Below are positions 1 through 64,000 of a DNA stretch of 64,000 nucleotides, piece by piece. Position numbers and translations under genes: made by a program. Position 1 is the stretch's first letter. Each line of letters starts with the position of its first letter. Location of the stretch: positions 203,374-267,373 of the forward strand of contig JAFRDE010000020.1 in assembly GCA_017403985.1 (NCBI GenBank), in the 5' to 3' direction. This DNA comes from Ruminococcus sp. (lineage in GTDB: Bacteria; Bacillota; Clostridia; Oscillospirales; Acutalibacteraceae). The notes beneath the pieces are model-generated. The model did not search any database, was not told where the DNA came from, and saw only the letters and a program-made list of their open reading frames with translations.

Positions 1-25
1 CCATAATCACTTTGATTTGTTCCAA
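1..25 (-). CDS. 5' end of a gene cut by the window edge
   Basis: Only about eight codons are visible (TTG start, reading MEQIKVIM). A strong AGGAGG ribosome site lies five bases upstream, just past the stop codon of the ATP-grasp gene, so this is probably the next gene of the polysaccharide operon. No family can be named from so little sequence. The start is inferred from the ribosome site alone. Confidence 0.4.
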
Positions 26-34
26 ATAAACCTC

Positions 35-1138
35 CTAAAGACAAAAAATATAGAAACCGTGTCGATTTGAGCTATCTGTAACCAGCATATCAAAGTTTAA
101 ATCAAATTCACTTTTTCTAATAATACCATCATGATTAACGGTCTTATAATAATTCATGTCATCTTTGGAAATTATAAAGTTTACCTGTACAGACTTTGGT
201 TCCATAATTATACTAAAATCGGGTTCATTTCCGCAAGCAACATCTATAACCATCTTGATGTAATCCATTCCAGTTGAAATAGGCGTCAAATCAGTTCCGA
301 TACAATCTCCGCCCATACGAGCACCGATTTCTATGATCCCAATTTCTCCATTGTCTAAAAATCGGAATTCAACATGAGCCGCACTGTCAGTGATATCAAG
401 CGCTTTTATCGCTCTATCTATCGCTTTTTTTGCAACAGATTTCTGATAATCAGATAAATCAGCAGGTTGCTTGTGCCCTTTTTCGATATAATGAGGGTAC
501 CCGGTTGTTATTTTTTGTGTAAAGGCCAGAATAGATACCTTTCTATGAAACACTATACACTCTGCGCTGTATTCCGGGCCATCCATAAACTCTTCTACAA
601 TTGCCTTACCTTTAAGTGATTCTTTACAAGCAACCTTTATCGCATGAGCAATTTCATCCATAGAATCAACTCGGGTAACACCCTTAGAACTCCATCTATC
701 AGTCGGTTTGACAATTATCGGGAAATGCAGTTTGGAAAGATCCAAAGCCTGTAAATCTCCATTTGTCTCAAAAAAGCGAGGGCAATATATACCACCATAT
801 TCCTGAAATGCTTTTCTCATCTCATATTTATCTCTAGCTACAACATCTGTGCGTTCAGGATTACACGGCAGCCCCAAATGTCTCGCAACATACGCAACCG
901 TAGGCACAGCAAAATCGGATGTGATAGAACATATTCCACAGATTCCTATTTCCCTGCACTTTTCGAGAATCTCTTCTTTTTCGGAAACCGAAATAGGATA
1001 GAAATAATCTGCAGCAAATTCTCCCGGATCACCACATTGCCAGGCAAAAACATGGGTTTCATATCCAAGATTTTTTGCTTTGAGAATAAGAAGTGTAATC
1101 GAATCATTAGCACCAATTATCGCAAGTTTTTTTTTCAT
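35..1138 (-). CDS. ATP-grasp family ligase
   Basis: This looks like a carbamoyl-phosphate-synthase-type ATP-grasp enzyme, which couples ATP cleavage to joining a carboxylate to an amine or thiol. The N-terminus reads KKKLAIIGANDS, a Rossmann-like pre-ATP-grasp fold. The middle has an ATP-binding segment (FPIIVKPTDRWSSKGV) and VEEFMDGPEYS. The metal site is EIGARMGGD near the C-terminus. I start it at the MKKKL methionine rather than seven codons earlier because GAGAGGG lies upstream of it. In a glycan cluster with an aminotransferase it may attach an amino acid or similar group to an amino sugar. That role is inference; the fold is clear. Confidence 0.8.
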   Translation of the reverse strand: MKKKLAIIGANDSITLLILKAKNLGYETHVFAWQCGDPGEFAADYFYPISVSEKEEILEKCREIGICGICSITSDFAVPTVAYVARHLGLPCNPERTDVVARDKYEMRKAFQEYGGIYCPRFFETNGDLQALDLSKLHFPIIVKPTDRWSSKGVTRVDSMDEIAHAIKVACKESLKGKAIVEEFMDGPEYSAECIVFHRKVSILAFTQKITTGYPHYIEKGHKQPADLSDYQKSVAKKAIDRAIKALDITDSAAHVEFRFLDNGEIGIIEIGARMGGDCIGTDLTPISTGMDYIKMVIDVACGNEPDFSIIMEPKSVQVNFIISKDDMNYYKTVNHDGIIRKSEFDLNFDMLVTDSSNRHGFYIFCL

Positions 1139-1167
1139 ATAACAATTGTTCCCTCTCATCTATATAA

Positions 1168-1194
1168 TTAAACCTTTTCAAAGCTCTTAGCCAT
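1168..1194 (-). other. eight-codon ORF with strong ribosome site
   Basis: ATG followed by seven codons (MAKSFEKV) and TAA, preceded by GGAGGG at ideal spacing (bases 1201-1207). It sits between the acyltransferase and ATP-grasp genes. It could be the surviving start of a decayed gene or a translated leader. I cannot assign a role. Confidence 0.25.
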
Positions 1195-1331
1195 CTCAAT
1201 ACCCTCCTACCCCTTTCATCCACTACTCACATTTAATGCAACAGAATCGTAGTGAACTGGTCCATTATGCCTTCAACGAACACATTGCTTATATAAATCC
1301 AAAAGAAAAGATTTTCCAAATACGACGTTCT

Positions 1332-2480
1332 CTATATCACTACTTTTTGCACAGCGTTCAAAACCCTATCAAGGATTTTGTAATACCAATTTTCTAAGAA
1401 GCAACACAACTTCATCACACGAAGCAACTTAAAAAGGACAAACCTTAGCTTATCAATTAAAGAACATATCAACCAAATCGTTAATGCTAATCCCAATAGG
1501 ATCGCAATCAATAAAGCGGTATTAAAACCATAAAAAACATTTAGATTTCCATATAATAATGGTTGCAAATACCCGTTTTCGTGAATCAATAAGACGCCAA
1601 ATGAGGCAGGTGCAAAAAAAGATATTAGTGCGATGGTTTTCTTGTCGGTTATTGTTATACTGGAAAAAAAGAGTACCAAAAATATAGCCGATAACAATAC
1701 AGTAGGAGTTGTATAATCTGTAATATTATTCAGTTTTGAGCCAAATATATAGTACCAAACTACTTCTATTCCCGCTTTATATATAAATGTAGCCAAACTG
1801 GAAACAAAATACATAAACAAATAAAAAATCGGCTTTCTATGGTGAACCTTATACTTATGTAAATACGCACCAAGGATATATAGTACAGAAAGCCACAAGG
1901 GACTATAACCGCTCATCGTGCAAAATATATCCCCGTACATAAACCTATTTACGGGTAAATTCTGCATCACGGAAAATAAACCTATCGAAACAACAATCAA
2001 ACATGACATCTTCCTAAAACTCATTTTTTCAATTAAAAAATTGAATGCAGGAACAAAGAACGCCATGCAAAAGTAACTTGCAAAATACCAGTTATTACAA
2101 AACAACACCGGAAAGCAATTGGATAATATAGAACTTCCACTAACACTTTCAGGAGAAATCGCTTTTGTTATCAGCGTTATTCCTAAACCATAGAAAACGA
2201 CTTCAAACCACAAGTAAATTAGCTTTGAATACTTGAATTTATGACCGTACCCTACAAAGCCTGATATCAGTGCGAAACTATCAACAGCACATCCCATAAA
2301 CGTATCAACAAATCTTACTGCTTCGTATTTTGTGGAAAGAAAGCCGATAGATTCCATCAGATCAGAGTGAGACACCAAATGCAAAAACACTATCATAATC
2401 ATAGATACTATACGAAGCAAATCTATCCCATAATTCCTTGCACTAATAGGCGCTATGGGTTCCGGCTGTTTATCTATCAT
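1332..2480 (-). CDS. membrane acyltransferase, acyltransferase-3 family
   Basis: About 382 residues with roughly ten hydrophobic segments. The start has the pattern of the acyltransferase-3 (OafA/WecH-like) family: NYGIDLLRIVSMIMIVFLHLV, with the family's R near the N-terminus and a histidine in the first membrane helix. Such enzymes move an acetyl or other acyl group from the cytoplasm onto a sugar on the outer side of the membrane. In this cluster it probably O-acetylates the glycan. The acceptor sugar cannot be told from sequence. Confidence 0.8.
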   Translation of the reverse strand: MIDKQPEPIAPISARNYGIDLLRIVSMIMIVFLHLVSHSDLMESIGFLSTKYEAVRFVDTFMGCAVDSFALISGFVGYGHKFKYSKLIYLWFEVVFYGLGITLITKAISPESVSGSSILSNCFPVLFCNNWYFASYFCMAFFVPAFNFLIEKMSFRKMSCLIVVSIGLFSVMQNLPVNRFMYGDIFCTMSGYSPLWLSVLYILGAYLHKYKVHHRKPIFYLFMYFVSSLATFIYKAGIEVVWYYIFGSKLNNITDYTTPTVLLSAIFLVLFFSSITITDKKTIALISFFAPASFGVLLIHENGYLQPLLYGNLNVFYGFNTALLIAILLGLALTIWLICSLIDKLRFVLFKLLRVMKLCCFLENWYYKILDRVLNAVQKVVI

Positions 2481-2515
2481 TTTAATCCTTTCTCCTTATC
2501 CGGACAAGTAATCAT

Positions 2516-3700
2516 TCACTTTACAAATGCATTCACTACATTAATTATTTGATTTACTTCATCATCCGTCAGCCACATATGAAGCGGAAGAGTCATAATA
2601 TGCTGACTAACCTCATGTGCTTTGGGACAAGTCCCGTTTGCGTATGTATACATACTGTACTCAGTATTATCACGGTAATGAACTCCGCCGTAAATATCAT
2701 GTTTTGCAAGTTCCTGCAGCAGTGCCTCTCTGTCCGGTACAATGATCTCGAAAATATGATAGGAACATTCATCCGCATACGGCGCAGGAACAATTCTGAT
2801 GTTCGGATTATTTTTCAACCCCTCAGTATACATCTTTACGATTTCTCTTCTACGGGCATTTTCCTCATCCAGATATTGCAGCTGAACCAATCCGATAGCA
2901 GCCATAATTGCGTTGCCGTTGTACTTAAACCCAACATAGTCAACATCATACATCCATGAATAAGTGCCTTTATTGGAACGGGCATAAGTATCTTTATTGA
3001 TACCAAGCCAAGCTAACTGGCGAGCCAACTTATCGCTTTCTTCATCTTTGAAGCAAATCATACCGCTGTCACCGGTAGGAAGATTCTTGACCGCCTGGAA
3101 GGAATATACAGTCACATCTACGCCATCCCATGTGCCGGGAGTTACTCCGTTCACCCTGGTTCCGCTCATATGAGCACCATCCAGTATCAGCTTCAGATTA
3201 TGCTTTTTGCAAATCTTAATAATTTTATCTAACTGACCGACTCTGCCGCCGTAACCTACAAAAATGACCGCTCTTGTTTTTTCGGTAATCTTCTTTTCTA
3301 CGTCTTTAGGATCAAGGCAGAGATACTCGTCCACATCCGCAAAAGTGACATGAAGATTCTCATACATGATTGCATGATTGGTCGAGATAAAAGTGATAGG
3401 CGTCGAGATAATCTCATCGCCATCTTTCCAACCGTTCTGCATTTTCAGAATCTTAACTGCCAAATGCAATCCGACTGTATTTGAATTCAGATAATAAGCA
3501 TACTCGTGTCCGGTATACTCTTTCCACCCATTTTCAAACTGAACCGTTTTGAATCCCATGCCTGTCCAACCCTTTTCAAGGCATTCTCTGACAGCATCAA
3601 GACATTCATCAACATGAAATTTTGGCTTTAATACTTGAATTGGCATAACAACGATCCCCAAATCCTTTCCTTTTTCATCTTTGAGATAAAACACTTCCAT
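2516..3700 (-). CDS. DegT/DnrJ/EryC1-type sugar aminotransferase
   Basis: A PLP-dependent aminotransferase of the sugar-aminating family. The pattern WTGMGFKTVQFENGWKEYTG near the start, the DGAHMSGT metal/PLP segment and VYSFQAVKNLPTGDSG with the PLP lysine are all visible, and the length fits. It would convert a keto-sugar nucleotide to an amino sugar for the glycan. The listed start gives an 18-residue extension. The internal MPIQVLKPKF methionine (about 3646) would match the usual family N-terminus better, but neither has a strong ribosome site. Confidence 0.88.
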   Translation of the reverse strand: MEVFYLKDEKGKDLGIVVMPIQVLKPKFHVDECLDAVRECLEKGWTGMGFKTVQFENGWKEYTGHEYAYYLNSNTVGLHLAVKILKMQNGWKDGDEIISTPITFISTNHAIMYENLHVTFADVDEYLCLDPKDVEKKITEKTRAVIFVGYGGRVGQLDKIIKICKKHNLKLILDGAHMSGTRVNGVTPGTWDGVDVTVYSFQAVKNLPTGDSGMICFKDEESDKLARQLAWLGINKDTYARSNKGTYSWMYDVDYVGFKYNGNAIMAAIGLVQLQYLDEENARRREIVKMYTEGLKNNPNIRIVPAPYADECSYHIFEIIVPDREALLQELAKHDIYGGVHYRDNTEYSMYTYANGTCPKAHEVSQHIMTLPLHMWLTDDEVNQIINVVNAFVK

Positions 3701-3741
3701 AGGAATTCTAAATCTGCTTGGTCCTTCTCAAAAATAACTAT

Positions 3742-4773
3742 TTAAAATACTCCTCTATCAAATATATAATTTGTTTTATATTGATTCCCATTAAAGAATT
3801 CAGCAGCTTCGCTACCTCCGCAAAGACCGCCGACAAATGAGTCGCATTTTGATACAAGATTAATAGACGACATATACTCCAGAGCTTTCAAAAAAGCTCC
3901 ATCTTCTCGATCATATGTTATTGGCTTCTTTCTGAAATCATCATCTCGATAGTGCTTATCATAGTATTGTCTTTTATTCACTAAAACCTTATCTCCAAAA
4001 GCTTTTTTAACTTTATTTGCAATTGTTTCATCCTCCGTCGCTAAATACACATAATCAAGCTCATCTTTTAATAGCACTTCTTTAGCTTTAGAAATAAATT
4101 CGTCTACTGACGGTTGTTTAGGATGATTCTTTAAAGCAGCTTTTTCATATTCTACTCCTCGGATTAATGTGCCTAACACTCTTTTACCTTTAATGATCGT
4201 TTCATATTCGTCATCAAGATACTTTTGACAATCATCATTGTATACAACAAACATTTTGAACATTTTGTTCCAAAACATAACCCTTTGCGGATTTCGTGCA
4301 TCTTGCATATCTGGCCACACATATGTATTAAATGGACATATTATATAGTTTCCAGAACGCTTAACATCATTTAAATCCGCATCAAAAGGTTGCCTAAACA
4401 TCCTCTCCCAAAGGTTCTCTTCTGTATTATCTTTATTCTTTATATCATACAATGGCATATATCCATTTTCCAAGCACCAAAGGGTCAATGATATTACTTC
4501 AGAGATTAAACATACATTAACATAAGAATAGCTAAAAACCGTTTGCTCAATAACGCACCACTTATTATTCTTTTTCGCCCGATCAATAGTTGCGTTAAAA
4601 TCTTTCACAATAGGAGAATCTTTAAAAAATCTCTTTATTATCAAGTCTTCAACACTCGAATTTAATGCATCCTTGTTTCTTTTTGAAGAATTATAAACTC
4701 TAACAAGTAATCCATAAGGCAGTATGGATAACGATTTCAGTTTGATTCGATTTGTTAGATTTTGAGATTTCAT
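3742..4773 (-). CDS. fucosyltransferase-like glycosyltransferase (unassigned family)
   Basis: 343 residues, soluble. I see a GT-B-like C-terminal half with LGTLIRGVEY, VYLATEDE and SKCDSFVGGLCGGSEAA. These resemble the nucleotide-binding loops of O-/alpha-1,6-fucosyltransferase-like proteins in bacterial capsule loci, with the conserved arginine in LIRG. GDP-mannose genes nearby would provide a precursor of GDP-fucose, but no GDP-fucose synthase is in the window, so the donor is uncertain. It has its own upstream gap and a TATAAT box, so it may head a transcript unit. Confidence 0.55.
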   Translation of the reverse strand: MKSQNLTNRIKLKSLSILPYGLLVRVYNSSKRNKDALNSSVEDLIIKRFFKDSPIVKDFNATIDRAKKNNKWCVIEQTVFSYSYVNVCLISEVISLTLWCLENGYMPLYDIKNKDNTEENLWERMFRQPFDADLNDVKRSGNYIICPFNTYVWPDMQDARNPQRVMFWNKMFKMFVVYNDDCQKYLDDEYETIIKGKRVLGTLIRGVEYEKAALKNHPKQPSVDEFISKAKEVLLKDELDYVYLATEDETIANKVKKAFGDKVLVNKRQYYDKHYRDDDFRKKPITYDREDGAFLKALEYMSSINLVSKCDSFVGGLCGGSEAAEFFNGNQYKTNYIFDRGVF

Positions 4774-5141
4774 ACTGTATCCTCCTCAAAACTTCCGACG
4801 TATTATAACCGATCTTCTGAAAGGTCAATCAACTCAATAATATCCTTTTTCAACAAAGCATTTCATTGTCTTTTGAACATCCAGCATTATTTTATAAAAA
4901 CTGATGTATTGCAATAATAGCTACCAATAATTAAATTTAGTTTATCCGCTTTTTGGCATTTTTTGACTTTATTCTTTCTTTTAGCATTTTATTATCTACA
5001 GAAGTATTCGGATGAATACGATAAAGCTCATCAATATCTTTTGACAGAAGAAAAATTAGTAATACTTCGTCTGTCTGTCAAAAATGTATTCTCTTTCATT
5101 ATTCTTGTCAACCCTAATCTGCAATATTTGTCAAATAACTG
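4774..5141 (-). other. 368-bp AT-rich gap with a coding relic
   Basis: No complete gene is supported. On the minus strand, 4937-5077 stays open for 46 codons without an ATG and ends in a protein-like lysine-rich tail (RIHPNTSVDNKMLKERIKSK). Several TTGACA hexamers lie just upstream (around 5075-5130). This may be the remnant of a gene lost when modules of the locus were exchanged. Confidence 0.3.
4802..4828 (-). promoter_or_regulatory. candidate sigma-A promoter inside the polysaccharide locus
   Basis: On the minus strand a perfect TATAAT (4802-4807) lies about 30 bases before the ATG of the fucosyltransferase-like gene. A TTGACC (4823-4828) sits 15 bases upstream, or a TTGATT at 19. The spacing is not ideal. 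It would let the last four or five genes be made apart from the main transcript. Confidence 0.45.
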
Positions 5142-6329
5142 TTATAAACCTATCTCATGATAAAAATTATTCAATACAACTATTTCATTTTTATCTGTTC
5201 TAAGAATCTCTTTGCTCTCCCTGAGATAACCTGATGTGGTACCCTTTTTTCTAAAGAACCGGTGCACCCACGCAATCGGCAACAGCCATGGTTTACCATC
5301 CAAATAGGTGTACCTACTCTTGATCGTATCAACAGAGGGAAAAGCTCTTTTTCGCAGCGTATCTACACGCTTTACGGATTTGCCTTGAGAGTTCTTCCTC
5401 ACTTGTGATAGCTTTGCGGCTTTTCCATTATAGCCAAAAACACCTCCGTTGAGAGTAAAAGTCAGAAACTCATCTATAAACGCATCATCAAGGGTTTTCA
5501 ATGGAATCGGACTCCTTGTCTCAAACCATTTCTCAACCGCCGTAAAAACCGTGTTTACGAATCTGTCGATTCCGAGCGTATGAACTTCCTGCAGAAAATG
5601 TTCCCAGTCAATCTGATCCCGATATGCACGCAAGTAAAACGCAATATCCAGATACATCCGTATCCCCGCTCCGGAACCATAAACGTGTTTAGCAATATGA
5701 ATCAGAAGATACAGCAAATGAAATTCCGGATCCAGCGTAAAGGAATGTTGACCGATGCATATCGCGTGCTTCCAGAAACCTCTGAAATATGACTGATAGT
5801 CACATTTGTTGTTTAGATTAGAATCCAACAACTCCGTATGGATCTCATAATGCTCAGTGTTCTTCTCATAGGAATAAACCGGTTCCCAATCGTCAAGCAA
5901 TTGGTACCCATTTCGGCACATTAATGAGTTACTCTTACCACGACTCTCTTTCCTGATAGCAAAGTCAATATCGCCGTATGTACGCAACTCAGGAACCGTA
6001 TACAGATCCTTGACAATAAAACCTTTAAATAATAGGTGATCGATTCCATCATTATTCAACAAATCAATCAGCAATTTCATATCTTCGTCGCGCATGGTCG
6101 CGATCGTTATCGTAGACAGGAAGTCGCTTTCGTATTCCTCCTTAATCTCCGAGGGAATGTGACCTGTATCCGATTGCTGAAACACATACCCAACAATTCC
6201 GGAAATAGAATTGATTTCAACCAGACGATTGAAATTATCCCAGTCAACATTTACAGGAACAGCTAAATCTTTCTGATCATTGAGAAAAGCCTTCAGGATT
6301 TCAATAATAAAATAGTTACTAACACTCAT
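5142..6329 (-). CDS. nucleotidyltransferase-fold protein (NTP_transf_5 type)
   Basis: 395 residues. The core LLFKGFIVKDLYTVPELRTYGDIDFAI has the G-D-I-D-F metal site of the polymerase-beta-like nucleotidyltransferase fold seen in the uncharacterised NTP_transf_5 family. A later EIHTELLDS matches the family's third acidic position. Family members are common in exopolysaccharide and peptide-modification loci, but their substrate is not established. It overlaps the acetyltransferase gene upstream by four bases, so the two are probably co-translated. A paralogue lies at 39232-40389. Confidence 0.75.
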   Translation of the reverse strand: MSVSNYFIIEILKAFLNDQKDLAVPVNVDWDNFNRLVEINSISGIVGYVFQQSDTGHIPSEIKEEYESDFLSTITIATMRDEDMKLLIDLLNNDGIDHLLFKGFIVKDLYTVPELRTYGDIDFAIRKESRGKSNSLMCRNGYQLLDDWEPVYSYEKNTEHYEIHTELLDSNLNNKCDYQSYFRGFWKHAICIGQHSFTLDPEFHLLYLLIHIAKHVYGSGAGIRMYLDIAFYLRAYRDQIDWEHFLQEVHTLGIDRFVNTVFTAVEKWFETRSPIPLKTLDDAFIDEFLTFTLNGGVFGYNGKAAKLSQVRKNSQGKSVKRVDTLRKRAFPSVDTIKSRYTYLDGKPWLLPIAWVHRFFRKKGTTSGYLRESKEILRTDKNEIVVLNNFYHEIGL

Positions 6330-6904
6330 CTTATCCTTTTCGCAGGAACACCGCCCATAACAGCACCAGGTTCAACATCCTTAACAACACATGCATTGGC
6401 ACCGATTGTAACGTTATCTCCCAACGTAATCGGACCTAATACCTTTGCTCCACATGTTATTGTTACGTTATTTCCAATTATCGGTGGTCTGCCGCGTCCG
6501 GTATGACCAATTGTCACCTGTTGGTTAATCCAACAGTTTTCGCCGATCGAAGCAGCCGCAATCATAGTAGCAAATCCGTGCTGAATAAACAAACCTCCAC
6601 CTATTTCAGGCGTGTCAAGATATAAAGTATCCATTGGAGGATAAACGAATTTTACCCATCTTTTGTAAAAACCGCCTTTGCAACGGTAAAGAAACAAATT
6701 TCGAAATTCAGGATATTTACTCATCAACAGTGCTAATGATAAAACATCTCTGTCATCAATAGACAAAATCTCTTTCCACCGAGACAAATCCATCATTAGC
6801 TTTTTATTCTTCCATTGGATTCCGGGAAAAATTAATAGTAATCTCATAAAACAAAGAGCCGTCTTGAATTTGTATTTCATGCCTTTATTAGCTATTAATG
6901 ACAT
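6326..6904 (-). CDS. serine O-acetyltransferase-like hexapeptide transferase
   Basis: 192 residues ending in left-handed beta-helix repeats (IGENCWINQQVTIGHTG, IIGNNVTITCGAKVLG, LGDNVTIGANACVVKDV) and the usual GVPAKRIR tail. These enzymes transfer acetyl groups from acetyl-CoA to sugars or serine. In this context it probably acetylates a sugar of the repeat unit. GGAG supports the start. Confidence 0.82.
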   Translation of the reverse strand: MSLIANKGMKYKFKTALCFMRLLLIFPGIQWKNKKLMMDLSRWKEILSIDDRDVLSLALLMSKYPEFRNLFLYRCKGGFYKRWVKFVYPPMDTLYLDTPEIGGGLFIQHGFATMIAAASIGENCWINQQVTIGHTGRGRPPIIGNNVTITCGAKVLGPITLGDNVTIGANACVVKDVEPGAVMGGVPAKRIR

Positions 6905-6988
6905 ATTTTAACTCCAATTTCATTTGACTAGAATACTGTTTTTTGTTGTTTGAATCATAGCACATTTCTTTTCCATTGGATAAATATC

Positions 6989-8668
6989 TCAATTTGAATA
7001 TTCAATAAACAATACTTTCTCCATATCAGCCATCAGTTTTTCTTCAATGGTTTCTGCCTGAAGTTTATCATTCGCTGTTACGCTGATATACATTTTTAAC
7101 TTCGGTTCAGTGCCACTCGGACGGATTACAACCGAACAATCCTTCAAATACAATTTGAGAACGTCCGATTTGGGCAAGCCGTATAGTCCTTTGGAATAGT
7201 CTTCTGCTTTGATAACAACATAATCACCGATTCGATCGCTATGTGCGCGGAAGCCAGCCATAATCTCAGCCATTTTTTGCATTCCGGCAGAACCGGTAAA
7301 TTCATAACTGTGCAGCGAATTCAGACAGTAGCCATATGTGCTGTAAATCTCATCCAGTTTTTCAATCAGTGTGATACCGTTGGTTTTATAATACGCAAAC
7401 ATCTCGCAAATCATAAAGGCGGCATTCACGGCGTCCTTATCACGAACATATGAACCTGTCAGATAACCGTAGCTCTCTTCAAAACCGCAGATAAAATCAT
7501 CAACACGACCCTCAGCTTCCAGTCTTCCGATTACTTCTCCGATAAACTTAAAGCCGGTAAGCACATTGATCGTATCAACTCCGTAATGCGCCGCGATTTT
7601 CTCAGCTAAATCCATCGTTACTATCGTCTTAATAAAAACGGGATGTTCAGGCATCTTATGATGCTTTATTCTTTGTGAGCATACGAAATCCAAAAGCAGT
7701 AAGCCGACTTCATTACCGGTGAGCAATCTATACTCTTTTCCATCACGAACAGCGATACCGCAGCGATCGGCATCCGGGTCTGTCGCCAACAGCAATTCCG
7801 CTCCGACTCTTTTGCAATATTCCAATCCCAAACCCATTGCTTCTTGTATCTCGGGATTCGGATAAGGGCAGGTAGGGAATCTTCCATCGGGATTCTTCTG
7901 TTCCTCAACAAGCGTGATATTTGTAAAACCGGATTCAGCTAAAGCTCTTGTGACGGGCTTTAAACCGGTACCATTCAAAGGGCTGTAACCGATGGCTATA
8001 TCTCGATTGATAGCATCTCCAAATAAAACGCTCTGTCGCTTCACTTCATTGATATAATCAGTTAAAACGTCATCCGCGATATAGGATATCAGACCGTCTT
8101 TTACGCCTTCGTCAAATACAATGGTCTTTATATCATCAAAAATGTCAACCTGATTGATTTTAGACAGAATAGCATCTGCAGCATTTGTCGTAATTTGGCA
8201 GCCGTCAGCGCCATACACCTTATATCCGTTATACTTGCTTGGGTTATGGCTTGCCGTGATCATAACACCCGCAGAAGCCCCCAGTTTTCTGATTGCATAG
8301 GATACGGTAGGTACAGGAAGTAATTCAGCCCAAATATATACTTTGATACCATTGGCAGCGAAAACGCCGGCTGCTGTTTTAGCAAACACGTCGCTTTTGA
8401 TCCTGCTGTCATACCCGACAACAACAGACACACTATCTAATGAATCCCTAAGATAATCAGATAAGCCCTGACTGGCTTTGGCAACCACATACTCGTTCAT
8501 ACGATTGGTACCAACACCGATCGTACCACGCAAGCCGCCTGTACCGAATGCCAAATCACGATAAAAGGCGTCTTCTATCTCAGCTTCAGTCATGTTTTTT
8601 AACTCGCTCTGCAAATCTTCAATTTGCACACGATTGACCCAGCGCAAGTATTCCTGCTTATAATCCAT
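6989..8668 (-). CDS. manB: phosphomannomutase/phosphoglucomutase
   Basis: A full-length alpha-D-phosphohexomutase (559 residues). It has the phosphoserine loop TASHNP (residues 138-143), the metal loop DPDADR, the sugar-binding GFEESYGYL and the phosphate-binding IRPSGTEPK. It interconverts hexose-6-phosphate and hexose-1-phosphate. The gene overlaps the adjacent mannose-1-phosphate guanylyltransferase by 11 bases, so mannose is the likely substrate here, although proteins of this length often also serve as phosphoglucomutases. The name is by context. Confidence 0.9.
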   Translation of the reverse strand: MDYKQEYLRWVNRVQIEDLQSELKNMTEAEIEDAFYRDLAFGTGGLRGTIGVGTNRMNEYVVAKASQGLSDYLRDSLDSVSVVVGYDSRIKSDVFAKTAAGVFAANGIKVYIWAELLPVPTVSYAIRKLGASAGVMITASHNPSKYNGYKVYGADGCQITTNAADAILSKINQVDIFDDIKTIVFDEGVKDGLISYIADDVLTDYINEVKRQSVLFGDAINRDIAIGYSPLNGTGLKPVTRALAESGFTNITLVEEQKNPDGRFPTCPYPNPEIQEAMGLGLEYCKRVGAELLLATDPDADRCGIAVRDGKEYRLLTGNEVGLLLLDFVCSQRIKHHKMPEHPVFIKTIVTMDLAEKIAAHYGVDTINVLTGFKFIGEVIGRLEAEGRVDDFICGFEESYGYLTGSYVRDKDAVNAAFMICEMFAYYKTNGITLIEKLDEIYSTYGYCLNSLHSYEFTGSAGMQKMAEIMAGFRAHSDRIGDYVVIKAEDYSKGLYGLPKSDVLKLYLKDCSVVIRPSGTEPKLKMYISVTANDKLQAETIEEKLMADMEKVLFIEYSN

Positions 8669-10004
8669 TGTTTTCCCAATCCCAGTCTAATCTCTCGATA
8701 TCTTCTTCTGTGAGCTCGTCACCCACCTGCACCTCAATAATGTGCAGCTCTGTATCCGCTTTGATAGCATGTTTCGTACCGGGTTTGATATACGCAGAAT
8801 CTCCCCGCGCAATCAACGATACTTTTCCATCGATGATTATTTTTCCGGTACCGCCTACACATGTCCATATCTCTGAACGGTGAGCGTGTCTTTGGTATGA
8901 AATATGCTGTCCGGGGGTGATAATCAGATGCTTTGTAAGGGAATTATTGCCATCCCCCTGAAAGCTGTAATCCAGAACTACATACTCACCCCATACGCGC
9001 TTTTCATACATAGGGCGCTGATCCGATACATAATCCTTCAGCTGATCGCTTTTCGCTTTATCTGCAACCAAAATACCGTCAGGTGTTGCGGCAATCGCAA
9101 GATTATTGACGCCGAGAGCAACCAACGGGATTTGAAGTTCATTAATGATATGTGTGTTTTCACAGTGAGCCGCTACGGCATTCCCCGCAACCTCTTCACT
9201 CATCGCTTCGGTCAAGGTGTTCCATGTTCCGAGATCTTTCCATTCACCGGAAAAACGAAGTACCTGAATATGCGATTCCTTCTCAACTACTGCATAATCA
9301 AATGAAATCTTGGTAAGATTCTCATAATTGCTGAACAACTCCTGATAATTCGCTGTACCAAACACCTTTTCGGCAATAGCCAGCACATATTTCAGCTTGA
9401 ACGCAAATACACCGGCATTCCACAAAGCACCTTGCTCAATATATTCCTGAGCTTTGGCTGCGTCGGGCTTTTCCTTGAAGGTACTAACCGTGCTGATTTC
9501 TTCTTTTGACTCTGGAATAATATATCCGTATTTTTCGCTGGGATAAGTCGGCTCAATGCCCATCAGAACCAGATTGGATTCGCCTTTTTCTGCGCGAGCA
9601 TGCACTTTACTGAGCATGTGAAAATAGTCCGACTCAACATATGGATCGACGGGACAAACTACAACCGCTTCTTCTTCAGGTACACCCTTCACATCGTGAA
9701 GATACGCCGTAGCCAAAGCTATCGCCGGGAAAGTATCTCTTCGGCACGGCTCAATCGAGATACCGACTCTGTCGCCGAGTTGTGCATCAATGGCAGTCAC
9801 TTGATTCTCAGAAGTCGCGATCGTAACCGTTGCATCAGGATCCACTTCACAAATCATACGGTACATCCTCTGCACCATAGATTCATGTGTTCCGTCTGCC
9901 TTTTTGAAAATTTTCAAAAACTGTTTTGAGCGGACTTCATTTGATAACGGCCAAAGCCGTTTTCCCGAACCGCCTGATAATAAAATGATATTCAAGTACT
10001 GCAA
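8658..10004 (-). CDS. manC: mannose-1-phosphate guanylyltransferase
   Basis: Makes GDP-mannose from GTP and mannose-1-phosphate. The N-terminal nucleotidyltransferase signature is LLSGGSGKRLWPLSNEVRSKQF, with FKEKPD further on. The C-terminal cupin (VWGEYVVLDY, ISYQRHAHRSEIWTCVGGTGKI) is the mannose-6-phosphate-isomerase type II domain seen in ManC proteins. At 448 residues it is complete. The start is a TTG. A second TTG three codons in (about 9995) is spaced better from the GGAGG site. It pairs with the mutase downstream. Confidence 0.93.
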   Translation of the reverse strand: MQYLNIILLSGGSGKRLWPLSNEVRSKQFLKIFKKADGTHESMVQRMYRMICEVDPDATVTIATSENQVTAIDAQLGDRVGISIEPCRRDTFPAIALATAYLHDVKGVPEEEAVVVCPVDPYVESDYFHMLSKVHARAEKGESNLVLMGIEPTYPSEKYGYIIPESKEEISTVSTFKEKPDAAKAQEYIEQGALWNAGVFAFKLKYVLAIAEKVFGTANYQELFSNYENLTKISFDYAVVEKESHIQVLRFSGEWKDLGTWNTLTEAMSEEVAGNAVAAHCENTHIINELQIPLVALGVNNLAIAATPDGILVADKAKSDQLKDYVSDQRPMYEKRVWGEYVVLDYSFQGDGNNSLTKHLIITPGQHISYQRHAHRSEIWTCVGGTGKIIIDGKVSLIARGDSAYIKPGTKHAIKADTELHIIEVQVGDELTEEDIERLDWDWENNGL

Positions 10005-10039
10005 TCCTCCAATAAAAAGCTAAATCATATTGTTGCGGG

Positions 10040-11143
10040 TTATTCTTCGATATGATTCTCTAATTGCTCAATCAATTCATTCGCAATATATCCCCAAGAC
10101 ATTTTTTCTTTGCTCTCCTGCATTAACTTCTTTTGTTCCTCAAACAGTCTCGGATCCTCTACGAATTGAATCATTTTTTCTTTTAAATCTTCAGCGTCAC
10201 CCGGTTTTGCAAAAACTCCCACTTCACCGTTAAACAGCTGCTCACGAATACCGCCGGTATCTGTGACCAGAATGGGCGTTTCATAATTGTATGCCATTCC
10301 GATAACGCCGGACTGTGTAGCGTCTATGTAAGGCAACACCACAACCGTGTTCGGCTTGGAGAAAAGATAAGCGATCTCCTCATCGGTGATGTACTTATTC
10401 ATAACAGTGACATTCTTCAACGCAGCATATTCTTCTTCATATTCAGTAAAGTCACCGGAACCCGCCACCGTTAGCTGAACGTCCGGGTATTGCTTCTGCA
10501 ACTCTCCAAACGCTTTTGATAACACGTGGAGTCCTTTATACTTTTCAATACGCCCGAAGTTTAAGAAGTTGATTTTACCGTTCAATTCTTCTTGACTGAA
10601 GCTGCCGGTAAACTCAGGATATTTCATCAAACCGTGGCGCATATAGAAAATGTTGTTTTGGGACTTATGGTAATCCTTTTCGACAATAGGGATAAACTGC
10701 TCTGACAACACCATAATATTGTCCGCTTGTCCCATTAAGTCTTTCACATATTGGCTGACACTCTCGTTAGCACCCGAATGAGGAATTACATCATGCAGAA
10801 TCATGATGTTTTCTTTAACTTTAAAAAACTTCTCAACTATCAAGTTGCGCTTTACGGGATTGGTATACAGCGCAAAGTCAAAACGCATTTTTGAAAACTT
10901 GGAACGGATTTTTAGTCCATTCAAAAGATTTTCAACGTACTTGTTACTGTGAACCTTCCAAATATACAAACATTCTGGTGAAAACGAAGTCTTCCAATCT
11001 TCAAGATTCTCTATCTGTTCAGATATGATAGCGCATACGCCGACACCGTTTTCCTGTAATCCCTGTGCGATATTCAACGATAAGACAGGACCGCTTTCAG
11101 TATTAAAAAACGTTTCGATCAAAATGTTCAAATTATTGCTCAT
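10040..11143 (-). CDS. glycosyltransferase, GT4-like
   Basis: A GT-B enzyme with NFGRIEKYKGLHVLSKAF and VTVMNKYITDEEIAYLFSKP, then VVLPYIDATQSGVIGMAY and TDTGGIREQL. This is the donor-binding half of GT4 retaining glycosyltransferases. I start at the fourth codon of the longest frame (MSNNLNIL) because AAGGA is spaced correctly there. It would add one sugar of the repeat unit at the inner membrane face. Confidence 0.85.
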   Translation of the reverse strand: MSNNLNILIETFFNTESGPVLSLNIAQGLQENGVGVCAIISEQIENLEDWKTSFSPECLYIWKVHSNKYVENLLNGLKIRSKFSKMRFDFALYTNPVKRNLIVEKFFKVKENIMILHDVIPHSGANESVSQYVKDLMGQADNIMVLSEQFIPIVEKDYHKSQNNIFYMRHGLMKYPEFTGSFSQEELNGKINFLNFGRIEKYKGLHVLSKAFGELQKQYPDVQLTVAGSGDFTEYEEEYAALKNVTVMNKYITDEEIAYLFSKPNTVVVLPYIDATQSGVIGMAYNYETPILVTDTGGIREQLFNGEVGVFAKPGDAEDLKEKMIQFVEDPRLFEEQKKLMQESKEKMSWGYIANELIEQLENHIEE

Positions 11144-11241
11144 ATTATTCATCCTTATAGGTTAAGAATAAACTCTTGTTATTCAAAAAAGTATACAGGG
11201 TAGGACCTTTTTCAACATACATCATTATTACAAACGTTTTA

Positions 11242-11793
11242 TCAGATTTGAGATGCAGGAATACCAACAACAGTTTTTCCTGATTCGTTTACCGACTTAA
11301 CAACTACTGCGTTAGCACCAATAATCGTATTATCAGCAATATAAACATCCCCGATTACTGTGGCACCATATCCTACTTCAACGTTTTTCCCAAGTACTGG
11401 GTATACATCTAATGTGCCTTTATTCCCTATACAATTACCGCCATGTAAAATACAATTTTCTCCCACTTTTACATCCGGATGTACTACTATCCCACCACAA
11501 TGCCAAATCGTCAAACCTTTTTCAAAACTATTTGGATAAATCTCAATACCTATTTTTCTGCCGAGCCTATTCTTTCTTCCTTCATAAAACCAAAACAAAT
11601 AGGTATGTAATCGACTGCGTTCGGAATTATTCAAATGATACTCGCTTTTTCTGAGTAATTTTAGGTATTTCTTTAGTACAATACCGCTATATGAACTAAA
11701 TCTATCAACCATCCTATGTTTTAGACTATTGGGAGAATACCAACTGTTATCGAAATCAATATATGCTTTTAAATCTTCTTTTGTTTTTATCAT
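11242..11793 (-). CDS. serine acetyltransferase-like hexapeptide transferase
   Basis: About 183 residues. Hexapeptide repeats run from GLTIWHCGGIVVHPDVKVG to VYIADNTIIGANAVVVKSV, ending GIPASQI. The helical N-terminal region resembles serine acetyltransferases, but homologues in capsule loci act on sugars. The ATG start follows GGTGAT. It differs clearly from the hexapeptide enzymes at 6326 and 18670, so three different acceptors are possible. Confidence 0.8.
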   Translation of the reverse strand: MIKTKEDLKAYIDFDNSWYSPNSLKHRMVDRFSSYSGIVLKKYLKLLRKSEYHLNNSERSRLHTYLFWFYEGRKNRLGRKIGIEIYPNSFEKGLTIWHCGGIVVHPDVKVGENCILHGGNCIGNKGTLDVYPVLGKNVEVGYGATVIGDVYIADNTIIGANAVVVKSVNESGKTVVGIPASQI

Positions 11794-11799
11794 CAATAA

Positions 11800-12804
11800 T
11801 CACCGTAAACTAATTAATCTTTGATATATTCTAACAAAAAAATAGTTTTTAGTTTTATAAGCCATTTGTAATTTTAGCGGAATTATATCACTCAAATAAG
11901 CAAGAGAATCGATAAAAGCTTGTTTATGCATTATTCTGTTGTTATATCTGATTTTCTCAAAATAAGACATTTTGTTTTGCTTATTGAAAGTATTGTTCAT
12001 CACATCACAGTATTTATAGTATACGGTACTATGATACTGTTTCAAAGAAAGTGAATCTGTAATACCCCATTTTCCCATATAATGCTTCAAAACACCTAAA
12101 TAGTATTCTTCAATTGCAAGCAATTCTTTCCTGAACTTCTTATTAAGTGATTCGGTGTTTACATCAAGATAAGTATAGTTTGCAGCGTTAATCACACATA
12201 TTTCTGTATCGCAGACTGAATCCAGGTATTCAAGATTAAAAATGATATCCTCAGCTAAACTAAGTGATTCTATCATTCTAACATTATTCCTTCGAAGAAC
12301 AGAAACATCAAACAGATGAAGACAGGGACTTTGTGCTAAAACCTTGTCTGACAAATCAAAATAATCATCTCTGTTTTTCAATGAATATTCTTCGCTTTCA
12401 GAATACACATATTTTGTGTTGTTCTGAGAATTACATTCAAATCCACACCAAATATGTCCTACATCTGGATATTTTTCTCTTGCCTCTATAAAATCAGAAA
12501 CATAATTTGGAGTTACCTGATCATCACTATCAATAAAAACAAGATACTTTCCGTTAGCGAAGTCAATTCCCAGGTTGCGAGCGCAAGATACGCCGCCATT
12601 AGGTTTATGAATTACAAAAACTGGGAACCTTTTGGCTGATTGTGCAACCACATCACAAATCTGGGCGCTGGTATCAGTAGAACCATCATCAACCAATATG
12701 ACTTCGATATTTTGGTATTTCTGATTCAAAACGCTCTCAAAACAAGCTCGAAATCTTTCATTAGTATTAAATACTGGGATAACCACTGATACTAAGCCGG
12801 TCAT
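11800..12804 (-). CDS. glycosyltransferase family 2
   Basis: A GT-A enzyme starting VSVVIPVFNTNERFRACFESVLNQ with VILVDDGSTDTSAQICD and the DxD-type FIDSDDQVTPNYV. These are the nucleotide-sugar and metal sites of GT2. AAGGAGA supports the ATG. It starts four bases inside the end of the next upstream gene, so it is translationally coupled. The C-terminal part (tyrosine- and lysine-rich) carries acceptor specificity that cannot be read. Confidence 0.88.
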   Translation of the reverse strand: MTGLVSVVIPVFNTNERFRACFESVLNQKYQNIEVILVDDGSTDTSAQICDVVAQSAKRFPVFVIHKPNGGVSCARNLGIDFANGKYLVFIDSDDQVTPNYVSDFIEAREKYPDVGHIWCGFECNSQNNTKYVYSESEEYSLKNRDDYFDLSDKVLAQSPCLHLFDVSVLRRNNVRMIESLSLAEDIIFNLEYLDSVCDTEICVINAANYTYLDVNTESLNKKFRKELLAIEEYYLGVLKHYMGKWGITDSLSLKQYHSTVYYKYCDVMNNTFNKQNKMSYFEKIRYNNRIMHKQAFIDSLAYLSDIIPLKLQMAYKTKNYFFVRIYQRLISLR

Positions 12805-13736
12805 CGGTTAAGTCTCCTTTTCCTATACCAGTTGTAAATTGGATAGAATAGAAATGATAAATATTTTTTTACCGTTCGATTAGGCTTGTAATCAAAATAG
12901 ATTTCCTTATACTTTCGAGTAATGTTTTTATCATCAAAAGCTCTGATATGTTCCATATACTCGATCCCCAATACTTTTAAATCAATCGGCAAGTATCTTT
13001 CTTTACAAAACCAGTACCTATCAATTACTGCTTGATAAGCATCAACTTTCGTTTGTCTGTTTTGTGTATGTATAATACCTGAAGATCTAATAAGATAAAA
13101 GTATAGTTTTTCAGGGAAAAAGAATACTCTGCCACTTAGGTAGAAAACTTTGTGAATGATATATTCGTCCTCGTGAATCTTTCCGACATCAAAACGCAAA
13201 CTTTGAAATAGTCGCTTTTTATATAACTTATTCCATGCAGGATGCACCCTCCATTCACGATGCATCGTTTCAAACAAAGTAACTTTTTCTGATATAAGCC
13301 CCAACGGCGGGAACGAATCCGGTTTATTTATATCATTACCGTCGGAATCGACATTCAGAAAATCGCACACCACAAGATCCGCATCATTCGATTCGGCGCT
13401 GTCTAACAACCTTTCAACATATAAATCTGAAATTGTATCATCACTATCAACAAAGCATATCCATTCACTATCGCTACACGCCAACGCCCAGTCGATTCCG
13501 GAATTGCGTGCGGCGGACAAACCCCCGTTCATTTGGTGGATCACATAGACAGGAATCCCATACGTATCTTGAGAAGCAGCAAATTCATCACACATTATGC
13601 CGCTTGCATCTGTAGAACCGTCATCAACAAGGATGATTTCTATATCTCTGAATTTCTGTCCCATAATACTTTCTAAGCAATTGCTTAGGTATTCTTCTAC
13701 TTTGTAAATTGGCACTACTATCGAAACCGATGCCAT
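12801..13736 (-). CDS. glycosyltransferase family 2
   Basis: GT2 with SVSIVVPIYKVEEYLSNCLE, IILVDDGSTDASGIMCDEF and CFVDSDDTISDLYV, then an ED-containing helix (VGKIHEDEYIIHKVFY) typical of the EpsJ/CpsI group. The MASVSI start is chosen over one five codons earlier because GAGGAG lies seven bases before it. Neighbouring genes overlap or nearly so, which supports one transcript. Confidence 0.88.
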   Translation of the reverse strand: MASVSIVVPIYKVEEYLSNCLESIMGQKFRDIEIILVDDGSTDASGIMCDEFAASQDTYGIPVYVIHQMNGGLSAARNSGIDWALACSDSEWICFVDSDDTISDLYVERLLDSAESNDADLVVCDFLNVDSDGNDINKPDSFPPLGLISEKVTLFETMHREWRVHPAWNKLYKKRLFQSLRFDVGKIHEDEYIIHKVFYLSGRVFFFPEKLYFYLIRSSGIIHTQNRQTKVDAYQAVIDRYWFCKERYLPIDLKVLGIEYMEHIRAFDDKNITRKYKEIYFDYKPNRTVKKYLSFLFYPIYNWYRKRRLNR

Positions 13737-13747
13737 AATACAACTCC

Positions 13748-14797
13748 TCAATCATTTACGATATCAGTAATATACTTCTTCAATTCTGCATAATACGGTT
13801 GCAAATTAGTATTATCATAATAAAATCGCCGATTAGGAATCTTGTTGACAAGTTGTATAAGACTTTCTTCCTTTTCAGCAAGGATTATATACTCAAGGTG
13901 CTTAATCCACTCATAAGACCCTTTAACCTTATGGCTTTTACTATTAATCACAATACAGGGCGTCCCTGTAATCGCGCAAAAAATCATCCCATGCAATCTG
14001 TCAGTTACAACAAGCTCGGAGGAAATAAACTCGTTAAGCTTTTCCGTGATTGCCTCATTGCGCTTTTCGATAGGAATATAATCCATTCCATCAATATCCG
14101 TGATTTTTACATTTCCATTAAAAATACTCTCGGCTTCACTTTTATATCTTTCATATTCTTCAGGCTTTAATGTCTTTTCTTTATCGTTTCTAAAACAAAT
14201 AAGACAACCGTTTCGTGGTTGTTCTTTTTTGCTCTTATCTTTAGATAAAACTATATCCGGCATTAATACAACATCGTTATACAGATGACAAACTAAGTCA
14301 AAGGAAATCCTTTCACGAGCACAGAATTTTATATGTTGATGGCTGTTGAATACTTCCACAGATCTTTTTAACCTATTTTGTCCTTCCGGCGTATTATTAT
14401 AATAAAAAGTATTGGGAAAACATAGGATTCTTGAGTCAGGAATCTTTACGATGATTCTTCTGAACATATCATCTAATTCCGGCCAAAGCGTTCCAAAATA
14501 ACCTCCACCATGAACAAGAATATTTCTTTCGTTTAATATACTAATTGAATGAATTTTTTCAAGCATCAGCAAATCAACAACTGTAACTTCAATATACTTA
14601 ATATTCATTTCTACCAATAATTCAGTCGTTACCTTTGCGATCGCTTGATCCCCAATATTTCCATGAACTGGTGTCATAATGAATAGTAATGTTTTTTTAT
14701 CAGATAACTGTATTCTTTTTTTTAGTTCAAAAATATTCTTCCATAGGGTTTTCCATTCATAGAATCTTCCATGAATTCGTCGTAAGCCGCTTAGCAC
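13748..14797 (-). CDS. polysaccharide pyruvyl transferase family protein
   Basis: About 349 residues with MTPVHGNIGDQAI near the start, LVHGGGYFGTLWPE in the middle and VVTDRLHGMIFCAITGTPCIV near the end. These are the hallmarks of the family (CsaB/WcaK-like) that transfers pyruvate ketals from PEP to sugars. The frame extends further upstream, but GGAGG lies seven bases before a GTG at 14797. That GTG overlaps the stop of the ABC ATPase gene (GTGCTAA), so I take it as the start. Confidence 0.85.
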   Translation of the reverse strand: MLSGLRRIHGRFYEWKTLWKNIFELKKRIQLSDKKTLLFIMTPVHGNIGDQAIAKVTTELLVEMNIKYIEVTVVDLLMLEKIHSISILNERNILVHGGGYFGTLWPELDDMFRRIIVKIPDSRILCFPNTFYYNNTPEGQNRLKRSVEVFNSHQHIKFCARERISFDLVCHLYNDVVLMPDIVLSKDKSKKEQPRNGCLICFRNDKEKTLKPEEYERYKSEAESIFNGNVKITDIDGMDYIPIEKRNEAITEKLNEFISSELVVTDRLHGMIFCAITGTPCIVINSKSHKVKGSYEWIKHLEYIILAEKEESLIQLVNKIPNRRFYYDNTNLQPYYAELKKYITDIVND

Positions 14798-16068
14798 TCG
14801 GAAACCTCCAAATCTCCATTTGTCACATTGCCCCACCATCGTGAGTTCCATGGCATTCCGTGATTAAAATCTGCATCTGCTTTTATCGTTATTTCTGCTA
14901 TATCCCTAAGCACATCAAGATTATTATCCACATTCATTGATCCTACTTCATATAACACAAAGGTAAATGTATACTTGCCGGGAACAACATTACCTGTATC
15001 CATTTCAAGAGAATAAGAGCTTTTTTGTCTTCCTTCTAATCCAATGGTATTATGGGTTGACGACATTGTTACAACATTACCACTCGCTGATTTCATTATA
15101 ATCCGTAACAAAAAGTCATAATGCTTATTACTCCTGTTTTCAACATCGATTTGAAACTTCATATTGTTGCCAAATGCCATAATCCCGGTGGAATTATTCA
15201 TATCTATTCTAGTTATTACCGGAACGTTTGGTGCAGATAATTCTCTGATCTCATCAGTCACAATTATTTCTTTTTCAAAATTATGTTTTCGTCCAAGATA
15301 AAGATTGATTGCTTCCTCAACATCGCCGTCAAACACTACTTGTCCATGACTCAATACAATACATCTCTCACACAATTGTCTGATTGTGTTCATATTATGT
15401 GATACATAAAGGATAGTTCTTCCTTCTTTAGCAGATACCTGATTCATTTTCTCCAAACACTTATTCTGGAACGCCATATCGCCGACAGCCAAAACCTCAT
15501 CCATAATCATAATCTCAGAATCCAGATGTGCCGCAACAGAGAACGCCAATTTAACATACATGCCGGAAGAATAGCGCTTCACAGGCGTATCAATAAACTG
15601 ACGACACTCAGAAAAATCGATGATTTGCTCCATTTTTGAATCGATTTCTGCCTTCGTCATGCCGAGAATAGCGCCGTTCATATAGATATTTTCACGTCCG
15701 CTCAGTTCAGGATGGAAGCCTGTACCGACCTCCAACATAGAAGCGATACGTCCGTTCATCTCAATCGAACCAGTGCTGGGGGCGGTGATTTGTGAGATCA
15801 GCTTCAGCAGCGTACTTTTACCGGCGCCGTTATGTCCGATAATACCGACACGCTCTCCTTCGTTTACAGTGATATTGATATCACGCAGGGCATAGAATTC
15901 CTCGCCAGTATGTGCCTCTGCTTTACTGTTAACTACTTTTGTGGGATCCTCAAGCCCCTTTCGTGCAGCTCTTCGGCGCTGCAACTCATCACGCAGAGTC
16001 GTACCGCCGATCATGCCTAACCGGTATTTTTTTGAAACATCTTTTATTATCAGAATTTCATTACTCAT
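14791..16068 (-). CDS. wzt: polysaccharide ABC exporter ATPase with C-terminal glycan-binding domain
   Basis: ATPase of a Wzm/Wzt (TagH-like) exporter. The Walker A is GHNGAGKST (residues 78-86), the signature is KRYSSGMYVKLAFS, and Walker B is IMIMDEVLAVGD. About 150 residues after the ATPase form a beta-rich extension (from about 285). In Wzt proteins this domain recognises the modified end of the glycan before export. Its presence suggests export depends on a terminal modification. The gene pairs with the permease immediately upstream. Confidence 0.9.
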   Translation of the reverse strand: MSNEILIIKDVSKKYRLGMIGGTTLRDELQRRRAARKGLEDPTKVVNSKAEAHTGEEFYALRDINITVNEGERVGIIGHNGAGKSTLLKLISQITAPSTGSIEMNGRIASMLEVGTGFHPELSGRENIYMNGAILGMTKAEIDSKMEQIIDFSECRQFIDTPVKRYSSGMYVKLAFSVAAHLDSEIMIMDEVLAVGDMAFQNKCLEKMNQVSAKEGRTILYVSHNMNTIRQLCERCIVLSHGQVVFDGDVEEAINLYLGRKHNFEKEIIVTDEIRELSAPNVPVITRIDMNNSTGIMAFGNNMKFQIDVENRSNKHYDFLLRIIMKSASGNVVTMSSTHNTIGLEGRQKSSYSLEMDTGNVVPGKYTFTFVLYEVGSMNVDNNLDVLRDIAEITIKADADFNHGMPWNSRWWGNVTNGDLEVSEC

Positions 16069-16095
16069 GATTTTTCTCCATATTTGGGATAATTA

Positions 16096-16956
16096 TCAAA
16101 CCGTATCCATAAATGTCCGTTCAACCTTATTGAACTTAAAGATACCAATCAAAGTGAGTATGATTGTAACGATCAAACTGACAATAATCGCGGGAGGATC
16201 AATGCTCCCCGCCTCGGGTCCCAAAAAGCCATATCTGGCTAATTCTATCACAGGTGTCATTGGATTAAAACGAGCGATCCAATAAAGGGGACCTGTGCCG
16301 AAAAGCTTCAAAGAATACGCAACCGGAGTTCCGTACATCCACAGGGACACACCAAATCCCACTAAGAATTGTAAATCACGGTATTTGGTCGTTAATGATG
16401 AGATAATTATTCCGACGCCAAAACCAAGCGCTGCCATTTCGACAACCAAAAGCGGGTATGCCAGCGCCCAAAGATTGATTTTGATAGAGTATCCGGGAAT
16501 AAACAAATAAATCACCAAGAATACGATAAACATAACAAATTGGATGCCAAAACTGATAAGCTGACTTAAAACCGTCGAAATAGGCATACACAGTCTGGGG
16601 AAATAAACCTTGCCCATTGTCCCGCTGTTCGCGATAAATGTATTTGACGTGTTTGTCAAACAGCCGGCAAAGTAACCCCATGTAATATTTCCGCACATAT
16701 AAAAGAGAAACGTCGGTACGGCACCGCAGTCCGCTAATCCCGCCACATTACCAAAAACAAAGGTAAAGACAACTGTTGTCAACAGCGGCTGAATCACCGC
16801 CCAAGCGGGACCTAAAATCGTTTGCTTATACTGAGATACAAATGTCCTTTTTACTAAAAGGAATATCAGATCCCGATATTTCATAACCTCTCTGAGATTC
16901 AGTCTTAAGCCCTTTTCCTCAGCCGATATTTTCTTGTAATACTTTGATTGCTCCAT
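16096..16956 (-). CDS. wzm: polysaccharide ABC exporter permease
   Basis: 286 residues with six hydrophobic segments. The ABC-2 polysaccharide signature is visible: YRDLIFLLVKRTFVSQYKQTILGPAWAVIQPLL near the N-terminus and RYGFLGP near the C-terminus. It forms the membrane channel for the ATPase encoded 27 bases downstream. Together they export a complete lipid-linked glycan, or a teichoic-acid-like polymer, across the membrane. Confidence 0.9.
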   Translation of the reverse strand: MEQSKYYKKISAEEKGLRLNLREVMKYRDLIFLLVKRTFVSQYKQTILGPAWAVIQPLLTTVVFTFVFGNVAGLADCGAVPTFLFYMCGNITWGYFAGCLTNTSNTFIANSGTMGKVYFPRLCMPISTVLSQLISFGIQFVMFIVFLVIYLFIPGYSIKINLWALAYPLLVVEMAALGFGVGIIISSLTTKYRDLQFLVGFGVSLWMYGTPVAYSLKLFGTGPLYWIARFNPMTPVIELARYGFLGPEAGSIDPPAIIVSLIVTIILTLIGIFKFNKVERTFMDTV

Positions 16957-16977
16957 ATTGCACCTTGTTTAGTTCGA

Positions 16978-17601
16978 TTATTGATTCAGAAATGAAACAT
17001 AGTCATAATCATCGATATATCTACGTTGCCAAAAAGAAGGCTTGGGATCAGTGATTATACCCATTTCAGATTCATTCTCAAATCCTTTAATATATTGCGA
17101 ACAGCCTAATTTGGGATAATTCAAATGTGTAAAAAGCACTTTGTTTTTGTACGGAAGCTCATCAAATTGCTTCATAATGTCTTCATTACAATCTTCTATC
17201 TCGGTCATCATCAAATAAATATTATTGTAATCGATCCGCTTCTTTCGTTCGTCCCACTTTCCCTTCGCTTCCGAAAAGCTGCGGTAATGCATAAAGAACA
17301 CTTTGATATCACCCAGCATTCCAACAGGATAAGGTAGTTCACTTTCTATCTCAACCACTTCTAATTCCAAATAATAATGCAAATTAGATACAAACTTAAG
17401 ATAGTCCGACGCCTTGAAAAACAGATTCACTGTCGGGCTCCGAAACTGTTGTCCCAAATCATGGCTAATAACCCCTCCGACACAATTATTCGAAATAATC
17501 GTCGGATTCTGATGAATTAGCCTTTTCCTTTTATTATTTAGATAGATTGTATGTTCAATGTTTTTTATTTTATTGAAAGCTTTTGTAAAGAATACTGACA
17601 T
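16978..17601 (-). CDS. DUF1919 family exopolysaccharide protein
   Basis: 207 residues, soluble. NPTIISNNCVGGVISHDLGQQFRSPTVNLFF is the typical start of DUF1919 proteins, which are common in exopolysaccharide loci and have no firmly established activity. A later PYKNKVLFTHLNYP is also in keeping. It may be a transferase acting on the glycan, but that is context only. Confidence 0.72.
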   Translation of the reverse strand: MSVFFTKAFNKIKNIEHTIYLNNKRKRLIHQNPTIISNNCVGGVISHDLGQQFRSPTVNLFFKASDYLKFVSNLHYYLELEVVEIESELPYPVGMLGDIKVFFMHYRSFSEAKGKWDERKKRIDYNNIYLMMTEIEDCNEDIMKQFDELPYKNKVLFTHLNYPKLGCSQYIKGFENESEMGIITDPKPSFWQRRYIDDYDYVSFLNQ

Positions 17602-17626
17602 AACATCTTCCTTTTAGTATACATTA

Positions 17627-18628
17627 CTATTCAATACCTTTTAGAATGCGTAATTTGCAACACAAATACAAATTGATTTTAGCCAAATAATAATACTTCT
17701 TCATACCGCCCTGCGCATCTTTAATGTTTTTGAATGTCAGATGACTCTTTCTTTTATATTCTCTGACAACTGAAATTGCATGTCGTTTTTCGTCTCCAGA
17801 CATATATTTAATAACGCACTGCAACGCATATATACATGAACCAAACAAATCCAATTTAGCCTTTTGCGATAATTCGGGATGATTCTTTTCAATATACAAC
17901 TGTCGATTCCATTTTCCTTCCAAATAATCCAATCTTCGCAAGTTATATCTCTGCCCCATAATACTGGATTCTCTTTGAAGATAGAAATACATAGTCTTGT
18001 TGATTTTTGTGATTCTTTCAGCTTGTCCGAAGATCTGGTATGTCCAAAAAACATCTTCATGCTGTTTGCCAACAGCAAATGTCACATCGCGAATTACATC
18101 TCGTTTATATATTTTATTCCATACATGTTGATGGAAGATTTGTTCATCAATCAACGCAGATAATCCCTCAGAAGCAGAATAGTCATTTACATCCAAATCA
18201 TCATGATACTCATCATATTCTCCATTTTCAAAGAACTTGCATACATTGCATTCAACAATATCGCTCTTGTGTTTCAATGCGGTAGATAATAAAGCTTCGT
18301 AAAAATCCTCAGAAATATAATCGTCACTGTCAATAAAACTAATAAACTCTCCGTCAGCAATTTTCAAACCGTAGTTTCTTGCATCCGATAATCCTCCGTT
18401 AATCTTATGTATTACACTAATCCGATCATCTTTTTCCATCCATTCATCACACTGACTCGCACAATCATCAGGGGAACCGTCATCTACAAGGATGACCTCT
18501 ATGTTGGTGTAACTCTGATTCATCAACCTTGTAACGCATCTGTTAAGATAATTATTCACCTTATATACTGGTACAATAATACTGATAAGAGGTTGTTTTT
18601 TGTTATTCAAATCCAAGTTCATCATCAT
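17627..18628 (-). CDS. glycosyltransferase family 2
   Basis: GT2 with LISIIVPVYKVNNYLNRCV, VILVDDGSPDDCASQCDEW and SFIDSDDYISEDFY. The downstream KQHEDVFWTYQIFGQAE places it with the EpsJ-like group that adds hexoses to lipid-linked intermediates. It is 333 residues and complete. It lies between the DUF1919 gene and a hexapeptide acetyltransferase gene. Confidence 0.88.
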   Translation of the reverse strand: MMMNLDLNNKKQPLISIIVPVYKVNNYLNRCVTRLMNQSYTNIEVILVDDGSPDDCASQCDEWMEKDDRISVIHKINGGLSDARNYGLKIADGEFISFIDSDDYISEDFYEALLSTALKHKSDIVECNVCKFFENGEYDEYHDDLDVNDYSASEGLSALIDEQIFHQHVWNKIYKRDVIRDVTFAVGKQHEDVFWTYQIFGQAERITKINKTMYFYLQRESSIMGQRYNLRRLDYLEGKWNRQLYIEKNHPELSQKAKLDLFGSCIYALQCVIKYMSGDEKRHAISVVREYKRKSHLTFKNIKDAQGGMKKYYYLAKINLYLCCKLRILKGIE

Positions 18629-18669
18629 AGCTCCTATGACAGCGTATCGAATAGAATTATTGACTTCAA

Positions 18670-19221
18670 CTAAAAGTAACCATATCCACCGGTTTTTTCT
18701 AATATCTCGACCATCTTTTTTCTATGCTCGACATCAGCATTAAGCCATTCCTGCCATGGTAATTCATCAAAAAAATGCTGAGTTTCTCGTTGACAGGTGT
18801 TTTTTTCTTTCCACTTCTCAAATGAAGTAATCATTTTTGCAGGGTTACCTCCCGCCACTGTGTTAGAAGGTATATCATGTGTCACCACAGAACCGGCACC
18901 AACAACAACACTATCTCCAATTGTAACGCCACATAGGATTATAGAGCCTGCTCCAATAAAGCAGTTGTTTCCAATCTTAACCTGTCCTATCTTCGTTCCT
19001 AGACCGGCTTTATTTGTGCTTGCATCATGAGTTATAATATGCACATCAAAAGAGATTGTGACATCATCTCCTATCGTAATAAGCCATGGCATACTAGGAT
19101 CAATTCCTAACCATGAATAACAATTGAAGTTGTTACCGGTGATTAATCCCTTGCTGTATAACAACTCTTTATGCTGCTCCTCGGCAGTCTTTTTATGAAA
19201 CACCCGACTAATAAAGCTCAT
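18670..19221 (-). CDS. hexapeptide-repeat acyltransferase
   Basis: About 183 residues. The beta-helix part includes ITIGDDVTISFDVHIITHDAS, VKIGNNCFIGAGSIILCGVTIG and AGSVVTHDIPSNTVAGGNPAKMI, the maltose/galactoside O-acetyltransferase pattern with its catalytic histidine (THD). The start is fixed by AAAGGAGG just before the MSFISRVF methionine, 13 codons inside the longest frame. It probably acetylates a sugar-phosphate or lipid-linked sugar. Confidence 0.82.
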   Translation of the reverse strand: MSFISRVFHKKTAEEQHKELLYSKGLITGNNFNCYSWLGIDPSMPWLITIGDDVTISFDVHIITHDASTNKAGLGTKIGQVKIGNNCFIGAGSIILCGVTIGDSVVVGAGSVVTHDIPSNTVAGGNPAKMITSFEKWKEKNTCQRETQHFFDELPWQEWLNADVEHRKKMVEILEKTGGYGYF

Positions 19222-19269
19222 TCTATCCTCCTTTACTCGAAATACTCTATTCGATCTCAATCTTTTTTC

Positions 19270-20331
19270 TCACTCGATCATTCCTGAAATAAAAGCATCA
19301 TAATCGAATTCCGTTAAATAATTATGGAAATTATCTAATACTGTTATATAAGATTCTTTAGTCAAATCATAAGTATGAGAATACATTTCATTTGTCATCC
19401 AACTATTAATCTCTGGTTTAAAATGTGTATAGTCTTTATATAAATCCAAATTTGTAATAATCTCTTCATTGTTTTGGAAAAAGTGTACATTAGTATTATC
19501 ATATTCAAATATCTTCCCAAGAGCAGTTTGAACATCATATATTTGAGCATCTAATGTCCCATCGCTTTTTTCTATATACCAATATAGAATACTATAAGGT
19601 GCCATATAAAAATGAAATTCTGTTTCAGGGTGTGCTTTAATCAACGGAAGAATATTATATTCTAAATTATCCAATAAATTATTCTCAAAAAAGGAATCCC
19701 CTTTGTTTTCTTTCTGAGTCATTGGATATGAAATAGATGATAATGCATTTCCTTTACAATAAATACTCTCATCAGCCTCCCAAGAACCATCTCTCATCAT
19801 AATCTGGTTTTGATTCTTGATTGTACCTGATATATCAAACAGGGTATAATAATAGAAAATATCAAAATTTAGTAAATATGATAAATCATTAATTTTAGTA
19901 TTGTCATAAAGATATTCAGGCAAAGGAAAACGTGGTGTATTCTTTCCTGTGGTCAAGGCATATTCATCAAGTGCCCAAAAGACTTTTTCAACTTGATGTC
20001 CCGAATCATAGCACACATCTAATATCGTTTTATGGTTAAATGTACTCCCTCCAGAATAGGGAACCTTAATAGTCGTACATCCAAACAGTTTGTCCAGCTC
20101 ACTAACATCGGTATTTTCAACCATTGAAGATCCCAACAACACCGCATTATAATCATAATTCTTTGCAATACCGGGATTGCAATACAATTCAGTATAGGTT
20201 CGATATGTCAATGGTCCGCGCTCCCCGCCGTATTGAAGGAGAGGATCCAAATAAAACTGAAGCGCACCAAACGCTATGACAATTACCATGGTAATTGAGA
20301 TAAGGGTTATAACCCATTTTTTAGAACTCAT
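19270..20331 (-). CDS. SGNH-like partner of MBOAT acyltransferase
   Basis: 353 residues with one N-terminal membrane helix and an extracytoplasmic domain. NAVLLGSSMVENTD has the serine block, and KDYTHFKPEINSWM near the C-terminus offers the Asp/His pair (DYTH). This fits AlgX/AlgJ/DltD-like proteins that receive an acyl group from an MBOAT partner and place it on a polymer. The MBOAT gene is immediately upstream. The overall family is divergent, so the role rests partly on context. Confidence 0.6.
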   Translation of the reverse strand: MSSKKWVITLISITMVIVIAFGALQFYLDPLLQYGGERGPLTYRTYTELYCNPGIAKNYDYNAVLLGSSMVENTDVSELDKLFGCTTIKVPYSGGSTFNHKTILDVCYDSGHQVEKVFWALDEYALTTGKNTPRFPLPEYLYDNTKINDLSYLLNFDIFYYYTLFDISGTIKNQNQIMMRDGSWEADESIYCKGNALSSISYPMTQKENKGDSFFENNLLDNLEYNILPLIKAHPETEFHFYMAPYSILYWYIEKSDGTLDAQIYDVQTALGKIFEYDNTNVHFFQNNEEIITNLDLYKDYTHFKPEINSWMTNEMYSHTYDLTKESYITVLDNFHNYLTEFDYDAFISGMIE

Positions 20332-20351
20332 ATTTACTCCGAATATAAGGA

Positions 20352-21809
20352 TTAGAAATTAAAATACAAAAACGTACTTACACCCGATAAAGAAAGAATA
20401 CTCCATATCAAAAGAAACACTGTAGTCAAAAGATTAATAATCTTTGGGCAGAATTGTTTTACACGCTCCTGTACGTTTTTCGTACAAAGGCAGATAATCG
20501 TTGCCCCGATCATGATCGCAATCAGAATCACATTAAGTGCCCCATCAAATTCAAAGATATTCTTCACAACATGAATAGGAACCGTATGAATCAGGGTGTC
20601 GACTAATTCTTCCTGTAACTGAAAGCCGCCGCTGAATACTCTGGAAATCAAAAGTCCGGCATCCGAAATAGTCAAAGCACGGAAGAATACCCATGTAAGA
20701 TTGATAAAGATAAAGGTTAACAACCAAGTCACCGCGTAGGGCACTTTATCGATCCATTTCTTTAACAAACGGTACAGCACCATCGCGACGCCGTGCATCA
20801 AGCCCCAAACGATAAACGTAAATCCAACGCCGTGCCAAATACCGCTGACCAAAAATACGATCATCACATTCAGACAAGTTCTGAACGTACTGCATCTGCT
20901 GCCGCCTAACGGGAAATAAATATAGTTCGTCAGGAATCTGGTCAGCGTCATGTGCCATCTTTTCCAAAAATCCGAAATATTTCTCGCCTTATACGGAGAG
21001 TTGAAATTAATCGGCAGCTCAATATTGAACATGTAGGAGATGCCGTTCGCCATATCACAGTAACCGGAAAAATCAAAGTATAACTGAAACGTATACGCAA
21101 GAATGGTCATGACCGCTTCAAAGCTGCTAAGCGATGATATATTGCCGTAACCAAAAGTTGTGATTTTACCAAGGTTATCCGCAATAATCACTTTTTTGGC
21201 AAGACCGAGCGAAAACGCATATAGTCCCTTTGCAAAGTTGTCTGTGTTAAATTTCCGTTTGCCTTCATCCTGAAACTGGAGGATGATTTCGTTATGTAAT
21301 ACGATCGGTCCCTGAATCAGCTGAGGAAAGAAGGTTACAAACAAAGCATAATCCACAACGCTGTATACAGGCGCTTTGCCTTTGTAGCTGTCTACTAAAT
21401 AAGCGATCTGCTGGAAAGTGAAGAAGCTGATTCCCAACGGCAGCACAAGATTCAGATAAACAAAATCGGTGTTAAAGAAGTTGTTTGCAGTTTCAAGAAT
21501 GAAATCGAGGTATTTATAGAAGAACAATGCGCCGATATTTATGAACGATCCTAACACGAACAAGAATCTTCTTAATCCCGTTTTTGACTTATTCAATTTG
21601 TTAAACGCATAGCACAACACATAGTTGACAACCATGCTCGCCAGAATCACCCATAGATAAGCAACATTATAGTAGGCATAAAAGAATAGTGAGCAAATGA
21701 CCAACCAAACTTTTGCAATCTTATTTTGATGAAAATGATTCAGCGCGAAATAACCAATCAGGGTGATTGGCAAGAAAACAAAAATGAAAATATAGGAATT
21801 AAAAAGCAA
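20352..21809 (-). CDS. MBOAT family O-acyltransferase (AlgI/DltB-like)
   Basis: 485 residues with about eleven membrane segments. It has the MBOAT core SDFWKRWHMTLTRFLTNYIYFPLGG and the invariant histidine in LVSGIWHGVGF. Proteins of this group pass acyl groups across the membrane to a surface polymer with an SGNH partner, here the gene 20 bases downstream. A second, distinct pair sits at 34736-37485. Confidence 0.92.
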   Translation of the reverse strand: MLFNSYIFIFVFLPITLIGYFALNHFHQNKIAKVWLVICSLFFYAYYNVAYLWVILASMVVNYVLCYAFNKLNKSKTGLRRFLFVLGSFINIGALFFYKYLDFILETANNFFNTDFVYLNLVLPLGISFFTFQQIAYLVDSYKGKAPVYSVVDYALFVTFFPQLIQGPIVLHNEIILQFQDEGKRKFNTDNFAKGLYAFSLGLAKKVIIADNLGKITTFGYGNISSLSSFEAVMTILAYTFQLYFDFSGYCDMANGISYMFNIELPINFNSPYKARNISDFWKRWHMTLTRFLTNYIYFPLGGSRCSTFRTCLNVMIVFLVSGIWHGVGFTFIVWGLMHGVAMVLYRLLKKWIDKVPYAVTWLLTFIFINLTWVFFRALTISDAGLLISRVFSGGFQLQEELVDTLIHTVPIHVVKNIFEFDGALNVILIAIMIGATIICLCTKNVQERVKQFCPKIINLLTTVFLLIWSILSLSGVSTFLYFNF

Positions 21810-21854
21810 TATAATTTCTCCAACTTTAATTTAAATATTTGATAGATAGTGCTA

Positions 21855-22991
21855 TTATCCATTCTGCCAAAAGAAATAAAACGGTGAAAAGAAAGCATCA
21901 TTTTGCATATAAGACACATAACGCCACACACAAAACACTGTAATTACAACAGCAAACACCGTGCTAACGCTAATATCCGCAAAGGTATATTTAATGATTC
22001 TTTTCTTCGCTAATGAATCTCCTGAACCGGAAATACCATTTGTATATGACAAATCTGATTGAACAGTCTCCTTTGAATCATAAGTATTCCCCTTAACTAC
22101 CAATGGCATAAACAGAATCGAAAACTGATAATAAAAATCTGCTAACCGTTCAAAAGTATTACTGTAAAAGCAGAACGTCTGAATAACAGCGGCAAGTCCC
22201 ATAAAATATATCAGCGCACCCAAAACTCTGTTTTTAGCTTCTGCTGTATAATACAAATATAATGCATACAACAAAATAAGTACCATTAATACAAATTTAG
22301 TTCCAAGAAAAGCTACTGTAGATGAATACTCAAGATTCCCTTTTGAATACGCTGAGGTCATCAAACTCACAATTTGTGATCTAAATATGTATACAATCAC
22401 AAGAACACTGAACATCAAAATAGGAAACGACCTGTTAATTTGAAGTTTTGCTATCCAGTAAGCCGGAAGAAAAATAAGTGCTGGAAAATGAAATAATACA
22501 GCTAATCCTACTAATACAACAAATCGTAGAGGCTTTTTCTCAAAGATGGCATCAAATGCAAAGCACAAAAAAGCCATTGCCCATGCTTGCTTCAAAGCAG
22601 AAAACAGAAATGTATAAAAAAACATTCCCATAAACCACATCACACTGATAAAACCGTTTTCAGAATATTTTACTAATAATTTGTAATATGCAAAACACAC
22701 CACAATAGCGGTGATAACGATAATCCATTGATAATCACCATTAAGGTTTTTTATTGCTTTCATTATTATAGGCAGCCCAGGGTTTGGCCAAGATAATTCC
22801 TTAGTTTTTATCCCCTCATACTCAATATAGTAAGAACTCGAAGAATCATAGCCTATTCTTCCTGCATCTCTGAATGCCATAACTACAAAAAGGATAATAA
22901 AAGCAGCCGTTAGGAATTTCTTCTTATCGTTCCTAAATAAATAGCCAAAGAACAATATTAATAATATTTGGATTACATAAATACTAAACAT
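21855..22991 (-). CDS. EpsG-type polysaccharide polymerase
   Basis: 378 residues, about ten membrane helices. AAFIILFVVMAFRDAGRIGYDSSSSYYIEYE near the start with the conserved R and D/Y positions, and a central FFYTFLFSALKQAWAMAFLCFAF, match the EpsG family of Wzy-like polymerases. Such enzymes join repeat units on the outside of the membrane. They normally go with a flippase, but here the visible exporter is of the ABC type. Confidence 0.8.
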   Translation of the reverse strand: MFSIYVIQILLILFFGYLFRNDKKKFLTAAFIILFVVMAFRDAGRIGYDSSSSYYIEYEGIKTKELSWPNPGLPIIMKAIKNLNGDYQWIIVITAIVVCFAYYKLLVKYSENGFISVMWFMGMFFYTFLFSALKQAWAMAFLCFAFDAIFEKKPLRFVVLVGLAVLFHFPALIFLPAYWIAKLQINRSFPILMFSVLVIVYIFRSQIVSLMTSAYSKGNLEYSSTVAFLGTKFVLMVLILLYALYLYYTAEAKNRVLGALIYFMGLAAVIQTFCFYSNTFERLADFYYQFSILFMPLVVKGNTYDSKETVQSDLSYTNGISGSGDSLAKKRIIKYTFADISVSTVFAVVITVFCVWRYVSYMQNDAFFSPFYFFWQNG

Positions 22992-23053
22992 AATGATCTA
23001 TGACCTCATTTACACATAGAATACGTTTCATATAATAAATAATAAAACTATTG

Positions 23054-24157
23054 TTAAGAAAAGATGTCTTCAAAAAACAATTCTGTATCTCTATCGAGTT
23101 TTTTAGCACGGAACATTCTTCCACGCTCACTGCTTTTCTTTGTATAACCCTTTATTTGCTCTTTGTTCAACATTTTTTTAAGTCCTATTATAAATGCATC
23201 ATCATCATTTGGGACGATCATGCCATACTCGGAATCACCCAACAGTTCTCTCATACCGGAACAATCGGTTGTTATTATCGGCTTCCCCAGTATCAATCCT
23301 TCGGCAATAAACGTACTGAATCCCTCAAAATTAGATGAACAAACCAATATATCTGCCGCTCTCATAAACGGATATGGATTCTGTTGGAAACCAAAGAGCT
23401 TAACATAAGAGCTCATTTGTTGCTGAGAAATATACTCCTCGATCAGCACTCTCTGCTCACCATCGCCTACCATCCATAAGTCAAAATCAAATCCTTCATC
23501 ATGAAGTTGATGGACTGTTTTCAACAACCGGATATAATTCTTAGGAGCGGATAATCTTCCTACAGTACATAATGTCAGTTTGCGCTTTTCAACTTCACTC
23601 GGAAGCGGCAGTTCTGCCTTTTTTAAGATTTCTTTATCATCTATTACATTATAGACTACGGTAACTTCCGGATTGCTTCCGAACATAGATACAAAGCTCT
23701 CTTTACACTTTTCGGAAACACAAACTATCTTATCAAACTTTTTGTATTGGGCAGCCGATTTTTTAACAAAGGCTTCTTTATCTTTAATGGCAACGTCGAA
23801 ATCACAATGAACCCATGCAATTTTCTTTGCTTTCTTGTTAGTTGAAGACGCCATCACCTTGGTAGGTCCGAACTCGAGATATGCGATCTCGATATCATAA
23901 TCCCCCTTCATATGTAAGGAATAGACGAGCCTCAGTGCCGCTTCAATTCTGTATAGATTTCTATAAAACTGATTATCAGAAGGATAAATGTACTTATAAT
24001 GAATACCGTCCATAAGATATTTGGTCGGATCATCGGGAAACACCGTCTGCACCGTAATGTCAAACTTTGTTTGATCCATATGATTAACAAGATTGCACAG
24101 CACTTTTTCAGCGCCGCCGCCACCCAAAGTATCAATATGAAACAGTATTTTTATCAT
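23054..24157 (-). CDS. glycosyltransferase family 4
   Basis: GT-B enzyme with ILFHIDTLGGGGAEKVLCNLVNHMD (acceptor half), CTVGRLSAPKNYIRLLKTVHQL, and NFEGFSTFIAEGLILGKPIITTDCSGM containing the EGF(S)xxxxE motif that binds the donor nucleotide. The C-terminal tail is complete. It follows the EpsG gene upstream of it on the map and adds a sugar to the repeat unit. Confidence 0.9.
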   Translation of the reverse strand: MIKILFHIDTLGGGGAEKVLCNLVNHMDQTKFDITVQTVFPDDPTKYLMDGIHYKYIYPSDNQFYRNLYRIEAALRLVYSLHMKGDYDIEIAYLEFGPTKVMASSTNKKAKKIAWVHCDFDVAIKDKEAFVKKSAAQYKKFDKIVCVSEKCKESFVSMFGSNPEVTVVYNVIDDKEILKKAELPLPSEVEKRKLTLCTVGRLSAPKNYIRLLKTVHQLHDEGFDFDLWMVGDGEQRVLIEEYISQQQMSSYVKLFGFQQNPYPFMRAADILVCSSNFEGFSTFIAEGLILGKPIITTDCSGMRELLGDSEYGMIVPNDDDAFIIGLKKMLNKEQIKGYTKKSSERGRMFRAKKLDRDTELFFEDIFS

Positions 24158-24179
24158 AAGCGATTACCCTCCTTTTCTA

Positions 24180-25271
24180 TTAATTGTTGTTATAGATATC
24201 AAACAGCTTTTGATATGCCTTTCGTGCATCAAAACCGGATTCACTGACCAAAGCGCAATACTTTTCAGGATCATTCCTTGACACCTTGCATATGTTTGAT
24301 ATCCATGCATCTTTGTCATTTAAGGAAAGCGGCATTACTAAATCCGTTATGATCGCGTCCTGAGGTATTGTATCACTTATCACACATGGTAACCCATTTG
24401 CTTGCGCTTCCAAAAGTGCCAATGGCGTTCCCTCTCTCAATGACGGGAAAGCAAACACATCAAAGGCGGATAAATGCTCATTGATATTCATTACCGCGCC
24501 TGTAAAGTGGACATACTCCGTCATCTGACATTCGGAAGCAATCCGTTTCAAACGATTCACCTCTTCATCGGAACCTGTACCAATCAACATCAATTCAGCG
24601 TTTTTTTGCCTCTTTCGGATACCCGGCAATATTCGAATCAAAAACTCCTGATTCTTCAGTGGATAAACCGTGCCGGAATGACCAATAACAAATGCATCTG
24701 GATCAATCTTATACTGATTTCGTATAGCTTTACGAGATTGGTCATGATAAGCAAATAGATCTGTATCAATTCCATTCGGAATCACGACAAACGGGTGGTC
24801 GCCATACATCCATTTTCCCGCCTCAACACCGCAGGAGCAGAAATGCGTTGCGCTTCTTTTAATCAATCGACGCATAGCGTTCTCATATAAACGCTGCTTT
24901 GCAGAAACCGCATTTTCATGCGCCGTTGTATGGGAGTGCGCTATACGGACAGGAACTTTATGCTTTCTAGCCACCCAAAGATTGATACCGGAATTAAACT
25001 GGGTATGTGAGTGGACAATGTCATAATGATTTTCATCGATCAAATCGCCCAGCTTCTTTATATATCTGCGGTATCCTTTCTGGGGAGAAGGAATCGTAAT
25101 AACCCTGCCGCCCCGATCAATGATTTCAGGAGCAAGAGAATCACCAAACCCTTCAAATATCAAATAATCAAATTGAAACTCATCAGCAGGAGCAAACTTG
25201 ATGATGTTAGTGACAAACCTCTCCACTCCACCATACTGTAAACCAGCACTGATAATCAAAATCCTTTTCAT
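24180..25271 (-). CDS. glycosyltransferase family 4 (EpsF-like)
   Basis: Starts ISAGLQYGGVERFVTNIIK, with DIVHSHTQFNSGINLWVARK and FVIGHSGTVYPLKNQEFLIRIL. The donor-binding part FAFPSLREGTPLALLEAQANGLPCVIS has the E-x7-E motif of retaining GT4. This is the EpsF/CapM-like group. It overlaps the GT2 gene downstream in map order by four bases, indicating coupling. Confidence 0.9.
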   Translation of the reverse strand: MKRILIISAGLQYGGVERFVTNIIKFAPADEFQFDYLIFEGFGDSLAPEIIDRGGRVITIPSPQKGYRRYIKKLGDLIDENHYDIVHSHTQFNSGINLWVARKHKVPVRIAHSHTTAHENAVSAKQRLYENAMRRLIKRSATHFCSCGVEAGKWMYGDHPFVVIPNGIDTDLFAYHDQSRKAIRNQYKIDPDAFVIGHSGTVYPLKNQEFLIRILPGIRKRQKNAELMLIGTGSDEEVNRLKRIASECQMTEYVHFTGAVMNINEHLSAFDVFAFPSLREGTPLALLEAQANGLPCVISDTIPQDAIITDLVMPLSLNDKDAWISNICKVSRNDPEKYCALVSESGFDARKAYQKLFDIYNNN

Positions 25272-26269
25272 GAGGCTCTTTCAGCTAATTTCATAGCCAC
25301 CTTGTAAATTAACCAATACTGTCTTAGCTTAACCGGCATATAGATCTTCCTGCAATAATTTGTTTTAGGATAATGCATCTTTTTTTTATTGACCTCTTTA
25401 CAATCATTTCGAATGCCGGAAAAGATTTCTTCTTTTGTTGCTTTCCTCAGTTTCATACGCTTTGCTCTTGAATATACTTGTATACAACAGCAGAAATTCT
25501 CTGCCTCTCTGATCCTGTCAAGATACTTTTTTTCTAAATTGCTGGAGCACAACGCCTCATCAAGTGCTTTGCTTCCAATATCAAATTGTTCATTCAATTC
25601 CTCGGCACTGCGAACCGACCTAGATAACGAATCCTGAGATGTAACAACATAATGATAAAACGAATCATCAAGCACTCTTAAGTTTTGGATATGCAAAGCG
25701 TATGCTATATTGAAAACTTTATCTTCCGCGATACTGCATCCTTCAGGAAAACAAATATGATTTATATTCATTATTTCACGACGATATACCTTCCCGATAG
25801 GAGCGTTGATTTGTTTTCGACAAATCAAATCGGATATTTTTGAAAAGATTGCATCCATATCCTTTGAAAAAAAAGGGATCATAGATTCTTTTCGTTCCGA
25901 TGTTTTATCAGTGAATAACAAAGGCGTTATTATAAAATCGTATTCACATTCTGATAAAACTTGATCAATTTGTAAGAATGCATCTTTTGAAACATAATCA
26001 TCACTGTCAATAAAAACGATATACTCACCTGTTGCTTTTTCAATACCGGTATTTCTGGCAACAGATACTCCGGAATTGGTTTGTTCATAATAATGAAAAC
26101 TCCGATTCTTCGCAGCATATTCTTTACAAATCTCACCACTCGTATCCGTTGATCCATCATTAACAAGGATAATTTCAACATCACTATTCAGTTGTGGTAA
26201 TAAGCTATCCAAACACCTTTTTATAGATTTTTCAGCATTGTAGATAGGGATAATAACACTGTATTTCAT
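25268..26269 (-). CDS. glycosyltransferase family 2
   Basis: GT2 start MKYSVIIPIYNAEKSIKRCLDSLL, VEIILVNDGSTDTSGEICKEY, YIVFIDSDDYVSKDAF and later GCSIAEDKVFNIAYAL. At 333 residues it is complete. The C-terminal basic region (RAKRMKLRKATKEE) likely rests at the membrane. It is tightly packed between a LicD gene and a GT4 gene. Confidence 0.88.
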   Translation of the reverse strand: MKYSVIIPIYNAEKSIKRCLDSLLPQLNSDVEIILVNDGSTDTSGEICKEYAAKNRSFHYYEQTNSGVSVARNTGIEKATGEYIVFIDSDDYVSKDAFLQIDQVLSECEYDFIITPLLFTDKTSERKESMIPFFSKDMDAIFSKISDLICRKQINAPIGKVYRREIMNINHICFPEGCSIAEDKVFNIAYALHIQNLRVLDDSFYHYVVTSQDSLSRSVRSAEELNEQFDIGSKALDEALCSSNLEKKYLDRIREAENFCCCIQVYSRAKRMKLRKATKEEIFSGIRNDCKEVNKKKMHYPKTNYCRKIYMPVKLRQYWLIYKVAMKLAERAS

Positions 26270-26290
26270 AATAAAACCAAATCGTCTATA

Positions 26291-27109
26291 TTACAAATCC
26301 TCGTAATTGCGCTCAAAATCGATAGCAATCGGATGATGTGTCCACTTACGTTCTTCAACTGGTGGCAATTGCATATAATCACCATAAAAAACAGTTAAAT
26401 AATTCTCCCAATCTTTGAAACACATGAATTGCTCGCCCTCAAATTCCAAAGTTGTAAACTCGTCGCAAAGTGTAGAAATAAACTCTTTTTTCATACTTGA
26501 AACTGAGTCTGGAGATATATATTTTAAAACGGTTATACTATTATTTTTTTCAAGTGATTTTTCAAATGTCTTACAGTACTTTCTTCGAGTCTCTTCATTT
26601 GTGGCTTTCAACATTGTGCTGACTAAGGAAGAATAGAATCCCGATTCCAACGAATGAATATTTCCTCTTGTATATATCAAGTATTTCGTACAACGAAAGT
26701 AAAATAGTTTCTTTTTTATCCAATTGTTAGTAATCCTGTCAAACGGAAAAATGTCAATAAAAATACCAGTATGATACATACCAGCTTCATTTTTAAACTG
26801 TAAAAAAGTGGTCTTATCCTTACGTATTTTTGAAAATGTCTGAGAAAAATTAGGAGTATTGCTTTTGTTTTGCAATAAATAGCCATCAGGATGTGATTGC
26901 TCCCAAAGACTAAGAAACCGATTATAATCATCACGTCGCATAGCAATGTCAATATCATCATCCCAAGGAATAAAACCTTTATGGCGTACAGCGCCTAATA
27001 ATGTTCCACCGCATAACGAATACTTGATATTATTTTCTCTACATATTTTATCTACAGTTTTGAGTATTTCAAGTTCTGTTAACTGAACTTTACGTAAGAG
27101 TTCATCCAT
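26291..27109 (-). CDS. LicD family phosphotransferase
   Basis: 272 residues. The LicD core reads YSLCGGTLLGAVRHKGFIPWDDDIDIAMRRDDY, with the D-D-D-I-D metal site of the nucleotidyltransferase fold. LicD proteins transfer phosphocholine, ribitol-phosphate or similar groups from CDP donors to surface glycans. No choline kinase or CDP-choline gene is in the window, so the phospho-group is unknown. Confidence 0.9.
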   Translation of the reverse strand: MDELLRKVQLTELEILKTVDKICRENNIKYSLCGGTLLGAVRHKGFIPWDDDIDIAMRRDDYNRFLSLWEQSHPDGYLLQNKSNTPNFSQTFSKIRKDKTTFLQFKNEAGMYHTGIFIDIFPFDRITNNWIKKKLFYFRCTKYLIYTRGNIHSLESGFYSSLVSTMLKATNEETRRKYCKTFEKSLEKNNSITVLKYISPDSVSSMKKEFISTLCDEFTTLEFEGEQFMCFKDWENYLTVFYGDYMQLPPVEERKWTHHPIAIDFERNYEDL

Positions 27110-27137
27110 TTATTTGCTCCTGTTTATGCCATAATTT

Positions 27138-28259
27138 TTATAGAAAATAAATCTCTTCCAACTCTTTCTTCACCGAAGTAAAGCAATAATCCATCGCAAT
27201 ATCAAAAGCTCTTTTACTACATTCTTGTGCTGGTTGCGCATCATCAAAAAGATGTAGTACCCTGCCTGCCATCGCATCAACATCATCACGATTTACCAGA
27301 TATCCATTCTCTCCATCATGGATTAGCTCTTTGTGACCGCGATTAATAGTAGCAACTACCGGATTACCGGAAAGCATCGTTTCCACAATATTCAGCGGCA
27401 AACCCTCGCGATAGCTGCAGGAAACCAAAACATCAATAATATGCTGGTAATCTTGCAGATGAGTACAATACCCAAGCATTTTGATGTTATCCTCCATGCC
27501 GCAGAGCCTGATCTCGTTCTCCAAATTTTGCTGCTCGGGACCGTTACCGGCTATCAACAGCAATGCATCCGGATACTCCTCGACGATCTTCTGCATCGCA
27601 TGGATCGCCATCTTCTGATTCTTATTGGGCAGCAGCTCTCCCACGCAGAGGATCAGTTTCTGGTTTTCACCATAACCCATTTCTTTGCGTAAGCGCAACT
27701 TTTCAGCCTCATCAACAGGAAAAAAACGTTTTTCATCAACGCCGACACCGTGGATTCGCTCAACCTGACAATGAAAGCCTTTCGCTTTGGCGGTTTGATA
27801 ATCCTCTTCGTTAATGCAAATCAGCTTATCACACTTACGGGAGAAATCCTTCTCAAGCGGATAGTATACCATCCAATTCTTCTTCGGGGCTCCATCATAA
27901 AAATGGAATCCGTGTGCGGTGTAGAAAACTTTTGTACCTTTCTTACGCGCCTTCTGCGCTGCTAAACGAGTGATGATGCCGCCGACCGGCGTATTGCAAT
28001 GGATCACATCATAATGACCATCGTCAATAATCCGTTTCAGCATTTTCTTTGCTCTTAAATTATCCGAGCTTTTCGGAGAACGGTTAAACGGAATGTCAAA
28101 TACTTTATCGGCAAAATCAAGCTTGAGTCCGTTTTTCTCGGCAAGGTTGTTTCGCGCCGCTACGTGCACCTCACAACCGTGAGCATGGAGCACCTCAACC
28201 AAAGGCTTATGAAATTGGCAAATGTGGCTCTGCACTGTCGCAGTCAGCAAAACTTTCAT
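27138..28259 (-). CDS. glycosyltransferase family 4 (EpsD-like)
   Basis: MKVLLTATVQSHICQFHKPLVEVLHAHGCEV starts an EpsD-like protein. FYTAHGFHFYDGAPKKNWMVYYPLEKDFSRKCDKLI is very characteristic of that group. ILCVGELLPNKNQKMAIHAM and SYREGLPLNIVETMLSGNPVVAT complete the donor-binding half. It probably adds the second sugar to the lipid-linked primer, as EpsD is thought to do. Confidence 0.9.
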   Translation of the reverse strand: MKVLLTATVQSHICQFHKPLVEVLHAHGCEVHVAARNNLAEKNGLKLDFADKVFDIPFNRSPKSSDNLRAKKMLKRIIDDGHYDVIHCNTPVGGIITRLAAQKARKKGTKVFYTAHGFHFYDGAPKKNWMVYYPLEKDFSRKCDKLICINEEDYQTAKAKGFHCQVERIHGVGVDEKRFFPVDEAEKLRLRKEMGYGENQKLILCVGELLPNKNQKMAIHAMQKIVEEYPDALLLIAGNGPEQQNLENEIRLCGMEDNIKMLGYCTHLQDYQHIIDVLVSCSYREGLPLNIVETMLSGNPVVATINRGHKELIHDGENGYLVNRDDVDAMAGRVLHLFDDAQPAQECSKRAFDIAMDYCFTSVKKELEEIYFL

Positions 28260-28274
28260 ATCTTAACTATCCTA

Positions 28275-29849
28275 TCAAAACGGAAGATGTGTGTTGACAA
28301 CATAATATGCGTTGATTGCTTTCTTTCGTCTGTCGGTTTCATTGAGATTTACGACACGGATATTCATGTCATAAAGCTCTTTGTTCATATACTTCTTCAT
28401 ATCAAGATGATGCTGGTCGGAGATGCGCTTATCAAGCGGCACACTCAGTACCAGATCCAGCAATTTGCGGTTGTTATATGGAATGGTAATATCAAAGCAG
28501 GACTTCATCACGCCGATATTCAGACCGCACTTGCCGCCGTGCATCATTTCCCATACGAAGAAATCGGATTCATCGTAATTGAACAGATGCTCTTTAAGCT
28601 GGGTATCTCTGATATATTCTTCAAAGTACTTGTCTGTTTCTTTCAGTAGTTTTCTGTTGCCGAGAAAAATCTTATACAGTGAGGAATAATCTCTCGGAGT
28701 CAAATCCTCTTTGAACTTCGTCCTGCCGAAATACTTATAGGCATATGCACGGATCGTCTCGGAGATCCATGATTTTACCTCAACGTCACAGACGTCGTTG
28801 TTGATCAGGGTGATCTTCTTTCTGGCGTCGTTATCCTTGTTTGCGCCGATATCGCCGTCGTTATGCTCAAAAATCGCCTTGTAGATCTCGAAGTCCGGAA
28901 CCTCTTCATTGGTTTCGGGAACCTGATACACCTTGTGCGGCACGTTAAATCTTTCGCTGATCTCCTTTGCCTTTTCAGCGTCGACGGACTCGCGATACAT
29001 CGAGATATAGCTGAAGGTCGTGTATTGATCATACACGCCGTTCGCCGCCGCAAAAGTCGTATTGCTGTCGATCCCGCCGGTCAGAGAGATTGCAGGGCGC
29101 TTCCACTTCATCGGGATCAGCTTCATATTATTCATCATGATGCGCGAGGCTTCTTCAATGACCTGCTGATATTCTTCATCGGTCTCACACATTTTGATCT
29201 CGTGGTAGGGATAAAAGCGCTTCACGTGATAACTGCTGTCAAATGTGACGTAGGTATTGGGGATGATCCTTTTGATCTCCTTGAAGCAGGTAAGATCGCC
29301 CGGCATATAGTTGCCCATCATGTAATGGTACCACTTATAGGCAACCAGACGCTTTACATACTCATCTGTTTCCAGATCGCACAGATCGCCGATCAGGCGC
29401 ATATGCGAGGATATATACTGTTTTCCGGCAACTTCGCCGTAACAGCCGTACTGCATACCGGAAGCGTCCAAAGTAAAGTCGATCTGCTTTCCGCAGACGG
29501 AACCGATAATGAAGATACCGGTCAATTCGTCCATTCGCTCAAAGTATTCCTGCGTGCCGTAGGCTTCGCCGATCTTTTTGAGGATGGTATTCTCATCGAT
29601 CTCCATCGTATAAGGATTATACGCGTGACCGATCAGGAAAAAGGTTCTGTCATTCACCTTTTGGAAGAAAGTGTTCACCGTTTTGTAGACATAGAAGCGG
29701 TATCCGTCTACCTCGGTAACGTTCCAATTACCGTAAAAGGGATATTCACTCATACGGTTAGAATAATCATTGTCGGTAATCAGATATCCCTTTTCAAAAA
29801 GGTGTTTCTGTAATTCCGGTTTGTTAGCAAGCTGTAGTTTTAGATTCAT
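28275..29849 (-). CDS. asparagine synthetase-like protein lacking the glutaminase cysteine (paralogue 1)
   Basis: About 524 residues. The C-terminal synthetase domain has the PP-loop SLTGGIDSNTTFA, which binds ATP and adenylates a carboxylate. The N-terminal half keeps the amidotransferase-like layout (FLIGHAYNPY, DELTGIFI) but has no cysteine at position 2, so it cannot hydrolyse glutamine the usual way. It may use ammonia or another amine to form an amide. I start at MNLKLQ because GGGGA precedes it. Its base composition is clearly G+C-richer than its neighbour paralogue. Confidence 0.78.
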   Translation of the reverse strand: MNLKLQLANKPELQKHLFEKGYLITDNDYSNRMSEYPFYGNWNVTEVDGYRFYVYKTVNTFFQKVNDRTFFLIGHAYNPYTMEIDENTILKKIGEAYGTQEYFERMDELTGIFIIGSVCGKQIDFTLDASGMQYGCYGEVAGKQYISSHMRLIGDLCDLETDEYVKRLVAYKWYHYMMGNYMPGDLTCFKEIKRIIPNTYVTFDSSYHVKRFYPYHEIKMCETDEEYQQVIEEASRIMMNNMKLIPMKWKRPAISLTGGIDSNTTFAAANGVYDQYTTFSYISMYRESVDAEKAKEISERFNVPHKVYQVPETNEEVPDFEIYKAIFEHNDGDIGANKDNDARKKITLINNDVCDVEVKSWISETIRAYAYKYFGRTKFKEDLTPRDYSSLYKIFLGNRKLLKETDKYFEEYIRDTQLKEHLFNYDESDFFVWEMMHGGKCGLNIGVMKSCFDITIPYNNRKLLDLVLSVPLDKRISDQHHLDMKKYMNKELYDMNIRVVNLNETDRRKKAINAYYVVNTHLPF

Positions 29850-29945
29850 ATATCTTCCCCATTTTATCTTTTTTGATATCAAAAAGGAAAAAATTGATGG
29901 ATAATATCACATTATGATATGTTGATTTGCCATTATCAACCACAC

Positions 29946-31529
29946 TCAAAATGGAATCTTTGAATGGATCGAATAGTATATTCTTTCTGCACGCGCTCTA
30001 TTATTCGTATGCTTAAGATTGGTAACCGCAATTCCCGTGCTGTCGATCATCGGATTCATTCTTTTTCTGATTTCAGAGTAAACCGTATCATTGATCCGTG
30101 CTTCGAGCGGAACACTAAGTAATATCTCTAGCAATAATCTATTATTATAGGGGATAGTAATATCAAAAGAGAATCGGTGTTCTCCGGTTATTACTAGTCC
30201 GTTCCAACTGGGAACACGAAATTCCCAAAAGAACTGTTCCTGCCAATCGACTGGTTTACTGCTGTCTTGTTCAAAAAAGGTATTCAGATATTCTTCGAAA
30301 ACTTTATCAGTTTGCTTTACCAGTTTACGATTATTAAAAAAGAATTTGTAGAGAGTAGTGCACTTTCTCGGAGATGGTTTATCACCAAAATTCTTTCTTC
30401 CGTTGAATCGTTTGGAATAATACGCTCTGCCGATTTCAGAAGCCCATGACTTAACCTCGATGTCAAAATCATTCACTCTACAGAAAAATGCTCTTTTTCT
30501 GACATCGTTTCTATTACTGTCGCGAATGTCGCCTGTGTTCCATCGTAATATGGCTCTGATTTCTTCAACGTGCTCAAAATCAGCATCGTTTTCATTGATC
30601 GTATAAATCTTATGGCTTAGATTCAGTGCCTCACATATATTATGCGCTGCTTCAACGTCAACTTGTTCAGATTCTGAGGAAGTATAGCTAAAATATGAAA
30701 ACTGATCATATAATCCTGCCGCACACGAGAGGGTTGTCTTGCTGTCACATCCACCTGTCATGGAAATCGCAGCTCTATCCCATTTTTTCGCTATCAACTG
30801 TAAATTGCGTGTCAGAATATCCGATGCCTTTTCAGCCGCTTCATCAATTGATAAATGCAAATCCTTCGGTGTATAAAACCGATGCGAAGTGATTTTTCCG
30901 TTCTTATCAATACAAATATAATGATTGGGAACCAATCGCTTCACTTGCTCGAACTGAGTCAGATCTCCGGGCATCGCATTACCAAGCAACTTGAAAAAGC
31001 GATAATTACATAATGATTTTGCATAGTCGCTCCACTGCAAATCTAAAAAGTCATTCACAAGATTTGTATGTGAAGAAACATAAACTCTTCCATCTATAAC
31101 GGAATATAAGGTGTTTTGCATACCGGAAGCGTCGCCCAATATGAACAGATTATCACTATAATAGCATATTAATGTAAAAACACCGGTTAACTCGTTCAAA
31201 TAATCAAAGAATTCTTTTGTTCCAAATTCTTTTATGCTTAACGCCTCAAGTAATGCTTGCTCATCTGAAATCATGGCAAAAGGATTATAGGCATGACCAA
31301 CTAATGCGATAAAACCGTTTTTTCTTGAATTTACATAATAAGACTGTTGAGAAGCAACCAATAGATTAAAATGACCGATTACTTCATGTTTCCAGTTTCC
31401 ATAAAAGGGATATTCATTTGTTTTTACATCAGCATCCGTAAACAAAAAGCCCCATGAATACAGCTTTTCTTTTAATGCAGGAGTTTTTGTCAGGATATTT
31501 TGAATATCTTTTTTATCCATAAAATTCAC
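29946..31529 (-). CDS. asparagine synthetase-like protein lacking the glutaminase cysteine (paralogue 2)
   Basis: 527 residues, same architecture as the gene next to it: a degenerate N-terminal half (FIALVGHAYNPF, YLNELTGVFTLI) without Cys2, then the PP-loop SMTGGCDSKTT. RAFFCRVNDFDIEVKSWASEIGRAYYSKRF has a counterpart in paralogue 1, so the two share specialised C-terminal features. The GTG start overlaps the dehydrogenase stop (GTGA); an ATG three codons in is possible. It is AT-rich, unlike paralogue 1. A role in amide-forming decoration of the glycan is inference. Confidence 0.78.
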   Translation of the reverse strand: MNFMDKKDIQNILTKTPALKEKLYSWGFLFTDADVKTNEYPFYGNWKHEVIGHFNLLVASQQSYYVNSRKNGFIALVGHAYNPFAMISDEQALLEALSIKEFGTKEFFDYLNELTGVFTLICYYSDNLFILGDASGMQNTLYSVIDGRVYVSSHTNLVNDFLDLQWSDYAKSLCNYRFFKLLGNAMPGDLTQFEQVKRLVPNHYICIDKNGKITSHRFYTPKDLHLSIDEAAEKASDILTRNLQLIAKKWDRAAISMTGGCDSKTTLSCAAGLYDQFSYFSYTSSESEQVDVEAAHNICEALNLSHKIYTINENDADFEHVEEIRAILRWNTGDIRDSNRNDVRKRAFFCRVNDFDIEVKSWASEIGRAYYSKRFNGRKNFGDKPSPRKCTTLYKFFFNNRKLVKQTDKVFEEYLNTFFEQDSSKPVDWQEQFFWEFRVPSWNGLVITGEHRFSFDITIPYNNRLLLEILLSVPLEARINDTVYSEIRKRMNPMIDSTGIAVTNLKHTNNRARAERIYYSIHSKIPF

Positions 31530-32416
31530 TTACTAAGATTATGATAGATAATCTCGATTATTCTCTCCCCGTTCCCATCTCCGACAAAGCTGTTGTGAGG
31601 GGTGAGGATGATGTTCTGTTTGTCCCATAAAGGACTATCTTCGCTCAGCGGTTCGTCTTCGAAGACGTCGAGGACAGCTCCGCCGAGGTTGTCTATATGG
31701 TTCAACAGCGCTTCTGTGTCGATGATCGCGCCGCGGGCGATGTTGACGAGTACCGCGGTACTTTTCAGAAGGCTGAAACGTTCTTCGTTCATCAAGTGCT
31801 TTGTCTGCTCTGTCAGCGGCAGGGTCAGGACGATAACGTCCGCTGTGCTCAGAGCATTGTCAAGCTGACTGAGCGGCAGTATTTCGCTGTACAAGCTATC
31901 CTCTCGCGGGAACAGATCAACGCCGATGACCTCGCAGCCGAATGCCGCAAAGCGCTTCGCGCACTCGCTGCCGACGCTGCCGCAGCCAACGATCAGCACT
32001 CTTTTGCCGGACAGCTCCTGCAATCCGCGATGCTTTTCCCAGATATGCCGCTTTTGGTTCTCTCGGAAAAACGCCGCCTGTTTATACAGCTGCAGCACAC
32101 CGCAGAGGGCGAACTCCGCCATCGGGATGCTGTATACACCGCGTGCGTTGCGGATCTCGATCTCATGCGCCTGGACATAGTCCATATCGACCCTGTCAAA
32201 ACCCGCGCTTGTCAACTGAATATATCGTAGATTCGTGAATCGTTCGATCGGGTGGCTGAGGAACAGCCCGTTGCAGATAATGCCCTCGACCCAAGCGTAT
32301 TCACAGGGTAGATTGTCTTTTTCAAATTGCAGGAAGTTCACGGTATGTCCCATCGCTTCCAGCTCACTGAAATGCGCCTTAGCGTCCGCCCAAGCGCCTG
32401 TCACCAATAGGTTCAT
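31526..32416 (-). CDS. D-2-hydroxyacid dehydrogenase family protein
   Basis: 296 residues. The NAD(H)-binding loop is VLIVGCGSVGSECAKRF, followed by VLVNIARGAIIDTEALL with the catalytic arginine and ILTPHNSFVGDG with the histidine. It reduces a 2-keto acid or oxidises a D-2-hydroxyacid. It abuts the aldolase gene by one base, so the aldolase product may be its substrate, giving a hydroxyacid that the asparagine-synthetase-like enzymes could attach. That pathway is a hypothesis. Confidence 0.82.
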   Translation of the reverse strand: MNLLVTGAWADAKAHFSELEAMGHTVNFLQFEKDNLPCEYAWVEGIICNGLFLSHPIERFTNLRYIQLTSAGFDRVDMDYVQAHEIEIRNARGVYSIPMAEFALCGVLQLYKQAAFFRENQKRHIWEKHRGLQELSGKRVLIVGCGSVGSECAKRFAAFGCEVIGVDLFPREDSLYSEILPLSQLDNALSTADVIVLTLPLTEQTKHLMNEERFSLLKSTAVLVNIARGAIIDTEALLNHIDNLGGAVLDVFEDEPLSEDSPLWDKQNIILTPHNSFVGDGNGERIIEIIYHNLSK

Positions 32417-32417
32417 A

Positions 32418-33248
32418 TCATCCCTCGCAGATGCTCTTGACGCGCCGCGCCACTTCTGCTTCGTTCTCGCGGAAGTAGCTGATACGCTCCTCGCACTCTT
32501 TCTCCAAGTCGCGGATCGCCTTCACGCCGTCGATGAACGTCGTGCTGATGACGCCGATATGCTTGACCTTCTCCAGGTTGCAGAAACTGCGGGAGAGGAT
32601 CGCGCAAGTAGAGCCGAGTCGGTAATGTTCCCGGATCACATACTCGGAGGGCAGCATGCCGTTGCCAAGCGAAGCGATCCCGCCGAAACCGTAAGGGATA
32701 CCCTTGATCTTGCATTTCAGGCAGAGGGTCTCCACTGTGCCGTCGGCAAGCAGTTCAAACATGAATTGTTTGCCGTAGCCAAGGCTCAGATCGTTGAGCC
32801 CGATATATATCTCATCGATACCGGGAATCTCCAATATCTTATCGATCGCCTCCGCAGAAGCGGGAGTCTCGATCAGCAGCATCGTTTTTGTCCTGCCGTC
32901 AACGAATTTGAGGAACTGCCTTACCTCTTCCACCGACTGGATAAACGGCAGCATGATCATATCGGCGCCTGCCTTGACGACCGCGTCGATCTCCTCTTCA
33001 GAAGAGCAATACTCATCGGTCGCCTCATGGATCGGATTGACACGCACCAACACATCGGCGACCTCTACCGCCTGCTTCATAGCTCTGGCGTCTTCCACCG
33101 TATGGTGGTTCTTGACGGAATCCCTGCCGCCCTGACGGTTTGCCTTGCCGATATACTCCATGTCGACAAATATTCTATTGACGCCCGATGATTCGGCAAT
33201 CTGCGCAATCTCGGGACGGTTGGTGATGTACATCAAATTCAGCGACAT
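32418..33248 (-). CDS. HpcH/HpaI aldolase family protein
   Basis: 276 residues of the TIM-barrel aldolase/citrate lyase superfamily. RIFVDMEYIGKANRQGGRDS, VLVRVNPIHEATDEY, GADMIMLPFIQSVEEV and MLLIETPASAEAIDKIL show the barrel with the metal-binding glutamate (IETPA). GLNDLSLGYG carries the partner aspartate. Members cleave or form carbon-carbon bonds of 2-keto-acids. It is the second gene after the priming transferase and is coupled to the dehydrogenase. Confidence 0.82.
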   Translation of the reverse strand: MSLNLMYITNRPEIAQIAESSGVNRIFVDMEYIGKANRQGGRDSVKNHHTVEDARAMKQAVEVADVLVRVNPIHEATDEYCSSEEEIDAVVKAGADMIMLPFIQSVEEVRQFLKFVDGRTKTMLLIETPASAEAIDKILEIPGIDEIYIGLNDLSLGYGKQFMFELLADGTVETLCLKCKIKGIPYGFGGIASLGNGMLPSEYVIREHYRLGSTCAILSRSFCNLEKVKHIGVISTTFIDGVKAIRDLEKECEERISYFRENEAEVARRVKSICEG

Positions 33249-33259
33249 AAGCTCAAATC

Positions 33260-33871
33260 CTAATCATTTTTCTGCACGGTTGCGCCCGTGTTCTCGTTAT
33301 CTGCGTTCGTGACGATCTTGAATATCGTCATGAAGAAAATCTTGACATCCAAGCCTAAGGATATGTGATCGACATACCAGACGTTCAGCTCGATGCGGCG
33401 GTGCCATTCGACATCCTTGCGTCCATTGACCTGTGCCCATCCTGTCATACCCGGACGGACGTCAAACATCCTGCGCTGTTCCTTGGTATACTCCTCGATC
33501 GGCCACGGATGGTAGGTCAGCGGAGGTCGGGGACCGATCAGGGACATCTCGCCTTTCAAGATATTGATGAACTGAGGCAGTTCGTCCAAGCTGGTCGCGC
33601 GAAGGATCCTGCCGATCTTCGTGACGCGCGGGTCTCCTTTCCCCGAATATACGCCGGAGCCAGTATGCTCGGCGTTCTGACGCATGGAGCGGAATTTGTA
33701 GAACTTGAAGACCTTTCCGCCCCTGCCGAGTCGATCCTGTTGGAATATCGCCGGACCGGGAGAATCGATCCTGACAATCAGCGCGATAATCAGCATCGGA
33801 ATCGCGCCGATGATCAGCACGAGCAGCGCTATGATAATATCGATTATTCTTTTGACGACTCGATTGTACAT
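33260..33871 (-). CDS. priming undecaprenyl-phosphate sugar phosphotransferase
   Basis: 203 residues of the short (EpsL/PglC-like) monotopic phosphoglycosyl transferases. One N-terminal hydrophobic segment is followed by DSPGPAIFQQDRLGRGGKVFKFYKFRSM, the SLDELPQFINILKGEMSLIGPRPP catalytic loop and FDVRPGMTGWAQVNGR. It puts the first sugar-1-phosphate on undecaprenyl phosphate and so starts each repeat unit. It is the first gene of the operon behind the promoter at 33965-33993. Confidence 0.93.
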   Translation of the reverse strand: MYNRVVKRIIDIIIALLVLIIGAIPMLIIALIVRIDSPGPAIFQQDRLGRGGKVFKFYKFRSMRQNAEHTGSGVYSGKGDPRVTKIGRILRATSLDELPQFINILKGEMSLIGPRPPLTYHPWPIEEYTKEQRRMFDVRPGMTGWAQVNGRKDVEWHRRIELNVWYVDHISLGLDVKIFFMTIFKIVTNADNENTGATVQKND

Positions 33872-33964
33872 AGCTACCCCTCAGCACTCAAAAATCGTGC
33901 CGTTTCAGACTGTTTTTTCGCCGAAAGGACACAAAACCTCATAGTAATCCATTTTATCCTATAT

Positions 33965-33993
33965 ACTATACTACAATTAACAGCTTTTGTCAA
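33965..33993 (-). promoter_or_regulatory. main promoter of the polysaccharide operon
   Basis: On the minus strand a perfect TTGACA (33988-33993) is followed by a 17-base spacer and TATAGT (33965-33970). About 90 bases of untranslated leader precede the priming transferase. The rest of the 300-base gap upstream of the leader holds no gene that I can see. This is the strongest sigma-A promoter in the window. Confidence 0.8.
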
Positions 33994-34132
33994 TTTGTTT
34001 GTATTTCCTGAAATGACAGGATTTGTCAGATAATATGCGAGATTTTGGCAATAGGGTATAAAAATGGCAGGGACCGGATTGTTGCACCAAGTGTTTACCT
34101 CTTCATGATGCTCCTATGCAGTACATTTCACA

Positions 34133-34172
34133 TATAAAAAGCAACCAAGCAGAAATCCCGCTTGATTGCTTT
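34133..34172 (-). terminator. terminator after the VanZ gene
   Basis: On the minus strand a 12-bp stem (34160-34171 with 34139-34150, one wobble) and a nine-base loop are followed by TTTTTAT. It begins at the VanZ stop codon and isolates this operon from the polysaccharide operon promoter. Confidence 0.85.
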
Positions 34173-34746
34173 AATGAATATTTGATTGCAGTTTCTTGTT
34201 CTCTTCGTCCATCTGCATCAGCATCCGAATCGGCAGGAAGATGATACAGCCAATCAAAACGCCGAAGAAATTGGAAATCATATCGTCAATCTCAAAAGTG
34301 CCCCGATGCGTCAGCAACTGTATGATTTCTATTGCGACGGAAAATAATGTTCCAATGATGATTGGCAGGAACTTGGCGCGATTCATCACCATAGAAAGCA
34401 AAAATCCGACAGGAATAAACAGCAGTATATTCGCCTGTATCTGAAACTCCCAAAAATCGCTTTTTGCATATTGCAAATACGTCCTGAACGGCTCCAAAAC
34501 GACATTTGCAGACTCCGTCGGTGTACGTACAAGCACGGTAGCCGTCAGCACCATAAACAAATATGGAACCAACAGGCTCATCCCGATTCGCCGCACCCAA
34601 GGTAGACGTCTTGCAATCAGCAAAAAGCCAACAAACATTACCACCGCAGCGATATAATAATAGGGTGATATCCCGACATAAAACTTTAAATAACCGATGA
34701 TGAGCCTCCGAATATTGAATCTATTCAGGTGTGGATTATGATCCAT
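34171..34746 (-). CDS. VanZ-like family membrane protein
   Basis: 191 residues, about five membrane helices. VLVRTPTESANVVLEPFRTY, QIQANILLFIPVGFLL and SVAIEIIQLLTHRGTFEIDDMISNFFGVLIG are the hallmarks of VanZ-like proteins. The function of the family is poorly known; VanZ gives low-level teicoplanin resistance. The gene starts 11 bases inside the end of the SGNH-like gene and ends the operon. Confidence 0.88.
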   Translation of the reverse strand: MDHNPHLNRFNIRRLIIGYLKFYVGISPYYYIAAVVMFVGFLLIARRLPWVRRIGMSLLVPYLFMVLTATVLVRTPTESANVVLEPFRTYLQYAKSDFWEFQIQANILLFIPVGFLLSMVMNRAKFLPIIIGTLFSVAIEIIQLLTHRGTFEIDDMISNFFGVLIGCIIFLPIRMLMQMDEENKKLQSNIH

Positions 34747-35857
34747 GATTATTTCTTAATGAATCCAATTGCTTTATCAATCCAGGTGTTTCATACCAAA
34801 CACTTTTCTCCGGATCGTTTTCATGCAAATCGTAGTATTGATAGAATAACTTTGTATATTCATACGATGTATTCCATCGTTCGATATTCTTCTGAGACAA
34901 ATCAGGCTTTCCTATATCATACCGATGAATCAGCAGTTCACTGAGGTATCTTGTCAACTTGATTTGTCCATGAGCATTTAAATGTGAATCACTGTAGAAG
35001 TCGTTCTCTAAATCCAGTCCGATCTCATCAATGGCGTGATCAAAATTGTAAAAATCAAATCCTCTTTCAGTGATGATTCTACCGATCTCGTTATGCTGTT
35101 TCAGCTTATTGTGTCCATCCTCATCGGTAATTCGATGCGGGAATCTGATAAAGATCACTCTACAATCCAACGTATCACAATAATCCAATAGATTATCTAA
35201 CACAGAATATGTCGTATCAGATAACGCCATCGTATCTAAATCATCATTGACGTCCAAAATCTTATCATACGACTGCTTGGAGTTCGAGGTAGTAATACCT
35301 TTTAAATAAGTATATCCTCGGAATTTTTGCGAGTACTTTACTCTGGTATTTTCAATATTTTCCGCTTTTCCGCAATGTGCTAAAGCAGGCACATAATAAG
35401 TCAGTTTGCCCTTTGAAACAAATTCGTTAACAGTGTCAGTTTTATTATGAGATAAAGGCATTACGTCAGTATACTGTCTCATCACTGCCAGCTGTTCGTC
35501 GCTTAAACTCCGATCATATGCATCGCGTGCACCGGTAGTTTCTACAATTATGCACTTTGGATTTTGATATTTTAGTACTTCTTCTATCTGAGATTTAAAA
35601 AAATTGATCGTATTTGAATCAACTGCATAAGGGTAGCTTGTAAAGCCATACTCTCCATATGCTAATCCCGGTGAAAAGCCCGTGAACACATCACTCGCAC
35701 CAATCCATACAACATCCAGAGAATTCTTCTCCTCCTGATAAAAGCCTTGTATTCTCAATGTATTATGGTCAACATGATTCTGTGTCAAAACAAAAAGAGA
35801 AAATGCTATCACCACTATCAATACAATAGCGAGAGCCCTTTTTATATAGCATTTCAT
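34736..35857 (-). CDS. SGNH-like partner of the second MBOAT acyltransferase
   Basis: 373 residues with an N-terminal membrane helix. DVVWIGASDVFTGFSPGLAY has the serine block of the SGNH fold, and FYSDSHLNAHGQIKLTRYL has the catalytic Asp-x-x-His-like pair. It is likely the extracytoplasmic acyl-transfer partner of the MBOAT protein encoded nine bases upstream, as AlgJ/AlgX are to AlgI. The sequence has little in common with the partner at 19270 beyond layout. Confidence 0.65.
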   Translation of the reverse strand: MKCYIKRALAIVLIVVIAFSLFVLTQNHVDHNTLRIQGFYQEEKNSLDVVWIGASDVFTGFSPGLAYGEYGFTSYPYAVDSNTINFFKSQIEEVLKYQNPKCIIVETTGARDAYDRSLSDEQLAVMRQYTDVMPLSHNKTDTVNEFVSKGKLTYYVPALAHCGKAENIENTRVKYSQKFRGYTYLKGITTSNSKQSYDKILDVNDDLDTMALSDTTYSVLDNLLDYCDTLDCRVIFIRFPHRITDEDGHNKLKQHNEIGRIITERGFDFYNFDHAIDEIGLDLENDFYSDSHLNAHGQIKLTRYLSELLIHRYDIGKPDLSQKNIERWNTSYEYTKLFYQYYDLHENDPEKSVWYETPGLIKQLDSLRNNHGS

Positions 35858-35865
35858 ATCATCAC

Positions 35866-37485
35866 CTAAAACTGAGCATATACAAACGTTGCTGTACTAT
35901 TCCCCGAATCATATAACCCAAATACTAAAACAGCAGTCAGCAGGAACAGTACTGCACCGTATCTGATCAAAACACTTTTTTTATCAAGGATACATCGAAT
36001 ATGTTGATCTGTTTTCTCCTGACAAATACTTACAAATAGTAAAACAAAGCTGCTGATTACAAGAACAACCAGATTAATCATATCAAGACCGAGTCCGAAA
36101 ACTTGCCCAAGAATATGACCTATACTCTGATTAACGACCATGCTTTTAAACGTCCACGCAGCTTGTCTGAAGCTGGGTGCGACGTCGAATACATATCCGA
36201 TACAGACAATGATGAATGTTCGAATCATCTGGAACAATATCCAAAGGACATTCTTAGAATTGATATGCAACTTCTTTATCGCGGCGTCAAACAGCGGCTT
36301 CATCAGAATAGACAACATGATTATTCCGCCGTTCCATAAACCAAACGCCACATATTTCCAACTTGCTCCATGCCAAATACCGACCACCAAAAAGACAATC
36401 AGAGAAGCAACTGCAGTAGGCAATACTTTAGCAATATGGGCGCCTGCTTTTGTCGCGCCGAATTTGGTCGCTTTCATTTTCTTGCTGGTATTCAGGAACA
36501 AGCCGGACAGCGACAGGGGATAGAAAATATATTCCTTCATCCAAGCGCCCAATGTAATATGCCATCTGCGCCAATATTCACTGATAGACTTTGAGAAATA
36601 CGGTCTGCGGAAATTCTCAGCCATATCGATACCGAGGATCTGTGCGATACCACGTGAGATATCGATTCCTCCTGAGAAATCCGCATAGAGCTGCAATGCG
36701 TAAAGCAATATCGTGAATGTAAGCACCGTACCATTCTGAGAGTTGTAATCAGCTACAACAGCATTGATCGCGATTACCGCACGGTCTGCAATTACCAATT
36801 TTTTAAAATAGCCCCAAAGAGTCAGCTCGCATCCATGTTTGAACCGCGTGAAATCCATCTTATGCGGCTCATATAGCTGATGCGCCAGTTGATCATAAAA
36901 GCTGATTGGTCCCTGAATGATCTGTGGAAAGAACGATACAAATAAAGCAAACTTAGCAATATTGCGCTCAGCAGGGAATTTTTCACGATACACATCGACG
37001 ATATATCCCATTGATTGGAATGTGTAGAAAGATATTCCCAATGGGAGAAACAGCTTAAGCGTCGGTACAGAAAAGCTCATGCCAAAAGCACCGAACACAT
37101 CGTTCAAGCTTCCCGCAAAAAAGTTGAAATACTTCAAAAATGCAAGTATTCCGAAATTCAGCATCAAGCACAACGCCAGTACTAAGCGTTTGTTTCTCTT
37201 GGTTGTGTTTTTAAATTGCTTTTTTGTATCTTTGTCCCATTCCTTCTTGTTTACCTGCAGAGTTTCTTTTGACCGACGTGATATTTTGTCCAGCCAGAGA
37301 GCAATAACATAAGTACTGACAGTTGTAAATATGATAAACGCCACATATTTGTATCCGGCAAAAAGATAGAATATGTAGCTGGATATTAATAATACGACCC
37401 ATTTGTGCTTTTTCAACGGGAGAGCAAAATATGCCAGAACCGTTAAGGATACAAATACTATGAAATTGATTGATGCGTAGGACAA
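35866..37485 (-). CDS. MBOAT family O-acyltransferase (second copy)
   Basis: 539 residues. SISEYWRRWHITLGAWMKEYIFYPLSLSG and VVGIWHGASWKYVAFGLWNG carry the MBOAT core and invariant histidine. Membrane helices run the whole length. The start is a TTG preceded by GGGGAGA. It heads a three-gene unit (MBOAT, SGNH-like, VanZ-like) whose upstream region now ends in an IS element 91 bases away. Its polymer substrate may be the same glycan or a teichoic acid. Confidence 0.92.
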   Translation of the reverse strand: MSYASINFIVFVSLTVLAYFALPLKKHKWVVLLISSYIFYLFAGYKYVAFIIFTTVSTYVIALWLDKISRRSKETLQVNKKEWDKDTKKQFKNTTKRNKRLVLALCLMLNFGILAFLKYFNFFAGSLNDVFGAFGMSFSVPTLKLFLPLGISFYTFQSMGYIVDVYREKFPAERNIAKFALFVSFFPQIIQGPISFYDQLAHQLYEPHKMDFTRFKHGCELTLWGYFKKLVIADRAVIAINAVVADYNSQNGTVLTFTILLYALQLYADFSGGIDISRGIAQILGIDMAENFRRPYFSKSISEYWRRWHITLGAWMKEYIFYPLSLSGLFLNTSKKMKATKFGATKAGAHIAKVLPTAVASLIVFLVVGIWHGASWKYVAFGLWNGGIIMLSILMKPLFDAAIKKLHINSKNVLWILFQMIRTFIIVCIGYVFDVAPSFRQAAWTFKSMVVNQSIGHILGQVFGLGLDMINLVVLVISSFVLLFVSICQEKTDQHIRCILDKKSVLIRYGAVLFLLTAVLVFGLYDSGNSTATFVYAQF

Positions 37486-37637
37486 TAGTATCTCCCCTTA
37501 TAAAAAGTGTTCAAAGCATATCTTGCAATCAGACAATCGGTTTACAAATGCAGTTTTCAAATAAACTGTTTATTTTAGGCAACACCGCACAATTTGCTTA
37601 GCAAATGAACAGTGAAGCAATTTATCAAAAATGGTTG

Positions 37638-37662
37638 TGGAAAACTTATGTTTTCCATTTTT
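37638..37662 (+). terminator. hairpin with T-run inside the IS end
   Basis: An 8-bp perfect stem (TGGAAAAC / GTTTTCCA, loop TTAT) followed by TTTTTA on the plus strand. It would stop transcripts entering the element from the left, as many IS ends do. It may also fold at the end of the transposase mRNA. Confidence 0.55.
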
Positions 37663-37675
37663 ATAGATAACCTTA

Positions 37676-38653
37676 TTAAGCCGTCAGACAAGGTCTGTCA
37701 GCTAAGATCAGATTTGCCAAGGCAAACATAATGTTGAACTTAGCTATCTGTTTTTGCAGTCCTCGGTATCGCGTTTTCTTGAAGCCAAGCTGCCGTTTGA
37801 CGACAGCGAACACATGCTCGACCTTCGCTCTTACCGATGACTTTTGATGTTCTATTTTCTTAGCGGCATACTTACCGCTTCTGCTTAGCTTGTTGAGTTG
37901 AGATGGACGACGGTTGATTTGGTATTTGATCTTTTTGCCTTGTTTGTTACGAACAATAGCTGTTTCTCTTTTATCTGCGCCGGTATAACCTGCGTCGCCG
38001 TTGACGGTTTCTTCTTCACCGGTCAACAGATTTTCTGTTTGTGTGACGTCATGGATATTTGCCGATGTGCCTACTACCGTATGCACCAATCCGCTGTCCT
38101 TATCCACGCCAATAGGCGCTTTATAGCCAAAATGCCAGTCGTTTCCCTTCTTGACCGACTTCGCTTCGGGATCTCTCTGCTTTTCTTTGTTCTTCGTTGA
38201 TGAAGGCGCAGCAATAATGGTGGAGTCTACGATGGTTCCCTTCTTGAGAATCAGTCCGCGCTCCATCAGCATTTTTACTACCTGAGTAAACAGCTTTTCC
38301 TGCAAACCGCTTCGAATCAGCAGATTGCGGAATCTTCCGAGAGTGTCGCCGTTGGGTATCTGGTTACTGGAATCGACGCAGCAGAAGTCCGAAAAGGCGC
38401 GGCTGTCGATTACCTCTGCGACACATCCTTCATCGGAAAGATCGTAGAGGTTTTGCAGAAGATAAATCCTGAGCATTAGTTCCAGATCGTAGGGCTTGTT
38501 TCCGCGCTCTCCTTTGTAATAGTGCGGTCTGATCAGCTCCAGCCATTCTCCCCACGGAACGATGCGGTCTATCTTGCTTAAGAATTCTTTTTTCTTGGTA
38601 CGCACTTGTGCCAGCTCGTCGTTAAACGCTGACAAACTCATTTGTTTGTTCAT
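37676..38653 (-). CDS. IS5-family DDE transposase
   Basis: 325 residues with an N-terminal helical DNA-binding part (YDLELMLRIYLLQNLYDLSDEG) and a DDE core. The acidic residues are visible as D143 (TIVDSTIIAAP), D220 (VNGDAGYTGAD) and E279 (SVRAKVEHVFAVVKRQLGF, the Y/R-x-E region). It moves the element by cut-and-paste. No frameshift or internal stop is seen, so it is probably active. Confidence 0.93.
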   Translation of the reverse strand: MNKQMSLSAFNDELAQVRTKKKEFLSKIDRIVPWGEWLELIRPHYYKGERGNKPYDLELMLRIYLLQNLYDLSDEGCVAEVIDSRAFSDFCCVDSSNQIPNGDTLGRFRNLLIRSGLQEKLFTQVVKMLMERGLILKKGTIVDSTIIAAPSSTKNKEKQRDPEAKSVKKGNDWHFGYKAPIGVDKDSGLVHTVVGTSANIHDVTQTENLLTGEEETVNGDAGYTGADKRETAIVRNKQGKKIKYQINRRPSQLNKLSRSGKYAAKKIEHQKSSVRAKVEHVFAVVKRQLGFKKTRYRGLQKQIAKFNIMFALANLILADRPCLTA

Positions 38654-38714
38654 GCATCTATTATATCATACTTTGGCTTTTATCGCTACATCTTTGTGCG
38701 GTATTGCCTTTATT

Positions 38715-39011
38715 TTATTTATTAGATGCAGCAGACATATCGACCCTTTTTAGTACCAAGTCTTTATTCCCACAACCGAGGCAACCGTTCTCTTTCAGTC
38801 GCTCATAGGTCTTCTTGATATTCTGCCCCTGAGAACGCAGGCTCATCTCACACTGATGACACTTGATCTCATACAGTACGCCATCCTCAAGCGAATCGAG
38901 GTCTGAGATACCTTCGCCGACAGCTTTGTACGGATAATCCTCGCGCAGATATGCCGGAGTAGGTTTTTCTGCAGATTTCTCAACAGGTTCGTTTTTTCTC
39001 TTGCCAAACAT
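38715..39011 (-). CDS. small zinc-ribbon-like protein
   Basis: About 98 residues. KCHQCEMSLRSQGQ and NGCLGCGNKDLV give two CxxC pairs, a likely zinc site. The N-terminal part is charged, without a membrane segment. GAGGTGG sits five bases before the ATG, so I prefer it over a GTG three codons earlier. I do not recognise a named family. The stop codon shares two bases with the IS target duplication. Confidence 0.65.
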   Translation of the reverse strand: MFGKRKNEPVEKSAEKPTPAYLREDYPYKAVGEGISDLDSLEDGVLYEIKCHQCEMSLRSQGQNIKKTYERLKENGCLGCGNKDLVLKRVDMSAASNK

Positions 39012-39231
39012 ATATTCCACCTCATATTTTCATCACTTTACTTGCTAATCATACTATAGAATAAAAGCTGTGTCAAATTCATCAAAGTCTCAACAAAAAT
39101 ACAATACTATTATTTTGTTGCGTTGGAGAGTGCTGACCGCTCATGCGTTCTTCTTTAAATTGTGTTTTCGACCATCGGCAAACATTTCTTTTTCAATTCA
39201 GTTTAATAGTAATCCACGCAATAGTAATATC

Positions 39232-40389
39232 CTATTTATCCTGATAATAGTTGATTCCCAGTTTTTGATACAGATTATACTTCTCTTTCGCTTGGGATGT
39301 ATCCACTTTATCTTTCTCGCCGCTGAACAGGGCGACGATCCCGCTTTTCGCAAAGCGGAATATCTGATACAGCCATGCGAAAGGTTTCAGAAAACGATGC
39401 TTCTGATAAGCTTTCCATGTGCTTTCGCCGGTCATTTGCAGATAGCGGAACAGCCCGTATCGTGACACATCCGTCGAAATATTCTCCACCGGATTACCTT
39501 CATGCAGTCGTTTCTTACCGAAATTGCCGTAGTCGAAGACCAATTCCATCAGCTGCATCGCCGTTTGCTCGTCAGCATTATCACACCAAGTGATCTCATC
39601 GAGCAAGCCGAACCACAGCTTGCACATCTTCGTGATCGTCGTCGCCAAGGTCTCCAAACCCGGCTCGCGCGCAAGCGCCGCAAAACACTCCGTCCACATC
39701 TTATCATCCAAATGCGCATGAACATACATCATCCAGTCGATGATCTGCCGGATACCGAGTCCGCCATACAGATGGCTGCGGATATGGTCGAGCAACACCA
39801 GTCCGTTGATCTCTGTCGGCAGAACCGGAAAGTCTTTTCCGTACAATTCGCACGAAACTGCCTGCGAAATCCCCTCTGCGATCAAATGCTCAAAATCCCA
39901 GTTTTCCTCACAATAGCGGCAGTGCAGTTCAAAAACCGTTTCATTTTTGCTGTAATCATAATGCCGATCGGTCTTATGCGAAAAAGCATAACCGTTATCG
40001 GTCATCAGCTGATTCGCTTCCTCTATCCGATCCGTCGGAACGACAAAGTCGATATCGCCCATCGTGCGCTGCATCGGAACAGGATAATACTGCGCCGCCG
40101 CAAAGCCCTTGAGGATCACTAAAGGGATACCTGCGTCATGAAACAGCTTCAAAAGATTCGTCTGTTCATCGAGGATCTGAAAGAAGCGCATCTTATTCTG
40201 CGCCGCGGGGATCCGCCATTTGTCCGCTTCCTCTTTAGGGACAGCGGGAGCGGCAAGTCCGACCACCGTCTGGTCCTTTGCTTCCTGCAATACCGCATCC
40301 CAGTCAACGCCCTCAGGAAAGCGCGGCTCCGCACCGAACAGCGACGCCTTGAGCAGTTCAAGGAGCGCCTGTTGATTCACGTTAATCAT
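39232..40389 (-). CDS. nucleotidyltransferase-fold protein (NTP_transf_5 type), second copy
   Basis: 385 residues. IPLVILKGFAAAQYYPVPMQRTMGDIDFVVPTDR carries the same K-G and G-D-I-D-F pattern as the protein at 5142, and FELHCRYCEENWDFEHL follows the same layout. Its gene is G+C-richer and stands alone outside the glycan cluster. Function of the family is unknown; adenylyl or other nucleotidyl transfer is the general expectation. Confidence 0.75.
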   Translation of the reverse strand: MINVNQQALLELLKASLFGAEPRFPEGVDWDAVLQEAKDQTVVGLAAPAVPKEEADKWRIPAAQNKMRFFQILDEQTNLLKLFHDAGIPLVILKGFAAAQYYPVPMQRTMGDIDFVVPTDRIEEANQLMTDNGYAFSHKTDRHYDYSKNETVFELHCRYCEENWDFEHLIAEGISQAVSCELYGKDFPVLPTEINGLVLLDHIRSHLYGGLGIRQIIDWMMYVHAHLDDKMWTECFAALAREPGLETLATTITKMCKLWFGLLDEITWCDNADEQTAMQLMELVFDYGNFGKKRLHEGNPVENISTDVSRYGLFRYLQMTGESTWKAYQKHRFLKPFAWLYQIFRFAKSGIVALFSGEKDKVDTSQAKEKYNLYQKLGINYYQDK

Positions 40390-40475
40390 AAGCGACCTCC
40401 TTCAACAAACTTCTGACAACAATAGTATCATACCGCGCAGGGAAATGCAAGAGATACGCCGCATGAAACTGAATA

Positions 40476-40505
40476 TAAAAACAGAGCAGATCACACGACC
40501 TGCCC
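40476..40505 (-). terminator. terminator after the 189-residue protein gene
   Basis: A nine-bp stem with a GTGT loop (40484-40505, two wobbles on the minus strand) followed by TGTTTTTA. It lies just past the stop of the 40512-41081 gene. Confidence 0.75.
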
Positions 40506-40511
40506 TTTTGA

Positions 40512-41081
40512 CTATGCCTGATTCTTCTCTCTGTTGCTGAACGCTACGATCGCACCGATGTTATCCACAATGAATCGCTGCGCTTTCGGGCTGTAGAACA
40601 CACCCTCATACGTCCCGTACTGCCCGCTTCTCTCTTCGGTGAAGATACCGATAGATTCTCCCTGCGGAGACGGTCTGCGCCGGGTTTTGTTGTTTACAAT
40701 GACATTGGTGAGCAGTCCCGCTTCTACCAGCCATTCTAAAACGGCTTTTGATTTCAGCTCATTCATCTGCGCGGTATCGATCAGCGCGTTGATCCGCTTG
40801 GTGAGCTCCGTGATCGAGATACCGTATTCGGCGTACTCAAACCGCGCGAGCTGTTCGGGTGTGATCGCAAAAGGTTTTCTATCGGGCATTTCAACCTTAA
40901 ACCTGCCCTTATTATCGACAATCTTCTTCAGCAGATCGGCTGTATAAAACAGACAGCGTGATATCCTCACGTTGTTGACGACGTCGTTCTCCCCCACCTC
41001 TTCACCGGTCAGAGGATTGATTCCTTTTGCGAGCTTTTCCAGATATGCCTGCGCGTGAGCAATGATCTCGAGTTCTGTCAT
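40512..41081 (-). CDS. conserved hypothetical protein, 189 residues
   Basis: I do not recognise the family. The N-terminus has HAQAYLEKLAKGINPLTGE, followed by a region with helices of winged-helix character (SKAVLEWLVEAGLLTN). The C-terminus reads GTYEGVFYSPKAQRFIVDNIGAIVAF. It is soluble with no cysteine cluster. A good promoter and its own terminator show that it is a single-gene unit. GGAGG precedes the ATG. Confidence 0.7.
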   Translation of the reverse strand: MTELEIIAHAQAYLEKLAKGINPLTGEEVGENDVVNNVRISRCLFYTADLLKKIVDNKGRFKVEMPDRKPFAITPEQLARFEYAEYGISITELTKRINALIDTAQMNELKSKAVLEWLVEAGLLTNVIVNNKTRRRPSPQGESIGIFTEERSGQYGTYEGVFYSPKAQRFIVDNIGAIVAFSNREKNQA

Positions 41082-41127
41082 AATAAAACCTCCTGTCGTA
41101 TTAGATAATATGTTCTAATTTATCCCT

Positions 41128-41157
41128 ATAATACCACATGTCTGGTATCTTCGTCAA
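41128..41157 (-). promoter_or_regulatory. promoter of the 189-residue protein gene with dyad in the spacer
   Basis: TTGACG (41152-41157) and TATTAT (41128-41133) on the minus strand, 18 bases apart. The spacer carries an inverted repeat ATACCA-6-TGGTAT (41131-41148), a possible operator. A second dyad, ATTAGA-8-TCTAAT (41100-41119), lies in the leader. Confidence 0.6.
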
Positions 41158-41193
41158 TAGTGGTTTCTGCTTTTTTCAAAAAGAAATGCTGTA

Positions 41194-41222
41194 TTGATTT
41201 GACTGTCGAATCATGTTATAAT
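41194..41222 (+). promoter_or_regulatory. promoter of the GIY-YIG gene
   Basis: TTGATT (41194-41199), 17 bases, perfect TATAAT (41217-41222). The position of the -10 box rules out the ATG at 41224 and supports the start at 41257. Confidence 0.75.
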
Positions 41223-41256
41223 TATGTATCATAGCCACAGCGAGGGGCGGTATAAA

Positions 41257-41859
41257 ATGGCAAAAGGGTACATCTATATCATGACGAATCAGGCTCTCGG
41301 AAACGATATTGTAAAGATCGGATATGCGAAGAATGTTGAAAACCGTCGTAAACAGCTTAGCACTACTGCACTCCCCTTTGAATATGAAGTATATGCCACC
41401 TACGAGACCTCCGGAAATCTGGAAGATAAGAAGCTTCACAAACTGATTGATAACCTGAATCCCGATCTGCGGGTCGCAAAAAACCGCGAGTTCTTCATCA
41501 TGACGCCGGAGGATGCATACGAGCTTCTGGAAGCGATCGCCATTATCAGCGGCTCAAAAGACAAATTAAAAAAGAAGCGACCTGATAAAGAGAACTCCTC
41601 TCACAAGACCAGAAAGCCTCCGGTGGACTTTTATAAATGTAATATTCCGAACGGAGCAGAGCTTATTTTCGTCGACGATCCTGCTGTTGTATGCACCGTG
41701 GAAAGCAACCGAAAGGTGCTGTATAATGATGAGTTGACCTCCCTCTCCGCTATTGCAAGAAGCATCAAGGGCTTTCCGGTAGCCGGTCCTTCCTGCTTTA
41801 CTTATCAGGGAAGGCTTGTTGCCGATATTGCCAGAGAAACGCAGTGGAAGGATGACTGA
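41257..41859 (+). CDS. GIY-YIG nuclease-domain protein with C-terminal DUF4357/RAMA-like domain
   Basis: About 200 residues. The N-terminus GYIYIMTNQALG and VKIGYAKNVENRRKQLS carry the GIY and YIG motifs of the T5orf172-like group, with REFF further on. A basic linker (KKKRPDKENSSHKTRK) leads to a C-terminal domain with DDPAVVCTVESNRKVLYND and LSAIARSIKGFPVAGPSCFTYQGRL, resembling the DUF4357/RAMA domain. GAGGGGCGG at nine bases fixes the start. It is one of very few plus-strand genes here. Role unknown; DNA-end cleavage or mobile-element control are possible. Confidence 0.8.
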   Translation: MAKGYIYIMTNQALGNDIVKIGYAKNVENRRKQLSTTALPFEYEVYATYETSGNLEDKKLHKLIDNLNPDLRVAKNREFFIMTPEDAYELLEAIAIISGSKDKLKKKRPDKENSSHKTRKPPVDFYKCNIPNGAELIFVDDPAVVCTVESNRKVLYNDELTSLSAIARSIKGFPVAGPSCFTYQGRLVADIARETQWKDD

Positions 41860-41938
41860 TGAACAGTACATCCATCTGAGAAAACATCCTTGTCAGCACA
41901 TAATGACTTTACAAAACATATCTTTCATTCATACAGAA

Positions 41939-41971
41939 ACCGCCGTGAATCATTCACGACGGTCATTTTTT
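41939..41971 (+). terminator. terminator after the GIY-YIG gene
   Basis: An 11-bp stem with one mismatch (41939-41963, loop TCA) followed by TTTTTT. It also reaches the 3' end of the converging cohesin-like gene. Confidence 0.75.
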
Positions 41972-42785
41972 ATTCTATCGGTTTTTCTCTCGGATCATCA
42001 GAATCATCCGTATCTGCTTCATCTTCGGGAGAAGCGTTATTATCCGGTTCTGCTGCATCAGCTTCCTTTTTCTTGTCTGCTGTTTTCCTGCCGATCATGA
42101 TACCCGCGAACACCAGCGCCGCGATCAAGACGACAATTCCCACGCCGATCAGGATGTATTTCACCGCATGGTTCTTCCGCAGGTCGATAACCTCGCCTGT
42201 TTCCGGATCGATATATTCGTCGGAATCCGAGCCGTTTTTGATATAGGAGCGTGAAGAAGATCCGCTTTTATCTGTTTTTGATGACACACCGGAAGATGCT
42301 TTGGAAGAAGCGTTTGAAGCGGCTCCCGATACGACGTCATCCTTGCCGAGCTTCACCTCGATCGATGAATCGGAAAAGCCTCCCAGCATCTTCGGTTCGC
42401 CGTCGGCAGCCTGACTGATACGCAGACCGAAGGTGCAGGTCCCCGCTTGAATCGCCTTGAACGCAACGCGGCACAGCTTGCCCTTGACCGCTCCGCTGTC
42501 CGCTAAAGCGATTTTAACCAAACCGTTCTCTTTCGCGGATCGTACAGTAGAGGATTTCTGTGCGGCGCTTGTCTCACGGTACTCGACAAAGCTCTCGTCA
42601 AAGCTCAGCTCCATCACCGCCGCGCTAACGTCAACGGTACTGTAAACGTCGATATAAAACACGGTGCTGTTCTCGGATTTCGGCACGTATTCACAGTAGA
42701 AGCCGCTTTCAGCCGAACACGGGATCCCGATGAACAACATCAGCAAAACGATCATCCATGCCGCTGCACGTTTCAAAAACCTCAC
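41970..42785 (-). CDS. membrane-anchored cohesin-like surface protein
   Basis: 271 residues. A signal peptide (MRFLKRAAAWMIVLLMLFIG, GTG start) is followed by a beta-rich domain of about 110 residues. Its STVDVSAAVMELSFDESFVEY and ADSGAVKGKLCRVAFKAIQAGTCTF resemble cohesin-type domains, which form dockerin contacts or structural roles outside the cell. Then come a serine-rich linker, YIDPETGEVIDLRKN, a membrane helix (YILIGVGIVVLIAALVFAGI) and an acidic cytoplasmic tail. It may present a binding domain at the surface. The domain assignment is by pattern only. Confidence 0.65.
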   Translation of the reverse strand: MRFLKRAAAWMIVLLMLFIGIPCSAESGFYCEYVPKSENSTVFYIDVYSTVDVSAAVMELSFDESFVEYRETSAAQKSSTVRSAKENGLVKIALADSGAVKGKLCRVAFKAIQAGTCTFGLRISQAADGEPKMLGGFSDSSIEVKLGKDDVVSGAASNASSKASSGVSSKTDKSGSSSRSYIKNGSDSDEYIDPETGEVIDLRKNHAVKYILIGVGIVVLIAALVFAGIMIGRKTADKKKEADAAEPDNNASPEDEADTDDSDDPREKPIE

Positions 42786-43024
42786 CTACCTTACCTATTC
42801 CTGATATCATCATACATGAAAATGCCGGATTTGTCCATAGCCGACACACGAATGGAAGAATCATAACAAAAAACAGTCGAAAAATCATTTGTTCCCAGCT
42901 TGACATTAGCAGGTATGACTGTGGTTTCCATATGTTGACATATTTTCATTATATCGGCGCTGAATAATCCTCTAATGAAATACGTAAATATCTGCTAACC
43001 GAAAAACACCATCTTTCCGCTCGA

Positions 43025-44809
43025 TTATATGTCCCATCCGTCTTTTTGATCGAGCACCGCAAAAAGCGCGTGTTCCTTTTCGTCGATCATCTCTGTCTTA
43101 TCGCCGAAAAGCATCAAATTGTCGGAGCCTTTGTTTTGTTCCCACTTTGGCAGACTGCCGCCGTTGGGGTCGCCGGATGTTGCAAAGTTCTTCCAGTAGC
43201 CGACCATTTCTGCGCTGAGCTCCCTATCGCGGTCATCGTACAGCTTTGAGCCGTCGGGGATATTGCCGTAGCAGTAGACTTCCTCGCCGCTGTGCCAGTC
43301 ACCGAGTCTGCCGTTTGTTTTGGCAAAGAGGTATTCATACACCGGTATATCGTTTTCGACGGCAAGGCGGTTCAGGCAGTAGTGGGGATAATCGAAGAAC
43401 ACCGCGCCGTAGATCTCTGCCCAGTATTCATCCGCCTGTTCATCCGTTTCAGCGGGATAAATCTCAAGAATTTCATCGGTCAGATCGCCGAAGTACTCGC
43501 GGATCTTGCTCTCGTAATTCTTCATGCTCGCATGGTCGAAAATGATGAACGCCGCGCTTTCTTCATCGTTGTAGCCGTGAAGGATCGCCGTTTCGTTATG
43601 CACGCCCTTTTTGTAGGATTCATAGGGCGTTTCGGTCAGGGCATAGCCGTCGACCGTCATATGGTGATGCTGCTCCGCCTGAGCGACCAGCTTTTCCGCG
43701 GGGAGCTTTCTCAGTTCGTCAACAGAGGTACAGCCGTATTCTTCCTTTGTCTTCTCTCCCGCTTCGAGGGCTTCTTCCATCGTGCGGAAGGAGTGCGGCG
43801 GATCGACGGATGCGACAGTGGAGCTTTCGAGGATCACGCGCCGGAACAGTCCTTTTGCGAGGGGCGACGTACACAGCGCGCTGACGCTTGCCGCCCCTGC
43901 CGATTCACCGGCAAGGGTAATATTATCGGGATCGCCGCCGAACGCCGCGATATTGTCGCGCACCCATTCGAGCGCCTTGATCTGGTCGAGCATCCCGTAG
44001 TTGCCGGTGGTGCCGTTCGGAGACTGTGCCGCCAGCTCTTCATCGGCATAATAGCCGAAGACGCCCAGACGGTAGGCGGGCTCGACAACGATCGCGCCTT
44101 CCTTAGCCAGCCCCTCGCCGCAGTGATCCTTGTACCAAGAATGACCGGTTTTGAGCGAGCCGCCGTGGATGAATACCACGACAGGCAGGTTTTTCGTATC
44201 GCCCGCCGGCTTCCAGACATTCAGATAGAGCGAGTCCTCACTGACGGGTACGATGTAATTATCGTCGAGCGATATCTCGTAATCGTGATAGCCGATTATC
44301 TGCGTGAGCGAATCAACGATCGGCAAATTCTGCGGCTGCATGCTCATGGGCGCGTAGTGATCGGCTTTCAGCACGCCGCCCCACGGCTTTGCGTCCTGCG
44401 GCTCCTTCCATCTCAGCTCGCCGACGGGAGGTTCGGCATACGGAACGCCCGCATATATCTCATAGCTATTATCCTCGCTGTACACGCCCTGCAGATCGCC
44501 TTGCTTGACCGTGACGATATCGGTCATTTCGGGGTTCTTCACATTGACGGCAGGTACGCGCTGTATGGGCGGCCATGTCAGGAACACGACGCCGACAAAC
44601 AGCGCCAGCCATCCGAGAAGAACAGTACCTTTTAAGTACCACCTGTTCTTTTTTCTGACGATCAGGCGGTGTAAACCGTAATACCCTGCGCCGAGTACGG
44701 CGGTCAGGATAAATCCGATCACTGTGTTTTTATTCAGCTCTAATACAATGAACATCAGTGCAAGCAACAGCGCCGAGAATATCACAAACAGAATTTTTTT
44801 CACTTTCAT
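43025..44809 (-). CDS. membrane-anchored type-B carboxylesterase
   Basis: 594 residues. Two or three membrane helices occupy the first 90 residues. A full carboxylesterase/lipase domain follows: GVYSEDNSYEIYAGVPYAEPPVGELRW, the oxyanion loop FIHGGSLKTGH, the nucleophile TLAGESAGAASVS and a late histidine in LGDWHSGEEVY. It should hydrolyse esters outside the membrane. The N-terminal membrane part is unusual for the family. GGAGG precedes the ATG, which overlaps the stop of the cohesin-like fragment upstream. Confidence 0.87.
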   Translation of the reverse strand: MKVKKILFVIFSALLLALMFIVLELNKNTVIGFILTAVLGAGYYGLHRLIVRKKNRWYLKGTVLLGWLALFVGVVFLTWPPIQRVPAVNVKNPEMTDIVTVKQGDLQGVYSEDNSYEIYAGVPYAEPPVGELRWKEPQDAKPWGGVLKADHYAPMSMQPQNLPIVDSLTQIIGYHDYEISLDDNYIVPVSEDSLYLNVWKPAGDTKNLPVVVFIHGGSLKTGHSWYKDHCGEGLAKEGAIVVEPAYRLGVFGYYADEELAAQSPNGTTGNYGMLDQIKALEWVRDNIAAFGGDPDNITLAGESAGAASVSALCTSPLAKGLFRRVILESSTVASVDPPHSFRTMEEALEAGEKTKEEYGCTSVDELRKLPAEKLVAQAEQHHHMTVDGYALTETPYESYKKGVHNETAILHGYNDEESAAFIIFDHASMKNYESKIREYFGDLTDEILEIYPAETDEQADEYWAEIYGAVFFDYPHYCLNRLAVENDIPVYEYLFAKTNGRLGDWHSGEEVYCYGNIPDGSKLYDDRDRELSAEMVGYWKNFATSGDPNGGSLPKWEQNKGSDNLMLFGDKTEMIDEKEHALFAVLDQKDGWDI

Positions 44810-45027
44810 AGTTTCCTCCGCGATAGTTGGGAATACATGGTATCAAATAGCCTGCCGTTTACGTCGCCGCTGTCGGCAAGAGAGATTTTCACACAGCCGT
44901 CACTGCAAACCGCGCGCACGGTTGAGCTTTTCCGGGCAGCGCTCACCTCACGATATTCGGCGATGCTGTCGTCAAAACGCAGTTGCATGACCGCTGAGCT
45001 TACATCAATTGAATAGGAAATCCTCAT
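44806..45027 (-). pseudogene. fragment of a cohesin-like domain
   Basis: A 73-codon frame whose first 60 residues match the cohesin-like protein at 41970: IDVSSAVMQLRFDDSIAEYRE against VDVSAAVMELSFDESFVEYRE, then KSSTVR and ADSGDVNGRL. It lacks the signal peptide, the start of the domain and everything after the match. It is therefore a partial, decaying duplicate. Its stop overlaps the esterase ATG, so its translation could still affect the esterase. Confidence 0.7.
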
Positions 45028-45187
45028 GGATCATAACAGCAGTACCGACAGCAAAATTGCCAATCTTTACAATTCTTTTCTCTTTATAATCGGTTCCATT
45101 CAGCTATATTATAGGTTGTTTGATCAACATAGTCAACACATGATAAACGGCTCACCATATATCATCCAATAGAATCCAACAACTGAG

Positions 45188-45224
45188 TGAAAAAAGAAAG
45201 CAGACACGTTTGGTGCCCACTTTC
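45188..45224 (-). terminator. terminator after the heptad-repeat protein gene
   Basis: On the minus strand a 12-bp stem (45196-45224) with three wobbles and loop CAAAC, followed by TTTTTTCA. Confidence 0.8.
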
Positions 45225-45280
45225 CTTTTACCCGTTCAGCATTTCTGCAGGTGATATTTTATTTATGCAGTTTTCATCGC

Positions 45281-47491
45281 TCAGTTGATCTCTTCGGTCT
45301 TGTAGATGAACTTGACTTCGCCGTCCATGTTGTCGGTCAGGCCGGAATAGGACTTGTAGTTCTGCGCGACCTTGATCGTGGCTTTCAGGCGTTCGGCAAG
45401 ATCGCCGACGTCGTTTTTCAGAAGCGAGGTGATCTTGCTGATACCCTCGTCGTTGAAGGTTTGCAGTCCGCTGCTGAGTTCCATGGAGCCGTCGCGCAGC
45501 TGACTGACGCCGTCGACCAGCGCGGGAACGCCGTTCTTCAGCGTGAGGATGCCGTTCTTCAAAGTATCGGCTCCCGTGCTGAGCTGTTCGGTGCCATCCT
45601 TCAAATCGGAAGCGCCGTTTTTGAGCGCAGAGCTGCCGAGCTTGATTTGTGTCGTACCGGAGTGGAGCTGTGCGGCGCCCGCGGAGGCGGAGCCTACGCC
45701 GTCGGTATAGGTCTTTAAGCCCTTGTTGAAGGTGTTGTAGCTGTCGAGCTGATCTTTCAGCGCGGCGATGCTCTCTCTGCCCGTCTTTGCCTTTGCAAGC
45801 GCGTCGGCGACGCCGTTTTGCACCTCGTCGCTCTGCATGTTTTCTGCAATCAGAGATTGTATTTTCGCGTCTGTGTTCGCGGCGATCGTCGCCTGGACGG
45901 CTTCGCTCTGCATATTCTGCTCGGTCAGAGAAGCGACGGTCGCAGCGACCTCATCGGACGCCATCTGCGCGTCGATCGCGCCGCTGACCTGCGCCTGTGT
46001 CGTTTCATCGACCAGACCTGCCGCAACGGCGTTGTTGTAATCCTCGACGCTGTAGCCGAGCGCTTCCAGTACCTTTGCGGTGACCTGATCGCGCACGCCG
46101 CTCTCGACCTTTGCCTGTACGGTCGGTCTGACCGCGTCCGTCACGGCGGCGGCAACGGTCTCGCGGTTGGCTTCAACCGCGGCGCTGACCTTCTCCTTAG
46201 CGGTCGCCTCGGCGAGGGCTCTGACGTTTTCTTCGGACAGATTATCCAGTAAGCCGTTCAGCACGTCGGCATAGTTATCGGCAGTCAGCGCGGGGACGTC
46301 CAGACCGGCGTCTTTCAGCGATTTCTGCGCGGTCGCGAGGATCGCGTCAAAGGTCTGATCGCTGCCCGCGTTCAGCAGACCGCTGTTGCTGTCGAGAGTT
46401 TGAAGACCGCTGCTGAGATCCAGCGCGCCCAGATCCAGCGTGATCGTGCCGGCGTTCAGCGCGTCCGCGCCGTCGGAAAGCTGTTTGGCGCCGTCGTTGA
46501 CCTGATCCGCACCGTTGCTGAGCGCTTCTGCACCGGCGTAGAGTTCATCGACGCCCTCGCTGAGCGTACCGGATTTCTCGAGCAGGGTCTCCAGACCCGT
46601 ATAGAGCTGAGAGGAACCGTCGATCAGCGCGGTCATGGCGCTCTCCAGACTGTTCAGCGAATCCTTTAAGGAATCAAGGCTGTCGAGATCGTCGGCGTTC
46701 AGGTCGTTTGCAAGACCGTTCGCCGCGATGGTGACGGTGGTGCCGAGTTCAAAGTCTTCAACGTCAGCGTTGACCTCGAAGTAGGACGGGATATCGATCT
46801 CGTCGCGGGTCAGTCCGAGGTCGTGCTGCAAGCCCGGGAAGGCGATACCCGCGAGCATGACGCGGTCACCGTCGGAGATGACCTTGCCGTTGGTGACGGT
46901 CACGTTGCTGAACTTTGCGCCGTCCAGGATCATGCCGGACATCATCAGGAAGGGCACGTAGATCTTCTCGTCCCTGTCGCCGATTTTGACGGTCTCATAA
47001 GCGTTGTTGGTGTAATCAAAGCGGATGGTGACCTTACCGCTTTTGCCCGCGAGATCCTCGGGAGAGATGACCTTGCCGTTGAGCGCATAAGTGACGCACA
47101 AATCGACAGGGAGCAGTTCTTTGCCTGTGCCTTTCAGGTACAGATCCTCGCCGTTCGCCTCCCAGACGCGCATGTTGTCGCTGTCGAGGGTGAAGGACGC
47201 GTCGGTCTTGACGTTCTCGATATCGCCGAGCGTGCTGACGTCGGTGATCGTCGCCGCGCCTTTGTTGTTTTTGATCCAGTCGCTGACAATGATCTTGTCG
47301 ACGGTGCCGTCGGCTTTCGCCATCACATAGACGGTCTCGTCCTTGAACAGCTCCGCCTCGTCGGGCGTCGCTTTATCTTTTCCTCCGAGGCTGATACCGT
47401 TCATCGAAAGCGCGAACACGCCGACCAGCGAAGCGGACAGCACGATCGTCAGGCACAAAGCCACGGACATTAATTTGATCAGTCGTTTCAT
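45281..47491 (-). CDS. secreted/anchored protein with Leu-x-x-Gly heptad repeats
   Basis: About 736 residues. One N-terminal hydrophobic segment (LIKLMSVALCLTIVLSASLVGVFAL) is a signal or anchor. A beta-rich part follows, then two long blocks of seven-residue xxxLxxG repeats (such as LSNGADQVNDGAKQLSDGAD and LSTGADTLKNGILTLKNG) with an alanine-rich helical block between. Such repeats are typical of YhgE/Pip-like proteins, but the C-terminal membrane domain of that family is missing. It follows the MMPL gene, so it probably works outside the cell with that transporter. GGAGAG supports the start used. Confidence 0.78.
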   Translation of the reverse strand: MKRLIKLMSVALCLTIVLSASLVGVFALSMNGISLGGKDKATPDEAELFKDETVYVMAKADGTVDKIIVSDWIKNNKGAATITDVSTLGDIENVKTDASFTLDSDNMRVWEANGEDLYLKGTGKELLPVDLCVTYALNGKVISPEDLAGKSGKVTIRFDYTNNAYETVKIGDRDEKIYVPFLMMSGMILDGAKFSNVTVTNGKVISDGDRVMLAGIAFPGLQHDLGLTRDEIDIPSYFEVNADVEDFELGTTVTIAANGLANDLNADDLDSLDSLKDSLNSLESAMTALIDGSSQLYTGLETLLEKSGTLSEGVDELYAGAEALSNGADQVNDGAKQLSDGADALNAGTITLDLGALDLSSGLQTLDSNSGLLNAGSDQTFDAILATAQKSLKDAGLDVPALTADNYADVLNGLLDNLSEENVRALAEATAKEKVSAAVEANRETVAAAVTDAVRPTVQAKVESGVRDQVTAKVLEALGYSVEDYNNAVAAGLVDETTQAQVSGAIDAQMASDEVAATVASLTEQNMQSEAVQATIAANTDAKIQSLIAENMQSDEVQNGVADALAKAKTGRESIAALKDQLDSYNTFNKGLKTYTDGVGSASAGAAQLHSGTTQIKLGSSALKNGASDLKDGTEQLSTGADTLKNGILTLKNGVPALVDGVSQLRDGSMELSSGLQTFNDEGISKITSLLKNDVGDLAERLKATIKVAQNYKSYSGLTDNMDGEVKFIYKTEEIN

Positions 47492-47556
47492 ATTGATCTC
47501 TCCGTTCTGATTATTCAAATGGTCATTGCACAGACCCCGTTGGAGCTGTGGCAATC

Positions 47557-49641
47557 TCAACCGATTGTTTTCTTAACACATTTCTTCATGCCCCATGTCG
47601 TATGACATATGGGCTTGTCGCACAGGATCAGCAGCGCCGGCAGGATGAAGATGACCAGCAGCATGCTGATAACAGCGCCGCGCGCGAGCAGCATGCACAT
47701 GGAGCTGATGATGTCGATATCCGAGTACAGCGCGACGCCGAAGGTCGCGGCGAACAGTCCCATGCCGCTGACCAGTATCGAGGGGATAGACGCGGCGAGC
47801 GTCGTTTTCATGCTTTCCTTTTTATCCGCGCCGCCCAGACGCTCCGCCTTGTAGCGCGTCGTCATCAGGATCGCGTAGTCGACGGTCGCACCCAGCTGGA
47901 TGGTGCTGATACAGATCGGAGCGATAAACGGCAGCGACTGACCGAGATAATGCGGCAGACCGAGGTTGATGAAGATACCCAGCTCGATGACCGCGATCAG
48001 GATGAACGGCAGGGTGATGCTGCGCTCGACCAGCATGATGATGACGAAGATCGCGATGACGGATACCAGATTGACGACCTCGAAGTCGTGACCCGTCGTG
48101 TCGATCATATCCTTCATGCACGGCGCTTCACCGATCAGCATCGCATCGGGATCATAGCGGTGGAGGATCTCGTTGAGGCTGTCGATCTGCGCGCCGACCG
48201 CGTCGCTCGCGCTGTGGTATTCACTGTTGATCAGCATAAGCTCGTATTTGTCGTCCTCCAGAACATCCCGGATATGATCGGGCAATATTTCTTCCGGGAC
48301 GGTGGAGCCGAGCAGGCTCTCGATACCGAGGACCTGCTTGACGCCGTCGACCTCCTCCATCTCGGAGATCATGCGCTTGACCTCTTTGCTGTCGAGGTTC
48401 GCGTCCATCAGCACCATATGCGTCGAGCTGATATCGTAATCCTCACTGAGCTTGGTGTTGGCGATCACGAACTCCATGTCCTTGGGCAGACACTCCGCCA
48501 TGTCGTAGTAGACCTCGCTGTTCGTCTTGGTATAGCCGTAGAGGAACGGCGGCAGGAGCAGGACGAAGATCACCAAAAATACGGGGAATATCTTCACGAT
48601 ACCTCCCGACAGCTTCTTCATATCGGGGATCAGGGATTTATGATGCAGCTTTGACAGCGGCTTATCCAGTATCAGGATCAGCGACGGCAGGACTGTGATA
48701 CAGCCGACGACGCCGAACAGCACGCCCTTCGCCATGACGATACCGAGATCGCGACCGAGCGTGAACGTCATAAAGCACAGAGCGATAAAGCCCGCGATCG
48801 TTGTGACCGAGGAACCGATCACGGAAATAAAAGTCTGGTGGATCGCGACTGCCATCGCTTCCCTGTTGTCCTCACAAAGCTGTTTTTGTTCGTTGTAGCT
48901 GTGCCACAGGAAGATGCTGTAATCCATCGTGACGGCGAGCTGCAAGACTGCCGACAGCGCTTTGGTGATGTAGGATATCTCGCCGAGGAAGAAGTTGGAG
49001 CCGAGATTCAGGAGTATCATCATTCCGATGGAAGCAAGGAACACGAACGGCACCAGCCAGTTATCGAGCAGCAGAAGCATGGCAAGGAGCGCCAGCAGTA
49101 CCGCGATACCGACGTAGATCGGTTCTTCCTTTTCGCACAGGTCTTTCAGATCCGTGACCAGTGCCGACAGACCGCATACAAAGCATTTCTCGCCCGTGAT
49201 CGCGCGTATCTCGCGGATCGCGTCCATCGTTTCATCGGACGAGGTAGAGGTATTGAAGAACACCGCCATGATGGTGCTGTGGTCGGTGTTGAAGGCGTTA
49301 TACACCTTTTCGGGCAGAAATTCCTTCGGGATCGAGATATCGGCGAGCGTGTTGTACCACAGCACGCTGTCGACCTGCTCCACCTGTTCGACCTGCGTTT
49401 TCAGCTCGGCGACGTCCTTATCGGGCATATCCTCGAGGATGATAAACGAGAAAGCGCCCTTGCCGAACTCGTCGAGCAGGATGTTCTGTCCCTTGACGGT
49501 ATCCATGCTGTCGGGCAGGTAGGTCAGCATATCGTAGTTGATGCGCGTGTTCATCACGCCGAACACGGCGGGGATCATCAAGATGAGCGCGAGGATCAGG
49601 ATCGGGACGCGCAGCTTGACGATCGCTTTGGAAAGCTTCAT
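47557..49641 (-). CDS. MMPL/RND family transporter
   Basis: 694 residues with the two-fold RND layout: one membrane helix, an outer domain (TRINYDMLTYLPDSMDTVKGQ), five or six helices, then the same again. SAVLQLAVTMDYSIFLWHSYNEQ and ISTIQLGATVDYAILMTTRY are the paired membrane motifs with the proton-relay Asp-Tyr typical of MMPL proteins. It probably exports a lipid or hydrophobic compound. A TetR gene lies upstream and the heptad-repeat partner downstream. Confidence 0.9.
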   Translation of the reverse strand: MKLSKAIVKLRVPILILALILMIPAVFGVMNTRINYDMLTYLPDSMDTVKGQNILLDEFGKGAFSFIILEDMPDKDVAELKTQVEQVEQVDSVLWYNTLADISIPKEFLPEKVYNAFNTDHSTIMAVFFNTSTSSDETMDAIREIRAITGEKCFVCGLSALVTDLKDLCEKEEPIYVGIAVLLALLAMLLLLDNWLVPFVFLASIGMMILLNLGSNFFLGEISYITKALSAVLQLAVTMDYSIFLWHSYNEQKQLCEDNREAMAVAIHQTFISVIGSSVTTIAGFIALCFMTFTLGRDLGIVMAKGVLFGVVGCITVLPSLILILDKPLSKLHHKSLIPDMKKLSGGIVKIFPVFLVIFVLLLPPFLYGYTKTNSEVYYDMAECLPKDMEFVIANTKLSEDYDISSTHMVLMDANLDSKEVKRMISEMEEVDGVKQVLGIESLLGSTVPEEILPDHIRDVLEDDKYELMLINSEYHSASDAVGAQIDSLNEILHRYDPDAMLIGEAPCMKDMIDTTGHDFEVVNLVSVIAIFVIIMLVERSITLPFILIAVIELGIFINLGLPHYLGQSLPFIAPICISTIQLGATVDYAILMTTRYKAERLGGADKKESMKTTLAASIPSILVSGMGLFAATFGVALYSDIDIISSMCMLLARGAVISMLLVIFILPALLILCDKPICHTTWGMKKCVKKTIG

Positions 49642-49714
49642 GATTTCACCTTCGATTTGTCGTTTTTACTAATACAGAATACTCTCCTTTGTACTGTTTT
49701 ACCATTCACATTGA

Positions 49715-49730
49715 TTTGCACGTGTACAAA
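49715..49730. promoter_or_regulatory. 16-bp dyad upstream of the MMPL gene
   Basis: TTTGCACGTGTACAAA (plus strand) gives two seven-base arms with one mismatch around a two-base centre. It lies about 75 bases before the MMPL start and after the tetR terminator. It is a candidate operator for the TetR protein. Confidence 0.45.
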
Positions 49731-49842
49731 AATTGGGCAAATCACGAATGATGCACAAAAAAAGCAGCGTGACGCTGCACCCGATCCCGATTTTGAAAAG
49801 CTGTATGATAAAGCCTTCCTTTTTAATAGTTATTATTCGCAC

Positions 49843-49873
49843 AAAAAAAGAACTGCCGCATTTCCGACAGTTC
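49843..49873 (-). terminator. terminator after the tetR-type gene
   Basis: A nine- to ten-bp stem (49850-49873, one wobble) followed on the minus strand by TTTTTTTG. It shows that the TetR gene and the MMPL gene are separate transcripts. Confidence 0.8.
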
Positions 49874-49894
49874 TCCCTGTATTTTTGATTTGAT

Positions 49895-50440
49895 TTACAA
49901 TCCGAATTCCACGCCCAGCATACGGCTGCGGATCATCAGCAGCTTGTGGAACGACTCGGCATAATCGTCGCGCATGCCGTTGTTGCACCAGTCGGCGATA
50001 ATCCCGTAGCACACGCATTTATAATAATCGATGAGGATATCGCGCTCTTCTGTGCTGAATTTATCATCGGGCAGCGCCATGTCAAAATATGCGGTGACGA
50101 TCCTGCGCAGCACGTTCATCAGACAGCGGTCATAAACCTCGCGGTGTTTGGAATCATAGATATGCGTCGCCGCCCGGCGAAAGCCTAATACATACCTTGC
50201 GCCGACGTTCAGGCACTCTTCCAAAGACTCAATCGACGGATACGCCTGCATCAGCTCCTCGGCGTTATTCATCAGGACCTCTTCCACCAGCGCCGGCAGA
50301 TCGGCATAGTGGTAGTAAAAGGTGTTGCGCGAGATACCGCAGTCGTCGGTGATATCCTTGATGGTGATGCGGTCGATCGGCTTACTGTCCAGCAGCTTGA
50401 CAAATGAATTCTGAATCGCTTTTTGGGTTAATTTCGACAT
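49895..50440 (-). CDS. TetR family transcriptional regulator
   Basis: 181 residues. The N-terminal helix-turn-helix is KAIQNSFVKLLDSKPIDRITIKDITDDCGISRNTFYYHYADLPALVEEV, a standard TetR pattern. The C-terminal helical part binds an unknown ligand. It probably represses the MMPL and heptad-repeat genes downstream. Its own promoter is at 50477-50505, and GGAGAAG precedes the ATG. Confidence 0.9.
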   Translation of the reverse strand: MSKLTQKAIQNSFVKLLDSKPIDRITIKDITDDCGISRNTFYYHYADLPALVEEVLMNNAEELMQAYPSIESLEECLNVGARYVLGFRRAATHIYDSKHREVYDRCLMNVLRRIVTAYFDMALPDDKFSTEERDILIDYYKCVCYGIIADWCNNGMRDDYAESFHKLLMIRSRMLGVEFGL

Positions 50441-50476
50441 GTGCTTCTCCTGATAATAGCAATCGTTGATAACTAC

Positions 50477-50505
50477 ATTGTAATCGATTTTCTGGATAAT
50501 TGCAA
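50477..50505 (-). promoter_or_regulatory. promoter of the tetR-type gene
   Basis: TTGCAA (50500-50505), a 17-base spacer and TACAAT (50477-50482) on the minus strand, about 37 bases before the ATG. Confidence 0.65.
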
Positions 50506-50575
50506 GGTGCAGCGCTTAGACATTTTTCTTTATGATTCGCCTGAAAGTTACGTCGTATCCGCCGCAAGCTTGAGA

Positions 50576-50821
50576 TCAGCGCTCTCGATATATCTTTTCC
50601 GCTTCCTCCACGGTGCAGGTCGAAAACATGGTATCCAGCGTCTGAAGCAGCGCCGACGTTTGTTCATCGGTATAATCCAGCGCCCGACACGCTTTGATAA
50701 CATAACCTTTACAGGCGGCGTTCGACCACCTGTCTCCGTCCATCAAAAACAGTAAATCCTCCGTACGCAATATCATCACCTCAGGATGATTGTAGCGTAA
50801 CGGAGGATGTTTTTCTGTCAT
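50576..50821 (-). CDS. small hypothetical protein downstream of jetD
   Basis: Up to 81 residues, soluble, acidic C-terminus (DEQTSALLQTLDTMFSTCTVEEAEKIYRE), no recognised domain. The first ATG has no ribosome site. GAGGTGAT further in points to a start at the ATG of MILRTED (about 50776) or the TTG six bases later. It begins about 40 bases after the Wadjet operon on the same strand, so it may be the operon's last gene. A role in Wadjet is not shown. Confidence 0.5.
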   Translation of the reverse strand: MTEKHPPLRYNHPEVMILRTEDLLFLMDGDRWSNAACKGYVIKACRALDYTDEQTSALLQTLDTMFSTCTVEEAEKIYRER

Positions 50822-50862
50822 GAACTGTCGCGCGTTCGCGCGTTACAACAAATTCGGCAACA

Positions 50863-52083
50863 TCACTGCTGAATCAGCATCGCTTCCTGCTCCAGCTTCA
50901 CGCGATGCTCCAGCATATAGGTCAGGCAGTCGCGGCAGTCTGCAAGCAGATCCCGCTCGCTCAATCCGCGCAGGCGTTCGGCATAATCATTCTCGAACGG
51001 CCGGGTATAATCGCTGTAACGGATCAGCTCATCCCTGTTCATACGATAAGGCTCTGCACACGACAGTATCTCTCGCCGCAGACGCAGGAGCATACTGAAC
51101 CCGCCGAAATCAATATCTCCCCAATGATACCATATACACCCTTTCGGCATCACTTCTGCAAGTTTTTCAAACAACGTTTTCTTTGCGGGGCTGTACTGAC
51201 CGCCGTGATATACGACCAGCTCATTCTCTCCTGCCTGATACGCGAAAAAGTTGGCGCGATTTTCAATAGTGATGATCCGCACAAGGTCAGCGGGCAGCTC
51301 GATCTTCGCTGTATCCGCTTCGTCGGAATAAAAGCAAAAGCCTTTTTCAAAAGACCGCATGCTATTCCCGTTCACCGTAATATCGCCGCGCAGTTCAAGC
51401 GGCTCGGGATACCGTGAAATGCCGATAAACCGCAGCAGCTCCGCATCCGTCATATCCCCGATATATTTCCGCAGGATAGACAGAAGCGTTGATTTCAGAT
51501 GGTTTTCGAAATACTTGGAATCGCCGAAGCACTGTTCCGAAAACACGCGCTCGGTAACAGACACGAAGGAACCGCTGTCGATCATCCGCATCATGCGGTA
51601 CAGCGCCTTGCGCTCATCACTTGATTCAGGCAAGGTTTTGCACAGCCGCAGCTTATCCTTCAAATATGTCGTTGTATCTTCATAATACGCAACAATCCAT
51701 TCGGCAGATACCGCCTCACATTCACGCTCCAGCTCTTTAACGATCTTTGCAAGATAGTCTTTCACAGGGATCCTATCCAGATAGTGATAGGCTTCGTCGA
51801 CACGGTCCGTGTTCAGCCATACACAGCGCAGGATATGTTTTTCTTCGCCGCGCAGCCATTCATACGATACCAAGCCCAATCGTCCTGACTCTGTCACAGC
51901 TGTGTTGATATCCGTACGTTTACGATAATCCTCGATATCATAGGAGGGAAAATCGGATTTCTTGCCGCCCGACAGCGTCAACATCACACGGCGTTCGAGA
52001 ACGGTTCCGTTTTTATAAGCGCTTGTACGCTCATATTTATCGAGCAGAGCGGTGATCAGCGCCTTTTGCCAATACTCACTCAT
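50863..52083 (-). CDS. jetD: Wadjet nuclease subunit JetD
   Basis: 406 residues. The C-terminal Toprim-like nuclease domain shows IENRANF with the catalytic glutamate (about residue 280) and HWGDIDFGGF with D323 and D325. The N-terminal part matches the DUF3322/DUF2220 layout of JetD. In Wadjet, JetD cuts circular plasmid DNA after the SMC-like motor has extruded it. GGGGGAA precedes the ATG, which overlaps jetC by eight bases. All visible key residues are present. Confidence 0.9.
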   Translation of the reverse strand: MSEYWQKALITALLDKYERTSAYKNGTVLERRVMLTLSGGKKSDFPSYDIEDYRKRTDINTAVTESGRLGLVSYEWLRGEEKHILRCVWLNTDRVDEAYHYLDRIPVKDYLAKIVKELERECEAVSAEWIVAYYEDTTTYLKDKLRLCKTLPESSDERKALYRMMRMIDSGSFVSVTERVFSEQCFGDSKYFENHLKSTLLSILRKYIGDMTDAELLRFIGISRYPEPLELRGDITVNGNSMRSFEKGFCFYSDEADTAKIELPADLVRIITIENRANFFAYQAGENELVVYHGGQYSPAKKTLFEKLAEVMPKGCIWYHWGDIDFGGFSMLLRLRREILSCAEPYRMNRDELIRYSDYTRPFENDYAERLRGLSERDLLADCRDCLTYMLEHRVKLEQEAMLIQQ

Positions 52084-55000
52084 TCAGCAGTTCCCCCATT
52101 CCTTCTTTATCGAAACAGGTCACCTGAGAATGTCGTCCGCTTCGCAGCACCAGTATCGTCCTGTCGACCAGCGGAGCGATATCTCCCGCCTTCTCGGTAG
52201 GCGTCGACAGGATCACCTGAAAGCCGATCTTCCGCAGCAGTATAATACTCTTTTCAATGCGGTCTCCGTCCATCTTTGAGAACGCTTCATCGAAGATGAT
52301 CAGTCTCGGGGTTTTGGTGCTTTGATCCCTGCCTTTGCCGATATGATAAAGCTGAGCAAACGACGCCAGCACCGCGATATAAAACGGCGTTTGGGTTTCG
52401 CCGCCCGACTTCTTATCGATCGTACGGGACAGCCGCTGGACCTCTCCGTCTTTGTTTTTGACCTCAATATCAAAATCGAGATAGGTGCGGTAATCGGTAA
52501 AGAGACGGACTCTCTTTTCGTAATCGCTTTGACTGAGAGCGGTGTTCCCCTCCCCTGTCATGATCGAAAACAGTTCGTTGATCTCCTCGCGATACTTCTC
52601 GTTGAACTGGTTGGCCATCAAGGCATATCCCAGCATCAGCATGTCGTCGGTGATCATCTTATAGAATCGTTCATAATCCTTTTTAGGCTCCACACGGAAG
52701 CTGTATGTATCATCGCCGAAGGATGCCGAAGAGATCGCCAGATTCAGCTCCTTGATCCGCAGCTTTACGGAGCGGATATTTTCGCTGAGCTTACTGAGGA
52801 AATCCTCCTGAAACTCTTCCATCGCCTTTTGCTTGGTATCCTCGATACGGGACAGATAATCAGGCAAGGTGTTTTCGCTGATCGTTTGCAGCGCTTCGTT
52901 GTATTCGCTGTTATCCTCCTCCTTGACGTCATAACCTGTTTTAAAGGCATCGTTAAACTTTGTTCTTTGCGTGACAAGAGATTCGCGGAACTTCGCGATC
53001 GCATTCTCAGCTTTTCTTTTTTCGCGCGGGAAAGCGTCCGCGATAAGCCCTGCGTTTTTGCGCTTACTGTATTCGTAGAGATAACGCGGCTCTCCTTTGT
53101 CGTTCACCCAATCAGGTTCAAACTCAGCGGAAAGCGATTCCGTGATTTCTGACAATTCGCTTTCGGTCTGCGGGATCTTTTCCTCCTTCAGATTTTTCAG
53201 TTGACCGCCTATCTCACCGATAGACCGCTGATACGCCTCGATCTGCGCAGAAGTTTCTTTCAGATCGCCCTCCTTATCCGCCAACTGCTGCCTGAGCATC
53301 AGCACATTGGTCATATCGAGCGACTCTTTCTCCGCGGTCAAAGCGTCAATCGCCTTCTCGTCCTCGCGGCTGTCGATCAGCGCCTTCGCGGTATCAGCAA
53401 AACGCTCCGCGTCGCCGATACTGAAACAGGAAAGTATTTTACAGCCTTCCGCACATTTTTTCAGTGTTGAATACCCCACCAGCAATTGCTTTCCATGCGC
53501 TGTTTCCCTTTCGATCTCCGACAGTCTGTTGATGATCGCGCTCTGACCGATCGCGGGGCGCTTCCACAAGGCGGGATTCATCGCGCGCACTACATAATTT
53601 TTGTACAGCAGACCTTCATCGGTAACGGAAACGGGATAGTCGCGGACGCGATCTGGATCGTCACACTTGCGCACTCTTCCGAGCACATAATTCAGGAAAG
53701 CGCGGACGTACGGATTCTCGGTCGTAAGCTCCTGCGCCAGACTGTTTTCCTCCGCCTTGGGGTTCCTTCGCATAATCTTTTCGGTATCGACGACTCCGGT
53801 ATCATACACTGCCCTGTCGCGCTTCATTCGATTCAAGACGCTGACAGCGATGCGTACATACCTCTCGGGCACGATCACATAGAACTTTTGCGTATTGAGA
53901 TAACCCTCAATCACGTTGCGCCAGCGGTCGCTTTTGATCTCAGCCGCTTCGGCGACGAGCGTCACCTGAGCCCGGTTCCCGGTTTTGGCGTGTATCTGCG
54001 AGATGATTGCCTGTTTCAGATCCAGCGCGTTTTGCGGAAACTGGAATCTGCCTTTTTCTAATTCTTCTTTCTCTGCTTTCAGGGCGGCGAGCTTTTCATC
54101 CGCCGCACGAACGGCGTCCGTCAGCTTTGAATGCAACACGGTTGCCGTTTCTTTCAGCGCGCCCATGGCATCGATGATCTGCCGGAATTCCTCTTCGGAA
54201 TAGGCGATGATCTTTTCGGGAGAAACCTCCTTGATCCTTTCAAACTGTTCGGAAACCTTTTCCAGCTCCGTAAACAGACTGTCCAGCTGGACGTCGATGA
54301 TCCCGTCCTCTGTCTCACAATGATCGAGGCTGTCTATCCGGCTGAGCACCTCGTTCCGCGCACTGAAAAACCGCGTCTGCGTTCTTTGGATCTGTGAAAG
54401 TGATCTGTCAAATTCCTGCTTGGCACGATCTATGCGGGCGGTTCTTTCCGTGATCTCGGCGGCTATCTCTTTTGATCTTATCGCTGTCTTATCCTCGCGC
54501 AGCTGCCATTTCAGATCATCGACCTGCTTCGACAAAATGCTTTGATTCTCTTTTTCAAAACTCAGATTCTCTTCGACATTACGCAGTGTTTCTTCTGCTG
54601 CGGACACTTCATTATGCAGAGTCAGCAATTTTTCTTCTCTTTTCTGTTGCTCAGCACGCTGTATCAGATAGGAATACAGCTTTTCGCTCTCTTTATTCTT
54701 TTCCAGCTCCGCGTAACAGTCGGCGATCGCCTGCAGAGCTGTCTTTTTTCGTTCCAGCTCCTGCGCCGTTCTTTCCAGATTCTTATAGCTGCGGATATTC
54801 TCCTGCATCGGACCGATATCGACCGGTTTTTCGGTGTCACACACAAACTCCGTAATGAATTTTTGTATATTGTTATCCGGATTGAAGGCGATCGCTTTCT
54901 TGAGCAGATCACGGAATTTCGATTGCAGCGCGCCGAGCATCGCGTAAATATCATTGCGGTAGCTGACACCGGATTCAAAGAAACGCGCATCCTTCACCGC

Positions 55001-55474
55001 GCCGTATTTAAAGAATTCTCTCAGCTTCGCTATCTCCATCGGTACGCCGTTCTCAATAAAGTGATCAGCGGGGATCTCCCCGTAATATCGAAAAAAGCGC
55101 GTCACGATGTCCGAGGGCGAATACACATCAAATACTTCGCCGAATACAAAACTGCGCTGTTTTTCATCGTCATAGAACTCAACCGCCGTATAACCGGTAA
55201 AGCGGCCTTCTCTCAGATAGTGAAAGCCTCCTTCGGCGTTGTCGCTGATCTCACCGCACAGATAGCTCGCCAGCGTTCGCGCGCTTTTGCCGCTGGCGGA
55301 TTTATTGAAATAGCGTCCCGCCGTATCTCCGAACAGCACCAGCTGCAGCGCGTCAATGATCGTCGACTTCCCCGACGCGTTCCCGCCCGTCATAAAGTTG
55401 AGCTGTTCAAACTCTATCATCTGATGTGAAAAGTAATGCCAATTAATCAACAGCAGTTTTTTGAGTGTTTTCAT
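52076..55474 (-). CDS. jetC: Wadjet SMC-like ATPase JetC
   Basis: 1132 residues of a MukB-like SMC protein. Walker A is GGNASGKST (residues 30-38). Long coiled coils flank a hinge region near the middle. The C-terminal signature is KKSGGETQTPF (about 1023) and Walker B is RLIIFDEAFSKMDGDR (about 1060). It forms the loop-extruding motor with JetA and JetB. GGAGGAAG precedes the ATG, which lies inside the end of jetB. It looks complete. Confidence 0.93.
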   Translation of the reverse strand: MKTLKKLLLINWHYFSHQMIEFEQLNFMTGGNASGKSTIIDALQLVLFGDTAGRYFNKSASGKSARTLASYLCGEISDNAEGGFHYLREGRFTGYTAVEFYDDEKQRSFVFGEVFDVYSPSDIVTRFFRYYGEIPADHFIENGVPMEIAKLREFFKYGAVKDARFFESGVSYRNDIYAMLGALQSKFRDLLKKAIAFNPDNNIQKFITEFVCDTEKPVDIGPMQENIRSYKNLERTAQELERKKTALQAIADCYAELEKNKESEKLYSYLIQRAEQQKREEKLLTLHNEVSAAEETLRNVEENLSFEKENQSILSKQVDDLKWQLREDKTAIRSKEIAAEITERTARIDRAKQEFDRSLSQIQRTQTRFFSARNEVLSRIDSLDHCETEDGIIDVQLDSLFTELEKVSEQFERIKEVSPEKIIAYSEEEFRQIIDAMGALKETATVLHSKLTDAVRAADEKLAALKAEKEELEKGRFQFPQNALDLKQAIISQIHAKTGNRAQVTLVAEAAEIKSDRWRNVIEGYLNTQKFYVIVPERYVRIAVSVLNRMKRDRAVYDTGVVDTEKIMRRNPKAEENSLAQELTTENPYVRAFLNYVLGRVRKCDDPDRVRDYPVSVTDEGLLYKNYVVRAMNPALWKRPAIGQSAIINRLSEIERETAHGKQLLVGYSTLKKCAEGCKILSCFSIGDAERFADTAKALIDSREDEKAIDALTAEKESLDMTNVLMLRQQLADKEGDLKETSAQIEAYQRSIGEIGGQLKNLKEEKIPQTESELSEITESLSAEFEPDWVNDKGEPRYLYEYSKRKNAGLIADAFPREKRKAENAIAKFRESLVTQRTKFNDAFKTGYDVKEEDNSEYNEALQTISENTLPDYLSRIEDTKQKAMEEFQEDFLSKLSENIRSVKLRIKELNLAISSASFGDDTYSFRVEPKKDYERFYKMITDDMLMLGYALMANQFNEKYREEINELFSIMTGEGNTALSQSDYEKRVRLFTDYRTYLDFDIEVKNKDGEVQRLSRTIDKKSGGETQTPFYIAVLASFAQLYHIGKGRDQSTKTPRLIIFDEAFSKMDGDRIEKSIILLRKIGFQVILSTPTEKAGDIAPLVDRTILVLRSGRHSQVTCFDKEGMGELLNE

Positions 55475-56093
55475 GATCCGCTTCCTCCGAAACCTTCATA
55501 TCCTCCAGTTCGCTTATCATTGCATTGATGCTCTGATTATCGATCACATAAAGGATCGACGGAAGTATCAGAATATCATTACCGTCCGCGCTCCACGGAG
55601 AGGGCTCCATCTTCTGAATGATATTAAAATGCACCAGCGTTCGCTGCGAGTCGATACGCTCCTTCTGCGTTGATTTTCCGCCTTTCAACAGACCGAGCGT
55701 TTTCATCTTCTCCACCACCGATGAGGTATCGGTTTTCACCACATGATAGCTGTTCTCGTTCTCACGATTTTCCTCGTAAATCAGACGGCACACATACAGA
55801 AACAGCGTAGTGAACCGATCCAGCCGAAAGCGGTTGTTGTCGTACTCGCTGATCAAAGAGACGATGCCGAAATCGTCGTCCTTTGACAGCCTCCACCCGA
55901 TGACCTCAAAATACTCCTGCAAGACCTCATACAGCCGCAGGACGGTATTATAGTCCGAGTTCGGCAGAGTCGTCTCTTCGCCCGTGTCATAGGTAAAGCG
56001 AACCATATATGTATGCGAAAGCAGATAGTTGCCCAGACGGCGAAATTCTCCCTGCTCATAAGAAGACAGCTTTTCATACTGCTCACTCCACAT
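55443..56093 (-). CDS. jetB: Wadjet kite-like subunit JetB
   Basis: About 216 residues of the DUF4194-like (MukE/kite) type, with winged-helix character (EFRRLGNYLLSHTYMVRFTYD, SLISEYDNNRFRLDRFTTLFLYVCRLIY). It bridges JetA and JetC. The start at MWSEQYEKL is chosen because AGGGGG lies eight bases before it. It overlaps jetA by 11 bases and jetC by 32. Confidence 0.87.
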   Translation of the reverse strand: MWSEQYEKLSSYEQGEFRRLGNYLLSHTYMVRFTYDTGEETTLPNSDYNTVLRLYEVLQEYFEVIGWRLSKDDDFGIVSLISEYDNNRFRLDRFTTLFLYVCRLIYEENRENENSYHVVKTDTSSVVEKMKTLGLLKGGKSTQKERIDSQRTLVHFNIIQKMEPSPWSADGNDILILPSILYVIDNQSINAMISELEDMKVSEEADHENTQKTAVD

Positions 56094-57489
56094 GCCGCTT
56101 TCCCCCTTTATACAAAACAAACTGCGGGATACGGTAATGCTCTTTCATGATAAAACCGTCTCCCAATTCCAGACGATATCCCCGCCTGCCCTTGAACGCG
56201 CTCACCACCGCGAGCAGCGTAAGGATATAATCCGTATCGTTTTCAACCGCTATTTCTCCGCTGTTCACCTGTTTCCGATCATCGGTAAATAACCCTTCCA
56301 TAAACTGCCTTACGCGCGCGTCGGAAAAGCCGTTTTTCATCTTATTCGATACCGTCGCCAGCACTTCTTCCTCGATCGAAGCGACATCGGGTAAAGAGAG
56401 CGGCGGCGTATTGACGCGGCGGCTTCTGATATTCTTATGCCATAACGAGCCTTTATCCATATAATCCTGCCTATTGACGCGGATATGCTCCGTCAGCAGT
56501 GCGGTGATCTCGCTTTCCCGCCCGCTGTCGGCTTCGGCATACGCCTTCATCAACTTGACCAGTTTGCCCTTGATGCTCTGGTCGGCGGACATCACATAGC
56601 GGATCTTGTCAACAGACTGCTTGGTCAGGCTGCTGTGTTTTAAATCAATCTCATCCATCAGCAGCCCGATCGAGCGATACGAATCGATGACCTTCTCGAT
56701 CGTGCACAAAATATCCTGACGCGCGTCCTCACTGCCCGGATAGCTCTTTGTCGCGAGCGCCTTTTCCGTCATCTGACACAGCAGTTCTTCATCAAAATGG
56801 ACTTCCGTCAGGATATTGATGATCGGACCGGAATACCGATACAAAGAATCCATTGTTTTGATCGGGTGATATACGCGATCGGCGTCCTTCTTATAGGCTT
56901 CAAAGTGGTTCTGCAGCAGCAGATTGACGTCGCTGTTTTCGCGGATGATCCTCAGATATCCGCGGATCCCGTGATAAAAGGTCCTCAGCTCATAATCCAG
57001 CTTTTCGGTATTGTTCTTAGCGACAAGCAGCGCCTCATACATTCTGTCCCTGCTGTCGGTATAGGCTTGATTCAACGCCGAGTAGGTAGAGAAAACCAGC
57101 GAATTATACTCTGCAGCGCCGTCACGCGTCAACTCGTCCAGCATGCGCATCACGATGATCGCGTACGGATACGGCGTGATGATCTGAGTAAAGGAGCCGT
57201 CCAGATATTCGCGCTCGACCCATCGTGTCTTTTCCAGCCGCTTCTCTACCAGCCGCGCCTTGCCCCGCAAAGAAGCATACTCCGCTTCTTCTGCCTCGTC
57301 GCCTTCTTCCATGATATACTGTCTGTCCTCCAGAAGAAGCTCCACTTCCGCTAAATACTCTTTGAGCCTGATATTGATCTGAGTCTGAAACATCTCATAA
57401 AGCTTTGTCAGCGCGTCGACATAAATCTCGCGGTTCGGCGATACCAGCACCGAGAAAAAATCCGAGGGAACCGTTTCAAAAACCTTCAT
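56083..57489 (-). CDS. jetA: Wadjet kleisin-like subunit JetA
   Basis: 468 residues, mostly helical. The start MKVFETVPSDFFSVLVSPNREIYVDAL resembles the clostridial JetA family rather than the DUF3375 JetA of type I systems, so I expect a type II or III Wadjet. It acts as the kleisin (MukF-like) subunit holding the two motor heads. It is the first gene of the jetABCD operon, with GGGGGATGGG before the ATG. The promoter is not clear; TATGAT near 57520 is a weak candidate. Confidence 0.83.
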   Translation of the reverse strand: MKVFETVPSDFFSVLVSPNREIYVDALTKLYEMFQTQINIRLKEYLAEVELLLEDRQYIMEEGDEAEEAEYASLRGKARLVEKRLEKTRWVEREYLDGSFTQIITPYPYAIIVMRMLDELTRDGAAEYNSLVFSTYSALNQAYTDSRDRMYEALLVAKNNTEKLDYELRTFYHGIRGYLRIIRENSDVNLLLQNHFEAYKKDADRVYHPIKTMDSLYRYSGPIINILTEVHFDEELLCQMTEKALATKSYPGSEDARQDILCTIEKVIDSYRSIGLLMDEIDLKHSSLTKQSVDKIRYVMSADQSIKGKLVKLMKAYAEADSGRESEITALLTEHIRVNRQDYMDKGSLWHKNIRSRRVNTPPLSLPDVASIEEEVLATVSNKMKNGFSDARVRQFMEGLFTDDRKQVNSGEIAVENDTDYILTLLAVVSAFKGRRGYRLELGDGFIMKEHYRIPQFVLYKGGKRHVE

Positions 57490-57634
57490 CTGCCCATCCC
57501 CCTATCAGTATCTCTTGTTCTTATCATATAGAACAACATCGGACATTTTTGACCCATCCTTCTGAGATATCTTTTTATTAGCATAGGAAACTTCAAATAA
57601 GAAGACTTTAAATCTTCATAATGACACCTAAGTA

Positions 57635-58843
57635 TTAGCTATTATAACGTTTATCTTTTACAAATTCTTTCATCACATTGCAAAATTCTTTTTTCTCATC
57701 TTCTGACGGATTTCCAGTATCAGGATTCGTACTTTCATGTACTCCCTTTTGATAGTATTCATTGTTCTCACTCCAAATAGTGAGAAATTTTTCAAGAAAC
57801 ATAGCGATAATCTGTGCGCTGTACATCATGATATTGGCTACATTCCAATCGTAAATATCACTTCCCAGTTTACGTTTCAGCTTTTCGCTGAATAACGAAT
57901 CACATGCTAAATATCCGTACAGCTTTCTCTCTCCGTTAACACAAGAATAAATCGAACAGGTTACACCTGAATTATAATACTCATAATATGTAGTGTTTTC
58001 ATTTTGATATGAACCCTGTTCCATATACTTCTTGTCCATAAAATTGAAAATAAAATAATCCTTTTCGATGCTACTCACGAAATCCGAATTCTTATTAACA
58101 TGAAACACCCGTTCCCATGTTTCTGTCCTCTTTCTGCTGTTATAGGTTCTGAAATCTCTGAATGCCGTATACAGTTCTAAGTCATTATTTTTAATATTTT
58201 TATATAGAACAGGCTTTGTCAATTGTTTTACAGTGATAGAAACGCCGTCGTTGCAGCCCTTGCTTTCCAAATATTCTTCAATGCTGCTCCTAAGAATATT
58301 TGTCATATTCCCCATAAAAATATTGTATTCTTCAATGAGTGTATTACATAATCTTTCGCCTTCTTTATTCTTTAGTTTTTGTCTGAAATCATCAATGTGC
58401 GCTTTCTTTTCTTCCTCAACAGAATCAATAAACTTCGCATAATAATCGTTGATTTCTTTTATCTCTTCTTTATATGAGCCAATGATATGATCTATCTTAT
58501 CATTATGATCCTTATATGTCGTAATAATTGACTTATAGTTTTCATATATCTTTCGGTTAGCGTTTTTTCCTTTCTTTATTTCGAGTTTTAATTCATCCGT
58601 TTTGATTTGATTAGAGTGGTTCCTGAACATTGAAATAATACTGTAAATAATTGATATTACCAAAAACAGTTCTGCCCCAATGATAGTATACAGAACGATT
58701 TTTGAATTGATATCATCCGAACCGGCGTTCCGGCTTATATTCATCTGAATGATCGTTAACGTCAAACCAACCGTGTTTATTGAAAAAGAAAGTATTGAAA
58801 CGATTACCTTATACCATTTTTCAAAAAAGTTTCTGATAGTCAT
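57635..58843 (-). CDS. unrecognised two-TM coiled-coil protein with GAF-like domain
   Basis: 402 residues. Two membrane helices (about 15-36 and 51-75), then a charged coiled coil (about 78-165), then a C-terminal domain. There, YFIFNFMDKKYMEQGSYQN, YYEYYNSGVTCSIYS and LYGYLACDSLFS follow the pattern of GAF-like sensory domains. I do not recognise the family. It is AT-rich and is the second gene of a pair: its GGGAGGAAA site directly follows the stop of the other membrane gene, 12 bases upstream. Confidence 0.65.
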   Translation of the reverse strand: MTIRNFFEKWYKVIVSILSFSINTVGLTLTIIQMNISRNAGSDDINSKIVLYTIIGAELFLVISIIYSIISMFRNHSNQIKTDELKLEIKKGKNANRKIYENYKSIITTYKDHNDKIDHIIGSYKEEIKEINDYYAKFIDSVEEEKKAHIDDFRQKLKNKEGERLCNTLIEEYNIFMGNMTNILRSSIEEYLESKGCNDGVSITVKQLTKPVLYKNIKNNDLELYTAFRDFRTYNSRKRTETWERVFHVNKNSDFVSSIEKDYFIFNFMDKKYMEQGSYQNENTTYYEYYNSGVTCSIYSCVNGERKLYGYLACDSLFSEKLKRKLGSDIYDWNVANIMMYSAQIIAMFLEKFLTIWSENNEYYQKGVHESTNPDTGNPSEDEKKEFCNVMKEFVKDKRYNS

Positions 58844-58855
58844 ACTGTTTCCTCC

Positions 58856-60136
58856 CTATGAGAGTTTTTGTTTCAACTTTTTGCAAGAGTGTTTGATGAT
58901 TGCTTTCATCGCTGCCGGGATAATCACAAAATAAAGTAGTAACAATCCAAAAAGAGTGCTGCAAATGAGAATTATGATTCCGGTAATACCCAGTTTATTG
59001 ATGAAAAGCATCAACAAAGACAGCAAGACAGCCATCATTAATACCGCAAATCCCTTGATTGGCATTCTAAGGTGATGTCTGAGTAAAGGTAAATACAATA
59101 AATCCTTCTCAAAAAAATGATTGCTGTTATATCCACGATCCACACACACAGTCAGCAAACCTAACCCACGTATCTTTTTAAAATCCGTTTTCTTTTTATC
59201 AATTCTTTTATATGCGTTATATCGTTCCTCTGCATTGTCGTTCGTAAAGTTAATAAATATCTTCTTTACGTAATTACAGGTATAGTGATACCGCAGTAAC
59301 GTCGCTGTACTGATCAGACAAATCAACGTATTCAAAACCGCTACAATAATAATAGTTACCGGTATACCGGATAAAAAGGACAAATGGTAAAAATCTATGG
59401 TTTCGGATATGTATAAATCTGTTTTTTGATAAAACAGAATCAATATATTTACCAACATGCAGCCCAGAGCAATCATCCATTTTGCTCTTTCGTGTTTGAT
59501 TTGATATTTAGCCTCAAAGAACAACGTGCTTTTGATACAAAGATCTTGTCTCTCGTTTCCTTTGCTGTATGATTGAAACACATAGTTTTTATAAATACTA
59601 TGATCTTTTTTAAACTTCGTCGTATTCTCTTCCAATAAAAAGAGCTTTGCATAACCCCGAATAAAACTTGAAATCCCATCCTCGGGATTATAATCCAGTA
59701 TTTTGCCAATTGAATTATAAAATAGGATCGATCGGCTTATAAACAAAATTACATTTGCCAAAATACAAACTGCCAACAGCTTAATCAAATATCCTGATAT
59801 CAAGCTCAATAATATGAACACAAGCCAAAGCAACGAACATACGGTAATGAAAAAGCGGTTTATCTCATCGGTAATAGTATAATAAACATTATTGTGTTCA
59901 ATAAAACTATTTTTACGAAACAGTGTGCTTACTGTATTTCCTAATACACTCTTTTCTGCTATCAGTGCGTATGTTTTATGAAGAATAATCACAAATAATT
60001 CGATAAGCACTACTACCCGCGCCAACATTTCACTGTCGATCTCTCCGTAAAAGAAAAACACCACAGATAAGAATGAGAGTATGATAGCAACAAAACACAA
60101 TATACATATCAGTTTCGACAACAATCCTGAATTCAT
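58856..60136 (-). CDS. unrecognised polytopic membrane protein
   Basis: 426 residues with about eight membrane helices in pairs (roughly 10-60, 95-140, 215-285, 360-415). Soluble loops lie between them, including a basic helical stretch EERYNAYKRIDKKKTDFKKIRG before the last helix pair. No named domain is seen. AAAGGGG precedes the ATG. AT-rich and coupled to the GAF-like gene, it probably forms a membrane complex with it. Its place beside Wadjet makes a defence role possible but unproven. Confidence 0.6.
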   Translation of the reverse strand: MNSGLLSKLICILCFVAIILSFLSVVFFFYGEIDSEMLARVVVLIELFVIILHKTYALIAEKSVLGNTVSTLFRKNSFIEHNNVYYTITDEINRFFITVCSLLWLVFILLSLISGYLIKLLAVCILANVILFISRSILFYNSIGKILDYNPEDGISSFIRGYAKLFLLEENTTKFKKDHSIYKNYVFQSYSKGNERQDLCIKSTLFFEAKYQIKHERAKWMIALGCMLVNILILFYQKTDLYISETIDFYHLSFLSGIPVTIIIVAVLNTLICLISTATLLRYHYTCNYVKKIFINFTNDNAEERYNAYKRIDKKKTDFKKIRGLGLLTVCVDRGYNSNHFFEKDLLYLPLLRHHLRMPIKGFAVLMMAVLLSLLMLFINKLGITGIIILICSTLFGLLLLYFVIIPAAMKAIIKHSCKKLKQKLS

Positions 60137-60201
60137 CGTAATCCCCTTTCTCGAGATTCACACAGATTTTTACGATCAAGTTTTTTAATCCAATCATATT
60201 A

Positions 60202-60207
60202 ATTATA
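60202..60207 (-). promoter_or_regulatory. candidate -10 box of the membrane pair
   Basis: A perfect TATAAT on the minus strand, about 65 bases before the 60136 start. No good -35 is present (TTTATT at 17 bases). Confidence 0.35.
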
Positions 60208-60313
60208 TCTCTTTTTCTCTATTGAATAAATGCATGTGCCTGTAGAATATTGTTGATTCGATTTGTTGGAAACGCACTGAAAAACATAAACAAATCTGTT
60301 TGCATCCAAGATT

Positions 60314-60350
60314 TAAAGCCAAGTTTCAATAAAACTGAAACTTGGCTTTT
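60314..60350. terminator. long perfect hairpin after the histidine kinase gene
   Basis: A 14- to 15-bp perfect stem (AAAGCCAAGTTTCA and complement, loop ATAAAAC) in the 386-bp gap between the kinase and the membrane pair. The T-run is short on both sides (CTTTTC, CTTTAA), so it may be a weak two-way terminator. The rest of the gap is AT-rich with no gene that I can see. A 14-bp palindrome GAATCAAATGATTC lies near 60505. Confidence 0.6.
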
Positions 60351-60522
60351 CAATTAACCAGTGCAGTCAATCATTGCACTTAATTGTCTGCGTTATTTGT
60401 AAATAAATAGATCGATATTGTGAATTATATTGGATTTTTTGAAAGAATCAATATTTATTTAAATTGATATAATAATCAGAATATAACTATGATTATTTGT
60501 TGAATCAAATGATTCTGAATTA

Positions 60523-61998
60523 TTATTGGGCAATTATCATCACATCATCCCGCCGGATCGTGTTTTTGAGCACTTCCTTACGATAGGACGAGATGATGAA
60601 ACGGTTCAAGCCGTCGAAGACGAATGCTACGGACTTGGTGAACGGCGTCTTTTGCTCATACTCCGTGATGATCAGACTGCCTTTTGTTTTTCGCAGGGTT
60701 TCAAACGTCGTCATGAAGCCGATGCCGGAGCCGCCGTCGTCGGCATGCGTAGTGATCTGTTCCCTGCCGAGCCTTGCGAGCGTATCAGGGGCAAAGTCCA
60801 CTCCGTTGTCGCGGACGGCGATCTCAAAGATACCGTCGTTCTTTTCAATGGTAACGAGGATCCTGCCGTCGGTGATACCCGCGGATTCCACGGCGATGAT
60901 CGCATCCTTGATATGGTCACAGAGCAACGTTTGCAGATCCGTTTGACTGATGATGTTGTTGACCAGATAGTACGGCTCTTCGCTCACCGTCAGATCAAAG
61001 CTGATACCGCGCGCGGCGGCTTTGACATACATCTCGCTCAGGGAGCCGTCGATCAGCGCGATCCCGGTCGACGGAAGTATCTTGTTTTGCTGCTGCTCCT
61101 TAGCGATCAGCTCGTTGCGCTCGCGGCACATCGTATGGATCTCTTCGATGATCTGCGCGCGCTGTTCGTCCGAATCGCAGTCGGCAAGCGTCTGTACGGA
61201 GCGGTCTAAGGATGATAAAAGATGATTGTCGCGATGGAGCTGTTTCGCCAGCGTTGACACTTCGGATTCCAGCCGCTCGATACGCTTGTCCTTATCCTCG
61301 ATCTCCTGCTTGGTATACTCATTCGCCCGATCCTGCAATTTGTTCTTGTAATAACGTTTTACAATACTTCTAATCCAGAGGATAAGACCTGTAAAAGCAA
61401 GCGGAAGAACAGCGAATAAAACTGTTCCCCAAATAATATCAACTGAGATTTGTTTCGTAATAAACAAACTAAAAGTAAAAATATAGCTTGATATTAACAT
61501 ACCTAATCCAGCATTTTGTTCGTTTTCAAAAAAGATAAAACAGTTTTTAAGCTTTTTATTCTTTGCCAACAATACACATACTAGTACTTGTAAGGTACAT
61601 ATTACTAATGTTGCAATTATCTTTTGGTTAGTTGCTCTTATTATATAAATAATAATACTAGATACAAAAATAGCTAAATACTGTAAGCAAATTGAAATTG
61701 CTATAGACACAATAGCAGTTGGAATTGCAAAACAAACATTCTTTATATCAAGAATAATAAACAAAACACATAAAGCAATAATAAATAGCACTTTAATATA
61801 TGTGTTAGCAACACCTCCAAGCAATTGACAAACACCCAACAAAACTATTACAACTAATAATAAGCATAGAGTTTTTAGTTTACTAATATTAATTTTACGA
61901 AGCTTAGTATAAAGGATAAATGCTCCAAGAAAAGTAGAAAACAAATATAATACTCTATCAATAAAATATAAGTAAGAATCAGAAGGATAATCAACCAT
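60523..61998 (-). CDS. AgrC-like sensor histidine kinase (GHKL)
   Basis: 491 residues. Six or seven membrane helices fill residues 1-215. A coiled coil (about 218-250), the phospho-acceptor region KQLHRDNHLLSSL (H255 or H259) and a GHKL ATPase domain follow, with IAVRDNGVDFAP and GGSGIGFMTTFETL. The N-box shows LCDHIKDAII, where an aspartate replaces the usual asparagine. This is the layout of peptide-sensing kinases such as AgrC. The DNA for the membrane part is very AT-rich and the kinase part is not, with a switch near codon 219. It is the likely receptor for the peptide encoded just upstream. Confidence 0.88.
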   Translation of the reverse strand: MVDYPSDSYLYFIDRVLYLFSTFLGAFILYTKLRKINISKLKTLCLLLVVIVLLGVCQLLGGVANTYIKVLFIIALCVLFIILDIKNVCFAIPTAIVSIAISICLQYLAIFVSSIIIYIIRATNQKIIATLVICTLQVLVCVLLAKNKKLKNCFIFFENEQNAGLGMLISSYIFTFSLFITKQISVDIIWGTVLFAVLPLAFTGLILWIRSIVKRYYKNKLQDRANEYTKQEIEDKDKRIERLESEVSTLAKQLHRDNHLLSSLDRSVQTLADCDSDEQRAQIIEEIHTMCRERNELIAKEQQQNKILPSTGIALIDGSLSEMYVKAAARGISFDLTVSEEPYYLVNNIISQTDLQTLLCDHIKDAIIAVESAGITDGRILVTIEKNDGIFEIAVRDNGVDFAPDTLARLGREQITTHADDGGSGIGFMTTFETLRKTKGSLIITEYEQKTPFTKSVAFVFDGLNRFIISSYRKEVLKNTIRRDDVMIIAQ

Positions 61999-62033
61999 AT
62001 CATTTACCTAAACTGTTCAAATATTTTATTATC

Positions 62034-62061
62034 ATTATAACATAAAAAAATAAAAGAGCAA
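62034..62061 (-). promoter_or_regulatory. candidate promoter of the histidine kinase gene
   Basis: TATAAT (62034-62039) and TTGCTC (62056-62061), 16 bases apart on the minus strand. The -35 lies inside the stem of the peptide terminator. This would let the kinase be made at a basal level independent of the peptide transcript. Confidence 0.45.
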
Positions 62062-62079
62062 CAGTTCGCTGCTCTTTTA
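62043..62079 (-). terminator. strong terminator after the 15-residue peptide gene
   Basis: A 12-bp stem (62051-62079, one wobble, loop of five) followed on the minus strand by seven Ts. It starts about 18 bases past the peptide stop codon. Confidence 0.88.
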
Positions 62080-62097
62080 TGTCTCATAAATAATCAA

Positions 62098-62145
62098 TTA
62101 ACCAGCATGTGTCAAAAGCCACCAGAAATATTCCCACCAGCTCAT
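62098..62145 (-). CDS. 15-residue tryptophan-rich peptide, candidate signal
   Basis: Reads MSWWEYFWWLLTHAG then TAA. The ribosome site AAAGGAGGGG, six bases before the ATG, is one of the best in the window. Two Trp-Trp pairs five residues apart, four other large hydrophobic residues and one acidic residue make it amphipathic or membrane-active. It lies between a response-regulator gene and an AgrC-like kinase gene in the same direction, with its own -10 box and terminator. No AgrB-like processing enzyme is in the window. Best guess: an exported peptide signal sensed by the kinase. A type I toxin or leader peptide is the alternative. Confidence 0.7.
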   Translation of the reverse strand: MSWWEYFWWLLTHAG

Positions 62146-62156
62146 TATTTCCCCTC

Positions 62157-62184
62157 CTTTGCGTTAAAATTCTTTAACACAAAG
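62157..62184 (-). promoter_or_regulatory. 12-bp hairpin/palindrome touching the peptide ribosome site
   Basis: On the minus strand CTTTGTGTTAAA, loop GAAT, TTTAACGCAAAG: 12 pairs with one wobble. The 3' arm includes the first four bases of AAAGGAGGGG. It could mask the ribosome site in the mRNA or act as a DNA operator. Confidence 0.65.
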
Positions 62185-62214
62185 GTACATGAAAACGGGA
62201 AAATTTCTGAGTGA

Positions 62215-62257
62215 ATTATAGGGGATGTTTTTCTCAGTTATTGTCAGTTTTTATCGA
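62215..62257 (-). promoter_or_regulatory. peptide-gene promoter with tandem 0A-like boxes over the -35
   Basis: A perfect TATAAT (62215-62220) has no proper -35. The -35 position (about 62238-62243) is covered by the tandem repeat TTATTGTCAG TTTTTATCGA (62238-62257, plus strand). The same repeat occurs upstream of the response-regulator gene. This layout fits a promoter activated by a Spo0A-like protein. The expected transcript from here to the terminator is about 170 bases. Confidence 0.55.
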
Positions 62258-62337
62258 TCGGATTTGAATGGTGACAAATACCGCTAAGCACGACAGAAAC
62301 CGGTTGGATTCAACGCATTCCGCAAAGCGTAATACAG

Positions 62338-62373
62338 CAAAAAACAGAGAGCAGGCGAAAGCTTGCTCTCTGT
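62338..62373 (-). terminator. terminator after the response regulator gene
   Basis: A 10-bp perfect stem (62344-62353 with 62364-62373, extendable by inner pairs) followed on the minus strand by TTTTTT. It separates the regulator transcript from the peptide transcript. Confidence 0.87.
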
Positions 62374-62392
62374 TCGTATGCAGATGAATCAA

Positions 62393-63172
62393 TCACAACT
62401 CTCTTTTGATTTTGTCAACGTAATAAAAGACAAACTCAGCAGGCGAAGGAGCCCCGCGCTTGGGGTCGATCGGCGCCGTATAATGAAAAAGCAGGATCGC
62501 GGGATCGTTGTTCCATGTCGCTTCGATCGCGTGGCGCATCGCTTTTTCGATGCTGTCCGCGGTAACGGAGTATTTTTTCGCCAGCTCCGCTTTGGTGTTT
62601 TCCCTGCGCTTTTCGACGTTCATCTCGATAGCGTCTTTAAGATACCTTGCTCCCTTCAGGCTGGGCTTCATGCCGAGCTTTTCCATCTCCACGGAGATCT
62701 TTTTCTTCAGGCGCATCGCATACTCTTGCTTCGCCGCAATTTTTGCCAACTCAGCTTGGCGGCTTTTATCAATCGAATCAACCGACACCAGCGAATCGAT
62801 CGTATTCAATACTAACTCTACGCTATAGTCGGGCTTGGATTTTGTGATGATATAATCGCCGCCCTTTTCGTGAATGCGGTTATGTATGAGCGAGGAAATG
62901 AGATTGGTAACAACAATAATCAGCGGTTTCTTTCCGACACAGGATTCTCTGAGGCTATCTAAAAATGAAAAACCGTCTCCATTCCCTTGATTCAGCTCGA
63001 TATCCAGCACGACAGCGTCAGGTGTAAACTCCTTCACCATCTCCAAAGCGTCCGGCGCGTTATTGGTGGTGCCGATCAAATATAGATTAGCACGATCCGC
63101 GACCTGCAAACGATATTGATCGCAGATATACTCTTCATCCTCAACAACGATAAAAGTCTTTTTCATTTCCAT
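62393..63172 (-). CDS. response regulator with Spo0A-like DNA-binding domain
   Basis: 259 residues. The receiver domain has the acidic pair in VVEDEEY, the phosphorylation site D57 (AVVLDIEL), T89 (VVTNLIS) and K111 (ITKSKPD). The C-terminal 100 residues follow the Spo0A effector domain: EKLGMKPSLKGARYLKDAI, ELAKKYSVTADSIEKAMRHAIEATW (recognition helix) and SPAEFVFYYVDKIKREL. It should bind 0A-box-like DNA when phosphorylated by the adjacent kinase. It is not the sporulation Spo0A itself, to judge by divergence and context. AGGAGGG precedes the ATG. Confidence 0.88.
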   Translation of the reverse strand: MEMKKTFIVVEDEEYICDQYRLQVADRANLYLIGTTNNAPDALEMVKEFTPDAVVLDIELNQGNGDGFSFLDSLRESCVGKKPLIIVVTNLISSLIHNRIHEKGGDYIITKSKPDYSVELVLNTIDSLVSVDSIDKSRQAELAKIAAKQEYAMRLKKKISVEMEKLGMKPSLKGARYLKDAIEMNVEKRRENTKAELAKKYSVTADSIEKAMRHAIEATWNNDPAILLFHYTAPIDPKRGAPSPAEFVFYYVDKIKREL

Positions 63173-63237
63173 ATAATATCACCCTCCTGAAATTAGAAAG
63201 ATAATCCGGGAATCGATCGCTCAAAACCGCCAAAAAG

Positions 63238-63290
63238 GGACAAAAACGGACAAAAATCGCTGAATTGCTCTAAAAAAGGAAAAAAATCGC
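63238..63290. promoter_or_regulatory. three phased 0A-like boxes upstream of the response regulator
   Basis: GGACAAAAAC and GGACAAAAAT are tandem at 63238-63257. A third, GGAAAAAAATCGC at 63278-63290, matches GGACAAAAATCGC of the second copy in 12 of 13 bases. The repeats begin 10 and 30 bases apart, so on one face of the helix. In the other strand they read TTTTTGTCC, close to the TTGTC core of Spo0A boxes. They lie between divergent genes and may control both. Confidence 0.55.
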
Positions 63291-63299
63291 GCCCAAAAC

Positions 63300-63332
63300 G
63301 GTTAGTTAACCCCAAAAGCCAACCAATATAAT
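63300..63332 (+). promoter_or_regulatory. promoter and palindrome of the Xre-type gene
   Basis: A perfect TATAAT at 63327-63332. The palindrome GGTTAGTTAACC (63300-63311) lies where a -35 should be. It is a candidate self-regulatory operator for the Xre protein. Confidence 0.45.
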
Positions 63333-63374
63333 AAGTGTATGATAGGAAAACATTGGAAATACGGGGTGAGAGAA

Positions 63375-63752
63375 ATGACGTTTGGAGAATTTATCAAAGC
63401 GAAAAGAGAAGAAAACATGCTTTCGCAAAGGAGCTTCGCCTCCCTGCTCGGTATTTCTCCTGTCTATGCTTCTTACATTGAGTCCGGTAAGCGTCAACCG
63501 CCGAAGCACGATCTGCTGGTCAAGATCACCGAAGTGCTCCATCTGGATAAAAAAGATACCGATATGCTGTTGTTCCTTGCCGTACAGCAAAAATATCCTC
63601 AGGGAAACCTTGACGATATCCTCGGATATCTTTACAGCAACGACTATGCTAAGAACGCTCTGCGCATAGCCAAGGAATGTCAGATCGCGGATGACGATTG
63701 GACCTTTTTCACCAACTACATATATAACAAATATCTGATCAAATCCGATTGA
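63375..63752 (+). CDS. Xre-family helix-turn-helix regulator
   Basis: About 125 residues. TFGEFIKAKREENMLSQRSFASLLGISPVYASYIESGKRQPPKHDLLVKIT is a standard HTH_3 domain. The C-terminal half (LDKKDTDMLLFLAVQQK, NDYAKNALRIAKE) is helical and probably a dimerisation or peptide-binding part. GGGGTGAG precedes the MTFGEF methionine, 12 codons inside the longest frame. It is divergent from the response regulator and may take part in the same circuit. Confidence 0.85.
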   Translation: MTFGEFIKAKREENMLSQRSFASLLGISPVYASYIESGKRQPPKHDLLVKITEVLHLDKKDTDMLLFLAVQQKYPQGNLDDILGYLYSNDYAKNALRIAKECQIADDDWTFFTNYIYNKYLIKSD

Positions 63753-63935
63753 CGGTTATTTACCATATTATACCAGATTTTTCGACAGCTATGTTAACAA
63801 ATATGTGAACGCCTTTTCGTGTAAAATGAACAAAAAGGAATAATACTGAAGATACACTGAGAAAGACTAACTATTAAAAGTCAATAGAGAAATGAAAAGT
63901 TTTCCACAAAAATCAAGAATCAGAAAAAAGATACG

Positions 63936-63962
63936 ACAAAAAGAGCAACCAAGCAGTTGCTC
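63936..63962 (-). terminator. terminator of a minus-strand gene beyond the window
   Basis: A seven-bp perfect stem (GAGCAAC / GTTGCTC) followed on the minus strand by TTTTTG. The 250 bases after the Xre gene otherwise show no gene that I can support. Confidence 0.65.
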
Positions 63963-64000
63963 AAAATGAAGGTTTAGGTAAACAAAGTTATCGTCTATAG

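What the first reader, a model, noticed from the sequence alone, without database searches (positions are those of the whole stretch)
60523..63172. Candidate undescribed peptide-signalling system: Spo0A-like regulator, 15-residue Trp-rich peptide, AgrC-like kinase
Seen: a response regulator with a Spo0A-type output domain, a tiny gene for MSWWEYFWWLLTHAG with a very strong ribosome site, and a polytopic GHKL kinase, in that order on one strand. The peptide gene has its own -10 box and terminator. Known: kinases with this topology often sense peptides made next door (agr, com). Inferred: the Trp-Trp-rich peptide is the signal. It differs from agr: there is no AgrB in the window, no long AgrD leader and no LytTR regulator, and the output domain is of the Spo0A type. 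I know of no described system with this set.
Basis: partly seen in the sequence, partly recalled or inferred. Interest (0 to 1): 0.92.

Follow-up and report, generated by a model that had tools for sequence, protein, structure and literature searches.

The report
Leaderless Trp-rich peptide kinase signalling system
Gut bacteria related to Ruminococcus carry a tiny gene for a tryptophan-rich peptide between a sensor kinase and a Spo0A-like regulator, and the peptide changes together with the kinase's sensing domain, as expected of a private chemical signal of a kind we found no description of.

Summary
On the minus strand lie a response regulator (receiver + Spo0A_C), a 15-codon ORF (MSWWEYFWWLLTHAG, SD AAAGGAGGGG, own terminator) and a polytopic histidine kinase. 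The ORF is not chance: in 53 non-redundant regulator-kinase loci from Clostridia, 34 of 47 gaps of 60 bp or more hold an SD-led ORF of 9-22 codons with at least two Trp; shuffles give 0.07 of 47, other gaps 1 of 169. Relaxed criteria, set afterwards, give 43 of 48. In relatives with 80-99% identical regulators, DNA identity drops over the peptide and the kinase membrane domain, then recovers: a specificity cassette, as in agr. Direct repeats upstream of the regulator recur, inverted, about 100 bp before the peptide start. AgrB was not found in the genome; no maturase or exporter is widely shared nearby. Most likely the unprocessed 11-21-residue amphipathic peptide is the cognate ligand of the kinase in a self-inducing circuit. 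Translation, export and binding are unproven. Ten searches of a held paper library found no such system. A sister lineage has an sRNA-like element where the peptide gene sits.

The parts
62393..63172 (-). Response regulator, receiver + Spo0A_C output domain (259 aa)
   Evidence: Pfam PF00072 and PF08769; D12, D57, T89, K111 present, invariant or nearly so in alignment A1; one of two Spo0A_C proteins of the genome, the other being presumably Spo0A itself
62098..62145 (-). 15-codon leaderless Trp-rich peptide gene MSWWEYFWWLLTHAG
   Evidence: like peptides in 34 of 47 gaps (strict) or 43 of 48 (relaxed)
62151..62160 (-). Shine-Dalgarno AAAGGAGGGG
62156..62185 (-). Inverted repeat / predicted hairpin whose 3' arm overlaps the Shine-Dalgarno
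   Evidence: 184 of 194 cells paired, 17 double changes, 18 chosen leaders; folds
62050..62080 (-). Rho-independent terminator of the peptide gene
62215..62220 (-). Candidate -10 box TATAAT of the peptide gene (not kept at this place in all relatives)
62228..62257 (+). Candidate regulator-binding direct repeats upstream of the peptide, in reverse orientation
   Evidence: p = 0.005 for the window's locus
63227..63256 (-). Candidate regulator-binding direct repeats, 10-bp period, upstream of the regulator
62344..62373 (-). Terminator-like hairpin behind the regulator gene
   Evidence: read by eye from the sequence; not in the list, whose loop limit it exceeds
60523..61998 (-). Polytopic sensor histidine kinase (491 aa), candidate receptor; residues 1 to about 206 hypervariable
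63339..63752 (+). Divergent XRE-type HTH regulator (137 aa), linked in 21 of 50 loci with enough upstream sequence

Best explanation
A self-inducing peptide-kinase-regulator circuit. The tiny gene makes an 11-21-residue (here 15) Trp-rich amphipathic peptide, with no leader and no maturation enzyme or dedicated transporter seen beside it. The peptide engages the membrane domain of the adjacent kinase with pair-specific recognition; in the window's group its first residues (MSWWE-type) are nearly constant and the rest sets specificity. The kinase phosphorylates the Spo0A_C regulator, which binds 10-bp-spaced direct repeats upstream of its own gene (between it and the HTH gene) and, inverted, upstream of the peptide gene, closing a positive loop. 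Shown by comparison: the gene family, the cassette, the repeats. Inferred: translation, export, extracellular sensing, phosphotransfer, what the regulator binds, activation.
For: Peptide ORF in 34 of 47 gaps v. 0.07 by shuffle and 1 of 169 control gaps, 43 of 48 with relaxed criteria. Nine pairs have regulator identity of 90% or more: eight have divergent kinase N-termini (24-47%), better kept kinase cores (72-92%) and different peptides (38-62%); the ninth, L058/L059, keeps both (N 94%, peptide 100%). Sliding DNA identity shows the cassette. Repeats: 29 of 52 regulator promoters have a 10-bp repeat v. 0.2 by shuffle; the best match to the locus's own repeat upstream of the peptide reaches p <= 0.05 in 9 of 33 loci and is inverted and 82-114 bp before the start in 26 of 33, v. 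5.5 (at most 13) in 100 shuffles (that interval was chosen after seeing the rows). 43 of 43 peptides lack Pro, 38 of 43 have a helical moment above the mean of their own shuffles. AgrB not found in the genome.
Against: No transcript, ribosome, mass-spectrometry or binding data. No exporter found: no EcsB in the own genome; an ABC ATPase lies in the stretches of 9 of 53 loci but no transporter is widely shared. Kinase N-terminal parts are less alike than cores in 1348 of 1378 pairs anyway, and in the partial matrix test peptide distance follows the kinase core (r 0.23) at least as well as the membrane part (r 0.16). Ten of 53 loci show no peptide. The peptide-promoter repeats are weak: 24 of 33 above p 0.05, only 4 of 43 pass the strict repeat test, and the inverted orientation as such (31 of 33) is largely composition (shuffles 23.3, at most 30).
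Confidence: 0.62

Rival explanations
1. The peptide never leaves the cell: it inserts in the membrane and tunes its own kinase from within, as small membrane proteins such as MgrB or SafA do (recalled).
For: No leader; no exporter found; amphipathic, Trp-rich composition (Trp 18.7% over 40 peptides); a pair-specific cassette fits any cognate contact.
Against: Repeated cassette replacement among near-identical relatives is the pattern of social signals (inference); an internal partner has less reason to diversify.
Confidence: 0.2
2. The peptide is an effector, a leaderless antimicrobial or type I toxin-like peptide, and kinase and regulator only control or sense it (as nisin is both product and inducer, recalled).
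For: Short hydrophobic peptide on a tiny predicted transcript with its own terminator and a hairpin over the SD, as in type I toxin mRNAs (recalled).
Against: No immunity or antitoxin gene is widely shared: beyond kinase and regulator (53 of 53 each) the commonest neighbour clusters are the HTH protein (19) and a general ABC ATPase (9) (top clusters shown); in near-identical pairs the peptide varies with the kinase membrane domain; 11-21 residues is very short.
Confidence: 0.1
3. The ORF is a leader peptide whose translation controls attenuation of the downstream kinase gene.
For: Trp-rich ORF followed by a terminator before the kinase gene.
Against: In 21 of 43 loci the ORF is on the opposite strand to regulator and kinase; L049 and L053 have unrelated sequences between peptide and kinase; the kinase is not a Trp gene.
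Confidence: 0.03
4. Chance ORF; the conserved element is only RNA or an operator.
For: The inverted repeat over the SD is conserved and co-varies in 18 chosen leaders.
Against: SD, start, stop and an 11-21-codon Trp-rich frame recur in both orientations in 43 of 48 gaps; under the strict criteria shuffles and control gaps give almost none.
Confidence: 0.03

Closest known systems
agr (AgrBDCA) and comQXPA
   Same: Peptide gene beside a polytopic kinase and its regulator; peptide and sensor domain diverge together as a cassette (agr and com pattern recalled); candidate self-induction.
   Different: AgrB not found in the genome, no processing enzyme among the widely shared neighbours (ComQ was not searched for by name); no leader; Spo0A_C output instead of LytTR (agr) or NarL-type (ComA, recalled).
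Leaderless communication peptides (LCP, e.g. SIP) with RopB
   Same: Ultrasmall ORF encoding the signal without secretion or cleavage sequences; PMC10518010 (passages read) says SIP is secreted although canonical export machineries are not involved.
   Different: SIP (8 residues) is re-imported and binds the cytosolic RRNPPA-type regulator RopB; here the partner is a membrane kinase. 'Histidine kinase' and 'two-component' do not occur in that paper's main text.
Spo0A
   Same: Receiver and Spo0A_C output domain; the best-scoring solved relatives are Spo0A C-terminal domains (the query alignment A1 itself held one Spo0A row).
   Different: A separate, stronger Spo0A_C protein exists in the same genome (157.8 v. 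64.2 bits); TIGR02875 score 109.6 is far below its cut-off of 200; this one sits with its own kinase.
Staphylococcal phenol-soluble modulins (recalled)
   Same: Leaderless amphipathic peptides.
   Different: Not kinase-linked, 20 or more residues, exported by a dedicated ABC transporter (all recalled); no such transporter is widely shared beside these loci.

Membership tests
agr system | AgrB protease encoded with the peptide | tested here: not met
   PF04647 gave no match in the own genome; the control rang in one of 14 known genomes and there below the cut-off, so the sensitivity of this search is not shown by its control
agr system | LytTR-domain regulator | tested here: not met
   Spo0A_C instead
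agr system | AgrD-like precursor with leader and C-terminal tail | tested here: not met
   whole ORFs are 11-21 codons
agr system | Kinase of the AgrC family by fold | tested here: inconclusive
   the 50 Foldseek rows shown (of 386) are histidine kinase cores and other kinase-containing entries, none named AgrC; pTM 0.46
Peptide-sensing two-component quorum sensing (general) | Peptide and sensor domain vary together | tested here: met
   cassette in near-identical pairs; the broad matrix test is not specific
Peptide-sensing two-component quorum sensing (general) | Regulator activates the peptide gene | tested here: inconclusive
   repeat match significant in 9 of 33 loci, placed alike in 26 of 33; no expression data
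Peptide-sensing two-component quorum sensing (general) | Peptide is secreted and sensed outside | not testable with these tools
   needs culture supernatants
LCP/RopB | Rgg/RRNPPA-type cytosolic receptor beside the peptide | tested here: not met
   widely shared neighbours are kinase, regulator and a short HTH protein of about 120 aa; in the window that protein (137 aa) has only HTH Pfam hits
Spo0A orthologue | TIGR02875 over curated cut-off | tested here: not met
   109.6 v. 200 bits

The most novel reading that the evidence does not exclude
A new class of quorum sensing in Clostridia: unprocessed, leaderless Trp-rich peptides of 11-21 residues sensed by a membrane histidine kinase that signals to a dedicated Spo0A-type regulator, with many private pherotypes created by cassette replacement, and with a sister lineage in which the same circuit drives a small RNA instead.
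Probability: 0.5. Interest if true: 0.88.

Novelty: new variant of a known kind. Interest (0 to 1): 0.8.

Why it matters
It would give rumen and gut Clostridia a signalling language of genetically simple peptides: no modification is predicted, so the candidates can be bought and tested at once. It would extend leaderless peptide signals from cytosolic receptors to two-component kinases, give the Spo0A output fold a role outside sporulation, and offer orthogonal sensor pairs for engineering gut bacteria.

Tried and rejected
Rejected: chance ORF (controls); leader-peptide attenuator (antisense in 21 of 43 loci); agr membership. Regulon search in the own genome: 23 sites with up to two mismatches v. 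3 for the reversed pattern. Four sites belong to this locus; of the other 19, 15 lie inside called ORFs (some of these short and doubtful) and four between genes, one of them in a dispersed repeat. No further target is claimed; the excess over the control is not explained. Rfam: no hit at gathering threshold in the window or in four sRNA-bearing loci. Viral contigs: 84 pattern matches, no kinase relative. Phage records: 11 hold Spo0A-like proteins at 23-33% identity; the two looked at have no related kinase within the stretch read. Plasmids: 4 records at 23-32% identity. The matrix test failed twice on missing values (the pair table was printed before the failure) and was run with 35 of 40 peptide loci (dropped L036, L059, L084, L090, L102).

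Hairpin: unresolved whether RNA structure or DNA operator. For RNA: 20 of 184 paired cells are G-U, and in the window the repeats lie just before TATAAT, which would put the whole repeat in the transcript. For operator: a possible extended -10 TGnTAnCTT lies at the start of the 5' arm in many loci, which would start the transcript in the loop. The alignment holds 18 leaders chosen because they share the arm; sense loci L088, L090, L091, L095 and L110 and the antisense loci are not in it.

Literature: searches (held open-access library, no preprints) showed no matching system in the rows listed. PMC10518010 and PMC8895600 were read as found passages only ('Spo0A' has 0 occurrences in the main text of the latter); other papers were seen as search listings only.
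Full report
What is there. On the minus strand the window holds, in order, a regulator (63172-62393), a 15-codon ORF (62145-62098) and a kinase (61998-60523). The regulator has a receiver and a Spo0A_C domain, the kinase a HATPase_c domain. The genome has one other Spo0A_C protein, presumably Spo0A itself (157.8 v. 64.2 bits). A divergent XRE-type HTH gene lies at 63339-63752. The best named hits of the kinase are Ruminococcus MAGs (L067, goat ileum, and L068, RUG14402); the window's own assembly is unnamed.

Is the peptide gene real? The regulator, sought in 161 genomes of the genus, gave 35 places in 34 genomes at E < 1e-39; the next listed rows are 1.7e-21 and weaker. With stretches around these, a kinase scan of named genomes (57 loci) and seven family hits (L124-L130; the weaker loci L131-L152 were not read), I assembled 53 non-redundant loci with regulator and downstream kinase. 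Of 47 gaps of 60 bp or more, 34 hold an SD-led ORF of 9-22 codons with two or more Trp on either strand. Dinucleotide shuffles of the same gaps give a mean of 0.07 and at most 1 of 47 (100 rounds); 169 other gaps of 100 bp or more from the same loci (48.6 kb v. 15.6 kb) give 1. Nine more loci have a like peptide with one Trp, a weaker SD or a kinase start called too early (L035, L038, L065, L118, L122, L059, L088, L099, L124), accepted after seeing them and without a matching control: 43 of 48. The five others are L093, L106, L113, L115 and L129. Five further loci have gaps under 60 bp and no peptide between (L042, L047, L054, L086, L123). Examples: MSWWEYLLWFLNRNH, MSWWEWLWWLLNGGGR, MWDYILRVLKRWF, MANWWDWWWRTVAGGH, MGFWEWFWSLFSI, and a tandem pair MSFWEWLAYVLTGGGV / MSFWEWLAYLLAGGGV (L095). 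The hosts are Ruminococcus, Lachnospiraceae, Oscillospiraceae, Defluviitaleaceae, Family XIII and other Clostridia, nearly all MAGs, by record title. Lengths are 11-21; Trp is 18.7% of residues after the start (40 peptides). None of 43 has Pro; 38 of 43 have a helical moment above the mean of their shuffles (mean z 1.4). The ORF lies on the strand of regulator and kinase in 22 loci and on the other strand in 21 (with L059).

Specificity cassette. Among all locus pairs, nine have regulators 90% or more identical. In eight the kinase N-terminal part (to about residue 206) is 24-47% identical while the core is 72-92%, and the peptides differ (38-62%). In the ninth, L058/L059, the N-terminal part is 94% and the peptide 100% identical. 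These pairs are not independent: five of the eight are among L058, L059, L060 and L063. L036's kinase is split into two ORFs and only the first piece entered. DNA profiles were made for eight pairs. L049/L053 run at 90-100% through the HTH gene and regulator and, apart from an insertion of some 300 bp behind the regulator of L053, on through the leader; identity falls at codon 6 of the peptide (MSWWE kept), stays at 35-60% through terminator and kinase N-terminus, and returns to about 90% near the start of the cytoplasmic helix (one search shows the edges base by base). L035/L036 look the same. W/L033 and W/L034 have a kept leader, then the same drop, but the stretch just behind the regulator is also low. 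In L058/L060, where the peptide is antisense, the drop begins right behind the regulator, so the whole peptide gene lies in it. L060/L063 and L043/L045 show the drop with less contrast. L058/L059 shows no such drop. The peptide-less pair L042/L047 (regulator 83%) has N 59% and core 69%, a weaker contrast, but this is one pair. Against: N-terminal parts are less alike than cores in 1348 of 1378 pairs, so divergence as such is not diagnostic; and over 35 loci the partial correlation of peptide distance is 0.16 with the membrane part (15 of 2000 permutations as high) and 0.23 with the core (8 of 2000), so this test does not point to the membrane part.

Control region. Upstream of the regulator 29 of 52 loci have a direct repeat with exactly 10-bp period (shuffles 0.2; lags 7-9 and 11-14 give 0-1), often close to TATAAT. 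Taking each locus's own repeat to its peptide upstream region (33 loci with a clear enough repeat), 9 of 33 best matches reach p <= 0.05 and 5 reach 0.01. The best match is in reverse orientation in 31 of 33, but shuffles give 23.3 (at most 30), so orientation is largely composition; it is reverse and 82-114 bp before the start codon in 26 of 33, where shuffles give 5.5 (at most 13), an interval chosen after seeing the rows. In the window it is 62228-62257. The peptide promoters alone show the 10-bp repeat strictly in only 4 of 43 loci (shuffles 0.1). That the repeat is the regulator's site is inference. Peptide leaders carry an inverted repeat overlapping the SD: on 18 chosen leaders 184 of 194 cells pair, 17 cells change on both sides, against 34-65% paired when slid. 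Whether this acts as an mRNA hairpin or as an operator is open.

Kinase and partners. The AlphaFold model (pLDDT 80.7, pTM 0.46) has long N-terminal helices and a kinase core; the Foldseek rows shown match kinase cores, so AgrC kinship is not established. The N box reads DHIKDA rather than NxxxNA in the window's group (the canonical motif is recalled). Neighbour clusters over the 53 loci, in stretches of unequal length: kinase 53, regulator 53, XRE-type protein 19, a general ABC ATPase 9, others 5 or fewer; a directed count finds the XRE gene within 700 bp in 21 of 50 loci with enough sequence. AgrB and EcsB were not found in the own genome.

Mechanism. Best fit: regulator made at a basal level; peptide made from its tiny gene; peptide reaches the kinase membrane domain, from outside after export by an unknown route or within the membrane; kinase phosphorylates regulator; regulator turns on itself and the peptide. 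The nearly constant N-terminus may serve export or membrane docking and the variable rest recognition. All of this paragraph is inference from the comparisons above.

Known or new. The nearest works-like systems are agr/comQXPA (cassette logic, recalled) and LCP/RopB (leaderless ultrasmall ORF, PMC10518010, passages). It fails tested definitions of agr and of LCP/RopB; comQXPA membership was not tested beyond the regulator type. [quoted passage not shown] Ten library searches showed no description in the rows listed; most subscription journals and preprints were not covered.

Noticed in passing
about L106:2404 (same in L128), L113:3493, L115:2122, L129:2421, and L130 (- strand): In a sister lineage the regulator-kinase gap holds a conserved sRNA-like element instead of a peptide: similar repeat upstream, TGnTAT-type -10, 5' hairpin (folded for L115 only), single-stranded TTTTTCATATCACCACC (reverse complement of an SD plus start codon) and a strong terminator; L106, L113 and L115 have two kinases in tandem. 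No Rfam family in the four loci searched (found).
   Followed up: partly
window 52076-57489 (-): Wadjet-type defence locus: JetA hit (PF18982, 4e-91), DUF4194 protein and an SbcC-like ATPase beside it.
   Followed up: no
window 57635-60136 (-): Two proteins of 402 and 426 aa between Wadjet and the kinase with no Pfam family at E 0.001; the second looks membrane-bound by eye.
   Followed up: no
window 60523-61998, residues about 361-370 of the kinase: N box DHIKDA in place of the usual Asn-bearing motif (recalled) in the window's group, while the antisense group has ENA.
   Followed up: no
L176 (MT835504.1), L177 (MT836727.1): Faecal phage contigs encode Spo0A-like regulators (28-30% identity) with no related kinase within the stretch read.
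   Followed up: partly
L158, L162, L163, L166: A dispersed repeat of the own genome contains the string CCGATAAAGACTGATAACAACTCATTATCGG or near copies.
   Followed up: no
L095:3672 and 3802: Two tandem peptide genes differing at two residues, a possible recent duplication.
   Followed up: no
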